Origin: Dysgonamonadaceae bacterium | Lineage (GTDB): Bacteria; Bacteroidota; Bacteroidia; Bacteroidales; Azobacteroidaceae | NCBI GenBank assembly: GCA_031269685.1 | Contig: JAISYU010000054.1 | Location: 1-39,040, forward strand | Direction: 5' to 3' | DNA: 39,040 nt | Part shown: positions 1-39,040 of the stretch, in pieces | How positions within the stretch are numbered: the stretch's first letter is position 1 | Layout: every line of letters begins with the position of its first letter | Position numbers and translations under genes: made by a program | Notes under the pieces: generated by a model | Told to the model about the DNA's origin: nothing | The model's input: the letters and a program-made list of their open reading frames with translations, nothing else | Databases searched by the model: none

Positions 1-2915
1 CCTGCTTGTACTATTGCCTCAGCCTTCTCCCACTTCGCCTGTTTTAACTGCATTTCCCGCCGTTGCGCGTCAAATTCTTTCTCTTTCTGTAACCATGTTT
101 CCTCAATTATACGGCGTTGCGCATCTGCCTGTTCTTCCGAAAGTATACCTTGTTCATATTTTTCATCAATATTTTTCAAACTTTCTTCATAAGCCTCCCT
201 TTCTCTCTTTTCCTCCTCGTCAATGCGTTGAATCTGCTGGTCGTAGTAATCGTTCATCATATCCGTCGCGCTTGACCAAAGATCCGTATATATATCCATC
301 TGCTTTTCGGCATTTGCTTTTGCCGCACGATATTCACTTTCGCCAGACTCTGATGTTGTATTAGGATCTAATCCAAATATAACATCGTTAAAATCCTTTG
401 TTTTGTTGCTTTTCCTGCCTTTACCCGTTGCCTGTTTAACAGTATTGACAGTTGAATCTTCGGCAGAGGAAAAGGCATTTTCTGAAAGTTGCTTTCTGAG
501 ATCTGCCAGACGTGCATATATTTGTTCCTGTAATTGCAAATTGTTTTCTGTTGCAGCCAATAGATTAGTCAAGTATTCAATTTCCGAATCCAAAGCCATA
601 TTGTTATACTTGTCAATAATAGCCTTCTTCTTTTGTTGATATTGCTCTTCCAAAGATAAAAGCGCCGCCTTGTTTCCCATGTTTGCCTCAACCTGTTTCG
701 TAAAGTCACGCAGAAGGTCGCCAAGTTCTACCTGCCGAAGTTGGTCAAGGTCTTCACCTATTGCTTGCGCTTGCTTGTATTGCTCGGCTTGCGCCTGTTT
801 GATAATATTGAGGATTTCATCCTGTTTGGCTTGTTCCAGCACAGTCGACGCCCGCTGCCTGTCCGCCTCTATATACAATAATTCCTGATTGCTTACTTCA
901 TTCGCCGATGCTTCTTTTTTTGCCCCCAAATCAATTATTTCCTGACGGCGTTCATAGTAGGACATTAATGCAGATAGACGGGTCTCTGTATCATTCTCCT
1001 CGTTTTCATAAATGCGTTTTTGTTCGTCTGCAAGTACCTGCGTTTGTTTAATTTCCTCCTCAATAGCGGCTTGCCGTTCCTTTGCATCGTCTTTTCTTTG
1101 TTTTACTTCCTCTTTACGTTCTTTTGCTTCCTCTTTTTCATCTACGGGATTCATAAGATCGTATCGTTGTTTTAGCAAATTATTTTCTTCTATCAGATCG
1201 GCAATATTCTGGATATTACCTTTAGTCTCGTCTTTCTGCATAGCAAGTATCTTTTGCTTGTTTTCGGCTATTTGTGCCTCAATTTTAGCCCGTTCAATAG
1301 CAAAATCTATGTCTTTGTCTCCCTCAACTGGTTTTATTTCGGGGATTAACTTTTGATATTTGGTTATTTCCTGCTGTAACTGTTTATAGCCGCTTGCTAT
1401 TTTGTCAACGAATATTTGCTGAACAGATTTGCCAGCGATGTGCTTTACAAATGAGTCAATATCTTTTTGCATCTCATCCGACAATTTATCGCCGCTGAGT
1501 AAAGTACTTATCAATTTATTATATTTATCCGCCCCCTCTTCTCCAAACTTGGAAATATAGGAATTATAGAGAGCTTGCATTTCACGCGAAATATTCTTCA
1601 AAAACTTATCCGATTCCTCTTCTGTAATTTTTTCTATCGCCCGCGATTTTGCCGCAGTCATGGCGGCGCGTGTTATTGCGTTATATGCACTCTCTATATC
1701 ATGTAGGGAACTGACCTCATACGACAGGTTTTTAAGATAATCACCGTATTGTGAGATAATTGCCTTTTTTGCCTTATAGTATTCTTCTGTTCCCTCCTTT
1801 GCATTTTTCAAAGCATCAAACAATCCATTTATTTTTAATATCTCGGCGCCCATCTCCGAATTTGCCTCCGACAATACTGCGGTTATCTTTTTTTGTGTAT
1901 CCATCCAAGATTTAACAGCAGAAACAACTGCAAGTATTCCTGCTATTAGCAAGCCGACACCGGTTAACATTAACACTTTCGACGCTTTGGCAGTCAGATT
2001 AAGCGAAGCGGCGAGTTTAATATTGGCTTTTGTCCATAAATCCTTGACGAATGTCACTGATGTCACCTTAGTTACCATTGCACCTAATTGAGGATTAATC
2101 ATTGCGGTAAATTTGCCAATATCGGTTAATCCTTTTTTATAGTCACCTACATTCGCCTGAAAGTTGCCTATACTGCCTGCCGACGCTTTAACCGCATCAT
2201 CAAACTGTACGATTGTATCAAAGAGTTCTTTACCCGCTTCCGATTCTTTTTCCTCGTCCGTCATTTTACGGTAAGCGATTCGCATCTGTTCGAGTTGCAG
2301 ACGTACCTTGTCATAACTCCCAGCCGCAGCATTAGCGATTTTCTGTTGATTGTTCATTGTCTGACTAACTTCCTGAATACCTTTTTTCAGTTCGTTTTCC
2401 TGCAATGTTATTTCAACAAGAAGATCATGCGCCTCTTTACTTGAAATTATCCCCTTCTCTTCTTCCTGTTGTACCTTTTTACGCTGCTCTGCTAAATCCT
2501 TTAACTCTTTTTTTAACCTTACGTATAACTCGGTATTTGTCGATAAATTTCCGTTTATTAGATCTATAATTTCCAATGTCTTTTCGGAAACTTGCAAATC
2601 TTTAAGCATAACCTGCCGGCGTTCATTGATACGTGCCACCTCTACCTGAATGATTCGGGCGCGCTCCTGTGAGTCTTTATTGATTTTTTCAACTGTTGCC
2701 GCCGCTTCCTTTTCTACATTATTGGATTGTTGAATGGCGTCATTAACCTGCGAAAACGATATTCCCATTTTCGATAATGTCGTCTGCAGTTCTGATGCCT
2801 TAGTTAGCAGTATGCCCATCTCTTTATAAGAGTTTGCAACCGCCGTGTCCAATTTAGATAACTGTTCAAGTGCAGTAGAGGATACTAATGAATCAACAAT
2901 CTCAGTGTTTGCCAT
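1..2915 (-). CDS. Tail tape measure protein, C-terminus cut by window edge
   Basis: The reading frame is open from an ATG at 2915 to the left edge (at least 971 codons). It is missing from the ORF track because no stop lies inside the window. The translation starts MANTEIVDSLVSS and is mostly long charged heptad-like helix (many EEKE/QRRE stretches). One hydrophobic segment of about 20 residues (VLMLTGVGLLIAGILAVVSA) lies near residue 320. Great length, coiled coil and a central hydrophobic segment are typical of tape measure proteins, which set tail length and leave through the tail during DNA injection. It is the most distal gene of the late operon seen here and lies downstream of the spike-like gene, an uncommon order. 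The family assignment rests on composition and context, not on a conserved motif. Confidence 0.8.
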   Translation of the reverse strand, partial: MANTEIVDSLVSSTALEQLSKLDTAVANSYKEMGILLTKASELQTTLSKMGISFSQVNDAIQQSNNVEKEAAATVEKINKDSQERARIIQVEVARINERRQVMLKDLQVSEKTLEIIDLINGNLSTNTELYVRLKKELKDLAEQRKKVQQEEEKGIISSKEAHDLLVEITLQENELKKGIQEVSQTMNNQQKIANAAAGSYDKVRLQLEQMRIAYRKMTDEEKESEAGKELFDTIVQFDDAVKASAGSIGNFQANVGDYKKGLTDIGKFTAMINPQLGAMVTKVTSVTFVKDLWTKANIKLAASLNLTAKASKVLMLTGVGLLIAGILAVVSAVKSWMDTQKKITAVLSEANSEMGAEILKINGLFDALKNAKEGTEEYYKAKKAIISQYGDYLKNLSYEVSSLHDIESAYNAITRAAMTAAKSRAIEKITEEESDKFLKNISREMQALYNSYISKFGEEGADKYNKLISTLLSGDKLSDEMQKDIDSFVKHIAGKSVQQIFVDKIASGYKQLQQEITKYQKLIPEIKPVEGDKDIDFAIERAKIEAQIAENKQKILAMQKDETKGNIQNIADLIEENNLLKQRYDLMNPVDEKEEAKERKEEVKQRKDDAKERQAAIEEEIKQTQVLADEQKRIYENEENDTETRLSALMSYYERRQEIIDLGAKKEASANEVSNQELLYIEADRQRASTVLEQAKQDEILNIIKQAQAEQYKQAQAIGEDLDQLRQVELGDLLRDFTKQVEANMGNKAALLSLEEQYQQKKKAIIDKYNNMALDSEIEYLTNLLAATENNLQLQEQIYARLADLRKQLSENAFSSAEDSTVNTVKQATGKGRKSNKTKDFNDVIFGLDPNTTSESGESEYRAAKANAEKQMDIYTDLWSSATDMMNDYYDQQIQRIDEEEKREREAYEESLKNIDEKYEQGILSEEQADAQRRIIEETWLQKEKEFDAQRREMQLKQAKWEKAEAIVQA

Positions 2916-2963
2916 CTTAAATTAATAATTTAGTGAAAATTCCACATATCTTTTTATATATTT

Positions 2964-4841
2964 TTAACTTATCTTCTTATAAATCTTCATCGTTCCTGGC
3001 TTAGCCGTGAAAAACCTTGCAACGTTATTTTCAACCCTTGCCGGCGCAATATCCGCCTTTTGTATAAAAGTCGTAACACTGCTATCTGAGAGGGCTAATG
3101 AGAACTTAAACACCTGACCAGACTTTACAAACAGCGGCGGGGACAGGTAAGAGTTATCTTGACGTCCTATGTAGTAATTAACAAGCATGGGGTCATCGTT
3201 AATAAATACGGTAGCGGTGTTATTGACAAGTGCGGTATTGACTTTTAACCGCATGTAACAATTCGCGGCAGCGGTAACGCTACCGGTTATTGTTCCTGTC
3301 GCCGGTTGTGTTTCAACCGCATCCACCCAATACGACCAACTATAAGCGCTGTATGCAGACTGTGAAATCCAAACGGCATAAGCGCCGCCCGTGCCGCTGT
3401 CGTCGTCCGTGCCGTCGAAAGCAGTTAACGGCTTGTAAGTAACTCCATCCTCCGAGAACTCTATTATGTAATCGTCGCCTATCTCTGCGTTGCCCCAAGT
3501 GCCGGACAGCAGGTTGTCGGGCAAGTTAGTTGCGTAAATTTGCTGCCCTGCACTATCGAAATACAACGTCTGCAACAGCTCGCGGTCAGGCGACGAACCG
3601 CCGGTCGAAACCGGCTGCGGGAGCGTGCCCCACACTATGCGCGTGCCGTCGTCGGTCGTTTCATTGCCGCTACCTCCGGTAAACTGCGATATACGCAACA
3701 CTCCGCCTCTGTCGGCAAAGTAATCATGCATCGTATAACGTTTGCTCGATTTGATAAGATTTGCCGTAATCTTGCTGTCAAAATCCAGCATCGCAAAGTA
3801 GCAGTTATTCCATGTCTGGTTGGAGAGGTTGACCTCTCCAAAGTCAGCCGTTGCCCTCTGGAAGAGGTTAAAAATAGCGCCCCGATACTCGCTCTCGACG
3901 GCAACAAAAATCAATGTTCCCTGCGCCTTAACAAAACAGTCGGCAAAGTCGATGTCCCATTCGTAAGAACAGGACTGCAACCATGCAATCGAGGCGATAG
4001 AATGAATCAATGACCCTGCCTTGAGAATACAGTTGCTCAGCGTAAGAGCCTGAATGTTTTGCAGGTTAAACTGTGATTCCGCCCGCGTCACGTAAAGCGT
4101 ATCAAGGTTCGCAAGTCTTAGCGTGAACTTGTTCGGATAATCATTGTCGCATATCAGCGTCAAGTTCTTGGTGAGTTTTTCCGAAAAATCGACTTCGATA
4201 GTCTCGGCAATAGATGTCGAGATATATATTGTCAGGTTTTCCGTATTGTTTGCATAAAGGCTTAACGCCCTATTTATATTCCTTAATGCCGTTCCCTGCG
4301 ACAATCCGTCGTTACTGTCGCTTCCGTTAGTTCCTGCAACATAAACAGTCTTTTTAAGGGCGGTCAGGTCGGCGCCAAGAGATTCCCATTTAGACGCCCA
4401 CGCCCCGTATGTCCATGCGCCCGAACCTACTTTTTTGCGGTATCCTATATCATCGTATGTAAACCGCACCTGTATATACCTTAACGACGGTGATTGGCTC
4501 TTTACTACCAGCAAAAGGTATTCCTGGATTGAACCGTAAGACGTTTTATACTTATACAATCCCGTTGTCGTTAATGTGTCGAGGTCGATCGTGTTATCGC
4601 CATAGGCGCCAATATCACCCAAATCAATGATGTGGGCTGTTGTAGCGCTACCGAAAGCCCCGCTGATGGCTTTGTGCAAGGTTAATGCCGTCTGTGCATC
4701 GTTCAATTCTTGACTCAATCCGTCAATGAATTCCACCGTGTCAAGAAGTTGCCCCCCTACTCGCGTCGCTGTATTAGAACTTGGCTGCGTTGCATTTTTA
4801 ATTTCTGTGGCTTGCGCCATTAATTGCTCGATTGTTTTCAT
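2964..4841 (-). CDS. Tail spike/fibre-like protein with beta-helix region
   Basis: I chose the internal ATG at 4841 (MKTIEQLMAQ) over the track start at 4880. It leaves a 7-bp gap after the upstream stop at 4849, whereas the longer start would overlap the previous gene. Residues of about 1-60 look helical, as in trimeric fibre stems. At about residue 165 the stretch TVYVAGTNGSDSNDGLSQGTAL matches the usual opening of right-handed beta-helix (pectate-lyase-like) domains. It is followed by about 200 residues of short repeated strands (LTLICDN, LQNIQALTLSNC). The C-terminal third is beta-rich and Gly/Ser/Thr-rich. Probable role: receptor binding or surface-glycan contact at the tail tip. I see no enzymatic residues I can name. 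It sits between the tail structural genes and the tape measure gene. Confidence 0.65.
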   Translation of the reverse strand: MKTIEQLMAQATEIKNATQPSSNTATRVGGQLLDTVEFIDGLSQELNDAQTALTLHKAISGAFGSATTAHIIDLGDIGAYGDNTIDLDTLTTTGLYKYKTSYGSIQEYLLLVVKSQSPSLRYIQVRFTYDDIGYRKKVGSGAWTYGAWASKWESLGADLTALKKTVYVAGTNGSDSNDGLSQGTALRNINRALSLYANNTENLTIYISTSIAETIEVDFSEKLTKNLTLICDNDYPNKFTLRLANLDTLYVTRAESQFNLQNIQALTLSNCILKAGSLIHSIASIAWLQSCSYEWDIDFADCFVKAQGTLIFVAVESEYRGAIFNLFQRATADFGEVNLSNQTWNNCYFAMLDFDSKITANLIKSSKRYTMHDYFADRGGVLRISQFTGGSGNETTDDGTRIVWGTLPQPVSTGGSSPDRELLQTLYFDSAGQQIYATNLPDNLLSGTWGNAEIGDDYIIEFSEDGVTYKPLTAFDGTDDDSGTGGAYAVWISQSAYSAYSWSYWVDAVETQPATGTITGSVTAAANCYMRLKVNTALVNNTATVFINDDPMLVNYYIGRQDNSYLSPPLFVKSGQVFKFSLALSDSSVTTFIQKADIAPARVENNVARFFTAKPGTMKIYKKIS

Positions 4842-4848
4842 ATTTTTA

Positions 4849-5661
4849 TTAAAAAAAAGTTTCATTAAATGTAAAATCAAATGTAGATAACAGATAAATA
4901 AGATTGAATTGCTCTTTATCGCCCATCTCTACTTCAAGTTTAAAAACGTACAACGGATAACAATTAGAGATTCTGTTGAGTTCAGGAGTTGATTTCTCAC
5001 TCCGTACACAAGGGACAGAATCAATCATTATGTCAGACAGATTAAATATGTGATTGACACGATTTCCGACCCAAACCGGTACACCGGTAGAAAGTCCAAC
5101 GGTCAATACACTTGTTTCATAAGCCTCTGCACTGATTTCGTGTAAATCAAATCTCTGGTCGCGGAATGTTTCGTTATCCAAATTTAGAACCCTGTCGCCA
5201 GGATATAAGCCGCCGTCAACCCTGAAATTAAACATCTTATTCGTTCCGTTTGGGTTTTTGAAAATCGTATCGTATTCATCGCGTCTGTGCGTATAGGTCA
5301 ATAATACGGTATTATCTTTCAATTTTTCAAGCGGTAGAACTTGAAATTTTGAAGAAAAACTGTTTCCGGTATTATTATAGAGATAAAATGTATATCTCCC
5401 TTCTGCTGAGGCTGTGAAAACAGCCTCGCACATATTAAATTCGTTTATGGTTTTAAGTAATTCAACGGAAACATCAGTATCAACACCATCCTCATCTATT
5501 ACTTTCGCTTGAAGCGAAAAACCCAAGCGAGATGAAAACTGTATACGCAATTCATCTCCGACGGCAAAACGCGGACAAAAGAAGTGCTTCATGTCAAAGG
5601 GAGATTGCCATGTTTCCTCTTTTCCGAAGTATAAACTACTGTATTTTGATATAATTAACAT
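4849..5661 (-). CDS. Putative tail/baseplate structural protein (270 aa)
   Basis: Not recognised beyond its context. The 270-residue protein is beta-rich, with no signal peptide or membrane segment. Its C-terminal half (PGDRVLNLDNETFRDQRFDL ... PVWVGNRVNHIFNL) has the look of the jelly-roll and Ig-like tail proteins common in Bacteroidetes phages. It lies 10 bp after the 668-aa tail gene and 7 bp before the spike gene, so it is co-expressed with both. A distal-tail or baseplate hub role is plausible by position only. Confidence 0.5.
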   Translation of the reverse strand: MLIISKYSSLYFGKEETWQSPFDMKHFFCPRFAVGDELRIQFSSRLGFSLQAKVIDEDGVDTDVSVELLKTINEFNMCEAVFTASAEGRYTFYLYNNTGNSFSSKFQVLPLEKLKDNTVLLTYTHRRDEYDTIFKNPNGTNKMFNFRVDGGLYPGDRVLNLDNETFRDQRFDLHEISAEAYETSVLTVGLSTGVPVWVGNRVNHIFNLSDIMIDSVPCVRSEKSTPELNRISNCYPLYVFKLEVEMGDKEQFNLIYLLSTFDFTFNETFF

Positions 5662-5671
5662 AATAGTTTTT

Positions 5672-7663
5672 TTAATTTACAGGTACATATTTTTTCATTA
5701 ATGTCCACTGCGTTTCAGTTTCCCATGCGTAATTCTTCATAATCTCCCTTATATAGCCCTCTTTTAATTCACCTTTATATTTGAATCTTACCAAGCCATT
5801 TCTTTGACCTGGTAATGAACGTATATTTTTACTCGCAAATTCGTAAGTGACAGCATCTAATATTTTCAATTCTGTCGGAATAATATAATTTTGATTAATT
5901 GCCTCACCATCAATTATTATATCAGAATTGGTTTCGCTTGATGTAAATTCTACACTGTTAGCGCTGGCGCCGATAATATCAAGATTTCGTTTTAATAAAT
6001 TGAATGGATTATATTTACCATTAAAGAGATTTAATCCGTTATAAGGTGGATTAAAGTTATTTTTAATCGTTTCAGCATAGAATATTTCATCAGGTAATCC
6101 AGGATCTTCATGATGTTGAACTATCGCTTTTACATTGACAAAGAAAACCGCTTTGTCTGCTTTATTATCGGAAGTATCTTTGCCAAGCGATTCGGAAAGC
6201 ATAAACTCTATGCCGTATGCGTCTGCACGGAAGGGGGATTTAAGTTCTATAACGCTTCCGAAGGCATCTGTTTTATACTCAGTCATTCCGTTATTAAATT
6301 CAAACCTTCCGTTTACATTTTCATAACTCTGCTTATCATATCCAACTTTGACACCCGAAAAAAGCAAGTCACTGTTTAATGTTTCGTTCATGCCGGCAAC
6401 GTCCGCCTCTTCTAATTCAAAAACATTGACCGAATCGTATAATGAGCGGCGCGAAACAAAAGATATAGCGTTGCCATTAATTTCAGGTTCATATCCCAAC
6501 ATACTAAGCCATGCGGCAAAATCATTGTAGTTAATATACAGTTTTGCATCGTCAAGTTTACGTATTGATTCGGCTGCAATTATCATATCAAGATCCGAAT
6601 AGTTCGTATTAAAATCTAAAATATCAGTTGAATATGTACCCGTTGTATCTGTAATTTTATCTATAAGGGTTTGCAAAACTCGCTTAGGATTGATAATATC
6701 AATCATCTGTTCTTTGTCTGCGGCTATGTATTTTAATTCTATTTCAGCAGATAAGGTTGTAGTTATTTCCGTCTTTATACTTATATTATACTCTACCATG
6801 AATTTAAGTTTGTCGCCAGGGTTTAATGTTATTGTTTCAGTAAAATTCAAGTCTAAGTCTACATTATAATATCCACTAGGTGACGAGAAATCTGTAATGG
6901 CTTTGCCATTGTTTAAGAATATGCCAAGACGAAAATAATAAAACGGCGTCTTGGATGAAGCCATTTTACCCGAACATTTAAAGCTAAACTCTATTTGTAT
7001 TGGGTGTGTTCCGTTGTACTCTAAAAAATACAAGTCTCCGCTATCGTTATTCGAGAAAGGGATGGTTTTTTGTTCAAATCCCACATCGACAGTAATTTCA
7101 TTTTGACCAAACGAACTGGGAATAGGATAACGTATCTTAAACAAAGGATCCGCACTTGGAGATTGTTCTCTCTTTTCATTGTCCAGGTCTGCTAAGGTTC
7201 TTAATTTTTGTTTTAATGTAATCCTGTCATATTTAAGTGGATACGGGTTATTTATTTCATTAACCGGAATTTCAAATTTAATTTTCCCGTTGGATTTAAT
7301 CTTTGAAACAAGCGAACTGTTTACGATATTCATCTCAATAGTCGCATCCGTTCTCGAATAAGTCGAAAAATCCAATTCAAAAATATACGGAGCGCTATAT
7401 GTCCAGTCTTCCTGCCTGAGATATACATATAACTGCGCTTGTGACTTGTATTTATGCTGCTCAAAGATGTTTTTTACAGCATCGTAACCCTCTAATTTGA
7501 ATTTGAGCGGAAATGAAATTTCCTGAAACACGCCGGAAAAATCTTCACGGGTGAGTTTTATTTCAAGTTCCTGCCAGTCTTCGAGACAGTTACTCACGTC
7601 CAAAACTTGCCCGTATGCGTGAAGTTCATATTTTACCGCTATCGGTGTTACAATAGTGCTCAT
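5672..7663 (-). CDS. Large tail-associated/baseplate protein
   Basis: The start was moved from 7678 to the ATG at 7663 (MSTIVTP). That ATG overlaps the upstream TGA as ATGA, the coupling pattern used repeatedly in this operon (8424/9305, 9305/9961, 12185/13087). The protein has 663 residues and is beta-rich, with an N-terminal block (LEDWQELEIKLTREDFSGVFQEISF) that I associate with baseplate/tail proteins of Bacteroidetes siphophages. No catalytic motif or membrane segment is visible. Position after the tail tube and before the spike suggests a hub or tail-tip role. The exact function is unknown. Confidence 0.5.
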   Translation of the reverse strand: MSTIVTPIAVKYELHAYGQVLDVSNCLEDWQELEIKLTREDFSGVFQEISFPLKFKLEGYDAVKNIFEQHKYKSQAQLYVYLRQEDWTYSAPYIFELDFSTYSRTDATIEMNIVNSSLVSKIKSNGKIKFEIPVNEINNPYPLKYDRITLKQKLRTLADLDNEKREQSPSADPLFKIRYPIPSSFGQNEITVDVGFEQKTIPFSNNDSGDLYFLEYNGTHPIQIEFSFKCSGKMASSKTPFYYFRLGIFLNNGKAITDFSSPSGYYNVDLDLNFTETITLNPGDKLKFMVEYNISIKTEITTTLSAEIELKYIAADKEQMIDIINPKRVLQTLIDKITDTTGTYSTDILDFNTNYSDLDMIIAAESIRKLDDAKLYINYNDFAAWLSMLGYEPEINGNAISFVSRRSLYDSVNVFELEEADVAGMNETLNSDLLFSGVKVGYDKQSYENVNGRFEFNNGMTEYKTDAFGSVIELKSPFRADAYGIEFMLSESLGKDTSDNKADKAVFFVNVKAIVQHHEDPGLPDEIFYAETIKNNFNPPYNGLNLFNGKYNPFNLLKRNLDIIGASANSVEFTSSETNSDIIIDGEAINQNYIIPTELKILDAVTYEFASKNIRSLPGQRNGLVRFKYKGELKEGYIREIMKNYAWETETQWTLMKKYVPVN

Positions 7664-8178
7664 CTCGTATTTTTCCAAAGTTGTTCTATCACAGGACGCA
7701 GGTATTCAAAATAATAATGCCGTCTCGATGGCGGCGCAAGCCCATAAGTCCTGTTATTGTACTTTTTACTAATATCGCCTTCCTTTATTCCATACGACCC
7801 TATTGTATACGTGCCCTCACCGACATTGATAAACAAGTGATTCATGAACCAAGCCCCGTTAATTATCAAGTTGGGCGTTCCTCTCGGTTTGCCGGTGAAA
7901 AGGTTCAACTCAGGAAAGCGGATAAGACTTTCATGCATATCCTCAAGGTTTATTTTTCCGTTCAGGTAATTCAAAGCTTTCTCTTTGTCTCCTTCAAAAT
8001 AAGGATCATCCATGTAATCGGGTTTTAAAAGTTCGCCGTCCGCGTTCCGTCCATAAAGCAACTGATCTTGATTAAGGCTCAATATAACATCGCGCGTCCT
8101 GTGTACCTCTTCATTAATTGCAGGTTTAAGCGCCTTGTTGAACGCTTCTATTTTATCTTTTAACCCTTTTACGGTCAT
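7660..8178 (-). CDS. Tail assembly/completion protein, hypothetical (172 aa)
   Basis: A 172-residue soluble protein starting MTVKGLKDKIEAFNKAL, with a helical N-terminus and a charged middle. The C-terminal RRHYYFEYLRPVIEQLW resembles the end of tail-completion proteins of the HK97 gp10 type, but the match is weak. Its stop overlaps the next ATG (ATGA), so translation of the 663-aa tail gene is probably coupled to it. It is the first gene after the intrinsic terminator at about 8196-8217, so its level should depend on readthrough there. Confidence 0.4.
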   Translation of the reverse strand: MTVKGLKDKIEAFNKALKPAINEEVHRTRDVILSLNQDQLLYGRNADGELLKPDYMDDPYFEGDKEKALNYLNGKINLEDMHESLIRFPELNLFTGKPRGTPNLIINGAWFMNHLFINVGEGTYTIGSYGIKEGDISKKYNNRTYGLAPPSRRHYYFEYLRPVIEQLWKNTR

Positions 8179-8195
8179 CCTGATTTTGTTAATAG

Positions 8196-8217
8196 AAAAA
8201 AGGGGCTATTCAGCCCC
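8196..8217 (-). terminator. Intrinsic terminator inside the late operon
   Basis: On the minus strand GGGGCT-GAAT-AGCCCC forms a perfect 6-bp GC-rich stem with a 4-nt loop, followed at once by six T (plus-strand A run 8196-8201). The stem contains the TAG stop codon of the 71-aa gene. It separates head and tail-tube genes from the distal tail genes and would lower expression of the latter unless antiterminated. Confidence 0.75.
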
Positions 8218-8421
8218 CTCTTCTTCGTTCGCGTCTTGTTTTGGGAAGGCTTCTCTCCAAACCTTATCAATAGTTTTTTTTAACGGCTTTTCGTCGACTC
8301 CTGGATTATCGGTAAGTATCTCACGTGTAAACGCCTCCTTATCGCTAACCTTATACCGTTGTCTTATTGACTCAGCAGAAAAACCGAACGTAATAGCGCC
8401 TATGGTATATTGGGAATTCAT
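8206..8421 (-). CDS. Small tail gene, possible tail-assembly chaperone
   Basis: A 71-aa acidic protein (MNSQYTIGAITFGFSAESIRQRY ... DANEEEGAE) whose stop codon lies in the stem of an intrinsic terminator. Length, acidic C-terminus and position right after the presumed tail tube gene fit the slot of tail-assembly chaperones (gpG-like). I see no obvious slippery heptamer near its end that would create a longer frameshift product, and a terminator follows. The chaperone label is by position only. Confidence 0.45.
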   Translation of the reverse strand: MNSQYTIGAITFGFSAESIRQRYKVSDKEAFTREILTDNPGVDEKPLKKTIDKVWREAFPKQDANEEEGAE

Positions 8422-8423
8422 AA

Positions 8424-9308
8424 TTATGCAAGGTTTACATATTCGTTAATCCCCTCTACACCCTCAAGCCCTGCCGCAGTCAGCGTCTGAGCATCTGCCA
8501 GTTTGTAAGAAGCACTTGACGGAGTAAACGACAAGTCCTGCGTAGCGGTATTGTAAGATACACTCGAAGGTGCGGTGCCTGCCGAATTAACATATAGCCC
8601 CGCTACTGCCAAGTCCGCTCCGAAAGTTTCGGTAAGATCGTCACCACTGCAAGCGCTGATAACCTTTGCCTTTCCCGATGTAGTCTTTTTCAGTGCAATT
8701 CCCGTTAAACCTTCGACAAGTTTAGCAAGTTGCAGTGTCGTAAAGTTGCTGTCCTCGTTTTCGTAGTTTGAACCAAAATAAACCGAGAAAAGAATCGCTC
8801 CTTGCTGGCTGCCGGTGTTTTCGCGCCTCGTTACCCAAATGGTAGCCTGGAAGCCGCAAAATTTATCAACGCCGGCAACATTACTTTTTACCGTACCGAA
8901 AGCAATGCCATTTATATCAACAGGAATTACACGAACCGTCCGACCGTTCAGTTTCTTTAACTCACGATACAGACACAATCCGCCCTTGTTGATTATATAC
9001 ACTACGCTCTTGTTGTTCAGTCCGACAGGTTCTTCCGGTCCAAAACCTTCCTGAGAAGTTTTGACGTCGCCGCCGTTGACTTGATAATCCGTTACTTGAC
9101 CACTTAAAAGCGGATAAATACGGTTGCCGCCCGCCGCCGTAACGCCGGACTGTATTTCAGTGTTGAATGTCTCCTCTACAAGAGAAAACTCCTTCGATTC
9201 ATCGGTTATGATGAACCCTGCCGGTCTGTTCTCAAAAGCGGCGCATTGCCCCGTTTTGGTATAAACCTTTTCTTCACTTTTGCAATTTGTTTTTATTGGA
9301 TAGATCAT
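8424..9308 (-). CDS. Probable major tail (tube) protein
   Basis: A 294-aa beta-rich protein with a 4-bp ATGA overlap with the upstream connector gene. The N-terminal part (GGNRIYPLLSGQVTDYQVNGGDV) and the compact C-terminal Ala/Ser/Thr-rich domain (SVSYNTATQDLSFTPSSASYKLADAQTLTAAGL) suggest a tube domain plus an Ig-like decoration. The slot after two connector/terminator-type genes is where the tail tube gene lies in siphophages. No motif proves it. Confidence 0.5.
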   Translation of the reverse strand: MIYPIKTNCKSEEKVYTKTGQCAAFENRPAGFIITDESKEFSLVEETFNTEIQSGVTAAGGNRIYPLLSGQVTDYQVNGGDVKTSQEGFGPEEPVGLNNKSVVYIINKGGLCLYRELKKLNGRTVRVIPVDINGIAFGTVKSNVAGVDKFCGFQATIWVTRRENTGSQQGAILFSVYFGSNYENEDSNFTTLQLAKLVEGLTGIALKKTTSGKAKVISACSGDDLTETFGADLAVAGLYVNSAGTAPSSVSYNTATQDLSFTPSSASYKLADAQTLTAAGLEGVEGINEYVNLA

Positions 9309-9964
9309 TGTAATAAATTTTTAATTTCTTCTGTTACATTTATACTCTCTTTTTCTATTTGGCTTCGGGTTCGGTCACAAATATCCGTCATAACACGGAT
9401 ACTAAACTTTGGCAACTCGACAGCATCAATATAATCGCCGTATTGTAGTTTTATCGAAGACCCTAAGGTGTTTCCGGTAGTTGGAACATTATAAACAGTG
9501 TATTCAATTCCTTTAACCCAATAATTAGCTTTATCAACCTGATGGATAAACTCCTCAACGATTGGAGTTAAAAACGGTTCAAATATATATTTATCCCGCT
9601 GTTGTGTTGTCCATCCTGAAACTGATTTTGTGATAAAGGATAAATTGTACTGAATTATCCTGTAATCTTTCGTAAACTTTTGCTCAATACTTGTAAAACT
9701 CAAAACTGCCGGATATTTAAGTATTGCACTTTTGTCCGGTCTGTTTGAATCTAAATAAAGATACTGCGACTGTATCTCCTCTATCGTTCCTGGATAATGC
9801 CAAAGATTCAACCTACCGGTCTGCACCATCGCACTGTAAAATGGGTATTGTTCTCTTAATTGTTCATTCAAATGACTGATATTTTGATTAAAATTTGTGT
9901 TATCGTTCAACGCCTGCGCTGTACGATATATCAAACTCCCTAATATTTTATGCTCGGAAATCAT
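9305..9964 (-). CDS. Head-tail joining / tail terminator-like protein
   Basis: A 219-aa protein (MISEHKILGSLIYRTAQALND) without membrane segments. It overlaps both the preceding gene (ATGA at 9961-9964) and the following one (9305-9308), so three structural genes are translationally chained. By order (portal, protease, capsid, connector, this gene, tail tube) it falls in the tail-terminator or head-tail joining slot. The family is not recognised from sequence. Confidence 0.45.
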   Translation of the reverse strand: MISEHKILGSLIYRTAQALNDNTNFNQNISHLNEQLREQYPFYSAMVQTGRLNLWHYPGTIEEIQSQYLYLDSNRPDKSAILKYPAVLSFTSIEQKFTKDYRIIQYNLSFITKSVSGWTTQQRDKYIFEPFLTPIVEEFIHQVDKANYWVKGIEYTVYNVPTTGNTLGSSIKLQYGDYIDAVELPKFSIRVMTDICDRTRSQIEKESINVTEEIKNLLQ

Positions 9965-10536
9965 AAATTACAATCATTGATTTTATAATAAATAGAATCT
10001 TCCCTCATGCTTAACGGATTGCACATAGTGTCATTGTCGGCATATTCTCTGTAAGTATCGGTATTTTGGTAATACCAGGATACAAAACCGCCTAACATAT
10101 CTACCATGTCGTTCCAAGCCTTTACAAACTTTCTGCGAGCGTTCACGTTATCAGCGTTATTAAAACGCTCATCCGCTTCGCCGGCTATGGTTGTTTTTGT
10201 CATCGCATCGCGCATTATCCAGAAATAAACATAGTTAGCGATGGGTGACTTTTTTACGGAGCCAAATTCTAAAAGCAAGTGACTTTTTAGATCAACCCAT
10301 ATTTCGTCGGGTTCCGGCTTCTGAATCTCTGTAAGGAATTTTGTTGCTAATTTCCAACCGAACAGATGAACGAGAAAATCAACAACATACTTATCTCCAA
10401 ACCAGTTAAGATTCTTTTCGCCTACTGCCTGCAATACCGCCGCCACCCCCGAAATCTCTTGAACTTCAGGAGAGGTTACGGGTATATTAGGTAGCGATAA
10501 TTCCCCAACGAAATATGAATTGTCCAACAAAATCAT
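9961..10536 (-). CDS. Head-tail connector-like protein (191 aa)
   Basis: A 191-aa, mostly helical protein (VQEISGVAAVLQAVGEKNLNWF ... FWIMRDAMTKTT ... RKFVKAWNDMVDMLGGF). A helical protein of this size between the major capsid and the tail genes fits the adaptor (gp6/gp15-like) role that docks on the portal ring. Its ATG is 1 bp after the TAA of the 53-aa gene, and its stop overlaps the next start. The assignment is by context and helical content. Confidence 0.5.
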   Translation of the reverse strand: MILLDNSYFVGELSLPNIPVTSPEVQEISGVAAVLQAVGEKNLNWFGDKYVVDFLVHLFGWKLATKFLTEIQKPEPDEIWVDLKSHLLLEFGSVKKSPIANYVYFWIMRDAMTKTTIAGEADERFNNADNVNARRKFVKAWNDMVDMLGGFVSWYYQNTDTYREYADNDTMCNPLSMREDSIYYKINDCNL

Positions 10537-10537
10537 C

Positions 10538-10699
10538 TTAGTCTTTTATGATTTTTGCAATTCCGGCGGCGACAAATTTTTTCGCCTGAATTTCATGCAG
10601 GACGCTTTTTGTACCTTTTTTGTGGTACTTTGCGCCCTCTCCCCACTCAACAGTTACAGGTTCTTGACCTTTAACTTCTTTTTCTGTTTCTTTTGCCAT
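10538..10699 (-). CDS. 53-aa structural-operon protein missed by the ORF track
   Basis: The frame runs ATG 10699 to TAA 10538 and reads MAKETEKEVKGQEPVTVEWG, ending VAAGIAKIIKD. It is too short for the supplied track but fills the only gap between the capsid gene and the connector gene (28 bp after one, 1 bp before the other). It is strongly charged and Lys-rich. A short beta stretch is followed by a KFVAAGIAKII helix of the kind seen in tiny phage head-completion or decoration proteins. Function unknown. Spacing and codon use support a real gene. Confidence 0.7.
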   Translation of the reverse strand: MAKETEKEVKGQEPVTVEWGEGAKYHKKGTKSVLHEIQAKKFVAAGIAKIIKD

Positions 10700-10727
10700 G
10701 ATTTATACGTATTTAATAGTTGCTAAA

Positions 10728-12179
10728 TCAACTTTCACTCGTCAAGGTAAGCGCTTCTTTGATGTCTGCAAAGTCACCATGAATCGCACCGCCTATGTTG
10801 TTCGACGGCACGTAAAACAAGAAACGAATTTCCCCAACAATGGTAGTCCTGTTATGTAGGAGGTCATCGTTAACAAGTCCGGTACGCAGAGACGGAGACT
10901 CTTCTTCACCTTTCCAGATGTTTGACTCCAACAGGAGAAACTTACCGGCTGCGATTTTATTCGTAGTGATTACATTGAGACTCAACAGTTGGAACTGTCC
11001 CGTACCCGTCATAATCGGGAACAGGTACGCGCCAGTTGAGGTCGTTGTAAGAGCCATCGCCCACTTGTCACTCGGATTGATTACCAAAGTATCCGGCGCA
11101 AAATTCAGCGTTTCCAGTTGGCAAATAGCGGCTGCAATAGCATCAAAGTTTGTCGGATTTGCAATAGATCCGTCCAAAGATGTGCTAATGTACTGCGTAG
11201 CCTTTGCCAGAAGTAAAGTCGTGAGTTGATTCTCATAATCGCGATAAACCTTGTCGTTGAAAAGACGCTGGATAGCAGTCCAAACACGCGGCTTGTTGTT
11301 CATAAGCTCTTCGGTGACGACAATATATCCCGCTGCCTTCTGTACGTTCGCCTGATTGCGAATAAGCGACATTTTAACGTGTGGCTTCAATCCATTTTCA
11401 GCAACAACAGCAATAACGCCCGTTTCCGAACCTTCCTCATCAAATACATACGCTTCCGGCACTTGCGGAACTACCGAGATGTCGGCGATCTGGTGTATAT
11501 ACTGACGGGAACTGCGTGCGCGATACAGTTCGGGATCGCGGGTGACATTATCCAAAAGGTTGGCGCCGGTAGTGGTAGTAATGGCATTTGCCGTTGTCTG
11601 AATGTTTGCTGCAACGTGTTCGTTAGGCGCTTTTACAACAAACCCCGCAACCTCCCGCTTTATAGCATCCGCAAATTTGTCATACTGTTCAAAAAACGCC
11701 TTTTTCAGTCCGCCAATCACACCACCCCTTGCGTAAGGTGATTCCTTTAGGCTTGCGATCTCTGCACCTTGCGTTTTTAAAGTCTCTTGCATCTTTTTAA
11801 TCGCTTCGGGAGAGATACCGTTCTGTTCTCCATACTCTTTAAGTCTGTCGTTGAACGATTTCATCATTTTTTCCTCTGTGATAGCGCCTTCGTTAAATTG
11901 CTTAAATGTGGCGTTAAAATGGTCGGCTAATAACTGCAAACCTTTCCTTTCCTCGTCGGAAAGATTTACACCATCAGGCACAGAGAATCCGAGGACGGGA
12001 GCTGCGGCAATCATAGTACCAAATGCAATCCCTTCCAATGTTCCACTAAGACAAAACATTACGACAACAAGAGCAATCAAGCCCAGAGCCATAAAAGAAA
12101 GTCTCAGGTTACGGCGCCCCTGATAGCCAGGTAAGCCGCTTTTCTTTGAATTTCTGATTAAATTTTTTAAATAATCCAT
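10728..12179 (-). CDS. HK97-fold major capsid protein with N-terminal membrane hairpin
   Basis: The 483-aa protein has four zones. Residues 1-26 are basic. Residues of about 28-66 hold two hydrophobic segments (ALGLIALVVVMFCLSG and IAFGTMIAAAPVLG). Residues of about 70-150 are helical and charged, like the HK97 delta/scaffold domain (SDEERKGLQLLADHFNATF). From about 165 onward the sequence resembles phage major capsid proteins (QYIHQIADISVVPQV, AAGYIVVTEELMNN, LVINPSDKWAMAL). The upstream prohead protease would be expected to remove the scaffold and with it the hairpin, leaving a mature subunit of about 310-330 residues. A membrane-type hairpin on a capsid precursor is unusual; it may tether assembly to the inner membrane or be a dedicated assembly handle. 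Confidence 0.88.
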   Translation of the reverse strand: MDYLKNLIRNSKKSGLPGYQGRRNLRLSFMALGLIALVVVMFCLSGTLEGIAFGTMIAAAPVLGFSVPDGVNLSDEERKGLQLLADHFNATFKQFNEGAITEEKMMKSFNDRLKEYGEQNGISPEAIKKMQETLKTQGAEIASLKESPYARGGVIGGLKKAFFEQYDKFADAIKREVAGFVVKAPNEHVAANIQTTANAITTTTGANLLDNVTRDPELYRARSSRQYIHQIADISVVPQVPEAYVFDEEGSETGVIAVVAENGLKPHVKMSLIRNQANVQKAAGYIVVTEELMNNKPRVWTAIQRLFNDKVYRDYENQLTTLLLAKATQYISTSLDGSIANPTNFDAIAAAICQLETLNFAPDTLVINPSDKWAMALTTTSTGAYLFPIMTGTGQFQLLSLNVITTNKIAAGKFLLLESNIWKGEEESPSLRTGLVNDDLLHNRTTIVGEIRFLFYVPSNNIGGAIHGDFADIKEALTLTSES

Positions 12180-12184
12180 TGTTT

Positions 12185-13090
12185 TTAATTTTTTACTGTT
12201 TTACCAATTTTCTCAAATAAACTCTCTTGTTTGAGTGTCGACGGCGCAGGTTCAGATAGCACAATGCTGACGACCTCAAACATACTTCTCCTTTTTTGCG
12301 TGTCCTGGGACGGCGCAGGTATTCTATTTACAGTGTCCTGGGACGGCTGTATAGTTTTCGTTTCAATAGTAGGTGTGATAGGATTAGAACCAAAAAGAAC
12401 CGCCGAACCCTCTTTTAATTTCGCTTCGGATACTGCATAGAAATAGCCTTTCTTTTCTACTGCTTCACGGTTTACTATCCGGTCAATATATTTGTCCCAG
12501 CTCGCCTTCTCTTCTTTATAGTACTCGTCGTCGGAATTGACACACAACTCAAGGCGGACATATTCCATTCCTACCGAATGATTAAGAACATTACCTTTTG
12601 CATAATGTTCAAACATTTTCTGATTGTCCGATTTGCGTATTTTAGCCTCAAAGATTAAAGCCTCTGTTTCTCCGTCAACGTCTAAACCCAGATCGCGCCA
12701 TTTCATTTTCTCGGTCTTGGCTTTTACATCACGGGAAATAACGCCGTCAAAATCATGCTTATGTTGCTCCAACAAATACAGCCCTTTTGTTTCCGACAAT
12801 GTCTTTTTCCAAAGTCCATCTATATGAACGTCGCTGTGGCTATCTAAAACATTTGTAGTATTGATAATCGCATGGACGGTTATCTCTTCTTTAGCCAAAA
12901 GAGTCTCAACGGTTTCGGCTTCCGACTTGTTAGTCGATCCTTCTCCCTCTTTAACAGGGCTTTTGAAAACAAATGAAAATGCATCCGCATGTTTTATTCC
13001 ATGCTTCTTATGCTGAAGCAATTCATCTTTGTTTTTCTTTAAAAACTCAAAAATCTCCTGCGTTGTCTCGAATTTACTTAAATCTATCAT
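12185..13090 (-). CDS. Prohead protease (HK97 type), capsid maturation
   Basis: The 301-aa protein contains the features of the HK97-like (S78-type) serine protease. An early DSHSDVHIDGLWKKT stands for the usual substrate-strand motif, candidate catalytic His lie in LLEQHKHDF (His110/His112), and the Ser is in VLNHSVGMEY (Ser172). A Glu-containing segment AVSEAKLKEGSAVLFGSNPITP matches the conserved end of the fold. The tail after about residue 235 is disordered and carries repeats (PSQDT twice), reflected in DNA repeats GTGTCCTGGGACGGC. It overlaps the 37-aa gene by ATGA and lies 5 bp before the capsid gene. It should cleave the capsid scaffold. Confidence 0.85.
   Translation of the reverse strand: MIDLSKFETTQEIFEFLKKNKDELLQHKKHGIKHADAFSFVFKSPVKEGEGSTNKSEAETVETLLAKEEITVHAIINTTNVLDSHSDVHIDGLWKKTLSETKGLYLLEQHKHDFDGVISRDVKAKTEKMKWRDLGLDVDGETEALIFEAKIRKSDNQKMFEHYAKGNVLNHSVGMEYVRLELCVNSDDEYYKEEKASWDKYIDRIVNREAVEKKGYFYAVSEAKLKEGSAVLFGSNPITPTIETKTIQPSQDTVNRIPAPSQDTQKRRSMFEVVSIVLSEPAPSTLKQESLFEKIGKTVKN
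12300..12347 (-). repeat. Direct repeat in the protease C-terminal tail
   Basis: GTGTCCTGGGACGGC occurs at 12300-12314 and 12333-12347, with a related third copy (GTGTCGACGGCGCAGG) at about 12236-12250. The copies encode the PSQDT-type repeats in the disordered tail of the protease. Confidence 0.8.
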
Positions 13091-13200
13091 TTCAGTATAA
13101 TTTTTTTATCCTGCAACTCTTTGTTTCTTTTCTCTCTACACCGCTCAATCTCTTTTTTTGATATAGGTGGTAGAGATGTATTTTCCCTTTGATTACTCAT
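13087..13200 (-). CDS. Tiny basic protein between portal and protease (37 aa)
   Basis: The track start at 13272 lies deep inside the portal gene, and I prefer the ATG at 13200 (MSNQRENTSLPP). That ATG overlaps the portal stop by 8 bp and gives a 37-aa, highly basic peptide (SKKEIERCREKRNKELQDKK). Its stop overlaps the protease start (ATGA). Overlap on both sides argues for genuine translational coupling rather than chance. Function unknown; it could be a short scaffold piece or simply a coupling peptide. Confidence 0.55.
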   Translation of the reverse strand: MSNQRENTSLPPISKKEIERCREKRNKELQDKKIILK

Positions 13201-14473
13201 TGCCTTCCTGTTTAATGTAATACCTATCCCCGTCGGGAATTTCGTCCATTCCAATCGACGACCGCCACTCATTGATGGTTATCGCTCCATTCTGATATGC
13301 TATCTGATTGGCAGCGTTATGTGATCGCAAGGCTTCCGCTTCTTCCTTTTTTGCCTCTTTCAAATACTCAACTTCTGAAAAGTCTATGATAAATTGCTTA
13401 TTTTCCTTATCTAAACCCATAAAATGGGTAAACTTTTCACTATATATTTTTGAGAAAGGAATTACCGCATCTTGATACAGCCGTTTTGTTGCTGTATCTC
13501 CATTGGTAAAAGTTGCACCTTTTGAGTTCGCTAAAAGTTCAAACGGGAAATTAAAGGCGTCGCTTATCTGTTCTTTATTTAATTTGATACCATCAAACAA
13601 CATTAACTCTTGTACGTTGTATGTGATTGGTATCCAACCGAGATTAGCATCGGTAATAATTACTTTCTTCTGACGCTCTTTAAGCCCATAACTACTCCAA
13701 CCTCTTTGCAGATTGTCCTTCTCGCCTTTTGTAAGTGGAACACTGCCGCCATCGTCGGTTTTCTTGTTCGTAAGTATACCTTGCGCCCCACGGTCTTTAT
13801 TGAGTGTGTACACGGCTTCATTTGCCAAAACAGAGTTTCTTACCTCATACGCAAGCGATGCAAGACGGGATTTCCCGCGAATATCATACGGGGAAAAGTT
13901 CAAATTTTGATAAACGTCCCTGACGTGCAATATGCAACTCTTGTCTATCTCTTTGCGATTACCATTAATATTAAGTATATACGATTTTACAATATCATTA
14001 ATATCATGTTGCAAATACATCTTTCCTGTATACTCGATTTCGATATTTCGAGGGCTAATCACACAAATGCTTGTCGCATCTTTTGCCGAAAATCCAATGG
14101 GAATACCAAAAATAAAAAACACCTCGCCATATAAAAGACGGTACGTTTCCGCCTGAATGATAAACTCCGTCCATGTCTGAAGTGGATTAGGATTGCTAAA
14201 TAATTGAAAAACACTTCTGTTTTGGCTTTTGACGTCGTTGTCGGCACCATCTACCAGCCACCATTTGCCGTTTGCCATTGCAGAAGATAATTTGCCAATA
14301 ATGGTCGATACGGAGCTGCATTCCTCATACGCACGCGCTAAATCCCCACTTCTTTCAAAATCAAAAGTAATAGGCGCGTGCTGACTGTCTCCTCCCCAAT
14401 GGAAAAACTGAATATCACTGTTATTAAATTTATGATACCCAAAAGTCGATAAAAAATTGTCTACTAAACCCAC
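13193..14473 (-). CDS. Portal protein (HK97 family)
   Basis: A 426-aa protein with features of HK97-type portals: SSVSTIIGKLSSAMANG near the N-terminus, VFQLFSNPNPLQTWTEFI followed by YRLLYGEVFFIFG, the IRGKSRLASLAYEVRNSVLANEA helix, and the C-terminal LNKEQISDAFNFPFELLANSKGATFTNG. It forms the dodecameric DNA gate at one capsid vertex and docks the terminase. The start codon is GTG (14473); the codon two positions upstream is an in-frame TAG, so no longer start exists. A 107-bp AT-rich gap with a possible promoter separates it from the gene upstream. Confidence 0.88.
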   Translation of the reverse strand: MGLVDNFLSTFGYHKFNNSDIQFFHWGGDSQHAPITFDFERSGDLARAYEECSSVSTIIGKLSSAMANGKWWLVDGADNDVKSQNRSVFQLFSNPNPLQTWTEFIIQAETYRLLYGEVFFIFGIPIGFSAKDATSICVISPRNIEIEYTGKMYLQHDINDIVKSYILNINGNRKEIDKSCILHVRDVYQNLNFSPYDIRGKSRLASLAYEVRNSVLANEAVYTLNKDRGAQGILTNKKTDDGGSVPLTKGEKDNLQRGWSSYGLKERQKKVIITDANLGWIPITYNVQELMLFDGIKLNKEQISDAFNFPFELLANSKGATFTNGDTATKRLYQDAVIPFSKIYSEKFTHFMGLDKENKQFIIDFSEVEYLKEAKKEEAEALRSHNAANQIAYQNGAITINEWRSSIGMDEIPDGDRYYIKQEGNE

Positions 14474-14580
14474 TGCCTACTTTTTAATGCACAAAAGTAA
14501 GCAAGTAAATGACAAAGAAAAAGAGGTATAAATAGTATATAAATAACTTATAAATAAGTCGGTTATGTGAAGTATATAAA
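14474..14580 (-). promoter_or_regulatory. AT-rich gap with possible late promoter before the portal gene
   Basis: On the minus strand TACTTTTG (14492-14499) matches the Bacteroides -7 consensus TAnnTTTG and lies 18 bp before the GTG start. No good TTTG sits 19-21 bp upstream; the nearest TTTG has only a 13-bp spacer. The rest is A/T-rich with repeated TATTTATA. A weak or activator-dependent promoter is possible. Confidence 0.35.
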
Positions 14581-15051
14581 TTAAGATTTTATATCATACA
14601 GCAATCTCCGTCTGTAATAATTTGCAGCATCGGAAAGTACATCGACGGATATGGTAGGGTTCTGTTTGTCCCCTATCATATAATTCTCAGTCATTCCAAT
14701 AAAACGGACATATTCAACCTGTTCATAGTCTGGGTCGGTAATAAGGTTTTCATTCAGCCATTCGGATTGTGCCGTCACGCGCTCTATTAGTTTTTTCTTC
14801 GGAGCATAAAGCCTTATATCAACATCAGGCAAAAGGGCGCGTAAATTTTTGCCGTCCTGCATAAAAATAGAGCAGTCATAACGGATTTGTTCAACGTTTG
14901 CTGCATTTTCGGCTATTAACTTGTTCAACTCTTCCGCGCCGTCAGCAAAGAAAACATCGTCAAGATACATCTTTCCTCCTTGTTCAAAGGTTACGATAAA
15001 ACAAAAGCCAGCCGATGATGGTTTGGCAAATATTATTTTTTCTTGTGCCAT
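14581..15051 (-). CDS. Terminase-companion protein resembling a TerL nuclease domain
   Basis: A 156-aa protein overlapping the end of the large terminase gene by 19 bp. By eye it follows the layout of the C-terminal RNase-H-like nuclease domain of PBSX-type large terminases: a strand pair (FCFIVTFEQGGKMYLDDVFF), a helix (EELNKLIAENAANV), a D-containing strand (QIRYDCSIFM), the segment VDIRLYAPKKKLIERVTAQSEWL, and a final VDVLSDAANYYRRRLLY that resembles the closing HxxDALRYA helix. The first catalytic Asp of the fold is replaced (KPSSAGFCF), so it is probably not an active nuclease alone. The 440-aa terminase next door keeps its own three Asp. Alternative: an unrelated packaging accessory. 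Confidence 0.45.
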   Translation of the reverse strand: MAQEKIIFAKPSSAGFCFIVTFEQGGKMYLDDVFFADGAEELNKLIAENAANVEQIRYDCSIFMQDGKNLRALLPDVDIRLYAPKKKLIERVTAQSEWLNENLITDPDYEQVEYVRFIGMTENYMIGDKQNPTISVDVLSDAANYYRRRLLYDIKS

Positions 15052-16355
15052 GATTCAAATTTTTGAAGTTGTATTTGTTTAACACCTAAATGGTATATCA
15101 TTCCCATCAACAGCATATCAAGATAGTCGGGCGACCTTTGTATTATCTCCTTCATTCTTTCCTTTGAAATGATACGCTTTTTCGCCTTGTCATCATCTAT
15201 ATTGGCATTGATAAGCAACTGTAATTCTTCAATAATCAACTGTTTCTGTTCCTCATTACAAATTATCTGCAACTCGCGATTATTGATTTTCTCGGCAAGT
15301 TTGAACGCACACTCATCTTTGATTGAAGCGTACAAATCAGGATTAAGAGCAGTCGCCCCGCCGTGAAACGTCTTTATACCCTCTATGTAACTGTTTAGAT
15401 ATGCACCTAACCCGTCACTATCGGCTACTGTTTGAGAATGTCCTACGCCGTTTTTTTGCATCAAATCCCGCAGATCTTCCTCTATACTTTTGCCTGTCGA
15501 TTTATCTTTGTCTATCTTAATCGTGCATCGTAGCCCGTTCCATAAGCCGACAATAAATTTATCCCGCCCCTGCATTGCAAGATCGGCTGATATAGATTTC
15601 TTTCCTGCCGGCGCCGTGTTCGTGAAACAGTCGGAAATTGCATCAAAATCACACAGGCTGCCAGGTTCATTTTCATAATCCCAATTTCCATACAATAACC
15701 GTTCACGCATCGCCTTGTCTTTTATCTCGTTAAGGTTGCGTATGTAATCGTCCGTCAAATATGGATTATCAGTACATAGAGCAGGGATATAGCAATACGG
15801 CGCTTTGATTATTCCCAATATATGGGGTTTGTAAAAATCGGTATATAGCCAATTTTTTTTAGGATTACAGGTTAAAAACAGTTTGGGGGGTATGCCGTAT
15901 TTATCATTTAGATGCCGACCTATTCGCGATTTTAATACTTCAAATGCTTTGTAATGCACTTCACCAGCCTCCTCGATCCAACCTCCGGTATATTCCTTTG
16001 ACCCTAACCGCTCAAACATCGGATCTTTTTTAGGATATAGCGTTAAGTCCAGAAAAATAATCTCAGAGCCGTTGGAAAACTTTATACCGTTATCATTCGG
16101 CTTATAATGCGGGAAATTGTGCCGCTGCGCCACTTTCGTCCACGTAACTAATACGGATTCCCGACAATCTTTCAGATTATTGCGCCCGATAAACCATCGC
16201 GTTTCAGGTAAGAAATATCCGCATTGCATCAACCATTCACAACCCAAAAAACTTTTACCGGAACCGGCTGAGCCACCATAAAGAATGTACTTATAAATAT
16301 CATCTTTAAGATATTCATACGCCTTTCGCTGTCTCAGATTGATCACCTCTTGCAT
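15033..16355 (-). CDS. Terminase large subunit
   Basis: A 440-aa DNA-packaging motor. Walker A is at residues 27-36 (GGSAGSGKSF), Walker B and the following acidic pair lie around IIFLDL and YTGGWIEEAGEV, and the coupling motif is LFLTCNPKKNW. The nuclease half starts at about residue 248 (KKSISADLAMQGRDKFIVGLW, first Asp), with a second Asp in TVADSDGLGAY and a third in RSPDYLDMLLMG. It cuts concatemers and pumps DNA into the prohead through the portal. Its start overlaps the small terminase gene by 41 bp. Confidence 0.92.
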   Translation of the reverse strand: MQEVINLRQRKAYEYLKDDIYKYILYGGSAGSGKSFLGCEWLMQCGYFLPETRWFIGRNNLKDCRESVLVTWTKVAQRHNFPHYKPNDNGIKFSNGSEIIFLDLTLYPKKDPMFERLGSKEYTGGWIEEAGEVHYKAFEVLKSRIGRHLNDKYGIPPKLFLTCNPKKNWLYTDFYKPHILGIIKAPYCYIPALCTDNPYLTDDYIRNLNEIKDKAMRERLLYGNWDYENEPGSLCDFDAISDCFTNTAPAGKKSISADLAMQGRDKFIVGLWNGLRCTIKIDKDKSTGKSIEEDLRDLMQKNGVGHSQTVADSDGLGAYLNSYIEGIKTFHGGATALNPDLYASIKDECAFKLAEKINNRELQIICNEEQKQLIIEELQLLINANIDDDKAKKRIISKERMKEIIQRSPDYLDMLLMGMIYHLGVKQIQLQKFESWHKKK

Positions 16356-16893
16356 CTTCTTTTATATTAGGCATTGATGGTAGGAAACTAAAACCGGTAA
16401 ATTCAACCTTTTTGCCTTCGGATGTGTGATCAATTTTTATTGGCTGTTTATTCCATATTTCCGGCTTCTTCTGTTTGAGCCACAATGCAGCCGCACCCGT
16501 ATCCGGTGGTAGTTCCTGTATTGTTTCTTGGACAATCTCTAAATCTGTAATAATTTTCCCCTTGCCATCGCAATAAGGACAATCTTCGTCTCGACCACCG
16601 CAGTCACATTTTTTCTCAATGAATTTCCGTACCTGCGTTTTTACTTTTAATCCGGTAGCCCTACGGTAAAGCGAGTTTTCCACCACTATTTCAAGTGGTT
16701 TGCGTCCCCTTTTTAATGCCTTTAATAATTCGGGCGTTTTTTGAACAAGGGTAGAGAAATAAGAGGTGTTATAACCAAAATACTTTGCTATGTCCTTGTT
16801 GTCAAGACCATCGCGCGCTAAACCTTCGACTATCGCCAAATTATCAGCATCATTAATCGGATCTGCGAAAGTGTATGTTATTTTTCGTGCCAT
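16315..16893 (-). CDS. Terminase small subunit with zinc-finger insert
   Basis: A 192-aa protein. Residues of about 15-75 form a helix-turn-helix region (GLDNKDIAKYFGYNTSYFSTLVQKTPELLKALKRGR) as in small terminases that read pac/cos DNA. After VENSLYRRATG, a family-typical segment, there is an inserted CxC-CPYC cluster (Cys 96, 98, 105, 108: KKCDCGGRDEDCPYCDGKGK) that looks like one half of a DnaJ-type zinc finger. The C-terminus contains ALWLKQKKPEIWNKQ, also typical of the family. Its ATG abuts the ParB-like gene stop. Confidence 0.8.
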   Translation of the reverse strand: MARKITYTFADPINDADNLAIVEGLARDGLDNKDIAKYFGYNTSYFSTLVQKTPELLKALKRGRKPLEIVVENSLYRRATGLKVKTQVRKFIEKKCDCGGRDEDCPYCDGKGKIITDLEIVQETIQELPPDTGAAALWLKQKKPEIWNKQPIKIDHTSEGKKVEFTGFSFLPSMPNIKEDARGDQSETAKGV

Positions 16894-17627
16894 TATAAAA
16901 ACATTTCTGTTTTTTGCATCAATTCTTCGCCCTTTACATACTTGTCATCGGGATTGTATCCAAAGAGTTCAAGAAAAGCGGCTTTATTGTCTATATTGTC
17001 AAAAGAAACCATAAAATAATTTTCACTTGCTTGCCAGTTATCTTTTATGCTCTCTTTGATGTTTTGCTTTAATTCCTTCATTGCTTCCCTACGTTCTTCG
17101 TAAGGTTTGTCAATGTCAGCCATGTCCTTTTCTATGAGGTCTATCGGTGCACTTTTAAGAGCCAACGATGTTTGAGCCGCAATCAAGTTCATATCCCCAT
17201 CATCCAAGCCCGCCAATTTGTAATCTATCTCAGGTAGTATTGCCCCCAGCAAGTCCAAGTCAAACGCCCCTTGTACAGTTTTTGAGTTCATGAAGACATT
17301 TTGTTCTTTTTCTGTCTTCTCATCCAAATTGACCTTTTCAACCTTTATATCGTAATCCGCCTCTGTCGTTCCGTCATAACCGTTCAGAATATCCAGCGCC
17401 TTTAACCGTTTGTGTCCACTTATCAGCGTGCCGGTACGTTCATTCCAAACGATACCGCCGCAAAAGGCTACCCGCTTAAAATTCTTTTTGAGTTCGGAAA
17501 CTACATTGGCATTTTCTTTACGTGGATTGTAAGGTGCGATCTGTATCTGGCTACGTTTTATTACAACCGTTTCGGATTCGTTATAATTTCGCTTCTGCTC
17601 TTTTCCTTTCGTGATATTCATATTCAA
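16893..17627 (-). CDS. ParB-like nuclease/NTPase-domain protein
   Basis: A 244-aa protein. Residues of about 22-120 match the ParB/Srx fold: VIKRSQIQIAPYNPRKE, the helix VVSELKKNFKRV, GGIVWNERTGTLISGHKRLKAL (the ISGHKRL motif, GxxR-like) and KEQNVFMNSKTVQG. No HTH DNA-binding domain of plasmid ParB type follows. Phage proteins of this build typically lie beside the terminase genes and a PAPS-reductase-like gene, as here: it overlaps that gene by about 47 bp (fewer if the ATG at 17621 is used). Role unknown; a DNA end-processing or DNA-modification partner of the PAPS-reductase-like enzyme is a fair inference. Confidence 0.75.
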   Translation of the reverse strand: MNMNITKGKEQKRNYNESETVVIKRSQIQIAPYNPRKENANVVSELKKNFKRVAFCGGIVWNERTGTLISGHKRLKALDILNGYDGTTEADYDIKVEKVNLDEKTEKEQNVFMNSKTVQGAFDLDLLGAILPEIDYKLAGLDDGDMNLIAAQTSLALKSAPIDLIEKDMADIDKPYEERREAMKELKQNIKESIKDNWQASENYFMVSFDNIDNKAAFLELFGYNPDDKYVKGEELMQKTEMFL

Positions 17628-18285
17628 ATACTTTTTGTTCTGTTATTGGAAACATCTTTATTACTTTTCGGTAATCATCATGATGATTACGCTTGCACCA
17701 TAAAAGAAAATTTATATCATTTACCGCACAACCGGAAGATGCTGAACCCACCTTCCCATAATTTATCGGCTCAATAAGATCGTTTTGCCTGATATATGCC
17801 AGCACATCCCTGTTTTTCCATTCGGACAGAGGATAGCATTTTTTTGTCTTTTCACAAATACAATTACCCTCGTATGTCCGTAACATTAACCGCCTGTTTA
17901 GCCCGTCCGATTGCTTGAAACCATAAAAAACCCATTCGATGCCCGTTTTCATACGGATAGAATCGGTTATTTTTCCGAGTGTGTAGTTTTTAACTTTGCC
18001 GTTTTGCCTCATTCCGAGATTGCCTGATTTTATGTAACTTGGCAAAGCATAGTGTAATGTCTGTATGAATTGTACACTATACCGATTTTCCGCCCACAAG
18101 ATATATTTATTAATGTGTTCCAGATTCGGAACAATGTACATATATACGCAAATAATATCTTTAAAGTGTGGGCGAATCATATCTAATAAGGCTATACTGT
18201 CTTTACCCGTTGCAGAGTGAAACAATATAGCCTTATCTGTCGCCGAAGCAACTTTTAAAATTGCCTCAAAGGGTGACATCACCAT
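17581..18285 (-). CDS. PAPS-reductase-like ATP pyrophosphatase
   Basis: A 234-aa protein with the PP-loop SATGKDS at residues 24-30 (ILFHSATGKDSIALLDMI), as in PAPS reductases and N-type ATP pyrophosphatases. Downstream are GIEWVFYGFKQSDGLNRRLML (substrate-loop region), CICEKTKKCYPLSEWKNRDVLAYI and SASSGCAVND. It activates a substrate by adenylation. In phages such proteins are suspected to act on DNA or nucleotides rather than in sulfate reduction. The ATG is preceded by AGGAGAAAG, a rare Shine-Dalgarno-like run for this genome, and overlaps the stop of a 25-aa ORF. Confidence 0.82.
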   Translation of the reverse strand: MVMSPFEAILKVASATDKAILFHSATGKDSIALLDMIRPHFKDIICVYMYIVPNLEHINKYILWAENRYSVQFIQTLHYALPSYIKSGNLGMRQNGKVKNYTLGKITDSIRMKTGIEWVFYGFKQSDGLNRRLMLRTYEGNCICEKTKKCYPLSEWKNRDVLAYIRQNDLIEPINYGKVGSASSGCAVNDINFLLWCKRNHHDDYRKVIKMFPITEQKVFEYEYHERKRAEAKL

Positions 18286-18356
18286 CTTTCTCCTACCCTG
18301 TTACGCAACCAGGTTTGTACCTGTGGGTTTAACCCCCTTGCTCCTCCTTCTGCCAT
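18279..18356 (-). CDS. 25-aa micro-ORF ahead of the PAPS-reductase-like gene
   Basis: The frame ATG 18356 to TGA 18279 reads MAEGGARGLNPQVQTWLRNRVGERW and its stop overlaps the next gene start. It has an AT-rich Bacteroidetes-style leader. The segment GLNPQVQTWLRNRV could form a compact helix. The GC-rich, non-repetitive codons differ from the AT-rich spacers elsewhere, which argues against chance. It may be a conserved microprotein of the ParB/PAPS module or a coupling leader peptide. Confidence 0.45.
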   Translation of the reverse strand: MAEGGARGLNPQVQTWLRNRVGERW

Positions 18357-18382
18357 AATTTTGTAAATTAAAGTGTTAATAA

Positions 18383-18832
18383 TTATTTATAGTTGTTTTC
18401 AACTATCTCACCAAGACTGAATATAAACAAGCCATCAGAATCTTTTTCATCACCGTTAATTTCTTCATCGTTTAACAGCAAATCATAAAGGCTTTCAGGT
18501 TTTTCTTTTTTATATTCATCGTATAATATACGGTTTTCATCGAAACTTCTTAGACTGTCATAGGTCACAGCCTCATAACCTTTACATCGACAAACAAAAA
18601 ACTTGCCGGTATAGCCCACCCTGAATTTGATGAACTCTATATGTTTTAACCCGTAATATTTATTACCTGCTTTTGTAAAATTCGGTTTAGGTTCTTTACT
18701 TTCAACCGATAATCTACTAAAATAAAATTGAGATACGGCACGATATTCACGTACTTTTGTACCTGCAACAATTTCATCTGCATATCGTGTCTGCAAAATC
18801 AATTCAATGCTATTGTCTTTGTTTAGAATCAT
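18383..18832 (-). CDS. ASCH-domain protein (PUA-like fold)
   Basis: A 149-aa protein beginning MILNKDNSIELILQTRYADEIVAGTKVREYRAVSQFY. This is the typical ASCH opening (strand, helix, then the G-x-K-x-x-E-x-R motif), followed by beta strands GLKHIEFIKFRVGY and FFVCRCKGYEAV. ASCH proteins bind RNA or modified nucleotides; some act as N4-acetylcytidine hydrolases. The start codon lies only 4 nt after a consensus -7 box, so the transcript may be leaderless. It is the first gene of the ParB/PAPS set and could sense or read a modified base. Confidence 0.72.
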   Translation of the reverse strand: MILNKDNSIELILQTRYADEIVAGTKVREYRAVSQFYFSRLSVESKEPKPNFTKAGNKYYGLKHIEFIKFRVGYTGKFFVCRCKGYEAVTYDSLRSFDENRILYDEYKKEKPESLYDLLLNDEEINGDEKDSDGLFIFSLGEIVENNYK

Positions 18833-18836
18833 GCAA

Positions 18837-18909
18837 CAAAAGTACTATTATTTTTTTTAAACGCAAGGGTATAAACGGAAAAGTTATTTATATTTTATTT
18901 ATACCCTTG
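18837..18909 (-). promoter_or_regulatory. Promoter with overlapping inverted-repeat operator
   Basis: Minus strand: CTTG (18864-18867), a 19-bp spacer, and TACTTTTG (18837-18844, full -7 consensus). The -33 element is the outer part of a 12-bp inverted repeat, CAAGGGTATAAA (18864-18875) and TTTATACCCTTG (18898-18909), extendable to 15 bp with one mismatch. No T run follows, so operator use is more likely than termination. Confidence 0.6.
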
Positions 18910-18923
18910 TGTCTGATGCTTTA

Positions 18924-19448
18924 TCACCACTCAAATACACGGTTATTTGAATATTTGCAGCCCTTATAATCATGAAACCGCCCAAAGGTAATTATTTTAC
19001 CGGTCGCTTGATTCAGCAAGGCAAAGCGTGAACACTCAAAAATTGCACATTGTTCTAACAATTCACCGACTTCATCTGAATCAAACCCATATTCATTAAT
19101 AACAGGCACAACATCGTTAATAAAAAATATCTCGCTGTCGGTCTGGTCGTTTTTTGCTTTGACATTGTGCAAAACGCCATTATGAGAGAAGCAAACACCG
19201 TCTTGTTTGAACGGGTGGCTATTTGAAGTTTTTACTGAGCCTTGCGTTGCAAACCTGAAATGCAACACGCAAGGCTCGTTTGTCTCTACCTTGCCGACTT
19301 CATTTAGAAACCGCTCAATAGAAAGTGTCTTAAACAACCTTCTCTTTGTGCAGAACCCGAACCCATGCGGGTTGTACACAGCCGCTTTTCGCAGCATATT
19401 TTCAGACGGTAATTTAATACCAGCCTCTTTAACTATGATTACACACAT
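18924..19448 (-). CDS. Class II glutamine amidotransferase
   Basis: A 174-aa Ntn-hydrolase. Cys2 (MCVIIVKEAG) is the expected catalytic N-terminal Cys after Met removal. VLHFRFATQGSVKTSNSHPF and GVCFSHNGVLHN match the glutamine-binding and oxyanion motifs of class II GATases (YafJ/GlxB type). It would free ammonia from glutamine for a partner. It overlaps the SH3-barrel gene by 10 bp and follows an amidoligase gene, so the likely partner is that COOH-NH2 ligase. It is shorter than GATase domains fused to synthetases, consistent with a stand-alone glutaminase subunit. Confidence 0.82.
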   Translation of the reverse strand: MCVIIVKEAGIKLPSENMLRKAAVYNPHGFGFCTKRRLFKTLSIERFLNEVGKVETNEPCVLHFRFATQGSVKTSNSHPFKQDGVCFSHNGVLHNVKAKNDQTDSEIFFINDVVPVINEYGFDSDEVGELLEQCAIFECSRFALLNQATGKIITFGRFHDYKGCKYSNNRVFEW

Positions 19449-19771
19449 ATTTTTATCAAATTTGCCTTTTTAAAACATCTAAATTCTTGCCGTTCAGTAT
19501 CATAATAGATCTGTACCGTGTCGTTTTTTGCCCGCCGGTCGTTGCCTGATATTTCAGGCATTATCGCCGGTGAAAATGTGCCGTATGCTTCGCGTAAAGT
19601 TGAATCTACCTTTTGATAGTAGAATTTCACTATACGCTGTTTGAAGGCAAACAGCAGTTTAATATTTAACCATGCAGCCCTCAAAGCCTCTGACATCGTA
19701 AAACCATTACGCTTTACAAACTGCCACGCAAGGCGCATTATCTCTCTTAGTGTTGTACTATTGATTTTCAT
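19439..19771 (-). CDS. WYL_2 (Sm-like SH3 beta-barrel) protein
   Basis: A 110-aa protein with helices LREIMRLAWQFVKRNGFTMSEALRAAWLNIKL followed by the SH3-like strands RIVKFYYQKVDSTLREAYGTF and TVQIYYDTERQEFRCFKKANLI. This layout (helical AW..AK..G.t.sea...AW, then v.F.y.K.dgt.ReA.GT, then YyD...g.fRsFk..nl) is that of the WYL_2 family frequent in Bacteroides phages. WYL/SH3-like barrels often bind ligands or nucleic acid. Here it lies between the amidoligase and the glutaminase, overlapping the latter, so it may be a substrate carrier or regulator of the set. Confidence 0.72.
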   Translation of the reverse strand: MKINSTTLREIMRLAWQFVKRNGFTMSEALRAAWLNIKLLFAFKQRIVKFYYQKVDSTLREAYGTFSPAIMPEISGNDRRAKNDTVQIYYDTERQEFRCFKKANLIKICV

Positions 19772-19788
19772 TTTTTTTACATGTTAAA

Positions 19789-19815
19789 GCCGCACCCTTA
19801 TGCAAGGGTTGCGGC
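19789..19815 (-). terminator. Strong hairpin across the amidoligase stop codon
   Basis: Minus strand GCCGCA(A)CCCTT-GCAT-AAGGG-TGCGGC pairs 11 bp with one bulged A, then TTTAAC. The stop codon TAA lies in the loop/stem. The T tract is short, so it is a weak terminator, attenuator or RNA-processing/stabilising site that could set the ratio of ligase to the downstream SH3 and glutaminase genes. Confidence 0.5.
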
Positions 19816-20661
19816 GCGGTTAATAAAATATTGTTTGTCGCTCTCTGTTATAAATGGTATTGCTGAGATTTCTGTTACAGGCTCTGTTAATTGTGTCAAT
19901 TTTGAAAACTCAATTAACAGAATTACAAAGCGTAACCACATCGCAATTTTATCAGGGTCGGTTGTGCCTTGATGCTGTCTAAATTCAAGGGTGTTGTGTC
20001 TCAAATATGAAACAGGGTTTAACTTAAAATACCGATCTGACCGAAACAAGTTAGATATTTCGGCACGATCAGCGGTCGCTTTGATGCTTTCGACGCTTAT
20101 TGTTTTAAGAGACTTACAATAAATATTGTCGTTTGCCCGCCTCGACTTTGACATAAACTTGTCAATTACACCTTCTAAATAATAGTAGTTGACGAAGACG
20201 TTCTTGTAATGAACATCATCTACATTTTGCAGCCCGATATGCACGTGCAAGCCACATGTTTTATTGACTTTTGCACCCGCTTCGTTAAGAGCGTCACAAA
20301 CTTTCTGTAATTTGTTCAGGTCTCTCTCTGATTTTAAGACAGGCGTAACGACTTCTAAACAATTACCATCAGCACCACCTGATATAGAACTGTCAGACAC
20401 CACTTTAAAATGGTTTTTCGATTTGTGGTTGTAATTTTCAAAAACCACTGCTACGCCTTTCTTTGACGCAATTTGAATAAATTGCTCTTTTTTTACGTTG
20501 AAACATTCTATTTCAACGCCCGCCGTTACGAAACGACTTTTGTCGTAATCGTTTATTATACGGCTCGCTTCTCTGGCTGTTAAGCCGATCTCAACAAGCG
20601 ATTTGCGCTTGTTTTGGTTTGTGTCTGTGCTTGTTAGCACGTTTTTAATTCTTTCGTTCAT
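19798..20661 (-). CDS. Amidoligase (GS-like COOH-NH2 ligase)
   Basis: A 287-aa protein with the Amidoligase_2 pattern: TAGVEIECF (G-x-E-x-E strand), VVSDSSISGG (D-x-S), CLEVVTPVL (E-V-x-T-P), TCGLHVHIG (G-L-H-V-H) and LRHNTLEFRQHQGTTDPDKIAMWLRF (EFRQHxGT, then W). These are metal/ATP-binding and substrate residues of the glutamine-synthetase-like amidoligases that join a carboxylate to an amine on peptides, proteins or small molecules. The first about 40 residues are helical and charged and may guide substrate binding. It is the first gene of an operon with its own promoter, followed by the SH3-barrel and class II glutaminase genes; the target is unknown. Confidence 0.82.
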   Translation of the reverse strand: MNERIKNVLTSTDTNQNKRKSLVEIGLTAREASRIINDYDKSRFVTAGVEIECFNVKKEQFIQIASKKGVAVVFENYNHKSKNHFKVVSDSSISGGADGNCLEVVTPVLKSERDLNKLQKVCDALNEAGAKVNKTCGLHVHIGLQNVDDVHYKNVFVNYYYLEGVIDKFMSKSRRANDNIYCKSLKTISVESIKATADRAEISNLFRSDRYFKLNPVSYLRHNTLEFRQHQGTTDPDKIAMWLRFVILLIEFSKLTQLTEPVTEISAIPFITESDKQYFINRAATLA

Positions 20662-20709
20662 TCTTGTTCTTATTTAATTTATTAAATATTTATCTTTTAT
20701 AAAGAGCCG

Positions 20710-20741
20710 CAAATTAAATACAAATATTTAACATGAACAAA
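20710..20741 (-). promoter_or_regulatory. Promoter of the amidoligase operon
   Basis: Minus strand TTTG (20738-20741), a 20-bp spacer, and TTAATTTG (20710-20717), one mismatch from the -7 consensus TAnnTTTG, about 50 bp before the ATG at 20661. Confidence 0.5.
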
Positions 20742-20850
20742 TCATTTTTATGTTATAAAACATGTTTTTATATAACTCACTATTATTCAATGAAATAAAA
20801 TTTTGTTAAAGTTTGTTAAATATTAAGTGTATAGGTATTATGAGTACCCT

Positions 20851-20884
20851 ATTGTATAACTGTCAAGTTATTTTTGTACCTTTG
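20851..20884 (+). promoter_or_regulatory. Promoter of the 80-aa HTH gene
   Basis: Plus strand TACCTTTG (20877-20884), followed by CAG, is a full -7 match. A partial -33 (ATTG, 20851-20854) lies 22 bp upstream, slightly long. The ATG at 20918 follows after about 33 bp. Confidence 0.55.
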
Positions 20885-20917
20885 CAGCCTGAAACAAGTA
20901 ATTAAACTTATATAAAT

Positions 20918-21160
20918 ATGAAGTTAAGAATCGCAGATATTTTAAGAGAAAAAAAACTAACCCAAAAAGAGTTAGCTGCACAAATCAAAATGTCAGAGGT
21001 AGGGTTGTCACAGAGGTTAAACGGCAACCCAACAAAAAACACTCTGGAGAAAATCGCCGCAGCGCTTGACGTTACAGTCACAGAACTTTTCGAGCAACCG
21101 GCAAAGTACGAAATTTCTTGCCCTCACTGTGGAAAGCCGATAAAAGTCTCGGCTGGGTGA
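20918..21160 (+). CDS. XRE-family HTH regulator with C-terminal zinc-knuckle piece
   Basis: An 80-aa protein. Residues 1-60 are a Cro/CI HTH (LREKKLTQKELAAQIKMSEVGLSQRLNGNPTKNTLEKIAAALDVTVTELF) and the end is a single CPHCGKPIKV knuckle. One CxxC is only half a zinc site, so zinc binding would need a dimer. It is the only rightward gene between 2 and 38 kb, has its own promoter and lies between the end of the early operon and the start of the amidoligase operon. It may control that operon through the shared divergent region. Confidence 0.85.
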   Translation: MKLRIADILREKKLTQKELAAQIKMSEVGLSQRLNGNPTKNTLEKIAAALDVTVTELFEQPAKYEISCPHCGKPIKVSAG

Positions 21161-21176
21161 GATTCTTTACAGGGAC

Positions 21177-21207
21177 AAAAAAAGCCCACCCCGATTGGAG
21201 TGAGCTT
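21177..21207 (-). terminator. Intrinsic terminator of the early operon
   Basis: Minus strand AAGCTCACTCC-AATC-GGGGTGGGCTT gives an 11-bp stem (two G-U) followed by seven T. On the plus strand the same arms have two A-C mismatches and no T run, so it serves the leftward transcript ending after the VRR-NUC gene. Confidence 0.8.
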
Positions 21208-21284
21208 CAAATAAATCATATATCCCCCTTCCAGGATAAAGTTTTTATTTGCAGAGAAAATCCAGTAGGACGTTAAATGATTGT

Positions 21285-21626
21285 TTATAAAATATAACCA
21301 TTTACTACGCTAATAAACTCATCGAGAGAGTAACAAACAGCGCATCTGTAACCCTCTGCAATGAGTTGTTTCATTACTTGCTCCTGGTTTGGGGTGGTTT
21401 TGTTCTTGCCTGCTTTCAACTCAATATAAAGCCCGTGAAAGCCTTTTCTTGAAACAGGTATACAAAGGTCAGGAACACCGCTTAAAACTCCCTCCGCTTT
21501 CATTTTGGCGGCTACAATGACATTTCGATGCCCGCCGTTAGGTACTGCGTAGAGTATCATATTCGGATACTGATACCTGAACCACATCACACATGCTACC
21601 TGGATGTCATGCTCGGTTTGTTTCAT
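21285..21626 (-). CDS. VRR-NUC domain nuclease
   Basis: A 113-aa stand-alone VRR-NUC (PD-(D/E)XK) protein. It has the N-terminal acidic residue in TEHDIQVACVMWF, the PNGGHRN turn, GVPDLCIPV (catalytic Asp), YIELKAGKNKTTPNQ (E-x-K) and the final AVCYSLDEFISVV. Such small phage nucleases may resolve branched DNA before packaging. It is the last gene of the early operon, just ahead of the terminator. Confidence 0.88.
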   Translation of the reverse strand: MKQTEHDIQVACVMWFRYQYPNMILYAVPNGGHRNVIVAAKMKAEGVLSGVPDLCIPVSRKGFHGLYIELKAGKNKTTPNQEQVMKQLIAEGYRCAVCYSLDEFISVVNGYIL

Positions 21627-21641
21627 TCTCTATTCGTGTAC

Positions 21642-22022
21642 TTAGAAGACACAATCGTCGTCGTCAAACAAATCAGGCTCTCTTTTAGTCATGCAAGTTC
21701 CCATACATGCCATTCCAATCATGCCGTACCGAAACGACAATATCGGGTTTACCGTACAGGGGAAATCAACACAGTTGCACCATGCCTCTTTTTCGTTCAG
21801 ATGTAGGCAGCCGTAACAACCGCTACAATCTGCCCATATCTGTTTCATTCCCTTATTAAACGACATTACTTTGTTCCAGCGTCGCTTCCTTTCGTCTGGC
21901 GTGTACTCGTCGTCTTTTCTTCCCAAGATTTGCTCAAATGAATTATATTGGCAAAGTTCGTCAAATTCAACCGGATACTTTTCCCGAATCCGGTCAATCC
22001 TTTTTTCCGATATTCTTTTCAT
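21642..22022 (-). CDS. Cysteine-rich phage protein, unknown
   Basis: A 126-aa protein with a basic helical N-terminus (MKRISEKRIDRIREKYP) and a cluster CSGCYGCLHLNEKEAWCNCVDFPC followed by MACMGTC. At least nine Cys suggest one or two bound metals (zinc or Fe-S). It ends in an acidic DLFDDDDCVF tail. The N-terminal region has the charge pattern of a nucleic-acid-binding helix. Function not recognised. 15 bp ahead of the nuclease gene. Confidence 0.6.
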   Translation of the reverse strand: MKRISEKRIDRIREKYPVEFDELCQYNSFEQILGRKDDEYTPDERKRRWNKVMSFNKGMKQIWADCSGCYGCLHLNEKEAWCNCVDFPCTVNPILSFRYGMIGMACMGTCMTKREPDLFDDDDCVF

Positions 22023-22055
22023 ATTCTACCGAATCAAAATAAATAACTTCCTCCT

Positions 22056-22355
22056 TCATTTTAATTCAATCGGTCGCCAGTGGGTTGCTTCTACGGGATT
22101 ATCGTTACTTTCCGAATAAAAAATATCATTGCGATTACAAAATTCCGCAACGATAACATCACAATTTTTTGGGGGACGGGGAGTTTTTACAAAATAACAA
22201 CAGCCGTTTTCTTCCGGCAACTCATCCTTAACGCTTATCCATCGTTGAGCAAATTCGACGCCGGCGATGAAGTCTTCTGCAACAAATTCGGCATTTGCCT
22301 TATCTGTCCTTTGGGCGTACTCTTGTGCTGCTTCTTTTTTTGTTTTCATAATCAA
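22056..22355 (-). CDS. DUF551-like phage protein
   Basis: A 99-aa protein. The second half RWISVKDELPEENG ... CDVIVAEFCN ... ATHWRPIEL has the WISV.d.lPe..............ThW.p.p pattern of DUF551, common in phage early regions and of unknown function. The start (22355) overlaps the upstream stop as ATGA. Confidence 0.75.
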   Translation of the reverse strand: MIMKTKKEAAQEYAQRTDKANAEFVAEDFIAGVEFAQRWISVKDELPEENGCCYFVKTPRPPKNCDVIVAEFCNRNDIFYSESNDNPVEATHWRPIELK

Positions 22356-23005
22356 TATCTGAATTTTGTAAAGTGAATAATTGTCATACGATCGTTTGTA
22401 TCATAATCTTTGAACCATGCGATAAAATCGTCGCAGGAAAGCCCGTCGTTTACTGCAAGATCTTTATAGGAGAAACACCGCCCTCCTACGCTCACATCGA
22501 GCCGAAGCGGGAAACTGCCTTTAATGTCATTCCCGCCAAAATCAATTGGATGTACGGGAATTATTTTTAATTCCTGTGTTCCAATCCCGCTGTCAATAAC
22601 CGGGATAGCACGTTTGTACTTTTCAGTACTCAACAGTTCGTTTATGAACTCTCTAACTGCACTCGTTCCGAATACGAACAGGTTAGTACTACCTTCCCTA
22701 CTGTAAGGTTTGCCGTTCCATTGATACACGACCAATACGGCGTTACCTTGCTGTACCTTTTCGATACGGTGTTTCCACAATCCTTTTTTGTCGGCGCGGA
22801 TGGTGTGGAGTTTACTTCGTATTGACGGGTCGTTACAATCCCAGTCCATGTAGATAATTTTGTTATCCTTGCCTGAACACATTAAACATCCCTGCCCGTT
22901 AATAACGAACTGTGCAAAATGCGTTTGCTCTCCCGCTCTGGGATGCGTCGCCGGAAAAACGCGGCTCAACGGCATCCAGTAAATTTTAATTTTCTGTTTC
23001 ATCAT
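22352..23005 (-). CDS. Unknown early protein (217 aa), possible PUA/ASCH-like fold
   Basis: Starts MMKQKIKIYWMPLSRVFPATHPRAGEQTHF and contains KLHTIRADKKGLWKHRIEKVQQGNAVLVVYQWNGKPY. The KxHTIRxD....W pattern followed by a beta strand and a W-x-G-K-P turn recalls ASCH/PUA-like proteins of Bacteroidetes phages, but this is a visual impression. The C-terminal half (SCDDFIAWFKDYD) is helical and not recognised. It overlaps the gene upstream by about 20 bp. Confidence 0.55.
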   Translation of the reverse strand: MMKQKIKIYWMPLSRVFPATHPRAGEQTHFAQFVINGQGCLMCSGKDNKIIYMDWDCNDPSIRSKLHTIRADKKGLWKHRIEKVQQGNAVLVVYQWNGKPYSREGSTNLFVFGTSAVREFINELLSTEKYKRAIPVIDSGIGTQELKIIPVHPIDFGGNDIKGSFPLRLDVSVGGRCFSYKDLAVNDGLSCDDFIAWFKDYDTNDRMTIIHFTKFRY

Positions 23006-23228
23006 ATTCTAAATTAATAATTTCATAACTCCATTCGTAAGCATCCGCTTCGCAAATATTTTGGTTTAACCATTCTACGGCGTCTGCATGTTTATCGCTA
23101 TCGAAATTACATCCCCCGCAATCATACACGTCGATAAATTTCTTTAACATCTCATCGGAAATCTCGACATCACAGTAACCTACCTTGTAAGTTACGGTAA
23201 TTTCCAAACTTTTAATTTTCTTTTCCAT
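22986..23228 (-). CDS. Small acidic early protein, unknown (80 aa)
   Basis: An 80-aa protein (MEKKIKSLEITVTYKVGYCDVEISDEMLKKF) with a two-strand start, a central CGGC and an acidic helix end. Codon use and tight packing (7 bp after the upstream stop, overlap with the next gene) support translation. No family recognised. Confidence 0.55.
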   Translation of the reverse strand: MEKKIKSLEITVTYKVGYCDVEISDEMLKKFIDVYDCGGCNFDSDKHADAVEWLNQNICEADAYEWSYEIINLEYDETEN

Positions 23229-23235
23229 ATCTCAA

Positions 23236-23694
23236 TCATTTATAAAGGTTAAAATCCAAAGTGTTTATGTTGATTGCGAGCCCCTCATCAATCAAACCTC
23301 TGTAATCAATTTTTAACTCGTTCAGGTAGTCGAAAAAAACTATTTGATCATTCAACGGATATGTCTTGCCATATCCGTCCATTTTCTGAAATAGTCCTTC
23401 GTTGTAGAAGAATCTAAAAATATTTCTATATTGAGCGTATATTTCACTTCCTTTTATATTAACTACTTGAAAATCACCCTCAGGATACGCTATTTTTGCC
23501 AACTCTATAATCGGCACAATCTCTTTTCCGTTATGCGTGATTGTCCGGTACAGGTCGGATAGAGGGCGTAGGATGGGGATATTGGGTTCCAAAGCAGGAA
23601 GTGAATAAAAAATAGTGACAGTGTTGTCAATATATTTCATTGCCAATCCATACGGCAAATAGCCGATAATGTCTTTTAATTTGAGTTGTCTCAT
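23236..23694 (-). CDS. Conserved Bacteroidetes-phage protein, unknown (152 aa)
   Basis: Begins MRQLKLKDIIGYLPYGLAMKY and ends FFDYLNELKIDYRGLIDEGLAININTL, a layout I recognise as a recurring unknown family in Bacteroidales phages (KLKDI.pYLPYGL ... FdyLfe.hfDyrgLI..GLAidin). No enzymatic motif. Its ATG overlaps the preceding stop (ATGA). Confidence 0.65.
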   Translation of the reverse strand: MRQLKLKDIIGYLPYGLAMKYIDNTVTIFYSLPALEPNIPILRPLSDLYRTITHNGKEIVPIIELAKIAYPEGDFQVVNIKGSEIYAQYRNIFRFFYNEGLFQKMDGYGKTYPLNDQIVFFDYLNELKIDYRGLIDEGLAININTLDFNLYK

Positions 23695-24143
23695 TGTTCT
23701 TCCTCCTCTTCTAAAATGTCTAACAACTCGTTTAACAAGGTGCTTTCAGCTTGTTCATAATTTAGGGTGTCAGGTGAGAAATAAACGGTAGTTCCGCATT
23801 CTGCTTTGCAAATCTCAAAATACCACTCTGTGGCATTTCTCGCAATTAGACCTGTTAAGTTTTTTTCGTCCCTAACCCATTTAAGCGCTAACGCAACTGT
23901 GGGAGTGGCAAAGTCTTCATTATTCTCGAACGTGTCGAAGGTTGGGTCTGCGTACTCACTCTTAAGGAATAAGCGTGTATCCTTGTCTAAGACAGAATTT
24001 AACACATATTCGCCGGTTTCTTCTACGGAATCTGTGAGCGTTCCAGAAAAGTCATATTTATGGGTGCAAGGAAAGTTGAACCCTAATTTTTTTAGCCTTA
24101 CGGCTTGCTCGAAATCAACGAGCGAAAGTTGTTTTTCGTTCAT
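23691..24143 (-). CDS. Conserved early phage protein, unknown (150 aa)
   Basis: A 150-aa protein with FEQAVRLKKLGFNFPCTHKYD at the start and ATPTVALALKWVRDEKN in the middle, ending in an acidic tail (LLDILEEEEEQ). The PTvalALKWlRd pattern is common in small Bacteroides phage and mobile-element proteins. Function unknown. 4 bp after the methyltransferase gene. Confidence 0.6.
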   Translation of the reverse strand: MNEKQLSLVDFEQAVRLKKLGFNFPCTHKYDFSGTLTDSVEETGEYVLNSVLDKDTRLFLKSEYADPTFDTFENNEDFATPTVALALKWVRDEKNLTGLIARNATEWYFEICKAECGTTVYFSPDTLNYEQAESTLLNELLDILEEEEEQ

Positions 24144-24147
24144 ATAT

Positions 24148-25782
24148 TTAATTTTGAAATTGTTTTAATTCCTTAACCAATGCTTCGCAGAGTACCCGCG
24201 ACATGTTTACCTCGACAGCGTTTCCGATATACTTCTTTAGCTCTGCCTGTGTGCCTATAAGCGTATAATCTTCGGGAAATCCCATTATTCGCTTTAACTC
24301 CGGTATTTTCAACATCCGCATCTTGATGTCAACAATGCCGTACAATGCCATAAATGCCTTTATCCGGCGCATCGGCTCGGTGTCCGTTTCGTAAACTTCA
24401 ATCGCTATTTGTCCGGTTTCTGTGGAAATCAAATAGGGCGGTTTTTTATCCATTCGGGCGATTATGGTAAAACATGGATTTTCTACCGAGCCGCCTGTGC
24501 TCAAGTATTGCGGATTCATTAAGTAATGCGGGCTAACCAACGATAACCGGTCTTTTACCGTGAGGGTAGGCGCTGGGGCTTCTATCGAAACGGCGTTTAT
24601 TTCTTGGTTTGGCTGCCCGTTATACCTGCCTATGAATTGGGCTTGCACTAACTCTTGATTGCCTCCGGTAGCGGTTACGGTGCGGGCTGGTTGGTACACC
24701 GAAAAAACTTTGCTTTTCGGGTTGCCTGTGTTTCGCTGCTGAATGAAACTCGCATTTATTAGTGCGTGATGGTCGATTGGCGTTACCGTGTGTGCGGGTT
24801 CTTCTACTGAAAAATTTTTGCTTTCGGGGTGTCCGCCGTAATACTTTGATAAAAATTTTGTTTGTACTACTCCTAATCTGTTTTGGCAGCTTACTACGGG
24901 GCAAGGCTCATCTATTGACGGCGGTACATGTTTACCTGTTGCGCCGTTTATTGAGTTGTATTTTAATATCCATTTATCCTTACCGCCTGCGACAAATTTT
25001 ATCAATCCTGCGTATATGCGTTCTAATGTCCTATCCGATAGCGGCTTTTTGCGCGTGAAAATGCTTTCGCCTTCGTCCGAAAAGTCTAAAACGTCTTTTA
25101 CCGGCTTCCATTTCCTGGTGTTACCGAACAAACTTTCACTGCCTGTTTTTGAGTAGGCAGGCTTCGGAAATGTAATCGGTAATCCGTTCTTTGCGAAAAT
25201 TCCGAAAAACCGCTTCCTGCTGGTATACGCTCCGTAATTGGCGGCATTTAAAATCCGGTGTTTGAATGTGTAACCGTATTGTTTGACCTGCTTAACCCAT
25301 TGCAGGTATTTACGCCCGTTGTCCTTGCTTATTGGCTTTCCGTTTTCGTCCAAATCTCCCCAGCACATAAATTCCTCAACATTTTCAATCTGGATGTAAT
25401 CGGGATTAATGTCTTCTATGTACCTGAATAAATGTTCTGCAAGTGTCCGGCTGTCGGCATCGCGGGGCTTGCCGCCTTTGGCTTTGCTGAAATTCGTACA
25501 TTCCAAACTCGCATGTAACACTATTAACGCTTCGGGATAAGCGGCTTTCATTTTTTCAATGTGCGCCACGAGCTGCGATAAATCCAATATGCGTATGTCT
25601 TCGGTAAAATGCAGTGCGTCGGGATGGTTGGCTGCGTGGCTGGCGATAGCGTTTGCATCGTGGTTTACGCAAGCGATTACTTTGGCGCATTTTTCGCCTT
25701 TATATTTTGCTTTCTCTACTCCGGTACTTGTACCGCCTGCGCCGCAAAAGAGGTCAATGTATAGAAGTTTAATATTGCTCAT
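24148..25782 (-). CDS. C5-cytosine DNA methyltransferase with repeated recognition region
   Basis: A 544-aa Dcm-family enzyme. Motif I is DLFCGAGGTSTG (residues 10-21) and motif VI is IENVEEF (from about 132); motif VIII is TSRKRFFGIFA and motif X is YIGNAVEVNMSRVL. The usual motif IV PCQ is instead ECT (SLECTNFS, catalytic Cys95). The space where target-recognition domains lie holds about three similar units of 45-50 residues (SKYYGGHPESKNFSVEEPAHTVTPIDHHALI, IQQRNTGNPKSKVFSVYQPARTVTATGGNQELV, IGRYNGQPNQEINAVSIEAPAPTLTVKDRLSLV). It probably protects phage DNA from host restriction. No cognate endonuclease is nearby. Confidence 0.9.
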   Translation of the reverse strand: MSNIKLLYIDLFCGAGGTSTGVEKAKYKGEKCAKVIACVNHDANAIASHAANHPDALHFTEDIRILDLSQLVAHIEKMKAAYPEALIVLHASLECTNFSKAKGGKPRDADSRTLAEHLFRYIEDINPDYIQIENVEEFMCWGDLDENGKPISKDNGRKYLQWVKQVKQYGYTFKHRILNAANYGAYTSRKRFFGIFAKNGLPITFPKPAYSKTGSESLFGNTRKWKPVKDVLDFSDEGESIFTRKKPLSDRTLERIYAGLIKFVAGGKDKWILKYNSINGATGKHVPPSIDEPCPVVSCQNRLGVVQTKFLSKYYGGHPESKNFSVEEPAHTVTPIDHHALINASFIQQRNTGNPKSKVFSVYQPARTVTATGGNQELVQAQFIGRYNGQPNQEINAVSIEAPAPTLTVKDRLSLVSPHYLMNPQYLSTGGSVENPCFTIIARMDKKPPYLISTETGQIAIEVYETDTEPMRRIKAFMALYGIVDIKMRMLKIPELKRIMGFPEDYTLIGTQAELKKYIGNAVEVNMSRVLCEALVKELKQFQN

Positions 25783-25793
25783 CTCATTCCTTC

Positions 25794-26258
25794 CTATTTA
25801 CCTACCCACACGCACCTCACGGAGAACCCTTCTCTGCGGCTGCATATGTTTGCCGGATTGACGTAATCACTGTCGAGATTCAGGTAGAAGGCATTAACAC
25901 CTAAGAATGTACTGCTCCAGTAGTAGCCGGTACTTCCCTGGTTGTACAGCTCTTCTCTATTGTCGCACATGTAGCCGTCAGCCGGCAGGAATGTGGAGTA
26001 GATTGTCTCCTGTTTCAGGGCGTGATTAGCGCCTATCCAGATTCCTCTCTCTTTATAGTCCCAGGTATGACCTGGCTTAAGCATCAGTTTCCACTCATCC
26101 CTTGTCGGGAGCCGCATTCCCTGCCGCTTTGCCAAGTAGAGGGCTCCCTCGTGAGAAAAGAGTTTGCAGCAAAGACCTTCATTCACCCTCTTCAATTTGA
26201 TGCCGTTTATGTCGGCATAGTCAGGGTTGTAACCCTGGTCTTTTTTTGGGTGTATCAT
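25794..26258 (-). CDS. C-type-lectin-fold (FGE/DUF1566-like) protein, possible DGR target
   Basis: A 154-aa protein. RLPTRDEWKLML and IWIGANHAL followed by FLPADGY are typical of the FGE-sulfatase/DUF1566 C-type-lectin fold. The end GYYWSSTFLGVNAFYLNLDSDYVNPANICSRREGFSVRCV has the framework (YYWSST....AFYLN......VNP.........GFSVRCV) of variable regions in Bacteroidetes diversity-generating retroelements. The non-framework positions (FLGV, LDSDY, ANICS) are those normally randomised. No reverse transcriptase or template repeat is seen in the window. A surface-binding or adhesin role is possible; its place among replication genes is odd. Confidence 0.65.
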   Translation of the reverse strand: MIHPKKDQGYNPDYADINGIKLKRVNEGLCCKLFSHEGALYLAKRQGMRLPTRDEWKLMLKPGHTWDYKERGIWIGANHALKQETIYSTFLPADGYMCDNREELYNQGSTGYYWSSTFLGVNAFYLNLDSDYVNPANICSRREGFSVRCVWVGK

Positions 26259-26271
26259 ATCACTTTTGTAT

Positions 26272-26874
26272 TTAATTTGAACCTTGATGTGTTTCTTCTT
26301 GCGAGAGGGCTATTACTACCCTGTTCGCAATCCGTCGGAATTTCGGATTGAATTTTAGTTCGTCTCCGTACATTTTGACCGAATAAAGTACCGTAGTGCG
26401 GTCTCTGTTGATGCGTTCCGCAATCTGAGACCATTCCATACCGGCTTGCCGGCAATGGTAGGCAAATATCTGTCGTGCATAAACGTAGGGCGTTTTTCTA
26501 CTGCCGGTAGCGTATTCGGAAAGTTCCATGCCTGTCACTTCACGGATGGCTCTCTCTATCCTGTCTATATTGCCTTTACCGGCTTCAAAGATTATCTCTT
26601 TGCCGGTTTCTAATGCGATGTTATGCTCTATTCGGCTTCCGGTGGAATCCGCCCAGCCGTTTAGCATGTAAATAGCATCGCAGGAAAAGAGCGTTTCTAT
26701 GTCTCGTAGGAGATGCTGCTCCCACTTGTGGGATGCGGTTAACCCGTTCTTGGTCGGGTTTACTACCTCAAAGCCTGTCTTTTTCAGAAAATCCTCTGCC
26801 TTCTGAAACCGTTCTTTGACTTTCTCGAACGGCTCTCCTGTTATTTTGCCTGAGATGTAGATACTTTTTTTCAT
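26272..26874 (-). CDS. DUF4406 (deoxyribosyltransferase-like) fused to a DnaA-domain-IV-like HTH
   Basis: A 200-aa protein. Residues 1-100 follow DUF4406 of the nucleoside 2-deoxyribosyltransferase superfamily: SIYISGKITG, FEVVNPTKNG, WEQHLLRDIETLFSCDAIYMLNGWADSTGSRIEHNIALETGKEI. Residues of about 128-195 (VYARQIFAYHCRQAGMEWSQIAERINRDRTTVLYSVKMYG) resemble DnaA domain IV, including the RDRTTV signature of the DnaA box-reading helix (RDHTTV in DnaA). This suggests a protein that binds DnaA-box-like DNA at or near the phage origin and carries a nucleotide/nucleoside-binding domain. It lies directly after the DnaB gene. Confidence 0.7.
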   Translation of the reverse strand: MKKSIYISGKITGEPFEKVKERFQKAEDFLKKTGFEVVNPTKNGLTASHKWEQHLLRDIETLFSCDAIYMLNGWADSTGSRIEHNIALETGKEIIFEAGKGNIDRIERAIREVTGMELSEYATGSRKTPYVYARQIFAYHCRQAGMEWSQIAERINRDRTTVLYSVKMYGDELKFNPKFRRIANRVVIALSQEETHQGSN

Positions 26875-26905
26875 ATTGAAATCCTGTTTTTTTGTTTAGT
26901 GTTTG

Positions 26906-28399
26906 TTAGAACGGTACCGCCGGTTCGTAATAATTTGTAATTTCCCTCTGTGGCTGTGGTATATGCCGCGCCTGTCCCCGATAGTCCCAATCATAGAAGT
27001 CGGTCATTGAATCGTTATGTTTGATCTTCACTTTGCCGAGTTTCCCGCCGCGATGTTTCTTGATAAACATGTTGATATAGTTTTTGTCGAGAATTTCGTT
27101 TGTTTCCTCATAACGTAATTCATCGACACCCATCCCCGGTCGGGTGAGAAATATCACAATATCCGCATCCTGTTCGAGAGATCCCGATTCTCGAAGGTGA
27201 GAAAGTTGAGGCTCGTTTTTTTTGTCATTCTCAATTTCTCTGTTCATCTGGCAAAGTACGATAAACGGTACTTTTAATTCCTTTGCATGGATTTTTAGCA
27301 GGCGGGACATTTCGCTAACTTCCTGCTCTCGATTACGTCCTTGCCGGATGTTCGGAGTTATCAACTGCAAGTAATCAACAATGACCATTCCACACTTCCC
27401 CTGTTTTTTCAACAATCGGGCTTTGTTAGCAATATTGCCGACTGTTGCCTTCGGATTGTCGTCGATATAAATCGGCAGGCGGGATATGGCATCCGTTGCC
27501 GTTTCCGCCCTGTTCCATTCGTCGGGATGAATTTCACCGGAATTGTACGCATCAGCGTTTATCTGCGCTTCGGCTATTATCATCTTGTCGGTTAATTCCG
27601 TTTTTCCCATTTCAAGGGAAAAGATAACTACCGGAGTGCCGCATTTTGCCGCTTTGCTGGCGAACTTTATTGCGATACTCGTTTTTCCAACTCCAGGACG
27701 CGCCGCCAAAACAATAAATTTTTCAGGCTGCCAGCCGTTCGTTAATCTGTCAAGTTCGATAAATCCGGTAGGTATTCCAGGTGTTATGCCTTCGCGCCGG
27801 TTGGCAATTCGGACGTGCATCCGATTGATTGATTCCTCCGCTGCTGCCGAAATGTGGCTTGTGTCACTTTTGCCTATAACGGATTCTTGCATCCGTTCTA
27901 CTTCGGTATTTAACTTGGCGATTGTTTCATCAACATCTTCTGCTTCGTCAAATCCAAGCGATATGCTTTCCGAACAGACTTCAATCAGCCGGCGGTGCAG
28001 GTATTTGTCTTTCAACACCTCGCAATGATATTCCAAATGCGCTGACGATACTACTGTTTGTGACAGATTGGCAACATACGAAGCCCCACCGACAGCATCA
28101 AAATTGCCGTCCTTCCGCAACTGTTCATAAATCGTGAGTATGTCTATCGGCTTGCGGTCGGCTGCCAGTGAGGTGCAAGCATCCCATATCAATTCATGCG
28201 ACCGGTTGTAAAACATTTCCCCTGAAATGATAGACGATGCGGTTTCAAAGGCTGTTTTTTCGAGCAATATTGCTCCTAAAACGGCTTTTTCAAGGTCGCA
28301 GGCTTGGGGCATCATACGTCCTGTTTCTCTAATCAACGACGTATCTGACTGTTTTTCCTGTCTCTGTTTTTGTTTCTTTTTTTGCTCTGTCGTCATCAT
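26906..28399 (-). CDS. dnaB: Replicative DNA helicase, DnaB family
   Basis: I use the ATG at 28399 (MTTEQKKKQKQ); the track start at 28423 would overlap the upstream gene by 95 bp, and an internal start near 28315 (MMPQACDLEKAVLGAI) would give no overlap. The N-terminal helical domain begins MPQACDLEKAVLGAILLEK. The RecA-like domain has Walker A AARPGVGKTSIAIKFA, the H1a/B motif MVIVDYLQLI, and FIVLCQMNREIE with SGSLEQDADIVIFLTRP further on. It unwinds DNA at the phage fork, loaded by the initiator encoded just upstream (overlapping), and closes with a PAVPF tail. Confidence 0.9.
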   Translation of the reverse strand: MMTTEQKKKQKQRQEKQSDTSLIRETGRMMPQACDLEKAVLGAILLEKTAFETASSIISGEMFYNRSHELIWDACTSLAADRKPIDILTIYEQLRKDGNFDAVGGASYVANLSQTVVSSAHLEYHCEVLKDKYLHRRLIEVCSESISLGFDEAEDVDETIAKLNTEVERMQESVIGKSDTSHISAAAEESINRMHVRIANRREGITPGIPTGFIELDRLTNGWQPEKFIVLAARPGVGKTSIAIKFASKAAKCGTPVVIFSLEMGKTELTDKMIIAEAQINADAYNSGEIHPDEWNRAETATDAISRLPIYIDDNPKATVGNIANKARLLKKQGKCGMVIVDYLQLITPNIRQGRNREQEVSEMSRLLKIHAKELKVPFIVLCQMNREIENDKKNEPQLSHLRESGSLEQDADIVIFLTRPGMGVDELRYEETNEILDKNYINMFIKKHRGGKLGKVKIKHNDSMTDFYDWDYRGQARHIPQPQREITNYYEPAVPF

Positions 28400-29219
28400 A
28401 ATTTCCTGATAGAATTTTCTCAAAATTTGACGGTCTGAGTATCCAATCGAATGTAGCGACCCATCCGCGGTTATTGTCTCCGCGCAAAAAATCGCTTTTA
28501 TAGGCTTTTTTTATCACTTCAAATAGCGCGGCTTTTCCGTGTTCCCGCACTCGTGCACGGATGGCTATTTGGCGTTTCTCCCCGAATGGGAGTCTAAGGA
28601 GCCCAAATGCGCCCTTTGTATCGGAGTTGAACCACTCAACAAACTTCCCGTAATCTATCCTTTCGGATGGTACATTGCTTTCACGGGGTGTTTCTTGCAG
28701 CGGTGGCGATTCGGGGTCGGGCTTTTTCGTAAAGTCTGACAAAGAATCTTCGTTAGAAGATTCTATAATATTTACTTTACTCTTATTTACTTTACTTTTA
28801 TTGTTATCGGTTTGTTGTAACTGTGTTATAACAGTGTTATCGGTTTGTTGTAACTGTGTTGATTCCCAGCGTTTTGCCATACCGACTTTTCCGGCGTTTG
28901 AGCGTTTGTCACGCAATTCATCCAGCGGGTTCATACGTCGAAGTAATGTTTCGGAGTAGATGTACTCACCGTCATCGGTGAAGGCAAATAACCCAAATTC
29001 TTCAACAATAGACTTTACTATCGAAGCGTCCACTCGCAGGTCAAAGGCTATAATGTTATAATCTTTGACACACTTGTAATCGGCGCTTTCCCGTAACTTT
29101 TCAATAATCATAAAGTAAATGCCGTATCCTTCAGCACCATATTTCATGCGAACGGAAATAATCTTATTATCGTTCCGTGCATTACTGTCATGGGGAAAAT
29201 AGTACGTATCCTTTTTCAT
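28329..29219 (-). CDS. Replication initiator-like protein (Lin1244/Lin1753 N-terminal domain)
   Basis: A 296-aa protein. Residues 1-100 match the Lin1244/Lin1753-type winged-helix domain (YYFPHDSNARNDNKIISVRMKYGAEGYGIYFMIIEKLRES). Residues of about 110-180 are a disordered linker with repeats (TQLQQTDN twice, KSKVN twice). The C-terminal part KAYKSDFLRGDNNRGWVATFDWILRPSNFEKIL is the region found at the end of DnaD/phage-O-like initiators. It likely binds the origin and loads DnaB, whose gene overlaps it. The DNA encoding the linker has iteron-like repeats, as in lambda O. Confidence 0.75.
   Translation of the reverse strand: MKKDTYYFPHDSNARNDNKIISVRMKYGAEGYGIYFMIIEKLRESADYKCVKDYNIIAFDLRVDASIVKSIVEEFGLFAFTDDGEYIYSETLLRRMNPLDELRDKRSNAGKVGMAKRWESTQLQQTDNTVITQLQQTDNNKSKVNKSKVNIIESSNEDSLSDFTKKPDPESPPLQETPRESNVPSERIDYGKFVEWFNSDTKGAFGLLRLPFGEKRQIAIRARVREHGKAALFEVIKKAYKSDFLRGDNNRGWVATFDWILRPSNFEKILSGNYDDDRAKKETKTETGKTVRYVVD
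28771..28860. repeat. Iteron-like direct repeats and AT-rich block in the initiator gene (candidate origin)
   Basis: The 26-bp sequence TGTTATCGGTTTGTTGTAAC+TGTGTT occurs at 28802-28827 and 28835-28860 (period 33 bp), with the palindrome TGTTATAACA at the junction. Adjacent are two near-identical 15-bp units TTTACTTTACT(C/T)TTA (28771-28785, 28786-28800), forming an AT-rich block like a DNA-unwinding element. All lie in the linker-coding part of the initiator gene, where lambda carries its origin. Confidence 0.55.
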
Positions 29220-29413
29220 GCTCTTTTCATATCCCTCTTTACTGCTTCACGCTTCTTTGCCGCACATGATTTGCTGCAACAAAGTCCCCACGGATAGCGG
29301 TAATAATTCCGCGCATCCGGCTTGTAGGGCTCACCACACCAATCACAGAGCCGCGTTTCAGGGCAAACGCCCTTGTCATTCTTTATTGGTTGTAATGGGG
29401 TTTTCATAATCAA
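29216..29413 (-). CDS. Small zinc-finger protein
   Basis: A 65-aa protein with GVCPETRLCDWCGEPYKPDARNYYRYPWGLCCSKSCAAKKRE: a four-cysteine finger (CDWC ... CCSKSC) with a W-G-L-C-C-S-K-S-C end like FCS/MYM-type fingers, and a basic C-terminus. It overlaps the initiator start by ATGA, so its translation is tied to the initiator. A role in DNA or protein binding at replication is plausible. Confidence 0.7.
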   Translation of the reverse strand: MIMKTPLQPIKNDKGVCPETRLCDWCGEPYKPDARNYYRYPWGLCCSKSCAAKKREAVKRDMKRA

Positions 29414-29424
29414 TTAGTTAGGAG

Positions 29425-30192
29425 TTATAAATCGTATTCGTTGTCTAATTCGTTGTTTGAATAAAACACAACCGCTTTATCCGGCACAAACACCTTTTCG
29501 ACCTTCAATTCTTGTATTGATTTGAAGTGTCTGTGTTCGACATCGTACCTATTTTTTCGCTTAGTGACTTTTATGGCTTTTAATGCCGTTTCAAAATCCT
29601 TTGCCTGAACGAGGATGTTTTTTGTAGAATAAACTTCTATTTTGCCATCTTCATTCTCAGTCGTTGCTACGAGTTGTGCCTTGTACCATTTTAGACTATT
29701 GCCGTCCGCTTCGTATTCTTCGCGCTCGGTGTCGTATAATTTAGATACTGTATTGTATTTTATCTTTGACACTTTCAAGACTTCGAACGCACAGTCTACG
29801 TTTGTCTCCAAATAATCGGAGATAAACTTTTCTGCGTCGGTCGGGCTTTCGGCGGTTACGATGTACGTCTTTTTCTTTTTGCATTGCTTATGCGCTATTA
29901 TCAGGGTTAAGTTCAGGCTTGCCTCCCACAAGTTCATGCGCTCATACTTACGCCCTTTTATTTGAGTGTCGGAAACGTAGACTGATGTAATGCCGTTCTC
30001 TTTCAAGGTTGCAATGTCAATGTCTGTAATTTTGCAATCTCTATGTAAAATCGTTTCGTTTCGCTCGACGGATACTACTTCGCCTGTTTTGTCGTCTACA
30101 AAGTCTTCAGTCCAAGTTTTGTATACTGTTTGTAGAAGATACCATCCGTTGGCTTCTTCTACCGGCAAGGTTTTTTTAATGACTACTTCCAT
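29425..30192 (-). CDS. Unknown early protein (255 aa), DUF4494-like repeat
   Basis: A 255-aa Lys/Glu-rich protein. Two parts look alike: KKKKTYIVTAESPTDAEKFISDYLETN...FEVLKVSKIKY (about 105-160) and KWYKAQLVATTENEDGKIEVYSTKNILVQAKDFETALKAIKVTKRKNRYD (about 170-240), each a beta hairpin plus a helix. This resembles the DUF4494 family of Bacteroidetes mobile elements, though I cannot verify it. The N-terminus NGWYLLQTVYKTW is similar to the start of the second unit, so three repeats are possible. Confidence 0.55.
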   Translation of the reverse strand: MEVVIKKTLPVEEANGWYLLQTVYKTWTEDFVDDKTGEVVSVERNETILHRDCKITDIDIATLKENGITSVYVSDTQIKGRKYERMNLWEASLNLTLIIAHKQCKKKKTYIVTAESPTDAEKFISDYLETNVDCAFEVLKVSKIKYNTVSKLYDTEREEYEADGNSLKWYKAQLVATTENEDGKIEVYSTKNILVQAKDFETALKAIKVTKRKNRYDVEHRHFKSIQELKVEKVFVPDKAVVFYSNNELDNEYDL

Positions 30193-30204
30193 AATGCTTG
30201 CTAA

Positions 30205-30492
30205 TTAAAAAGGTAAGTCATCATTGTTACTACTTGTGGAAGCGTTATCGATGTCTTGAGCAGTTACCGGCTTTGGGCTATACTCAGTGCCAGAACCGAC
30301 ATAAACCACATCCTTACGTGCTTCCCGCTCCTCTTTTGTCTGGGAGACAAATAATGTGTGCGTCTCCCCATATTGACCTGTTTCCTTCCTGTCAGCAAGG
30401 CACAGGTTAATGTACTTTTTACCGTTGTTGGCGGCTTTGATTTTGTCTTTCGGAAGATCCGTCAGACAGATCGAAATGTTAATTAAACTCAT
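30205..30492 (-). CDS. Single-stranded-DNA-binding-like protein
   Basis: I prefer the ATG at 30492 (MSLINISICLTDLPKDK) over 30534, as the family starts this way and the extra 14 residues are basic and unconserved in look. It is a 95-aa OB-fold-like protein (ISICLTDL, KKYINLCLADRKE, THTLFVSQTKEE) ending NDDLPF, the acidic-hydrophobic tail typical of bacterial SSB that recruits repair and replication partners. It is shorter than cellular SSB. It fits with the adjacent recombination genes. Confidence 0.72.
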   Translation of the reverse strand: MSLINISICLTDLPKDKIKAANNGKKYINLCLADRKETGQYGETHTLFVSQTKEEREARKDVVYVGSGTEYSPKPVTAQDIDNASTSSNNDDLPF

Positions 30493-30638
30493 TTGATAAA
30501 ATTTTTTTAATTTATAAATTCCTCTACTCTGCATTTTACGGACTTGTAACCGTTTCCACCTTTACGGGGCGGCAAGTTGCATTAAAGGTGGGCATCGCCG
30601 TTTCACAACGTCTTAGCCCTGAATAAACTAAATAAGCA
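30493..30638 (-). other. Non-coding gap with a GC-rich inverted repeat
   Basis: 146 bp between the antirepressor and SSB-like genes with no credible ORF. CCACCTTTA (30556-30564) and TAAAGGTGG (30583-30591) form a 9-bp stem with an 18-nt GC-rich loop. No T run follows on either strand, so it is an operator or mRNA element rather than a terminator. Confidence 0.5.
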
Positions 30639-31433
30639 TTAAATATGAATCACACAAGAATTTTTATCTTTATACTCATCTCTTATAAACGAGTGTATAA
30701 AAGCCCGCCCGCTCTCAGTAAATACCGTGATGGTGTTTGTACCGGTACTGCCATCACAATGCGTGTAGTGATGCGTGCGGGGCTTTGTATAGCCTTTATT
30801 CTGATACTTTGCATAAAGTATCCACTGTCCCGACTGCTTAAACATGACACCCGCATCGTGCAATCTCCTCTCAAGAGCGATTGCCGACATTCCAAGTTCC
30901 TTTGCTACCTGCGTCATAGTGTAGGTAGATGTGGATTGCAGAACCTTGTCGGTATATTCTGCTTTTGGTATGAGCGTCTTTACTTCATTGGCAAGGTGCT
31001 CATTCTTGCCTTCGAGAATCTGAACGCGCTGCCGATGATTCTCAATAGTTCTTTGAGCAATCTGCAATGCCCGCGCCATAATAACTTCGGGAGTGTCGTC
31101 GGGCTTTGATACCATGTACCCGCCGTGCTTGCGAATGGACGGCAAAATTTCTGATGTTATCCACTTGCGAAACAACTTGGCTTCGGGTTTTCGGCTGTCA
31201 AGGATAACATCATACAAGCCGTCTTCATTTACAAAGTTTGCTTGTTGCGTTCTGCCAAGAGCATCAATTATGGGGTGGATTGAAACAACCCCATCGTCAA
31301 GCCTCTGTCTTACATCGGTAGTTTGTAAATCCAATACTTTGCATATATCGGATAAACAAAATACAGGTTCGCTGTTCACTTCGGTTACTCTTACTTCTCC
31401 GAAATTCGGATTATTGAAAATTTGAATGTTCAT
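30639..31433 (-). CDS. Phage antirepressor (BRO-N plus ANT/KilA-C domains)
   Basis: A 264-aa protein. The BRO-N domain covers about 1-105 (IQIFNNPNFGEVRVTEVNSEPVFCLSDICKVLDL; LFRKWITSEILPSIRKHGGY). A coiled linker (QRTIENHRQRVQILEGKNEHL) follows, and then the ANT domain at about 160-255 (YTMTQVAKELGMSAIALERRLHDAGVMFKQSGQWILYAKYQNKGY ... VFTESGRAFIHSFI). Antirepressors bind and inactivate phage repressors or bind DNA directly. Its presence in the middle of the early operon suggests feedback on lysogeny of this or a co-resident phage. Confidence 0.9.
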   Translation of the reverse strand: MNIQIFNNPNFGEVRVTEVNSEPVFCLSDICKVLDLQTTDVRQRLDDGVVSIHPIIDALGRTQQANFVNEDGLYDVILDSRKPEAKLFRKWITSEILPSIRKHGGYMVSKPDDTPEVIMARALQIAQRTIENHRQRVQILEGKNEHLANEVKTLIPKAEYTDKVLQSTSTYTMTQVAKELGMSAIALERRLHDAGVMFKQSGQWILYAKYQNKGYTKPRTHHYTHCDGSTGTNTITVFTESGRAFIHSFIRDEYKDKNSCVIHI

Positions 31434-31453
31434 AATTAAGTTTTTAAAAATTG

Positions 31454-31894
31454 TTAAATCATGTGTTTGTACCGTTCATAGAAATCCTGCCATCTGATGT
31501 CATCGGGATTCGGCAAGCGTATTCCGAACTCCGATGCTACATCTGCCTGAACCTGGTCGAGAAAGTGCGACATCGAGACGGTATTAAGACGGCTGGTACT
31601 GCCCGAAACCGTCACTGACGGTTCATCCTTGAACGATACCTGCCTGTTAAGGAAACGGGCGCAATAGTAATCATGCACGTCTTGCTTGTTTGTTCCCGTC
31701 TCATCTTCTATACAGGTAAACCATAACCACATAAGTGCGTTCTGGTCAACGGTGCGTCGCTGCACGTCCTTCTCAATCCTGATGACGTACTTTCCGTTCC
31801 TCAGTGTGGAAACGGCGTTTACAAAATGCTGAAATAAAGCATCTACATTCTGTATTTCACCTGATTGCTTTATGAATGTTACAGTTGTTGCCAT
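31454..31894 (-). CDS. NinB/Orf-like recombination mediator
   Basis: A 146-aa protein with GKYVIRIEKDVQRRTVDQNALMWLWFTCIEDETGTNKQDVHDYYCARFLNRQ, the RT-QNa-xW...I.-tG pattern of NinB (lambda Orf). That protein binds single-stranded DNA and works with annealing proteins. The end (MSHFLDQVQADVASEFGIRLPNPDDIRW) also fits. It lies next to the MBL and RecT genes, supporting a recombination role. Confidence 0.75.
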   Translation of the reverse strand: MATTVTFIKQSGEIQNVDALFQHFVNAVSTLRNGKYVIRIEKDVQRRTVDQNALMWLWFTCIEDETGTNKQDVHDYYCARFLNRQVSFKDEPSVTVSGSTSRLNTVSMSHFLDQVQADVASEFGIRLPNPDDIRWQDFYERYKHMI

Positions 31895-31896
31895 AT

Positions 31897-32634
31897 CTAA
31901 AAAGGTGTTTTGTTAAATGATAATTCCAATCCGGAATCTGCTATGTGCACGGTTTTTCCGGTGGCTTTGCGTATGCCTTCCTTAAATTCCTGCTGCGCAT
32001 GGCTGTTACTGTTGGAAAGATGTATCAGCACTATATTGTTTACCGCCCGCAAGTCGTTTGCAAGCAGAGTTTTAATACATGTGTCATACGACATGTGGCT
32101 TTGCAATGTCCGATTTCTCTGTACTGCCGATATTCTTCCATTCCGCGTGTTTTCATCTAAAATATCCATGCGATAATTTACCTCAATTAGGATATTGTTA
32201 AGCGTCAGGAATCGTTTAGGGCAATAGTAACAATCCGTAAGAAACAGTATAACTCCGCTTTCTTTATGATTAATCAGAAACCCCAAACACGGGACATCAT
32301 GCGGAACGTTAAAAGGTATGACCGAAAAATCAGCAATTTCAATTTGGCTGTTCGGCTCGACTGCAATTAATTTTTCACTCGTTATTCCGCTATCCTGCTT
32401 ATGCTCTTTTGAGACATAAACAGGAATAGCATATTGCAAAAAGTCTTTAATTGCCCGTGAATGATCCGAATGTATGTGACTTGACAGGCAGCCGGCAATC
32501 TTATTGATATTGAAATTCAAAGCGCGTTGCACTTCTGCAAACTTTACGCCCGCTTCCAATATCAGGGCTTCGCTATCATTTTCTAAAATGTAGCAATTCC
32601 CCGCACTTGAACTACCTAATACTTTCAGTTTCAT
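31897..32634 (-). CDS. MBL-fold metallo-hydrolase, putative nuclease
   Basis: I moved the start from 32745 to the ATG at 32634 (MKLKVLGSSSAGNCYIL). The longer version begins inside the RecT gene and merely reads its repeat in another frame. The 245-aa protein has strand GSSSAGNCYIL, the metal site HIHSDH (53-58), a further His in VPHDVPCLGFLI, and Asp in VILFLTDCYY, as in the YycJ/WalJ group of MBL hydrolases. DNase activity is plausible, which would supply resected ends to the RecT partner. It follows RecT at 10 bp. Confidence 0.78.
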   Translation of the reverse strand: MKLKVLGSSSAGNCYILENDSEALILEAGVKFAEVQRALNFNINKIAGCLSSHIHSDHSRAIKDFLQYAIPVYVSKEHKQDSGITSEKLIAVEPNSQIEIADFSVIPFNVPHDVPCLGFLINHKESGVILFLTDCYYCPKRFLTLNNILIEVNYRMDILDENTRNGRISAVQRNRTLQSHMSYDTCIKTLLANDLRAVNNIVLIHLSNSNSHAQQEFKEGIRKATGKTVHIADSGLELSFNKTPF

Positions 32635-32644
32635 ACGGCAACAG

Positions 32645-33415
32645 TTAAAAATCGGGCTGTGCGCCTTGTTGTTGTTGCGCTTCAGTTCTTGGGGCTTCAG
32701 TTCTTGGGGCTTCAGTTCGTGTGTTTGGCTCAGAAGCTTCTGCAAAACTTAAAGGCGTTCCGGTGTTTGCTTTCTCCGAGACTTCCTGTTTGACCTTTTC
32801 TGTGACATCTTCGTAGGGTACATCCTGCACCCCCTGCTCTTCGGCTGTGTACATTGCGCCGAGTTGCGTCGGAAACGCTTCCCGCAACGCCTGTACGATA
32901 GCAGTTTTCCTTATCATCGTGGACTTTTTTTCATTCCACAATGCCTGTTTCTTGTCGTATTCAGAGAGAGACACACGTGATACATACGGGAATTTGCGAT
33001 CCTTGCGGTGCACCTCAGCCCATCCGCCGAGCAATACATCAGTAGGAAGGCTGAAATTTCCCTCTACTTCTATAATGTCGTTGCCGCGCTTGATGATCAA
33101 TCCGGCTTTGAATCCGTCATACTCGGCGCATTGTTCGGCTCGTTTCATTAGCGCCTCTTTGCTGACAACCATCTGAGCCGGACTGTTGCCAAACTTTATT
33201 AAATAGGCTTCTTTTAAGAATGGGTTTAACTGATTGTATTTGCAGATGCAAATAAATTGTGTTAAATCCTGATCGGTGACTTTGCCGTCACCCTTTGTCA
33301 GGAAATCCCTTACTATCGGATATGACAATGTCACATCTTCACCTGCCACCTTATAAGTGGTTTTACCTCTGTCTTTGTCCTGCACAACAGGACTGTTTGT
33401 CTGTCTGTGTTCCAT
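32645..33415 (-). CDS. RecT/Bet-family single-strand annealing protein
   Basis: A 256-aa protein with the Bet/RecT core from about residue 45: LTQFICICKYNQLNPFLKEAYLIKFGN, AQMVVSKEALMKRAEQ, DGFKAGLIIKRGNDII, LLGGWAEVHRKDRKFPYVSRVSLSEYDK and STMIRKTAIVQALREAFPTQLGAMY. It anneals complementary strands during phage recombination. The C-terminal 50 residues are disordered and contain RTEAP repeats encoded by 15-bp tandem DNA repeats. It lies between the SMC-like ATPase and the MBL gene. Confidence 0.9.
   Translation of the reverse strand: MEHRQTNSPVVQDKDRGKTTYKVAGEDVTLSYPIVRDFLTKGDGKVTDQDLTQFICICKYNQLNPFLKEAYLIKFGNSPAQMVVSKEALMKRAEQCAEYDGFKAGLIIKRGNDIIEVEGNFSLPTDVLLGGWAEVHRKDRKFPYVSRVSLSEYDKKQALWNEKKSTMIRKTAIVQALREAFPTQLGAMYTAEEQGVQDVPYEDVTEKVKQEVSEKANTGTPLSFAEASEPNTRTEAPRTEAPRTEAQQQQGAQPDF
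32681..32721 (-). repeat. 15-bp tandem repeat in the RecT tail
   Basis: TTCAGTTCTTGGGGC repeats twice exactly (32681-32695, 32696-32710) with a third partial copy (TTCAGTTCGTG). It encodes RTEAP units in frame, so copy number could change tail length without a frameshift. Confidence 0.8.
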
Positions 33416-33426
33416 ATTAAACTATT

Positions 33427-35400
33427 TTAATTGATTGTAAGTTCTTTACATGAAGCGTCAACAATCAAATTGATTATTTGACTGTTAATCGGAGGTATCT
33501 CCGTAACGCTTTCTCGGTTGTCGATAAAGATAGGAGCGCAAGCGCCGTTGAAATCGCACAGGGTTTTTATTATATCCAACCCGATGTTTATTTTATCTGC
33601 GTTGTTGGTATCTAAAAACTTCGCGCCTGTTGCCTTGCTGATAAGGATGCAATCCGGCTTTTCTCCTCCGTTAATCTGCTGGGAAAACATCTTAAACCGT
33701 ACCAAATTGAATTTGAGATTTACGCGGCGTTCTACCTCGTTCATTTGTTCCTTTACCAATGAATCAGCAATAAACTCTTGCTTTTCGAGGTCGGCTTTTT
33801 GTTGCGCAAGGGCTTTTTCCTCTTTCAGTAGTTCGGCTTTCCTCTTGTTGTTGGCGTCGATTACGTCCTTTAATGAGAAATTCCGGTTTATGTTGTCTAA
33901 CAGCGTTTGCATTTCTCGCTTTTTTGCTGTCAGTTCGACATTGTCCGGCGTCGCAGGACGTGAGTTAAGCGATGCTTGCAGTTTGTCTATTTTTCCCTGA
34001 ATAACGTTGTATGCAGGTATATCAGAAGGCAATGTTGCTTCAAGCCTTGCAGGTGGGTTGGTGAGTTTTGCCCCGTATTGCTCTAATAGAGGTTTATTAG
34101 CCTCTATCTTGACGGTGATTGCCTCAATGTCGGCTTTCATTTCCTCATTGCGGCTCTCCAACTCCGTCTTGCGGGATGCAAAAGATTTGCCTTCAATGTT
34201 TATCTTTTGCAGAGAGGTTGCTCTTTGCTTCTCAAAGGCTTCCTTAGATTCAAGGATTTTATCCTCCGGATATTTTTGTCCGCAGGTCGGGCAAATCGCA
34301 TCGTCGTTTGGGTTATACTCTTTGGCGTTTTCATCCGTGTATTCCTTCCGTTTTGCGGTTAATTGAATATTCAAGTCCGCAATTTTTAGCAGGTTGGTAC
34401 GTATTCCTGCCTTAATATTCTCTATCTCCCGAAGGGAATTATCGTTCTGCCGCGTCAAAGTAGTATAAAGGGCTTCCGTTTCGTAATACCCTGCGTACTC
34501 TTTGTTATACGCTTCACGTTCTTCCTGCTGAACCTGGAAGATCGCCTGTTGCTGCTCGCTTTTCAGGGTGTTTATCTCTCCCTGAATTTTGAGTTGCGCT
34601 TCGTGTTCCTGTCGGCTTGCTTCTGAGACATTTTTAAGCGCGGCTTCTATGTCCTCCAATTCTTTTTGTGCTGCCTGCCGCTCGGCTTCGAGAGCAGCAA
34701 AATCCGGCGTTGCCGGCGTCGCCCTTGTTACCTCGTCAATGCGGGCGGGAATTAACTCCAAAGCCTCCTTGATTTTCTTTTTCCTTGCGGAAATCTCGGC
34801 TTTGTAATCCGCAAGGCTTTTGCCGGATAACTTTGCGAGCAGTTCTGTAAACTCGGCGCGGTCGTTGGCGATTTCTTCCAACGTTATGCTGCCCGCGATA
34901 CGCAGCAGCATCTCGCGTTGCACTTGCCAATCAAGGCGCGGGAAATGAAGCGGGTTGGTCAGCATACGGAACAAGTCCTCGCTGATAATATCATTTACCT
35001 TTGCCTTGTATTCGCTTTCCTTCAAAGGTACGCCGTTATAGAAATAGGACGTCGTATTCCCCTTTAATTCGGGCTCTGCTTTACCGCGTGGCGTTACCCA
35101 ATCTTCCGACAGAACGCGGCGGAGTTCTACCGTTTGCCCGTCCACGTCCAGCAGTGCCGTTACTTCGTGGTCAAGTCTCGGAATAACTTTGCCGGTTGTG
35201 TCGTTGGTTTTTATTCCGAACTTCGTGTCACTGTTACCGGCGGCATCCTTACCGAACAACACCCAGTTAAAGGCGTCTGCGATGGTGCTTTTGCCGGTAG
35301 CGTTTGCGCCGCGGACCTCCGTAACCTGTCCAAAATCTATTGTCAGGCTCTTAATGCCCTTGAAGTTTACGAGGTTCATTTGTTTAATCCCTACCTCCAT
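33427..35400 (-). CDS. SMC/SbcC/Rad50-like ATPase
   Basis: The start was moved from 35493 to the ATG at 35400 (MEVGIKQMNLVNFKGIKSLTIDF), 2 bp after the stop of the HTH gene. The 657-aa protein has Walker A GANATGKST (31-39), the AFNWVLFGKD helix, long coiled-coil arms on either side of a CPTCGQKYPEDK hook (about 390), and a C-terminal half-domain with the Walker B-like CAPIFIDNRESV and INLIVDAS. Such ATPases hold DNA ends and normally pair with an SbcD/Mre11 nuclease; none is encoded here, but an MBL-fold hydrolase and RecT follow. Probably phage recombination or end processing. Confidence 0.82.
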   Translation of the reverse strand: MEVGIKQMNLVNFKGIKSLTIDFGQVTEVRGANATGKSTIADAFNWVLFGKDAAGNSDTKFGIKTNDTTGKVIPRLDHEVTALLDVDGQTVELRRVLSEDWVTPRGKAEPELKGNTTSYFYNGVPLKESEYKAKVNDIISEDLFRMLTNPLHFPRLDWQVQREMLLRIAGSITLEEIANDRAEFTELLAKLSGKSLADYKAEISARKKKIKEALELIPARIDEVTRATPATPDFAALEAERQAAQKELEDIEAALKNVSEASRQEHEAQLKIQGEINTLKSEQQQAIFQVQQEEREAYNKEYAGYYETEALYTTLTRQNDNSLREIENIKAGIRTNLLKIADLNIQLTAKRKEYTDENAKEYNPNDDAICPTCGQKYPEDKILESKEAFEKQRATSLQKINIEGKSFASRKTELESRNEEMKADIEAITVKIEANKPLLEQYGAKLTNPPARLEATLPSDIPAYNVIQGKIDKLQASLNSRPATPDNVELTAKKREMQTLLDNINRNFSLKDVIDANNKRKAELLKEEKALAQQKADLEKQEFIADSLVKEQMNEVERRVNLKFNLVRFKMFSQQINGGEKPDCILISKATGAKFLDTNNADKINIGLDIIKTLCDFNGACAPIFIDNRESVTEIPPINSQIINLIVDASCKELTIN

Positions 35401-35402
35401 AC

Positions 35403-35684
35403 TTACCCCTCCAAAATCTTTTTTACGTCCGACATCCGATACATGCGTTTGCCGCCCACTTCTATGGAGCGCAAATAATTTTCTTTGTGCCACCGCCAGA
35501 GGGTGGAGAGATCTACGGACAACGTTTTCGCCGTCCGCTTGCGAGTAAGGTACTGTTCGGCGGGCTGTTCCTCCTTTTCGTAAATGGAACGCGCGCCGTC
35601 CAGAATCCTGTTCGCAAAATCATTCAGTTGTTCGCCCGTGAGCGAGATAACGATGTTCTGTTTGTTTAAAATTTCTTCGATCAT
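35403..35684 (-). CDS. Small HTH (excisionase/MerR-like) DNA-binding protein
   Basis: A 93-aa protein. The second half QYLTRKRTAKTLSVDLSTLWRWHKENYLRSIEVGGKRMYRMSDVKKIL is an HTH_17/excisionase-type winged helix. The first half (LTGEQLNDFANRILDGARSIYEK) is helical. Small proteins like this are common in Bacteroides mobile elements as excisionases or local regulators. It is the first gene of the recombination set and lies directly behind the structured leader. Confidence 0.7.
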   Translation of the reverse strand: MIEEILNKQNIVISLTGEQLNDFANRILDGARSIYEKEEQPAEQYLTRKRTAKTLSVDLSTLWRWHKENYLRSIEVGGKRMYRMSDVKKILEG

Positions 35685-35700
35685 CTCTTTTTAATTAAAA

Positions 35701-35773
35701 ATCCCGCTCGGCTGCCCTCTTGCGAGGTGGTCAGTACAGCCTTGCGGGTTTTATTCATTTTAACGCCTGACCA
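35701..35773 (-). ncRNA. Structured leader/attenuator with GNRA tetraloop and pseudoknot potential
   Basis: On the minus strand, 5'-CCCGC AA GGCTG (9-nt internal loop) CCTC-GCAA-GAGG G CAGCC GA GCGGG-ATTTTTAATT. Three nested stems close on a GCAA tetraloop, followed by a U-rich run 17 bp before the HTH start codon. The internal loop CTGACCA (35728-35734) is a perfect 7-nt complement of TGGTCAG at 35767-35773 just upstream, allowing a pseudoknot or an alternative antiterminator fold. The GNRA loop exists only on the minus strand, so RNA function is favoured. Confidence 0.55.
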
Positions 35774-35789
35774 TCGCGCTAAATATTCT

Positions 35790-35851
35790 AAAAAAGCAGC
35801 CGGAAAACATCCCCGTGATGTTCATTAATAGACGGTAGCCTTCGGGCTGCT
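35790..35851 (-). terminator. Terminator-like structured element
   Basis: Minus strand AGCAGCC (35845-35851) pairs 7 bp with GGCTGCT (35795-35801), followed by six T. Inside are a hairpin AACATC-ACGGG-GATGTT (35806-35822) and a competing AGCC-CGAA-GGCT stem that would disrupt the terminator. This is the arrangement of an attenuator. Confidence 0.5.
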
Positions 35852-35857
35852 GTGGGT

Positions 35858-35959
35858 ATAAAGAGGTACACTTCGAATCGTGTAATACCATCCACGTTGT
35901 TCTCGGTATCCTACTTGTCCTCCTTAAACAGTACCGACTTTCAGAAAATACCTCTTTAT
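35858..35959 (-). ncRNA. Hairpin-enclosed non-coding domain, unknown
   Basis: An 11-bp perfect inverted repeat, ATAAAGAGGTA and TACCTCTTTAT (plus-strand copies 35858-35868 and 35949-35959), encloses 80 nt without an ORF. That interior includes ACAC-GATTCGAA-GTGT (tRNA T-arm-like but with an 8-nt loop) and alternative stems CGGTA/TACCG and ATACC/GGTAT. It lies between the tRNA and the attenuator and is best read as part of one structured RNA of about 260 nt. Confidence 0.4.
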
Positions 35960-35964
35960 GTCAG

Positions 35965-36036
35965 TTGGGGATAGCAGATTCGAACTGCTGCCTGCGACCG
36001 ATGAGGTTCGCCGTGTTACCACTACACTAATCCCCT
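35965..36036 (-). tRNA. tRNA-like gene, unusual anticodon arm (probably CAT)
   Basis: Minus strand. The acceptor stem has GGGGAT paired with ATCCCC (6 bp; the 1-72 position is A-A). The remaining parts are T8, a D-arm GTGT-AGTGGTA-ACAC with the GG pair, an anticodon arm, variable AGGC, and a T-arm AGCAG-TTCGAAT-CTGCT with a perfect T-loop. CCA is not encoded. The anticodon arm GCGAACCTCATCGGTCGC is 18 nt, one too many: a bulged A gives stem GCGA-C/GTCGC and loop CTCATCG with anticodon CAT; otherwise an 8-nt loop. Isotype therefore uncertain. Confidence 0.6.
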
Positions 36037-36130
36037 GTGCGTGTCTTCCCACGCTGCCAGGAGGGTTCCACTTTAACAAGGCTGACGTTAAACCCTCCGA
36101 ACGACACCAGCGCTGCCAGATTTCTTTATG
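36037..36130 (-). other. Structured non-coding gap 5' of the tRNA
   Basis: No ORF. On the minus strand GGAGGGTTTAAC...GTTAAAGTGGAACCCTCC forms a long hairpin (8 + 6 bp with an internal loop), flanked by direct repeats CTGGCAGCG and complementary GTGTC/GACAC. CTGACATAAAGA occurs at its start (about 36124-36135) and again right after the tRNA (about 35953-35964), suggesting repeated RNA-flanking units. Confidence 0.45.
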
Positions 36131-36349
36131 TCAGGGGAGTTGTTCCGCGTCCCCCTTTTCCGTTAGGAATTTACCTAACTTGCTTCTCCAAAACTCATCT
36201 GTCCAGCCCTTGTTCTGGGCGTGGATTAGTAGCCACGTGGAAATACAAAACCAGGCAAAGCCTATCACCGCCGCACATAGCGGCTCTTCGATCGCCAACC
36301 CCATGAGGCTGACGAACCAGTTGATTTGAATTAATGCTGCTTTTTTCAT
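36131..36349 (-). CDS. Small membrane protein (72 aa)
   Basis: A 72-aa protein with a first hydrophobic stretch (IQINWFVSLMGLAI) and a clear second one (LCAAVIGFAWFCISTWLLIHA), then a charged amphipathic C-terminus (GWTDEFWRSKLGKFLTEKGDAEQLP). One or two membrane spans. Its stop is the TGA of the CTGACATAAAGA repeat ahead of the structured region. Unknown function; superinfection exclusion or holin-like roles are possible but unsupported. Confidence 0.55.
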   Translation of the reverse strand: MKKAALIQINWFVSLMGLAIEEPLCAAVIGFAWFCISTWLLIHAQNKGWTDEFWRSKLGKFLTEKGDAEQLP

Positions 36350-36370
36350 TGCTTATTATTATTAAAATTG

Positions 36371-37063
36371 TTATTCCTCGATCGACCGGATTTTCTCCGC
36401 GCCATAGGCATTGCGCACAAGGTTAAAAAATTCACTTAGGGAGATTTCATCCCTGTCCAAATCTAAATTGTGACTTTTTGCGAACTCCATCCGTCCTAAT
36501 TCGCAAGAACCCGTCAATCTGCCGTGCCAATTAAAGAAGTACCGTACGGGATACTTCTTTGTTGGCGATACTTCTGCCTTGAATAACGCGGCAGTCTCCT
36601 CAAACGAAGCTGAAGAGAAGTATTTATTCTCAGCGTCCTGCAAGGCTTTCCTCGCGGTTTCCCCGTGCGCAAAGTAGCCATTGTATTTTGCAATAAAGGC
36701 TTCTTTAAATGTGAAATCATCCTGCACAATACCGACCTTTGCGAGGTCTCCCTTTACGGAGAAAAACACACATGGGATGTTGTCCACATACCAGACATCC
36801 CAACCATTTAGTTTGGTCAGGACGGATTTGTAGTCGGTTTTGTATCCGCGAGCCTTAAACTCGCTATTGCCAGAGCCATTGCCATAACCATCGCCATCGC
36901 CATAGCCAGAGCCATAGCCATAGCCATCGCCATAGCCAGAGCCATCGCCAGAGCCATAGCCAGAGCCATTGCCATTGTCATAGCCATAGCCATAGCCATT
37001 GCCAGAGCCAGAGCCATCGCTGCGCCCGCTACCGGACAGGAAGATTTTTATTGAATCTTCCAT
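36371..37063 (-). CDS. Glycine-repeat protein with C-terminal globular domain (DUF7666-like)
   Basis: Start moved from 37174 to the ATG at 37063 (MEDSIKIFLSGSGRSDGSG), a 16-bp overlap with the upstream gene. Residues of about 10-68 are a low-complexity run of GYG/GSG/GDG/GNG. The rest (GWDVWYVDNIPCVFFSVKGDLAKVGIV ... NGYFAHGETARKALQDAENK ... FNWHGRLTGSCELGRMEFAKSHNLDLD ... SEFFNLVRNAYGAEKI) is globular and fits the DUF7666-type domain found with such repeats in gut phages; a WHxxLTGSCxxGR motif stands out. Function unknown. The repeat is in frame and could vary in length. Confidence 0.65.
   Translation of the reverse strand: MEDSIKIFLSGSGRSDGSGSGNGYGYGYDNGNGSGYGSGDGSGYGDGYGYGSGYGDGDGYGNGSGNSEFKARGYKTDYKSVLTKLNGWDVWYVDNIPCVFFSVKGDLAKVGIVQDDFTFKEAFIAKYNGYFAHGETARKALQDAENKYFSSASFEETAALFKAEVSPTKKYPVRYFFNWHGRLTGSCELGRMEFAKSHNLDLDRDEISLSEFFNLVRNAYGAEKIRSIEE
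36869..37020 (-). repeat. Hexamer-based tandem repeat (GCCATA/GCCATC/GCCAGA)
   Basis: About 150 bp of degenerate 6-bp units on the plus strand encode the glycine-rich run. All units are 6 bp, so gain or loss keeps the frame. Slippage-prone. Confidence 0.85.
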
Positions 37064-37356
37064 ACGGGAACGGCGTTGATGTTCTCTACCGCTGCATCTG
37101 TGCAGGGCAGTACTTCGATTGTTTGAGGAAGGTAAACACCTTCCTGGTCTATTATAGTCATGGCAAATCTGCACTCTTTAGGGCGCTTTACGCCTTCGAG
37201 TGCAAGTTGGGACAGACTTGCCGCGCCCGCCCAATAGTGGATTCGGCGCGCGTTTATGACTACACATTCCGTCCCTTTTAAGGACTTGATGTTCCCGAAC
37301 CACACTCCGGCGGAGTAGGTGCGGATGATGTAAAATTTCTTTTCGTTTGTGTTCAT
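37048..37356 (-). CDS. DUF6948-like phage protein
   Basis: A 102-aa protein: FYIIRTYSAGVWFGNIKSLKGTECVVINARRIHYWAGAASLSQLALEGVKRPKECRF ... IEVLPCTDAAVENINAVPVWKIQ. The YSAGV.aG ... ArRi.yWaGAaSLsqlA.eGvk ... EilpCt..A...i..vpvWk pattern is that of the DUF6948 family widespread in tailed phages, of unknown function, often beside glycine-repeat genes as here. Confidence 0.78.
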   Translation of the reverse strand: MNTNEKKFYIIRTYSAGVWFGNIKSLKGTECVVINARRIHYWAGAASLSQLALEGVKRPKECRFAMTIIDQEGVYLPQTIEVLPCTDAAVENINAVPVWKIQ

Positions 37357-37365
37357 TTTTTTTAT

Positions 37366-37650
37366 TTATTTATTAATTAAAAGTTTACCTAATTTCTCTG
37401 CTTCTTTTGCCGACAGAAGTTCAGCATAAGAATACAGTCGTTTACTGTTTTTCGACGTGCCCTCTCGAAACGAGTGTATGATATTCATACGTTCGCGGGC
37501 TTTTACCCATGATTCGCCAAACTTGTTGTACGCCTCGCGCTGCGAAAGGCAGTCAGCGACGGGGCAAAACTTTTTTGCATAGTTTGCCGCGCCTAACTCT
37601 GCCATATCAGCGCAAAGTGTCTTTAATTCGTACAAGTCCAGCGTTATCAT
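37366..37650 (-). CDS. Small conserved phage protein, possible DNA-binding (94 aa)
   Basis: A 94-aa protein. DCLSQREAYNKFGESWVKARERMNIIHSFREGTSKNSKRLYSYAELLSA has the look of an HTH_17/MerR-like recognition fold (SqreAyr.fG..wV....G.i...r.G...NS.r.YS..eL), frequent near Bacteroidetes phage switch regions. The N-terminus is helical with two Cys. Moderate support. Confidence 0.55.
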   Translation of the reverse strand: MITLDLYELKTLCADMAELGAANYAKKFCPVADCLSQREAYNKFGESWVKARERMNIIHSFREGTSKNSKRLYSYAELLSAKEAEKLGKLLINK

Positions 37651-37659
37651 AGAAGTGTA

Positions 37660-37908
37660 TTATTTTGTTGACGTCGTTTCCTCTGATACAGAGGATTCCC
37701 AGTCAATCTTTATACCGTATTCTTGGAATAGGTGCTTGATTGCGATCGCCTCTGAGATTTTAGGCTCTCGCACGCCGTTTATGTAATTGCGGATAGCGGC
37801 GTCGGTTGTTACCCCTAAAATAACGCCGAGCCGGTCAAGCACTTCTCTCCCCTTGTTTCGGGGGACTTGCCAGTAGGCGTCTATGATTACACTTTTTTTC
37901 ATACGCAT
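37660..37908 (-). CDS. Cro-like HTH regulator, first gene of the early operon
   Basis: An 82-aa protein. A helix-turn-helix spans KGREVLDRLGVILGVTTDAAIRNYINGVREPKISEAIAIKHLFQEYGI. It is the first leftward gene after the switch and faces the CI-like gene, the position of Cro/early repressors. An alternative ATG at 37902 (MKKSVII) is possible. About 110 nt of leader precede it from the predicted start site. Confidence 0.65.
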   Translation of the reverse strand: MRMKKSVIIDAYWQVPRNKGREVLDRLGVILGVTTDAAIRNYINGVREPKISEAIAIKHLFQEYGIKIDWESSVSEETTSTK

Positions 37909-37937
37909 ATAATTTTTGTTTAGTTTAATTTTCTTTT

Positions 37938-37969
37938 TTTGTCACGCAAGAAACTTTTTAGTATCTTTG
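37938..37969 (+). promoter_or_regulatory. Rightward promoter (repressor side of the switch)
   Basis: TTTG (37938-37941), a 20-bp spacer, TATCTTTG (37962-37969): a complete Bacteroides -33/-7 consensus. Predicted start near 37975, giving a leader of about 160 nt to the repressor ATG at 38135. Confidence 0.8.
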
Positions 37970-38025
37970 CCGTTTGTTTGTGTTTTTGTTTTGCTTTGTT
38001 TTTATATGCATCACAAAACACGCCG

Positions 38026-38057
38026 CAAAGGTAATTCATTTGAATTAAACAACCAAA
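38026..38057 (-). promoter_or_regulatory. Leftward early promoter (Cro side of the switch)
   Basis: Minus strand TTTG (38054-38057), a 20-bp spacer, TACCTTTG (38026-38033): again a complete consensus. Predicted start near 38020, so it faces the rightward promoter and the two transcripts overlap by about 45 nt at their starts. It drives the early operon. Confidence 0.8.
38032..38047. promoter_or_regulatory. Candidate operator 1
   Basis: TAATTCA-TT-TGAATTA is a palindrome with a 2-nt centre lying in the spacer and -7 edge of the leftward promoter. Binding there would block early transcription. Confidence 0.55.
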
Positions 38058-38079
38058 TTTTTTAATTGATTTGCATGAA

Positions 38080-38097
38080 ATTTAGAATATTCTAAAT
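38080..38097. promoter_or_regulatory. Candidate operator 2
   Basis: ATTTAGAATATTCTAAAT is a perfect 18-bp palindrome between the leftward promoter and the repressor start codon, unrelated in sequence to operator 1. It could be the repressor site or a site for the Cro-like protein. Confidence 0.55.
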
Positions 38098-38134
38098 AAG
38101 ACATTATAGTTAATAATTTGTAATACAATAAAAT

Positions 38135-38785
38135 ATGACAAATATAAATATGCGATTAAATTTAATACTTTCCAGACTTTTTGCTGGAAATGTATCGGAA
38201 TTTGCCCGAAAAAGTGGCATTCCTCAACCAACACTTAATAATATTGTTGCAAATAGATTAAACAAACCCTCGTCTGATAATCTAGAACGATTACTAAATT
38301 CAATGCCGGATATAAATGCCGAATGGCTAATAACCGGAGAAGGAGAAATGTTAAAAGATAATACAGTAAAAAGTTCTATGGAGGAGATAGTTTATGTTCC
38401 TCTGCTACCCATTTCGGCGCAAGGTGGCTCTTTGGATGATTTTGTAGTATCAGTAAAAGGAAGTGAATGTGAAAAAATTATATCTCCTATAAAAGGGGCT
38501 GACTGGGCAATAACCGTATCAGGTGATTCGATGGCGCCGGAATATCCTTCCGGTTCACAGATTTTAATAAAGAAGATAAACGAAAACGCATTTATCGATT
38601 GGGGGAAAGTCTATGTTTTAGACACCTGCAACGGAATTGTGATAAAAATATTAGTACCATCGGAACGGGAAGGATATATTAAATGCCTTTCGATTAATAA
38701 AGACGAAAGATATGCATCTTTCGAGATCTCGTTTAATGATATTCACGGAATATACCGAGTAATGCTTTGTATGTCAATGAAATAA
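38135..38785 (+). CDS. CI/LexA-like phage repressor (HTH plus S24 peptidase)
   Basis: A 216-aa protein. The N-terminal HTH covers about 1-65 (FARKSGIPQPTLNNIVANRLNKPSSDNLERLLNSMPDINAEWLITGEGEM). The S24 domain has nucleophile Ser132 in VSGDSMAPEYPSGS and a Lys171 dyad partner in GIVIKILV. The expected self-cleavage site near ISAQGG (about 93-98) is not the usual Ala-Gly. It keeps the prophage silent and should be cleaved with RecA help after DNA damage. It faces the Cro-like gene; the rightward promoter lies about 170 bp upstream. Confidence 0.9.
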   Translation: MTNINMRLNLILSRLFAGNVSEFARKSGIPQPTLNNIVANRLNKPSSDNLERLLNSMPDINAEWLITGEGEMLKDNTVKSSMEEIVYVPLLPISAQGGSLDDFVVSVKGSECEKIISPIKGADWAITVSGDSMAPEYPSGSQILIKKINENAFIDWGKVYVLDTCNGIVIKILVPSEREGYIKCLSINKDERYASFEISFNDIHGIYRVMLCMSMK

Positions 38786-38796
38786 ACTATATTGAT

Positions 38797-38883
38797 TGTG
38801 AATGATAATAAACTACAACGGCTAAATAAATTGGCAGGGAAAGCGTTAAAAGTTGTACTGCATAATATCAACACAAAACAATG
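38797..38883 (+). CDS. 28-aa micro-ORF between repressor and DUF4011-like gene
   Basis: GTG 38797 to TGA: VNDNKLQRLNKLAGKALKVVLHNINTKQ, a basic amphipathic peptide. It is in the same frame as the repressor, just after its TAA, and its TGA overlaps the next ATG (ATGA). It could be a coupling leader or a toxin/antitoxin-sized gene. Weak support. Confidence 0.3.
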
Positions 38884-39040
38884 AATATAAACATTGAACA
38901 TAAAATAACCGTTTGGAAAACCAAATTGCTTGATTTAGGCAAACGCAATCGCTTGTTGAATTATAAAGAAACAAAGCGTTCAAGTTTGCAGATATTAACA
39001 CCAGACTGTATTTCGCTTTGGAAATCTTTTGTACAGGATG
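38881..39040 (+). CDS. N-terminus of a DUF4011-like helicase/defence protein (cut by window)
   Basis: The frame is open from the ATG at 38881 to the right edge and absent from the track. It reads MNINIEHKITVWKTKLLDLGKRNRLLNYKETKRSSL. The W....LLDL..RNrLLNy pattern is the hallmark of the DUF4011 domain that begins very large superfamily-1 helicases, some ending in a nuclease (Vsr/DUF559-like) and reported among antiphage candidates. With only 53 residues the identity is likely but not certain. Its place behind the repressor, in a lysogeny-expressed position, fits accessory cargo. Confidence 0.6.
   Translation, partial: MNINIEHKITVWKTKLLDLGKRNRLLNYKETKRSSLQILTPDCISLWKSFVQD

Follow-up and report, generated by a model that had tools for sequence, protein, structure and literature searches.

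A probable moron-like non-coding RNA insert with tandem terminators that may punctuate the early operon of a Bacteroidota phage

What does 446 nt of non-coding DNA do ahead of the recombination genes in a phage early operon whose genes are otherwise closely packed? The stretch of DNA analysed (39,040 bp, "the window") is one contig of a 125-contig, 2.2-Mb metagenome bin and is a temperate phage of Bacteroidota. Its early operon occupies the minus strand, divergent from the S24/HTH repressor gene, and carries small regulators, an HTH protein, an SbcC-like ATPase, RecT, a metallo-hydrolase, a KilAC antirepressor and DnaD-like and DnaB-like replication proteins; the portal, terminase and head genes lie further left. 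We define "insert" as the non-coding interval at 36130-35685 (minus strand), which exceeds every other gap in the early operon and is separated from the early promoter by five small genes. Our reading of the sequence, held with moderate confidence, is that this interval is a non-coding RNA insert, lineage-specific and moron-like, whose tandem terminators punctuate an early operon of the lambda-pL kind.

A single promoter was detected for the genes on either side of the insert. On the minus strand of the window, only the site with its -7 box at 38033 matches the consensus at 10/10, and the consensus scan found no further minus-strand promoter of at least 9/10 downstream of it before 21942. None was detected behind T2, the second of the two terminators described below, and ahead of the HTH gene. 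With the single detected promoter 2.2 kb upstream and none detected past T2, expression of the recombination genes appears to rely on read-through; the promoter calls are simple consensus matches, and an unrecognised promoter within the insert could supply the HTH gene. The interval between the repressor gene and the early operon (37955-38060) contains two divergent perfect Bacteroidota promoters, as is typical of a lysogeny switch.

A 267-aa ORF carries at 36869-37017 a six-base unit of the GCCATA type in 25 successive copies, which encode a Gly/Tyr/Ser/Asp-rich stretch. At the end of the early operon is a 623-nt gap on the minus strand (20662-21284) with a clean terminator (21205-21177, U7); the same gap holds a plus-strand ORF (20918-21160) and a late promoter-like site with the predicted transcript 5' end GCGGCTCTTTATAAAAG. 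Genes of cargo-like character, Amidoligase_2 and PAPS-reductase-domain genes (19798-20661 and 17581-18285), are found in the vicinity of this early/late boundary.

Read along the transcribed strand, the insert consists of a hairpin region, a tRNA, a domain closed by an 11-bp stem (RNA2), a terminator hairpin (T1), a 41-nt spacer and a second terminator hairpin (T2), at the positions given in Table 1. The first-pass annotation had described structured non-coding DNA between a tRNA and the recombination genes, with three consecutive structured elements on the transcribed strand: an 11-bp-closed domain, a 7-bp stem followed by T6, and a nested element with a GCAA tetraloop and a U run. All of the parts that it named are present in the sequence, and the three elements correspond to RNA2, T1 and T2. 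It had recognised no RNA class, in agreement with a Rfam search of 35600-36200 at E <= 5, which returned the tRNA alone and no T-box, riboswitch, leader or sRNA family. The 264-nt region that it covered folds with z = -3.8 relative to dinucleotide shuffles. This total folding energy and the 11-bp stem are weaker evidence than the terminator pair.

The 106-nt segment with the upstream hairpin is no more stable than its shuffles (z = +0.6). The 12-nt sequence CTGACATAAAGA occurs as a direct repeat, and its two copies, which begin at 36134 and 35964, flank the upstream hairpin region and the tRNA (35965-36134). The repeat is found in 0.4% of shuffles, yet such a repeat occurs in 11 of 166 other windows of the phage; it is possibly a trace of how the hairpin/tRNA part was inserted. 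A leader peptide was considered for a 43-aa ATG frame across T1 (35891-35760) and rejected, equally long frames being common by chance.

Table 1. Positions of the insert, its parts and its neighbours in the window.
Feature	Positions	Strand	Basis or remark
S24/HTH repressor	38135-38785	+	
Early-operon promoter TTTG-N20-TACCTTTG, Bacteroidota consensus	38026..38057, -7 box 38033	-	10/10 match; divergent from repressor promoter
Plus-strand promoter TTTG-N20-TATCTTTG	-7 box 37962	+	Perfect Bacteroidota match
Small hydrophobic ORF, 72 aa, last gene ahead of insert	36131..36349	-	ORF call; relatives' small membrane ORFs weakly similar (HMM E = 0.0065)
Direct repeat CTGACATAAAGA, 12 nt, copy 1	36123..36134	-	Overlaps stop codon of 72-aa ORF
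Hairpin GGAGGG-UUUAAC/GUUAAA-CCCUCC, upstream of tRNA	36060..36098	-	Predicted fold
Non-standard tRNA	35964..36036	-	Rfam tRNA 46.3 bits; ARAGORN tRNA-???
Direct repeat CTGACATAAAGA, 12 nt, copy 2	35953..35964	-	Immediately past tRNA
RNA domain (RNA2) closed by 11 perfect bp	35858..35959	-	Fold; z = -2.2; no Rfam match
T1, intrinsic-terminator hairpin	35790..35851	-	7+6+4 bp rod, -21.8 kcal/mol, U6
UGGUCAG, complement of unpaired T2 bulge	35767..35773	-	9/500 shuffles as good; absent from nested fold
T2, intrinsic-terminator hairpin	35697..35748	-	5+6+4 bp rod, -24.9 kcal/mol, U5
HTH protein, 93 aa, first gene past terminators	35403..35684	-	PHROG 66/2474, HTH_17
SbcC-like ATPase	33427..35493	-	PHROG 77, E 2.4e-62
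RecT recombinase	32645..33415	-	Pfam RecT, E 4.9e-42

T1 and T2 are far beyond chance and are the strongest evidence that the insert is structured. The 7-bp stem of T1 (AGCAGCC, 35851-35845, with GGCUGCU, 35801-35795) is followed by U6, and the predicted fold is a 17-bp rod; an inner stem (AACAUC/GAUGUU, 35822-35806) belongs to an alternative conformer. The nested element of T2 (35748-35703), with CCUC-GCAA-GAGG at 35727-35716 and then AUUUUU, is the strongest minus-strand terminator of the window. Both combine a stable hairpin with an adjoining U-run. Folded alone, T1 has z = -3.1 and T2 has z = -4.4 against dinucleotide shuffles, and in the ensemble of the whole 431-nt leader their stems pair with P of at least 0.84 and at least 0.99, respectively. 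The insert has two hairpins with dG <= -18 directly ahead of U5, compared with none in 400 shuffles, and the only strict terminators on either strand of the whole window are at 35795, 35701 and 14456. T2 is terminator-like on the plus strand too (-21.3 kcal/mol, U-run at 35749, TTTTATT). Matches to parts of T1 elsewhere were judged to be chance: a 36-nt match to the T1 loop in L003 lies within a coding region of a different genome, and AAAAAAGCAGC (36346-36336), an 11-nt complement of the T1 3' arm, is 535 nt off, at the start of the 72-aa ORF.

The rods might instead be processing and protection elements. RNase P/Z would then free the tRNA and split the mRNA in two, the rods would shield the upstream piece at its 3' end and the HTH-SbcC-RecT mRNA at its 5' end, and the U-runs would be incidental. 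The canonical acceptor and T arms of the tRNA, and rods that directly flank the spacer, favour such an arrangement, but we consider it unlikely given that U6 and U5 follow the rods immediately, beyond chance expectation.

The insert is predicted to encode a tRNA or tRNA-like RNA. Its Rfam tRNA score, 46.3 bits, compares with a gathering threshold of 29, its folding z is -2.3 against dinucleotide shuffles, and the cloverleaf has a canonical D arm (GUGU AGUGGUA ACAC) and T arm (AGCAG UUCGAAU CUGCU), with an acceptor of 6 bp plus A1.A72. The anticodon arm is regular solely with one bulged A (GCGA(A)C CUCAUCG GUCGC), its loop containing U33 and CAU; a regular 5-bp stem and 7-nt loop with an assignable anticodon is not found, and ARAGORN reports tRNA-???. 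The exact occurrence of GGGGATTAGTGTAGTGGTAACAC in both this tRNA and the phage tRNA-Gln of IMG/VR contig L184 indicates that the tRNA body is Gln-like. All three CAU-type tRNAs are present among the host tRNAs, so the phage tRNA fills no obvious gap. A suppressor tRNA was also considered and rejected: UGA stops 12 of 46 genes, and there is thus no sign of opal recoding. For comparison, the Azobacteroides phage ProJPt-Bp1, a phage of the same host group, likewise has a single Gln-type tRNA gene, which is a regular tRNA-Gln for the CAG codon (PMC5478533), whereas in the tRNA of the insert the anticodon stem carries a bulge and the loop contains CAU.

The first-pass annotation had gone further, suggesting riboswitch-like or tRNA-coupled control through alternative pairings of the two terminator-like stems ahead of the HTH, SMC and RecT genes. 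The stems hold up, but control of this kind is not supported. The inner stem of T1, which had been thought to compete with the terminator, costs 2 kcal/mol when forced and retains all 7 bp of the terminator stem; since the terminator base is intact in both conformers, the inner stem is no competitor of termination. The 7-nt long-range complement does exist, between UGGUCAG (35773-35767) and CUGACCA (35734-35728), but it targets the T2 bulge and no terminator arm, and a possible pseudoknot formed by this pairing would leave T2 closed. Duplex energies were compared with those of 500 shuffles, and no upstream segment convincingly pairs a terminator arm: with the intervals used for the T1 arms displaced by a few bases from the full arms, 400 shuffles were as good for the T1 5' arm, 132 for the T2 5' arm, 101 for the T2 3' arm and 16 for the T1 3' arm, the last not being compelling among five tests. 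The mutually exclusive antiterminator of an attenuator or riboswitch expression platform was not found. A leader in which a ligand or an uncharged tRNA picks between alternative stems might be read from the neighbouring tRNA gene, the two T1 conformers and the ability of UGGUCAG to pair the T2 bulge. With the terminator base kept in both conformers, stable terminator stems, no antiterminator, and neither a T-box nor a riboswitch in Rfam at E <= 5, we regard control of this kind as highly improbable.

RNA2 is closed by a perfect stem, AUAAAGAGGUA (35959-35949) with UACCUCUUUAU (35868-35858), that pairs with P of about 0.75-1.0 in the predicted leader ensemble. Such a stem was seen in 0.5% of shuffles; however, an equal inverted repeat occurs in 10 of 166 (6%) other 450-nt windows of the phage, and the stem is therefore taken as suggestive only, weaker evidence than it looks. 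Readings of RNA2 as a familiar motif were rejected. A boxA was considered for CUCUUUA in the closing stem (35865), but the rrn leaders of the host genus instead read GATCTTTGAAATTTTTCC; CUCUUUA has three occurrences in all on the transcribed strand, including 35865 and the start of the late operon at 20706. A tmRNA-like T arm, ACAC-GAUUCGAA-GUGU, would form a hairpin of P <= 0.01 with an 8-nt loop, and neither ARAGORN nor Rfam calls a tmRNA.

RNA2 or another signal could nonetheless make the terminators a regulated attenuator, serving, in the manner of HK022 put or of a protein-dependent antitermination site, as an element in cis or a binding site through which polymerase gets past T1 and T2, in a timed switch to the recombination genes. 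Tandem terminators in an operon with no downstream promoter are the substrate of antitermination systems (PMC9378689, PMC8955417); the closing stem of RNA2 is predicted to be well populated, and with RNA2 located past the tRNA and ahead of T1, tRNA processing would leave it attached to polymerase. The put sites of phage HK022, which act in cis and need no phage protein for antitermination, are likewise structured RNA of the early transcript, upstream of terminators: two stem-loops of ~70 nt near the early promoters, putL just downstream and putR about 270 nt away (PMC9378689). RNA2, a candidate by its structure, differs in being about 100 nt long with one long closing stem and in lying 2.1 kb from the promoter. 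This distance, together with terminator arms that have no alternative pairing, the absence of a Rfam match, a z of only -2.2 and the failure of the boxA reading against the host-genus rrn leaders, makes a timed switch doubtful. Less likely still is the more specific proposal that Bacteroidota phages have in RNA2 a new cis-acting RNA which, perhaps jointly with the tRNA, governs T1/T2 read-through to the recombination genes.

The two gene types that border the insert abut in related loci. Relatives of the SbcC-like ATPase with 51-62% identity were found in termite-gut Bacteroidales bins and IMG/VR. Upstream of SbcC, 15 related loci combine a small hydrophobic ORF with an HTH ORF, and in all 15 the two abut (-17 to +6 nt). 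Here they are 446 nt apart, and the interval is therefore best understood as an insertion in a single lineage. The HTH protein of the window clearly resembles the L096 HTH (53% identity over 47 aa); the 72-aa ORF is weakly similar to the relatives' ORFs, so the insertion point rests on synteny. In none of 47 related loci do the 600 nt upstream of SbcC contain a terminator with dG <= -18. Searches for the insert among 50,697 phage and 72,556 plasmid records (blastn), in 97 relatives and 393 genomes of the order (DNA search), in three exact-pattern scans of IMG/VR, one of them for the L013 hairpin, and in all fetched loci (blastn, nhmmer) turned up no homologue and yielded just tRNA parts and chance matches.

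One relative, L013/L096, has tRNA-like elements of its own just upstream of its hydrophobic ORF. At L013:10791-11275 (G028:C57) there are three copies of a hairpin of the CTGTYTCGRTGCGAATCGCGGCAG type, two of them followed by a tRNA-like element. These elements (GGGCAG..CUGCCC, ~125 nt; GGGUA..UACCC, ~45 nt) have an acceptor and a T arm but form no regular cloverleaf; they are not called by ARAGORN, and Rfam gives a tmRNA T arm alone (18.5 bits). A tRNA with a bulged anticodon stem here and tRNA-like elements at nearly the same place in a relative suggest that this spot collects RNA cargo.

Phage morons are additional segments of DNA that separate genes adjacent to each other in relatives, with a terminator at the end. 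The insert likewise lies between abutting gene types and ends in terminators, and it differs from morons in encoding RNA alone and in lacking a promoter that can be recognised as its own: neither type of consensus promoter was found inside it. It might be a plain tRNA gene with a double terminator that leaves the downstream genes unaffected, these using an unrecognised promoter of their own. A terminator end is classic for morons, and tRNA genes are known in phages of the host genus (PMC5478533), but only 12 nt separate the U-run of T2 from the ATG of the HTH gene and they contain no consensus promoter, which makes this explanation quite improbable.

Most of the observation is accounted for by the ordinary part of the locus, a tRNA with two terminators behind it in an early operon, and we assign the insert to no named regulatory RNA family. 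If it is the lineage-specific RNA insert that we favour, transcription from the 38033 promoter would run through the five small genes and the insert and then into the HTH, SbcC-like, RecT and replication genes. The insert would yield a tRNA or tRNA-like RNA and end at T1 and T2, where most polymerases would stop, leaving a short transcript of the regulators and the tRNA. Read-through, either passive or switched by an antitermination factor, would supply the genes for recombination and replication. Both termination at T1/T2 in the host and read-through feeding the downstream genes are predictions of this model. By analogy with the early stop signals of lambda, the insert probably restricts expression of the downstream genes or delays it.

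Similar punctuation is known from other elements. In lambdoid phages, early terminators precede the delayed-early genes and are passed by antitermination (PMC9378689). Lambdoid early operons (lambda tL1/tR1, N-nut) likewise have intrinsic terminators in a single-promoter operon divergent from a repressor, placed between the first regulators and the recombination genes; the insert differs in having two terminators in tandem behind a tRNA, in its Bacteroidota host and in that no antitermination protein or site was identified. In long operons, terminators placed internally and combined with antitermination also serve to keep spurious transcription down (PMC8955417). Multi-terminator operons of the conAn type (pLS20 family) likewise carry intrinsic terminators within a long operon, whereas just two are found here, at one place. 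Little is known of how Bacteroidota phages control transcription, the literature consulted describing termination-antitermination for lambdoid phages and Gram-positive elements, and a single-promoter early operon with tandem terminators before its recombination genes is a concrete place to ask about antitermination in Bacteroidota phages.
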